Source: Caldilineaceae bacterium
Lineage (GTDB): Bacteria; Chloroflexota; Anaerolineae; Caldilineales; Caldilineaceae
Assembly (NCBI GenBank): GCA_012032975.1
Contig: JAAUPU010000102.1
Span: forward strand, 1-8,010
DNA length: 8,010 nucleotides
Direction of reading: 5' to 3'
Within the stretch, counting starts at the first letter, position 1. Every line of letters starts with the position of its first letter. A program made the position numbers and the translations under genes. Shown here in pieces: positions 1 to 8,010 of the stretch. Below the pieces are notes generated by a model that had not been told where the DNA came from, did not search any database, and saw nothing but the letters and a program-made list of their open reading frames with translations.

Positions 1-220
1 CGTGGCGACGTCCGCTCTGGGCCAACACATGGCCGATGATGCGCTCGCTCTCGCCCTGGGCGTAGCTGTTGCTCGTGTCGATCAGGTTGATTCCTGCGTC
101 GAGCGCCCGAAGGAGGATGCGGGTCGATTCCTCCTCGGATGTGGGATTGGCGAAGTTGTCCGTCCCAAGCGCCAGCGGCGCGACCTTTACACCGGTGCGG
201 CCCAAGTTGCGGTAGTTCAT
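1..220 (-). CDS. Aldo/keto reductase, N-terminal part (truncated by window edge)
   Basis: Reading leftward from an ATG at 220-218, 73 residues are visible before the window ends. They begin [20 protein letters not shown], the usual opening of the aldo/keto reductase (TIM-barrel) superfamily. Next comes the strand with the catalytic Asp and Tyr (D48 and Y53 in [16 protein letters not shown]). Members reduce or oxidise carbonyl/alcohol groups with NADPH in the cytosol; the substrate cannot be told from this piece. The catalytic Lys and His lie outside the window. A Shine-Dalgarno AGGAGG (minus strand, 230-225) sits four bases before the start. The start codon overlaps the stop of the upstream SDR reading frame (ATGA at 220-217), which suggests translational coupling in one minus-strand operon. 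The family call is firm; the specific function is unknown. Confidence 0.9.
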
Positions 221-1100
221 GGTGCCTCCTTTGGAGATTGGTGGCTGGAGATTGGTGGCTGGAGATTGGCGGTTGGGGGAGTTGTCCTCGCCCAAGAGAA
301 CCCAATCGCTAGTCTCCAATCTCCAATCTCGAATCGATCCAGAATCAGCGCGCCCGTATATCCCGCATCCACCGTGACCAGCGAGCCAGTCATATAGCTG
401 GCATCGTCGGAGGCGAGGAAGACGACCACCTTGGCGATCTCCTCGGCTGGGCCAGTCGCGCCATCGGGATGGTGGCATCGGCCAGCCGTTGCAGATCTTC
501 GGCGGAAGGGGGTCGTTCGCGACCGGAGGCAAGCATGGGCGTGTTGACCTCGCCGGGACAGACCGCGTTGATGCGGATGCCGTCGCGCACGTGGTCCAGC
601 GCCATGGCGCGTGTGATCTGGTGGACCGCGCCCTTGGATGCGCAATAGGCGACCACGCCGGCCGCGCCCACGTTGCCCCAGATGGAGCCGAAGTTGACGA
701 TCGCGCCCTTGCCCTGCGCCTGCATCGGTGCGATGGCCGCCCGGCTCATGAAGAAAAGGCCATCCACATTGACGCCCATGATCCGCCGCCATTCCTCGTC
801 GCTGGTTCCCTGTGCATCGGCGCGCACGATGACGCCGGCGCAGTTGACCAACACATCCAGCCGCTCATGGCGATCCAGCGCGATATCGACTGCCTGAGCA
901 CAAAATCGGGAGTTGCTCACGTCGCCGAGCACAGGCGCCAGTGCGCCGATCTCGGCCGCGACCTCGTTTGCCAGCGCCGCGTTGCGGTCCACGATCACCA
1001 CGTTCGCGCCGAGCCGCGCAAATTCGCGCGCGGTCGCCGCACCCATCCCCGACGCGCCGCCGGTGATCAGCACTGCGTGGTCCGAAAAATCTGTTTCCAT
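217..1100 (-). pseudogene. SDR family oxidoreductase, disrupted by a single frameshift
   Basis: The ATG at 1100 has a strong GGAGGAG ribosome site just upstream (minus strand, within 1110-1101). The protein is a classical short-chain dehydrogenase: cofactor motif TGGASGMG at residues 13-20, an Asp at residue 38 after the second strand (favours NAD(H)), NCAG at 86-89, and the catalytic set N111, S139, Y152, K156 (YCASK). The frame is intact to about residue 219 (IPMARLAQP), then one base appears to be missing near 444-446. The following frame continues exactly as a SDR should ([20 protein letters not shown], then VTVDAGYTG). The repaired product is about 294 residues against the usual roughly 250. 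The extra 40 or so residues come from an inverted repeat (233-330) running through the end of the gene. It probably oxidises a sugar or polyol in the same operon as the AKR. A sequencing error rather than a true mutation is possible. Confidence 0.88.
233..330. repeat. GGAGATTGG-family tandem and inverted repeat element
   Basis: Three 14-bp units lie in tandem: GGAGATTGGTGGCT at 233-246, the same at 247-260, and GGAGATTGGCGGTT at 261-274. An opposing arm, 302-330, contains CCAATCTCC at 316-324, a perfect reverse complement of GGAGATTGG, and the pattern repeats partly on each side. The two arms could form a long imperfect hairpin across an intervening 28 bases or so. The element sits between the SDR core and the AKR start and is translated as the SDR tail. 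I recall peptide echoes of this repeat ([13 protein letters not shown]) in hypothetical proteins of Anaerolineae-type genomes, so it is probably a dispersed multicopy element; copy number cannot be judged here. Confidence 0.85.
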
Positions 1101-1142
1101 AGCTCCTCCAAATGAGTGATCCCTGATGCTTCGCATGGCAGT

Positions 1143-1170
1143 AGTATACCGTCTCCGATATCCGTATCGA
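1143..1170 (-). promoter_or_regulatory. Candidate promoter of the SDR-AKR operon
   Basis: On the minus strand TATACT (1148-1143) is a near-perfect -10 box. TCGATA (1170-1165) lies 16 bases upstream as a 4/6 match to a -35. It points to the SDR start at 1100, giving a leader of about 35 bases. The -10 is convincing; the -35 is modest. Confidence 0.45.
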
Positions 1171-1177
1171 AGTGGAC

Positions 1178-1193
1178 TACCACGTCTGTGGTA
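1178..1193. promoter_or_regulatory. Perfect 16-bp palindrome, likely operator
   Basis: TACCACGTCTGTGGTA is a perfect inverted repeat: 6-bp half sites TACCAC and GTGGTA around a 4-bp spacer. It lies immediately upstream of the candidate SDR promoter, in the divergent region between the SDR operon and the amidohydrolase. The size and placement fit a dimeric regulator (GntR, LacI or similar) controlling one or both directions. No regulator gene is in the window, so the family cannot be assigned. Confidence 0.55.
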
Positions 1194-1348
1194 AACTTGC
1201 TGGGAGAGCGCAAGAGCCAACGGGCATGAGGTGGTCGGACAGCGATTCATTCTCTTCTGCGCCTGTTTGCCCGCCCAGCCTCGTGCCCCTACCCGTCAAT
1301 CGACCTTAGAAGATATCAGTTCACAAATTGCCAAACCGAAGGTGGGCC

Positions 1349-3001
1349 ATGCGTTCCATTTCAACTGTTCCTGATCTCATCCTGATGAACGCCAGAATCT
1401 TCACCGTGGACGACGAACACTCCTGGGCGCAGGCCATCGCGATCCGCAAGCACCGGGTGGTCGCCTTGGGCAATGATGATGAAATCTTGGCGTTGGCCGG
1501 GCCTGACACGCAGCGCATCGACGCCGGCGGACGATTGGTCTTGCCCGGTCTGTGCGATGCGCACATCCATTTTCTCGACTGGAGTTTGGGGCTGAACGAG
1601 GTGCAGTTGGCCGGCTGCACCAGCAAGGCCGAGATGCTGGCGCAGATCGCGGCGCGTGTGGATACAACGCCGCCGGGCGTCTGGATCACAGGACGAGGGT
1701 GGAACGAAAGTCGCTGGGGCGAGGTGCGTTTTCCCACCGCCGATGACCTGGACAGCGTGGCCGGTGCGGACCATCCCGCGATCTTCTGGCGCAGCGATAT
1801 GCACGCCGCCGTGGCCAATCGCGCGGCCATGCGCATCGCCGGGATCGACGAGCGAACGCCCGATCCTCCAGGCGGGCTGATCGAGCGCGATGGTGCGGGC
1901 AGACCCAACGGCATTTTCAAGGAACTGGCCATTGGGCTGGTCAGCCGTCATATCGACAAGGTTGACGGCGCGAATCTGGAGCAGGCACTGCAAGAGGGAA
2001 TGGCGACGTTGCACCGCTTGGGCGTGACGGCCATCCACGACCAGCGCATGAAAGACCACGACGATGGACCGAGGGCGTTGGGCGCATACAGGCGCCTGCA
2101 GGAAGTTGGCCAATTGCAGTTGCGGATCAACTGCAATGTCGCCGCCCATGATCTGCCGCACTTGGCCGGGCTGGGGCTGCGCAGCGGCTTTGGCGACGAT
2201 TCGATCCGCCTTGGCCATGTCAAGGTCTTTACCGATGGCAGCCTGGGCAGCCGCACGGCCTGGATGCTGGAACCATTTGTCAAGCTCTCTCCAGACGAAG
2301 CCGACAACCGCGGCGTCTGGATCACGCCGCCCGAACAGATGGCGGCTGAATTCCGACGCGCGACCGAACTGGGCTTCCCCATCAGCGTCCACGCCATCGG
2401 CGACCGCGCCAACCGTGTCTGCCTGGACATCTTCGAGGAGTTGGCCGATGCGGGGCTGGCGCAGCCGATCCCCCACCGGATCGAGCATGTGCAGACCATC
2501 CACCCCGACGACCTGCCGCGGCTGGCCGGCCTTGACATCACCGCCAGCGTGCAGCCGATCCACGCGACCGACGACATGGACAGCGCAGATCTCCTGCTCG
2601 GCCCCCGCGGCGCCCACACCTACAACTTCCGCTCGCTGATCGCGGCTGGAACCCGACTGGCCTTTGGCAGCGATGCGCCCGTCGCCAACCCGAATCCCAT
2701 GTTGGGCATCCACGCCGCGCTCTGCCGTCAGCGTGTCGAACGGATGAAGCAACCCTCCTGGTATGCAGACGAGCGGATTTCGCTGGAGCAGGCCATCCGC
2801 GCCTACACCATTGACGCGGCGCGTGCGGCGGGATGGGAGCGGAGCATCGGAAGTCTGGCCGTGGGCAAGCGCGCCGATCTGATCATGCTGGACCGGAATC
2901 TGTTTGAGGTGGCCAGCGCGGGGGTGACCGGCGACGAGATCGCAACGACCGAGGTCTTGTTGACCATCTTCGACGGCCAGATCGTCTATGAAAGCGCATA
3001 G
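1349..3001 (+). CDS. Metal-dependent amidohydrolase, YtcJ-like (amidohydrolase_3)
   Basis: A 550-residue protein of the TIM-barrel amidohydrolase superfamily, subgroup YtcJ/NfdA-like exoenzyme-type hydrolases. An N-terminal beta-sandwich segment ([20 protein letters not shown]) leads to the metal motif HxH (H72, H74 in LCDAHIHF). A Lys in [12 protein letters not shown] (K292), His in SVHAIGD (H348), His in HRIEH (H376/H380) and Asp in AFGSDAPV (D442) complete the expected ligand and catalytic set. The C-terminus returns to the sandwich with [17 protein letters not shown]. Such enzymes hydrolyse amide or ester bonds in the cytosol; substrates are rarely predictable. The ATG at 1349 is preferred over an in-frame TTG at 1328 because AAGGTGG lies just before it and homology begins soon after. 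It is transcribed divergently from the SDR operon. All key residues are present and the length is normal for the family. Confidence 0.93.
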
Positions 3002-3019
3002 CAGCGATGGCTGCGCTGC
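3001..3019 (+). terminator. Weak hairpin at the end of the amidohydrolase gene
   Basis: GCAGCG (3001-3006) and CGCTGC (3014-3019) form a 6-bp stem with a 7-base loop, beginning at the last base of the stop codon. No T-run follows, so if it ends transcription it is not a classical intrinsic terminator. It may act together with the palindromic element immediately downstream. Confidence 0.25.
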
Positions 3020-3109
3020 CAGAAGATATTGGGCCACGAATTTCACGAATTTCGCGGATTTCACGAAAGCCCCCATTGGTCAAGAGGATGATGGAATCTG
3101 ACAACTTGC

Positions 3110-3132
3110 AGGTGCGGCTACAAGCCCCACCT
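3110..3132. repeat. Central hairpin A of the palindromic element
   Basis: AGGTG-C-GGC, loop TACAA, GCC-C-CACCT: an 8-pair stem with one C/C mismatch. Its core GCGGCTACAAGCC resembles that of hairpin B (GCGGCTAGAAACC), so the two look like diverged copies of one unit. Confidence 0.6.
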
Positions 3133-3147
3133 ACTGTCAAGAAATCA

Positions 3148-3164
3148 CGCGGCTAGAAACCGCG
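3148..3164. repeat. Central hairpin B of the palindromic element
   Basis: CGCGG (3148-3152) and CCGCG (3160-3164) pair around the 7-base loop CTAGAAA. It is the second copy of the GCGGCTAnAAnCC unit, lying 16 bases after hairpin A in the same orientation. Confidence 0.55.
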
Positions 3165-3227
3165 CCCACGTTTTATGATCATCTTGACCAGCACAAATTC
3201 GTGTCAATTCGTGAAATTCGTGGCAAA

Positions 3228-3252
3228 GATGACCTTTTGCCGCAAGGTCATC
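3228..3252. terminator. Strong 9-bp hairpin after the palindromic element
   Basis: GATGACCTT (3228-3236) pairs perfectly with AAGGTCATC (3244-3252) around the loop TTGCCGC. There is no T-run on the plus side and only TTT on the minus side, so it is at best a weak terminator. It overlaps the candidate promoter of the small downstream gene and could instead be a regulatory site. Confidence 0.35.
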
Positions 3253-3265
3253 GATTCGGTACGAT
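3237..3265 (+). promoter_or_regulatory. Candidate promoter for the small protein gene
   Basis: TTGCCG (3237-3242) and TACGAT (3260-3265) are separated by exactly 17 bases, each matching 4 of 6 bases of the sigma70-type consensus. Transcription would start near 3272, leaving a leader of about 90 bases before the GTG at 3364. Confidence 0.35.
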
Positions 3266-3320
3266 GCGTTTGAAACGCGCCCGTGCTTGCGCGGCTGTGC
3301 GTCTGTTGAAAACTCGAATC

Positions 3321-3338
3321 GGCGACTTTGCCGTCGCC
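3321..3338 (+). promoter_or_regulatory. Leader hairpin just before the ribosome site
   Basis: GGCGAC (3321-3326) and GTCGCC (3333-3338) form a 6-bp GC-rich stem with the loop TTTGCC, ending 12 bases before GGAGGAG at 3351-3357. It may shape ribosome access to the GTG start at 3364; there is no sign of a known riboswitch fold. Confidence 0.35.
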
Positions 3339-3363
3339 ATCAACCACACAGGAGGAGACCTTC

Positions 3364-3657
3364 GTGGAGCTATCAGAATTCAAGGCAACGCTGACCGATG
3401 CCCAGCCGCCGGCTGAGTTAAGCCTGGCGTTGCAGGCCATGTGGCAGGATGCCCATCAGAACTGGGGGGCGGCGCATTCGCTTGCGCAGGCGCAGGACGA
3501 CGAGGTCGGTGCCTGGGTTCATGCGTACCTACATCGGGTCGAGGGCGACAACGACAACGCTGCGTATTGGTATCGCCGCGCGGGTCGTCCGGTCTCTCAC
3601 CAGTCGCTCCCCGATGAATGGGAGAGCATCGTCACCGCGCTGCTGGCCGCAGGGTAG
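3364..3657 (+). CDS. Small conserved protein of unknown function (97 aa)
   Basis: The GTG at 3364 is chosen because a perfect GGAGGAG (3351-3357) lies six bases upstream; the frame is open upstream only through the leader hairpin. The 97-residue product is acidic and helical. Its central block WQDAHQNWGAAHSLAQAQDD, then VGAWVHAYLHRVEGDNDNA and YWYRRAGRP, is a pattern I recall from small uncharacterised proteins in many bacterial phyla. The spaced Trp/Ala/His/Tyr residues and the NAxYWYRRAG ending look like one or two TPR- or Sel1-like helix pairs, so a protein-protein contact role is possible, but no function is known to me. There is no signal peptide, membrane segment or Cys. The gene is monocistronic, with its own candidate promoter and a good terminator immediately after the stop. 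Confidence 0.85.
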   Translation: MELSEFKATLTDAQPPAELSLALQAMWQDAHQNWGAAHSLAQAQDDEVGAWVHAYLHRVEGDNDNAAYWYRRAGRPVSHQSLPDEWESIVTALLAAG

Positions 3658-3683
3658 GGGCCAAGCGCGGTTTGGCCCTTTTT
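3658..3683 (+). terminator. Intrinsic terminator of the small protein gene
   Basis: GGGCCAA (3658-3664) pairs with TTGGCCC (3672-3678), followed directly by TTTTT (3679-3683). It starts at the base after the TAG stop. This is a textbook plus-strand rho-independent terminator. Confidence 0.88.
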
Positions 3684-3690
3684 CGTGAGG

Positions 3691-3727
3691 AAGAAAGAGA
3701 CCGGGTTTCCTGGAGAAACCCGGTCTC
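3691..3727 (-). terminator. Intrinsic terminator of the glucarate dehydratase-like gene
   Basis: GAGACCGGGTTTC (3697-3709) and GAAACCCGGTCTC (3715-3727) form a perfect 13-bp stem with a 5-base loop. Read on the minus strand, a T-rich TTTCTT run follows at 3696-3691. It lies 28 bases beyond the stop of the minus-strand gene. With the plus-strand terminator next to it, it insulates two convergent genes. The AAACCCGG stem is one I recall as a frequent terminator-like repeat in Anaerolineae-type genomes. Confidence 0.85.
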
Positions 3728-3755
3728 GCTCATTTGGCGGCTTGCCAGCGCGTGC

Positions 3756-5042
3756 TTACCAGCGAGTCGCCTGGAAGGTCCAGCCAGGCCGGACCTTTTG
3801 CATTTCGATTTCGTCGTTGCGTTCGGTCAGACCACAGCGCAGATAATTCTCGTGCAGCCGGGCCAACGCGGTCCGGTCCAGCTCGATGCCCAGCCCCGGT
3901 TCGTTGGAGACGACCAGCGCGCCATCGTCGAACTGGAGTCGGCCACCCGCCACCACTTCGTCCGATTGCCACGGATAGTGGGTGTCGCAGGCGTAGGTCA
4001 GGTTGGGAACGGCCGCGGCGACATGGGCCATCGCCGCCAGTGAGATGCCCACATGGCTGTTGGAATGCATGGAAAGCCCGCGGCCAAAGGTGGTGCAGAT
4101 TCGACCCAGCTCGACCGTCGCCCGCAAACCGCCCCAGAAATGGTGGTCGCTGAGGATGATATCCTCGGAGTGGAGTCGGATGCTGCCGGGGAGGTCGTCG
4201 AACGAGGTTGTACACATATTCGTGGCCAGCGGGATGTCCAGCGCTTTGCCGACGGCGGCCATGTTCTCCTGCCCACGCACCGGGTCTTCGTAATATTCCA
4301 ACACACCCAGCAACCGCTGGCCCGCCTTGATCGCCGATTTGACCGTCCAGATGGCGTTGGGGTCGAGGCGAAGCGGGGTGTCGGGACCGAACGCCTCGCG
4401 CAGCGCCAGGATCGCGTCTACTTCTTCATCGGGCGGGAACGCGCCGCCCTTGAGCTTGATCGATTTGAAGCCAAATTCATCACACATCCCCTTGGCCTGG
4501 GCGACCACCCCGTCGGGGTTCAGCGCGGCGGCCTGGCGAGCTGCCGCCCATCCGGTGGCGTTGGGGTCGATGTCAAAGCCGAGTTCGCCGCCGGCGCCCT
4601 CATGTTTATAGAAAAGATAGGCTGAAAAATCGACCCGGTCTCGGGCGCGACCGCCGAGAAGATCGACCACCGGACGCCCGGTCGCTTTGCCCATCAAATC
4701 AAAACAGGCCACCTCGATCGCGCTAAAGACATGGACCAGACGGCGCTTGTCCCAGGGCGATTCGCCGCGGCCCTCCGCGCCATCCTCGCCAAAGCGTTCG
4801 CTCAATTCCTGGTGGATCGCGGCGTGTTGAAAGGGATCCATGCCGACCAGCACCTCGCGCGCCGCGTTCAGCGCTTCGGTTGTGGCCAGGTTGCCGGGCA
4901 CTTCGCCCAGCCCGTAGATGTTGTCGTCGGTCACCAGCTCGATGATGGTGCGCAGGGCATAGGGCGCGTGCAGCCCAGCAGCATTGAGCAATGGTGGATC
5001 GCCGACGGCAATCGGCGTGACGTGCATTTCGCGAATTTTCAT
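3756..5042 (-). CDS. gudD: Glucarate dehydratase-like enolase superfamily protein
   Basis: A 428-residue member of the enolase superfamily whose closest resemblance is glucarate dehydratase, which removes water from D-glucarate (and often L-idarate) to give 5-keto-4-deoxy-D-glucarate in the cytosol. The N-terminal capping domain has LLNAAGLHAPYALRTIIEL and GLGEVPG. The barrel carries KLKGG (K196 and K198), metal ligands D227 (RLDPNAIW), E252 (YYEDP) and N275 (ATNMCTT), D299 (LSDHHFWGG) and the general base H326 in MHSNSHVGISLA. All residues expected for the GlucD group are present. E. coli GudD is slightly longer (about 446). The start MKIREMHVTPIAV is typical; only a weak GGAA ribosome site precedes it. 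It follows the RraA-like gene by 172 bases on the same strand. A GlucD-related paralogue with different substrate range remains possible. Confidence 0.88.
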   Translation of the reverse strand: MKIREMHVTPIAVGDPPLLNAAGLHAPYALRTIIELVTDDNIYGLGEVPGNLATTEALNAAREVLVGMDPFQHAAIHQELSERFGEDGAEGRGESPWDKRRLVHVFSAIEVACFDLMGKATGRPVVDLLGGRARDRVDFSAYLFYKHEGAGGELGFDIDPNATGWAAARQAAALNPDGVVAQAKGMCDEFGFKSIKLKGGAFPPDEEVDAILALREAFGPDTPLRLDPNAIWTVKSAIKAGQRLLGVLEYYEDPVRGQENMAAVGKALDIPLATNMCTTSFDDLPGSIRLHSEDIILSDHHFWGGLRATVELGRICTTFGRGLSMHSNSHVGISLAAMAHVAAAVPNLTYACDTHYPWQSDEVVAGGRLQFDDGALVVSNEPGLGIELDRTALARLHENYLRCGLTERNDEIEMQKVRPGWTFQATRW

Positions 5043-5087
5043 GGGCTGATTCCGTTTCTGTGCTGAAGTTTCGATAAGAGCGGATCC

Positions 5088-5115
5088 TCGAAGGGACGCA
5101 AAGGAACACGAAAAT
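5088..5115. repeat. GAAGGGACGCAAAGGAACACG-type intergenic repeat
   Basis: Between the RraA-like gene and the dehydratase lies a run of purine-rich near-repeats (AAGGGACGCA then AAGGAACACG), a motif I recall as a dispersed intergenic repeat. A partly inverted piece, CCTTCGTGGA, follows near 5143-5152 and matches TCCTCGAAGG (5085-5094) in 9 of 10 positions, so a stem is possible. No gene is seen in 5043-5214. Confidence 0.5.
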
Positions 5116-5214
5116 TTGGCAGGATATCTTCGAGCTATTTCAACCTTCGTGGATCGATATTCTTGCTGCGGTGCAGGGAGGCATTGGCGATCAGCGGGAT
5201 CGACGAAGTCCGGG

Positions 5215-6021
5215 CTATCGTTCCTTCAACCAGCCCTGAAAGTCCGCCTCGATCTCGTCGGACCATTTGCGGTCGATCTCGCCGGGTGTGTATCTTTTCT
5301 GGGTCAGCCGCAGCTTGCCAAATTCATCGCGCACGCGCACATCTTCGGAACGTTCGACCACTTCCTGGGCCAGATGGGCGGGGATGAAGATGACGCCGGT
5401 CGGCGTGCCCAGCACGATGTCGCCCGGCAAGACTGTCACACCGTCGATGCGGATGGGGATGTTGATGCCGGCCAGCGTGCAATCCTTGATCGCGCTGGGG
5501 TCCAGGCCCCGGTGGAAAAAGGTGACATCGGTCAGTTGAGCGATGCCGGCAAAATCGCGGATGCCGCCGTTGATCACCGCGCCGGCGCGGGTGCGGGTGC
5601 GCACCGAGGTGGCCAGGTTGTCGCCCACAAAGGTACCCTCGTAGACCTTGCCAAACATATCCACCACCATCACATCGTTGGCCTCCAGGGTGTCGATCAC
5701 CCAGGAATTTTGGCCGCCGATGCGCCCTTCCGCCTCGCCCAGTTCCTGGACCAGCTCCTGGAGATCGGGTCGTTGGGGCACCATCTGCGCGGTGACCACA
5801 CGGCCCACCAACACCTGGTCTGGATGGGTGCGCAACCAGCCGCCCACGAATTGAAAACTGTAGCCGTTGCGACGCAGCACGGACCACGCCTCTTCGGTGG
5901 TCACCAGCTTCATGCGCTCGATCAGGTCGTCGGAGACGCGGGGCCGGCCATCGGCAAAGCGGTCGGCGTCGAAGAGGCGCGTCAACTGCTTGACGGACTC
6001 CGGCGGGTTGACAATGTTCAT
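5215..6021 (-). CDS. RraA-family protein, putative HMG/CHA-type aldolase
   Basis: A 268-residue protein with the RraA / 4-hydroxy-4-methyl-2-oxoglutarate aldolase fold (often mislabelled dimethylmenaquinone methyltransferase). The signature FVGDNLATSVRTRTRAGAVI followed by NGGIRD supplies the conserved G-D (133-134) and R155-D156 pair that in characterised aldolases bind the metal and the pyruvate moiety; GVTVLPGDIVLGTPTGVIFI completes the core. The ends are longer than in E. coli RraA (about 160 aa). The extra C-terminal RYTPGEIDRKW...DFQGWL is common to sugar-acid-associated members as I recall. The start at 6021 has an AGGA site seven bases upstream. Its own promoter lies at 6109-6137 and the glucarate dehydratase-like gene follows on the same strand, so cleavage of a keto-deoxy sugar acid into pyruvate plus an aldehyde is a fair inference. 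Regulation of RNase E is unlikely. Confidence 0.87.
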   Translation of the reverse strand: MNIVNPPESVKQLTRLFDADRFADGRPRVSDDLIERMKLVTTEEAWSVLRRNGYSFQFVGGWLRTHPDQVLVGRVVTAQMVPQRPDLQELVQELGEAEGRIGGQNSWVIDTLEANDVMVVDMFGKVYEGTFVGDNLATSVRTRTRAGAVINGGIRDFAGIAQLTDVTFFHRGLDPSAIKDCTLAGINIPIRIDGVTVLPGDIVLGTPTGVIFIPAHLAQEVVERSEDVRVRDEFGKLRLTQKRYTPGEIDRKWSDEIEADFQGWLKER

Positions 6022-6108
6022 CTGAAGTTCCTGTCAGTGGTGGTTTGGGTTGAGGATTCTACACGCAACCAGCGACCGCGATCATCGACCACTGGGGAGC
6101 GCCAAGTA

Positions 6109-6137
6109 AGTGTAGGAGAAAAGAGGGGATACGTCAA
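6109..6137 (-). promoter_or_regulatory. Sigma70-type promoter of the RraA-like gene
   Basis: On the minus strand TTGACG (6137-6132) and TACACT (6114-6109) are separated by exactly 17 bases. The -35 matches 5/6 and the -10 4/6 of consensus. It gives a leader of about 80 bases to the start at 6021. The leader contains CCAG...CTGG arms at 6069-6072 and 6092-6095 around CGATCATCG, a possible operator just after the start of transcription. The rest of 6022-6257 holds nothing else I can support. Confidence 0.65.
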
Positions 6138-6257
6138 CGCGGGGAAGGAACAGGGATCGCTGCCGCGCAAATTCTCCGTTTGGAAGAGCGATTCTGCCCC
6201 GTGCGAGGGGAATAAGCCAACGACAAGACGAGGGGATCAGCTGGGGATACGACTGGT

Positions 6258-6527
6258 TCAGAGCACCAAGCGCTTGGCCGCAAACACCTGGAGCGTCTGC
6301 CGAATGTCTGCAATCAGGTCGATGCCGTCAGCCACGTGAAAGCTGGCGCGCAGCCGGCTTTCGATCTGGCCCACGTCGTGGCTGCCATCGCACAATTCCC
6401 AGACCACGCGCGCGGTCGGGTTCAAGATGTGGACGGCCTCATCCTCATCGACATAGACGAGAATCTCTTGCGCCAGCTCCTCGACCAGGAGATCAGTGCG
6501 CCGGCGGGGCTTTGTGTTTTCGTCCAT
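6258..6527 (-). CDS. PqqD-family (RiPP recognition element) peptide-binding protein
   Basis: An 89-residue protein starting MDENTKPRRRTDLLVEELAQ. The ATG at 6527 has GGAG six bases upstream; in-frame ATGs at 6539, 6557 and 6587 have poorer sites. It shows the PqqD winged-helix pattern: strands around EILVYVDEDEAVHILNPTA, the helix ARVVWELCDG, then HDVGQIESRLRASF and a last helix IADIRQTLQVFAAKRLVL. The LN-x-T-A-x-x-V/I-W-x-L-C-D-G core is the family hallmark. PqqD proteins bind the leader of a ribosomal peptide and present it to a modifying enzyme, usually a radical SAM protein. No such enzyme is in the window. The gene follows the 65-residue candidate precursor by 46 bases on the same strand, which fits a precursor/chaperone pair. 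The family call is strong; the pathway is unknown. Confidence 0.88.
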   Translation of the reverse strand: MDENTKPRRRTDLLVEELAQEILVYVDEDEAVHILNPTARVVWELCDGSHDVGQIESRLRASFHVADGIDLIADIRQTLQVFAAKRLVL

Positions 6528-6573
6528 GGCGAACTCCATTTTGTGCGCGTGCTCCATCCGAACCGTCGCCACG

Positions 6574-6771
6574 TCAATCCATCCCAAACATGGACATACC
6601 GCTGCCAGCGCGCGCTGGACCCAGCGAGGCCAGAAGCTCGGCGTCTGTAAAGGTCGTGACCGTCGGTGGCGTGTAGATGGGCAAGCGCGATGAGAGCGAA
6701 CGACCCGCCGCTCTCATCAGGTCGGTCTCTTCATCAACAGTCGTTTTGGGATAGTCGTCTGGCTGCGTCAT
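6574..6771 (-). CDS. Candidate RiPP precursor peptide (65 aa)
   Basis: The ATG at 6771 has GGAG six bases upstream, a clear ribosome site, so this small frame is probably translated. Residues 1-30 are acidic then basic (DDYPKTTVDEETDLMRAAGR). Residues 33-53 read YTPPTVTTFTDAELLASLGP plus Ala, a leader-like motif of Tyr, two prolines, a short strand, an acidic helix and LGPA. I recall similar YxPPxVxTxxxxEhhxxLGPA leaders (h = hydrophobic) in small peptides near PqqD-type genes, though I cannot cite a named family. The remaining 12 residues, RAGSGMSMFGMD, are rich in Gly, Ser and Met, with no Cys; this would be the core. The PqqD-like gene lies directly downstream, which is the main support for the reading. 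A plain small structural protein cannot be excluded. Its promoter is unclear (CATAAT at 6799-6794 without a good -35). Confidence 0.7.
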   Translation of the reverse strand: MTQPDDYPKTTVDEETDLMRAAGRSLSSRLPIYTPPTVTTFTDAELLASLGPARAGSGMSMFGMD

Positions 6772-6827
6772 GGCTCGCTCCGCTTGAGGGTGAATTATGC
6801 CGGGAAAGTTACGGTTCAGTCTCTTGC

Positions 6828-6854
6828 CACGAATTGAACGAATTACACGAATTG
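6828..6854. repeat. CACGAATTG repeat (three 9-bp units)
   Basis: CACGAATTG (6828-6836), AACGAATTA (6837-6845) and CACGAATTG (6846-6854) are head-to-tail units of the same family as the outer arms of the palindromic element at 3033-3224. Here only one arm is present. It lies upstream of the precursor peptide, in a gene-free stretch (6772-6937). Confidence 0.75.
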
Positions 6855-6870
6855 TCCAGATAGGATTCGT

Positions 6871-6909
6871 GCCAGAAGTCGGGCACTTGGCAAAAGCCCG
6901 ACTTCTGGC
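6871..6909. terminator. Perfect 14-bp inverted repeat, possible terminator of the surface-protein gene
   Basis: GCCAGAAGTCGGGC (6871-6884) is the exact reverse complement of GCCCGACTTCTGGC (6896-6909), with an 11-base loop. It begins 28 bases beyond the stop of the minus-strand surface-protein fragment, a usual terminator position. No T-run follows on either strand, so it may instead be a dispersed repeat or an RNA-processing stem. Confidence 0.55.
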
Positions 6910-6937
6910 CGTTTATCGCTTGACGCTTGACACGACA

Positions 6938-7174
6938 CTACCGCACCAGATAAGGCAGGAAGATTCGATGGGTTCCGTTACCAGGCGCCTCGGCCACACC
7001 AATCGTCGCTGCGACCGGGCCATGCAGCGTGGATACGCCTGCCGAGTCCACATCTTCCAGCCAATACTCGAAACGCCCGGCACCAGGGGAATCCTCGAAG
7101 CTATAGGCTGCACCTTGCCCCGGCGGCGCGATCGGCGTCACCAGCGAAGGCAAAGGCAGGGGTTCGACGTTCGA
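6938..7174 (-). CDS. C-terminal fragment of a secreted/surface protein
   Basis: The last 79 or so residues of a larger protein are readable, ending at TAG 6940-6938. Their sequence, from SNVEPLPLPSLVTPIAPP through AAYSFEDSPGAGRFEYWLED and STLHGPVAATIGVAEA to RIFLPYLVR, is typical of a beta-rich extracellular module followed by a short IFLPYLVR tail. I recall such LPY/LPL-type tails as the usual ends of exported proteins in Chloroflexota, where they probably serve surface sorting. Upstream, at about 7165-7180, the expected continuation is lost and an unrelated glycosyltransferase takes over in another frame. The gene is therefore a broken piece, either by recombination or by an assembly join. 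Confidence 0.65.
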   Translation of the reverse strand, partial: SNVEPLPLPSLVTPIAPPGQGAAYSFEDSPGAGRFEYWLEDVDSAGVSTLHGPVAATIGVAEAPGNGTHRIFLPYLVR

Positions 7175-7185
7175 GATCCGCCTGC
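7160..7185. other. Breakpoint between two unrelated gene fragments
   Basis: Left of here the minus strand reads a secreted-protein C-terminus; right of here it reads a glycosyltransferase, in a different frame. Both reading frames are plausible up to about 7170-7174 and poor beyond it. GC falls on the right (29/60 at 7561-7620 and 31/60 at 7321-7380 by hand count). No insertion-sequence end or target duplication is visible. Confidence 0.65.
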
Positions 7186-8010
7186 CAGGCGTCGAGACTC
7201 TCCCCCTGCCAGGTGGTCCCCCAGGGTTGGCGGACGACTTCGTCGAAGAAAACGTCATTGTTTCCGAGCAGTAGCGTGTAGCCGCCGTGAGTCGTGGCCC
7301 AGATCGGTTTGTCGAAAACTCGATCGTTGCGAATCATCCAAACACCGACGAATACCGCCAAGATGGCGATGATGATCCCTCCGGCATTCACCTCGCCAGC
7401 CCTGCGGTTCACGACGCCCTGAACGATGATGTAGCCGCCCATCGCGAGTGGCCAGAGCACAAACGTGGGTCGACAGAGGTAAGCGAATCCGCAAACCGAT
7501 CCGGTCAAACAAGCGAGAGCTAGCCACGGCGAGGGATTGCCTTTGCGGTGCAACGATTCGTTCAAGCGAACCCAAAACCAATACGTAACAACGACCAGAA
7601 ACGCGGCCAAAGTTTCCGTCATTACGAGCGACGAAGCCCGCAATAGCAGGGGATCCACTGCCACAAGGCAACCGGCAAAAAGGGCAGCCGTCTCGTTGGT
7701 CGCATGAGACCGGACATCGTGGCTGAACATCTTTTTCGCGACGCAATACGTTCCGATCGACGTTGCGACCCCGAGCAACCAGTGAAGAATCGCAATCCTT
7801 TGATTGGGAATATTACCTTGCGCATCGGCGAGCCATGAAATCAACCAGGGATACAGTGGAGGACGAAATGCCGTCGGGCTACCACTTGCCTCCCCTGACC
7901 CGGCATCTACCGACTCCAAACCAAAAACGCCGTGAACCTTGAGACAACTCGCGATTCTTCGGTAGGCATCGGGGTCCTCGGTAAGCGAACTGGCGGTCCC
8001 TAAAAGCACC
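7170..8010 (-). CDS. Internal fragment of a multi-pass glycosyltransferase (PMT/ArnT-like)
   Basis: About 280 residues are readable from the right edge of the window. The GTG at 8009-8007 is probably an internal Val, so the gene starts outside. The sequence has FRPPLYPWLISWL near residues 49-60, a loop common in the dolichyl-phosphate-mannose mannosyltransferase/ArnT group (GT-C fold). Membrane helices follow at roughly 72-93, 107-123, 130-147, 161-178, 180-200 and 209-226. After them comes an extracytoplasmic part with RNDRVFDKPIWATTHGGYTL and LLGNNDVFFDEVVRQPWGTTW. Such enzymes move a sugar from a polyprenyl phosphate onto protein or lipid. The wording is closest to planctomycete proteins I recall. 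Sense is lost after WQADLER, at about 7170, well short of the family length. Base composition is clearly lower in GC than the rest of the window. Confidence 0.78.

Follow-up and report, generated by a model that had tools for sequence, protein, structure and literature searches.

A candidate precursor peptide and a PqqD-like protein of Caldilineaceae within a multi-phylum peptide family with recurring gene neighbours

The gene pair and its setting

The window analysed here is an 8,010-nt stretch of a Caldilineaceae bacterium contig (JAAUPU010000102.1) and carries two small adjacent genes on the reverse strand. The first (6574..6771) begins with ATG and encodes a 65-aa candidate precursor peptide devoid of Cys, in which a YTPP motif (residues 33–36) is followed by DAELLASLGPA and a 12-residue tail, RAGSGMSMFGMD. 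The second (6258..6527) encodes an 89-aa discrete PqqD-like protein, a putative RiPP recognition element (RRE), likely translated from an ATG at 6527, with a TTG at 6587 as the alternative earlier start in the ORF listing. The peptide stop and the PqqD-like ATG are separated by 46 bases (6528–6573), and a GGAG with good spacing precedes each ATG (GGAGCGAGCC-ATG and GGAGTTCGCC-ATG). The initial annotation of this DNA had described this same-strand arrangement and the peptide sequence, both of which the ORF listing confirmed, and had called the second gene PqqD-like, which was borne out by a match to Pfam PqqD (PF05402) above the cut-off (E 2.3e-9, 37.9 bits; cut-off 23.4).

Profiles built without the window recovered both genes among its 164 frames (E 3.9e-28 for the PqqD-like protein and 8.5e-13 for the peptide). 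A strict motif pattern matched the window once and none of 200 shuffled versions; a chance ORF is disfavoured as the reading of the peptide. Single-sequence protein searches with either protein returned the window itself only, and no model in NCBIfam, Pfam or PHROGs names the window peptide. Searches of plasmids gave no DNA match and two protein matches, both insignificant.

Next to the peptide gene lies the C-terminal part of an FN3-like domain of an exported protein (6995..7120, reverse strand), recognized with a profile that did not have the window among its seeds. The 5’ part of this gene is missing and the domain lacks its N-terminal half, while the open frame (6938–7258, reverse strand) continues to 6938 and ends in IFLPYLVR. 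It is met by a glycosyltransferase gene of the PMT type (PMT_2; 7101..8009, reverse strand), of which the 5’ part is present in an ORF open at the window edge. The glycosyltransferase frame enters the FN3 remnant out of frame at a joint placed by eye at roughly 7130–7170, where the sequence could have been cut by a deletion or be an assembly fault (a chimera).

The peptide family and its recurring neighbours

Relatives of the peptide were sought with a relaxed DNA pattern, YxxPx[VI]xx[FY]xxx[DE]LLxxLGPA, which matched 73 stretches in genome_contigs and none in viral_contigs. In 71 of the 73 the match falls inside a short open frame of 27–80 aa belonging to the peptide family; the other two (L002 and L049) look like chance matches. 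By record title the stretches come from Planctomycetota, Thermodesulfobacteriota, Acidobacteriota, Chloroflexota and Verrucomicrobiota (a single record titled Verrucomicrobia), with titles that include Brocadia, Desulfobacteraceae, ‘Proteobacteria’, Holophagaceae, Aminicenantes, Litorilinea aerophila and a number of ‘bacterium’ records without placement. Profile searching after the DNA pattern also brought in LGTA, LGAA and LGVA variants. In a 5.8-billion protein set the profile matched 163 proteins at E <= 1e-3; among the 120 of these that were listed none carries a Pfam domain, and those with a name are called ‘hypothetical protein’. Of 41 source assemblies, 30 genomes were scanned with the peptide profile, and all 30 contain the family, with as many as nine places per genome. 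In the class to which the Litorilinea genome belongs, it was found in 15 of 298 genomes. Eight relatives of the window peptide gave no match above cut-off in NCBIfam. Among the open-licence papers listed, none is by title on this family, the related PMC13381572 apart, and none was found that joins PqqD with an LGPA precursor, an HprK-related kinase, or peptidase C25 plus radical SAM.

In most members the leader motif closes with LGPA-x-[AT]-x-[STY]. The conservation seen at Y, P, [V/I], [F/Y], [D/E], L, L and LGPA is in part a product of the DNA pattern, which also requires the Y33 and P36 that are invariant in the family alignment; the positions after GPA and the gene neighbours are independent of the pattern. 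One copy (L025) stops directly after GPA.

HMMs were built from the recurring neighbours of the peptide loci. The common module, all on one strand, consists of an FN3-tailed exported protein, an S26 signal peptidase, a stand-alone PqqD, the peptide, a PqqD-radical SAM/SPASM fusion, an HprK-like kinase, a C25 peptidase, a further S26 and an NTP_transf_5 nucleotidyltransferase (NTase), parts of which are absent or displaced in individual loci. Neighbours were counted per assembly over 51 assemblies, one of them that of the window, leaving out L002, L049 and repeated loci (L074–L086 and L090); the counts are lower bounds because many loci are contig ends. The FN3-tailed protein is encoded within 1 kb upstream of the peptide in 29 of the 51 assemblies, and a stand-alone PqqD is adjacent in 18 including the window; in 17 of the 50 others a same-strand gene for it stands no more than about 600 bases away. 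The kinase stands beside the peptide in 24 assemblies, C25 in 18, the radical SAM enzyme in 15, the signal peptidase in six and the NTase in three, with at least one of PqqD, radical SAM, kinase, signal peptidase or NTase in 37. Two signal peptidases tested both pass TIGR02228, the archaeal type.

The nearest layout to that of the window was found in genome G197 (locus L122), where the order is NTase, kinase, C25, FN3 protein, S26, peptide and PqqD, and the end of this run reproduces the window order. A Litorilinea locus (L123) holds PqqD, FN3 protein, peptide, kinase, C25, S26 and NTase. Where a stand-alone PqqD is adjacent, its position is downstream of the peptide gene in the window and in L089, L041 and L080, and upstream in the other cases. 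In genome G164 (L126) a PqqD-peptide-kinase-S26-NTase run is flanked, as judged by eye, by adenylation-domain-like and asparagine-synthetase-like proteins.

Homologues of the peptide occur in 50 other assemblies, 17 of them with a stand-alone PqqD close by, and the enzymes that recur with them are the HprK-like kinase, C25, radical SAM, signal peptidase and NTase. On this evidence the pair is, with high confidence, the precursor and RRE of the family described here, as had been proposed, and the 12-residue tail is supported as its likely core. The earlier descriptions of the pair as an orphan and as a possible new minimal class find no support; it forms one end of a larger recurring module of which the FN3-tailed gene is cut in the window. 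Profiles for the kinase, peptidase, NTase, C25 and radical SAM enzyme gave no match in the window. Because the window keeps only the peptide, the PqqD-like gene and the broken FN3-tailed neighbour, the enzymes must be elsewhere in the genome or lost.

Recognition element, core residues and candidate enzymes

The window PqqD-like protein was predicted with a pLDDT of 94.4 as a three-stranded sheet with three helices, a predicted model that matches RRE structures. Its best PDB matches (TM 0.74–0.83) are TbiB1-leader (5v1u and 5v1v) and a lasso B1-leader complex (6jx3), lasso RREs that were co-crystallized with leader peptides; by sequence alone it matched no solved structure. YxxP is described as the lasso recognition motif in PMC12710340. 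The pair could thus be viewed as a lasso peptide precursor with its B1 protein, given the YxxP leader motif, the likeness of the modelled RRE to B1 structures and one family member weakly resembling NCBIfam lasso_cyano (E 0.0095, 15.9 of 33 bits). However, the B2 family PF13471 is unmatched in 19 of 39 peptide genomes and in the other 20 has no member within 50 kb of a peptide, and the window tail has no acidic residue at positions 7–9 if the core begins after GPA, which makes a lasso peptide very improbable.

The residues after GPA divide the family. A radical SAM profile (E <= 1e-60) found its enzyme in 16 of the 39 genomes, and Cys at the third position after GPA (GPA+3) occurs in all 16 of these versus three of the 23 others (Fisher 2.6e-8, with related genomes not independent). 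The Cys label was set by eye per genome, from some copies in multi-copy genomes. Of the three exceptions with Cys and no radical SAM match (G002, G019 and G122), G019 and G122 also have Cys-free copies. The contrast recurs within the Chloroflexota group, in whose 16 genomes Cys was seen in 4/4 with the enzyme versus 1/12 without (p 0.003). Counted per locus, Cys is present in 14 of 15 with a radical SAM gene nearby versus 28 of 73 without, a weaker link, as short loci are frequent and the enzyme may be encoded outside them. The radical SAM protein near L001 is a distant one, the family profile finding nothing in its genome, G001. The distribution points to the Cys at GPA+3 as the residue on which the radical SAM enzyme acts. 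The window peptide has Gly at GPA+3 and no Cys, placing it in the branch without radical SAM, so that such an enzyme is not expected.

A PqqD family member and a radical SAM enzyme in 16 of 39 genomes might also belong to a pathway that makes a cofactor from a peptide, like those of PQQ or mycofactocin. Substrates of PQQ- and mycofactocin-type pathways are Glu/Tyr or Val-Tyr, which the tails do not resemble; genomes hold up to nine precursors, many beside FN3-tailed proteins, and the window PqqD missed the NCBIfam cut-off for the PQQ PqqD (TIGR03859; 29.2 of 46 bits). We regard a cofactor system as the least probable of the readings considered.

A relative of the HprK-like kinase (E <= 1e-40) was found in 35 of the 39 peptide genomes, in 26 of which it lies on the same strand within 3 kb of a peptide. 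The H, GK[TS] and SD[DE] motifs are retained in 14 aligned kinases, in-frame stops occur in four of 36 kinase places, and no full-length kinase was found in G002, G015, G020 or G048. The candidate phosphosite of the window peptide is Ser57, at GPA+4. S, T or Y occupies this position in 66 of 81 distinct tails, a set from which four peptides without GP were left out and in which L025 and L091 have no or a mis-set tail, and in 111 of the 120 listed database proteins, which overlap the loci. The candidate site is not unique because Thr is also frequent at GPA+2 (47/81 tails). A phosphate made by the kinase is slightly favoured as the first modification. In signal-peptidase cleavage small residues stand at -3 and -1 of the cut, and the G-P-A preceding the core fits such a cut.

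The position of the enzymes relative to the precursors was considered in the seven kinase-bearing genomes with at least three peptides. Here 30 of the 39 peptides have no same-strand kinase in the surrounding 10 kb, although split contigs can make near genes seem far; this count was preferred over 39/48 because nine far peptides come from G002, in which no full-length kinase was found. Six of the seven genomes have one kinase, and G004 has one kinase for up to nine precursors. One enzyme set therefore seems to serve several precursors, which would account for the absence of enzymes here with no need for a new minimal class. The action in trans that the initial annotation had offered as its other option thus gains support from these genomes and may apply to the window as well.

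Relation to known peptide systems

The closest described system is that of the linear polyphosphorylated peptides (LPP; Popov et al., Nat Commun 2026, PMC13381572). There, the precursors carry a YxxP leader, LppB is the RRE, the archaeal-type signal peptidase LppS cleaves the leader aided by LppB, the HprK-like LppK adds several phosphates to core Ser3, and LppN and an exporter complete the system, which its authors restrict to Bacillota and for which the role is given as unknown. Shared with LPP, as described there, are the YxxPxV leader (YTPPTV in the window) and the discrete RRE of the window, the archaeal-type signal peptidase I, HprK-like kinase and NTP transferase in loci of relatives, a hydroxyl residue soon after the leader and, in L123 and L126, genes of polysaccharide type that stand, by eye, near the peptide. 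Apart from the precursor itself, LPP has five parts as described, and four of them recur in relatives. The exception is the exporter: a crude motif search of the stretches saw no MsbA-like exporter near peptides, except one ATPase frame in L015.

Measured against the same description (PMC13381572), the leader ends LGPA here rather than in FETxxS, no record title among the pattern matches names Bacillota, a PqqD-radical SAM fusion is coupled to Cys at GPA+3 in one branch, C25 proteases and FN3-tailed surface proteins are present, and some genomes scatter several precursors. S3T and S3Y precursors of LPP are reported there to be unphosphorylated, the kinase taking Ser only, whereas T or Y stands at GPA+4 in 36 of the 81 tails. 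Since the FETxxS motif was tested for and was absent, the family is described as LPP-like and not assigned to LPP. Paeninodin-type lasso peptides share, according to PMC9266682, an RRE, an HprK-like kinase acting on a precursor Ser and a nucleotidyltransferase homologue, but no B2 protease lies within 50 kb of a peptide here, and their leaders carry WxxP rather than YxxP (PMC13381572). The paeninodin phosphosite is reported as a C-terminal Ser; three peptides of G122 (L098, L100 and L101) end in AQAVS, so that their candidate phosphosite Ser is also the C-terminus. Against the SynChlorMet models (NCBIfam TIGR04248-04251), a Brocadia PqqD of the family had ScmD as its best NCBIfam match (34.3 bits; cut-off 100), one radical SAM enzyme matched ScmE at 130 of 400 bits, the kinase barely touched ScmC (E 0.0067 and 0.075), and the tested peptides matched none; a search of the open-licence literature on SynChlorMet and ScmA found nothing relevant.

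By analogy with LPP, the reading we favour is that the pair is probably the precursor and RRE of an LPP-like system whose enzymes are elsewhere in the genome or lost. The steps that we infer for it begin with the RRE, which would bind the YxxPx[V/I] strand of the leader; the HprK-like kinase would then phosphorylate the hydroxyl residue at GPA+4 (Ser57 here), and the NTP_transf_5 protein may attach a further group. In other genomes the PqqD-radical SAM/SPASM enzyme would modify the Cys at GPA+3 that the window peptide lacks. The pair seems to be one end of a widespread, little-described peptide-tailoring system, probably based on a kinase, that often stands beside large surface proteins. The family would extend an LPP-like toolkit to five phyla other than Bacillota, by record title, and add to it a radical SAM enzyme that goes together with one core Cys.

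FN3-tailed proteins and the state of the locus

The FN3-like domain was predicted as a beta sandwich (pLDDT 95), and FN3 domains make up many of the best PDB fold matches of this model; by sequence only the Fn3-like protein 3mpc comes near (E 0.031), and one tested member had no match in Pfam. Its alignment (e.g. L007, L018, L021 and L029) reads TEVDNAGFNIYR...YYYKLEDVD..G.STLHGPV. The domain was found in 37 of the 39 peptide genomes. It is also present in 176 of 298 class genomes, compared with 15 of 298 for the peptide, so it was rejected as specific to the system. The association holds in one direction: a peptide gene often comes after an FN3-tailed gene, but not the reverse.

The proximity of these genes has been considered in two ways. 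After processing, for which C25 would be the enzyme, the peptide could serve at the cell surface alongside the FN3-tailed protein encoded upstream, either bound to it or acting as a tag or a sorting signal. The 29 of 51 assemblies with that gene within 1 kb upstream, its presence at the majority of copies in several genomes with multiple copies (e.g. 7/8 in AYTS) and the occurrence of C25 next to the peptide in 18 of the 51 speak for this use, while the frequency of the domain in genomes without the peptide speaks against it, and we consider it unlikely. A broader and still less likely scheme is a multi-phylum surface-decoration system in which each FN3-tailed exported protein would have its own precursor, a central set (RRE, HprK-like kinase, archaeal-type signal peptidase, C25 and, optionally, radical SAM) would mature all of them in trans, and the phosphorylated or radical SAM-modified peptide would be exposed on the surface protein or attached to it; Cys at GPA+3 would be the radical SAM substrate in one branch, with the window in the other. 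Because many precursors are tied to a definite class of surface protein, the role of such RiPPs can be tested through their FN3-tailed partners.

The broken neighbour bears on whether the pair still has a product. A decaying relic, left after deletion of the FN3-tailed gene and the enzymes, would explain an FN3 domain without its N-terminal half, into which a truncated glycosyltransferase runs in another frame, and the module enzymes missing from the window; the family copy that stops directly after GPA points the same way. However, the two small genes are intact, have good ribosome sites and reach normal scores with profiles from which they were left out, precursors far from enzymes are common elsewhere (the 30 of 39 in seven genomes), and the joint could itself be an assembly chimera. 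A relic is a possible but doubtful explanation, and the locus is likely still functional.

The rest of the window is an ordinary catabolic neighbourhood, with genes for a glucarate-dehydratase-like enolase (3756–5042, reverse strand), an RraA-like protein (5215–6021, reverse strand) and an amidohydrolase (1328–3001, forward strand). Short direct repeats lie between genes at 6829–6860 (ACGAATTGAACGAATTACACGAATT), and ORFs at 3007–3156 and 2883–3140 give tandem RISRISRISR and REIREIREIR translations.
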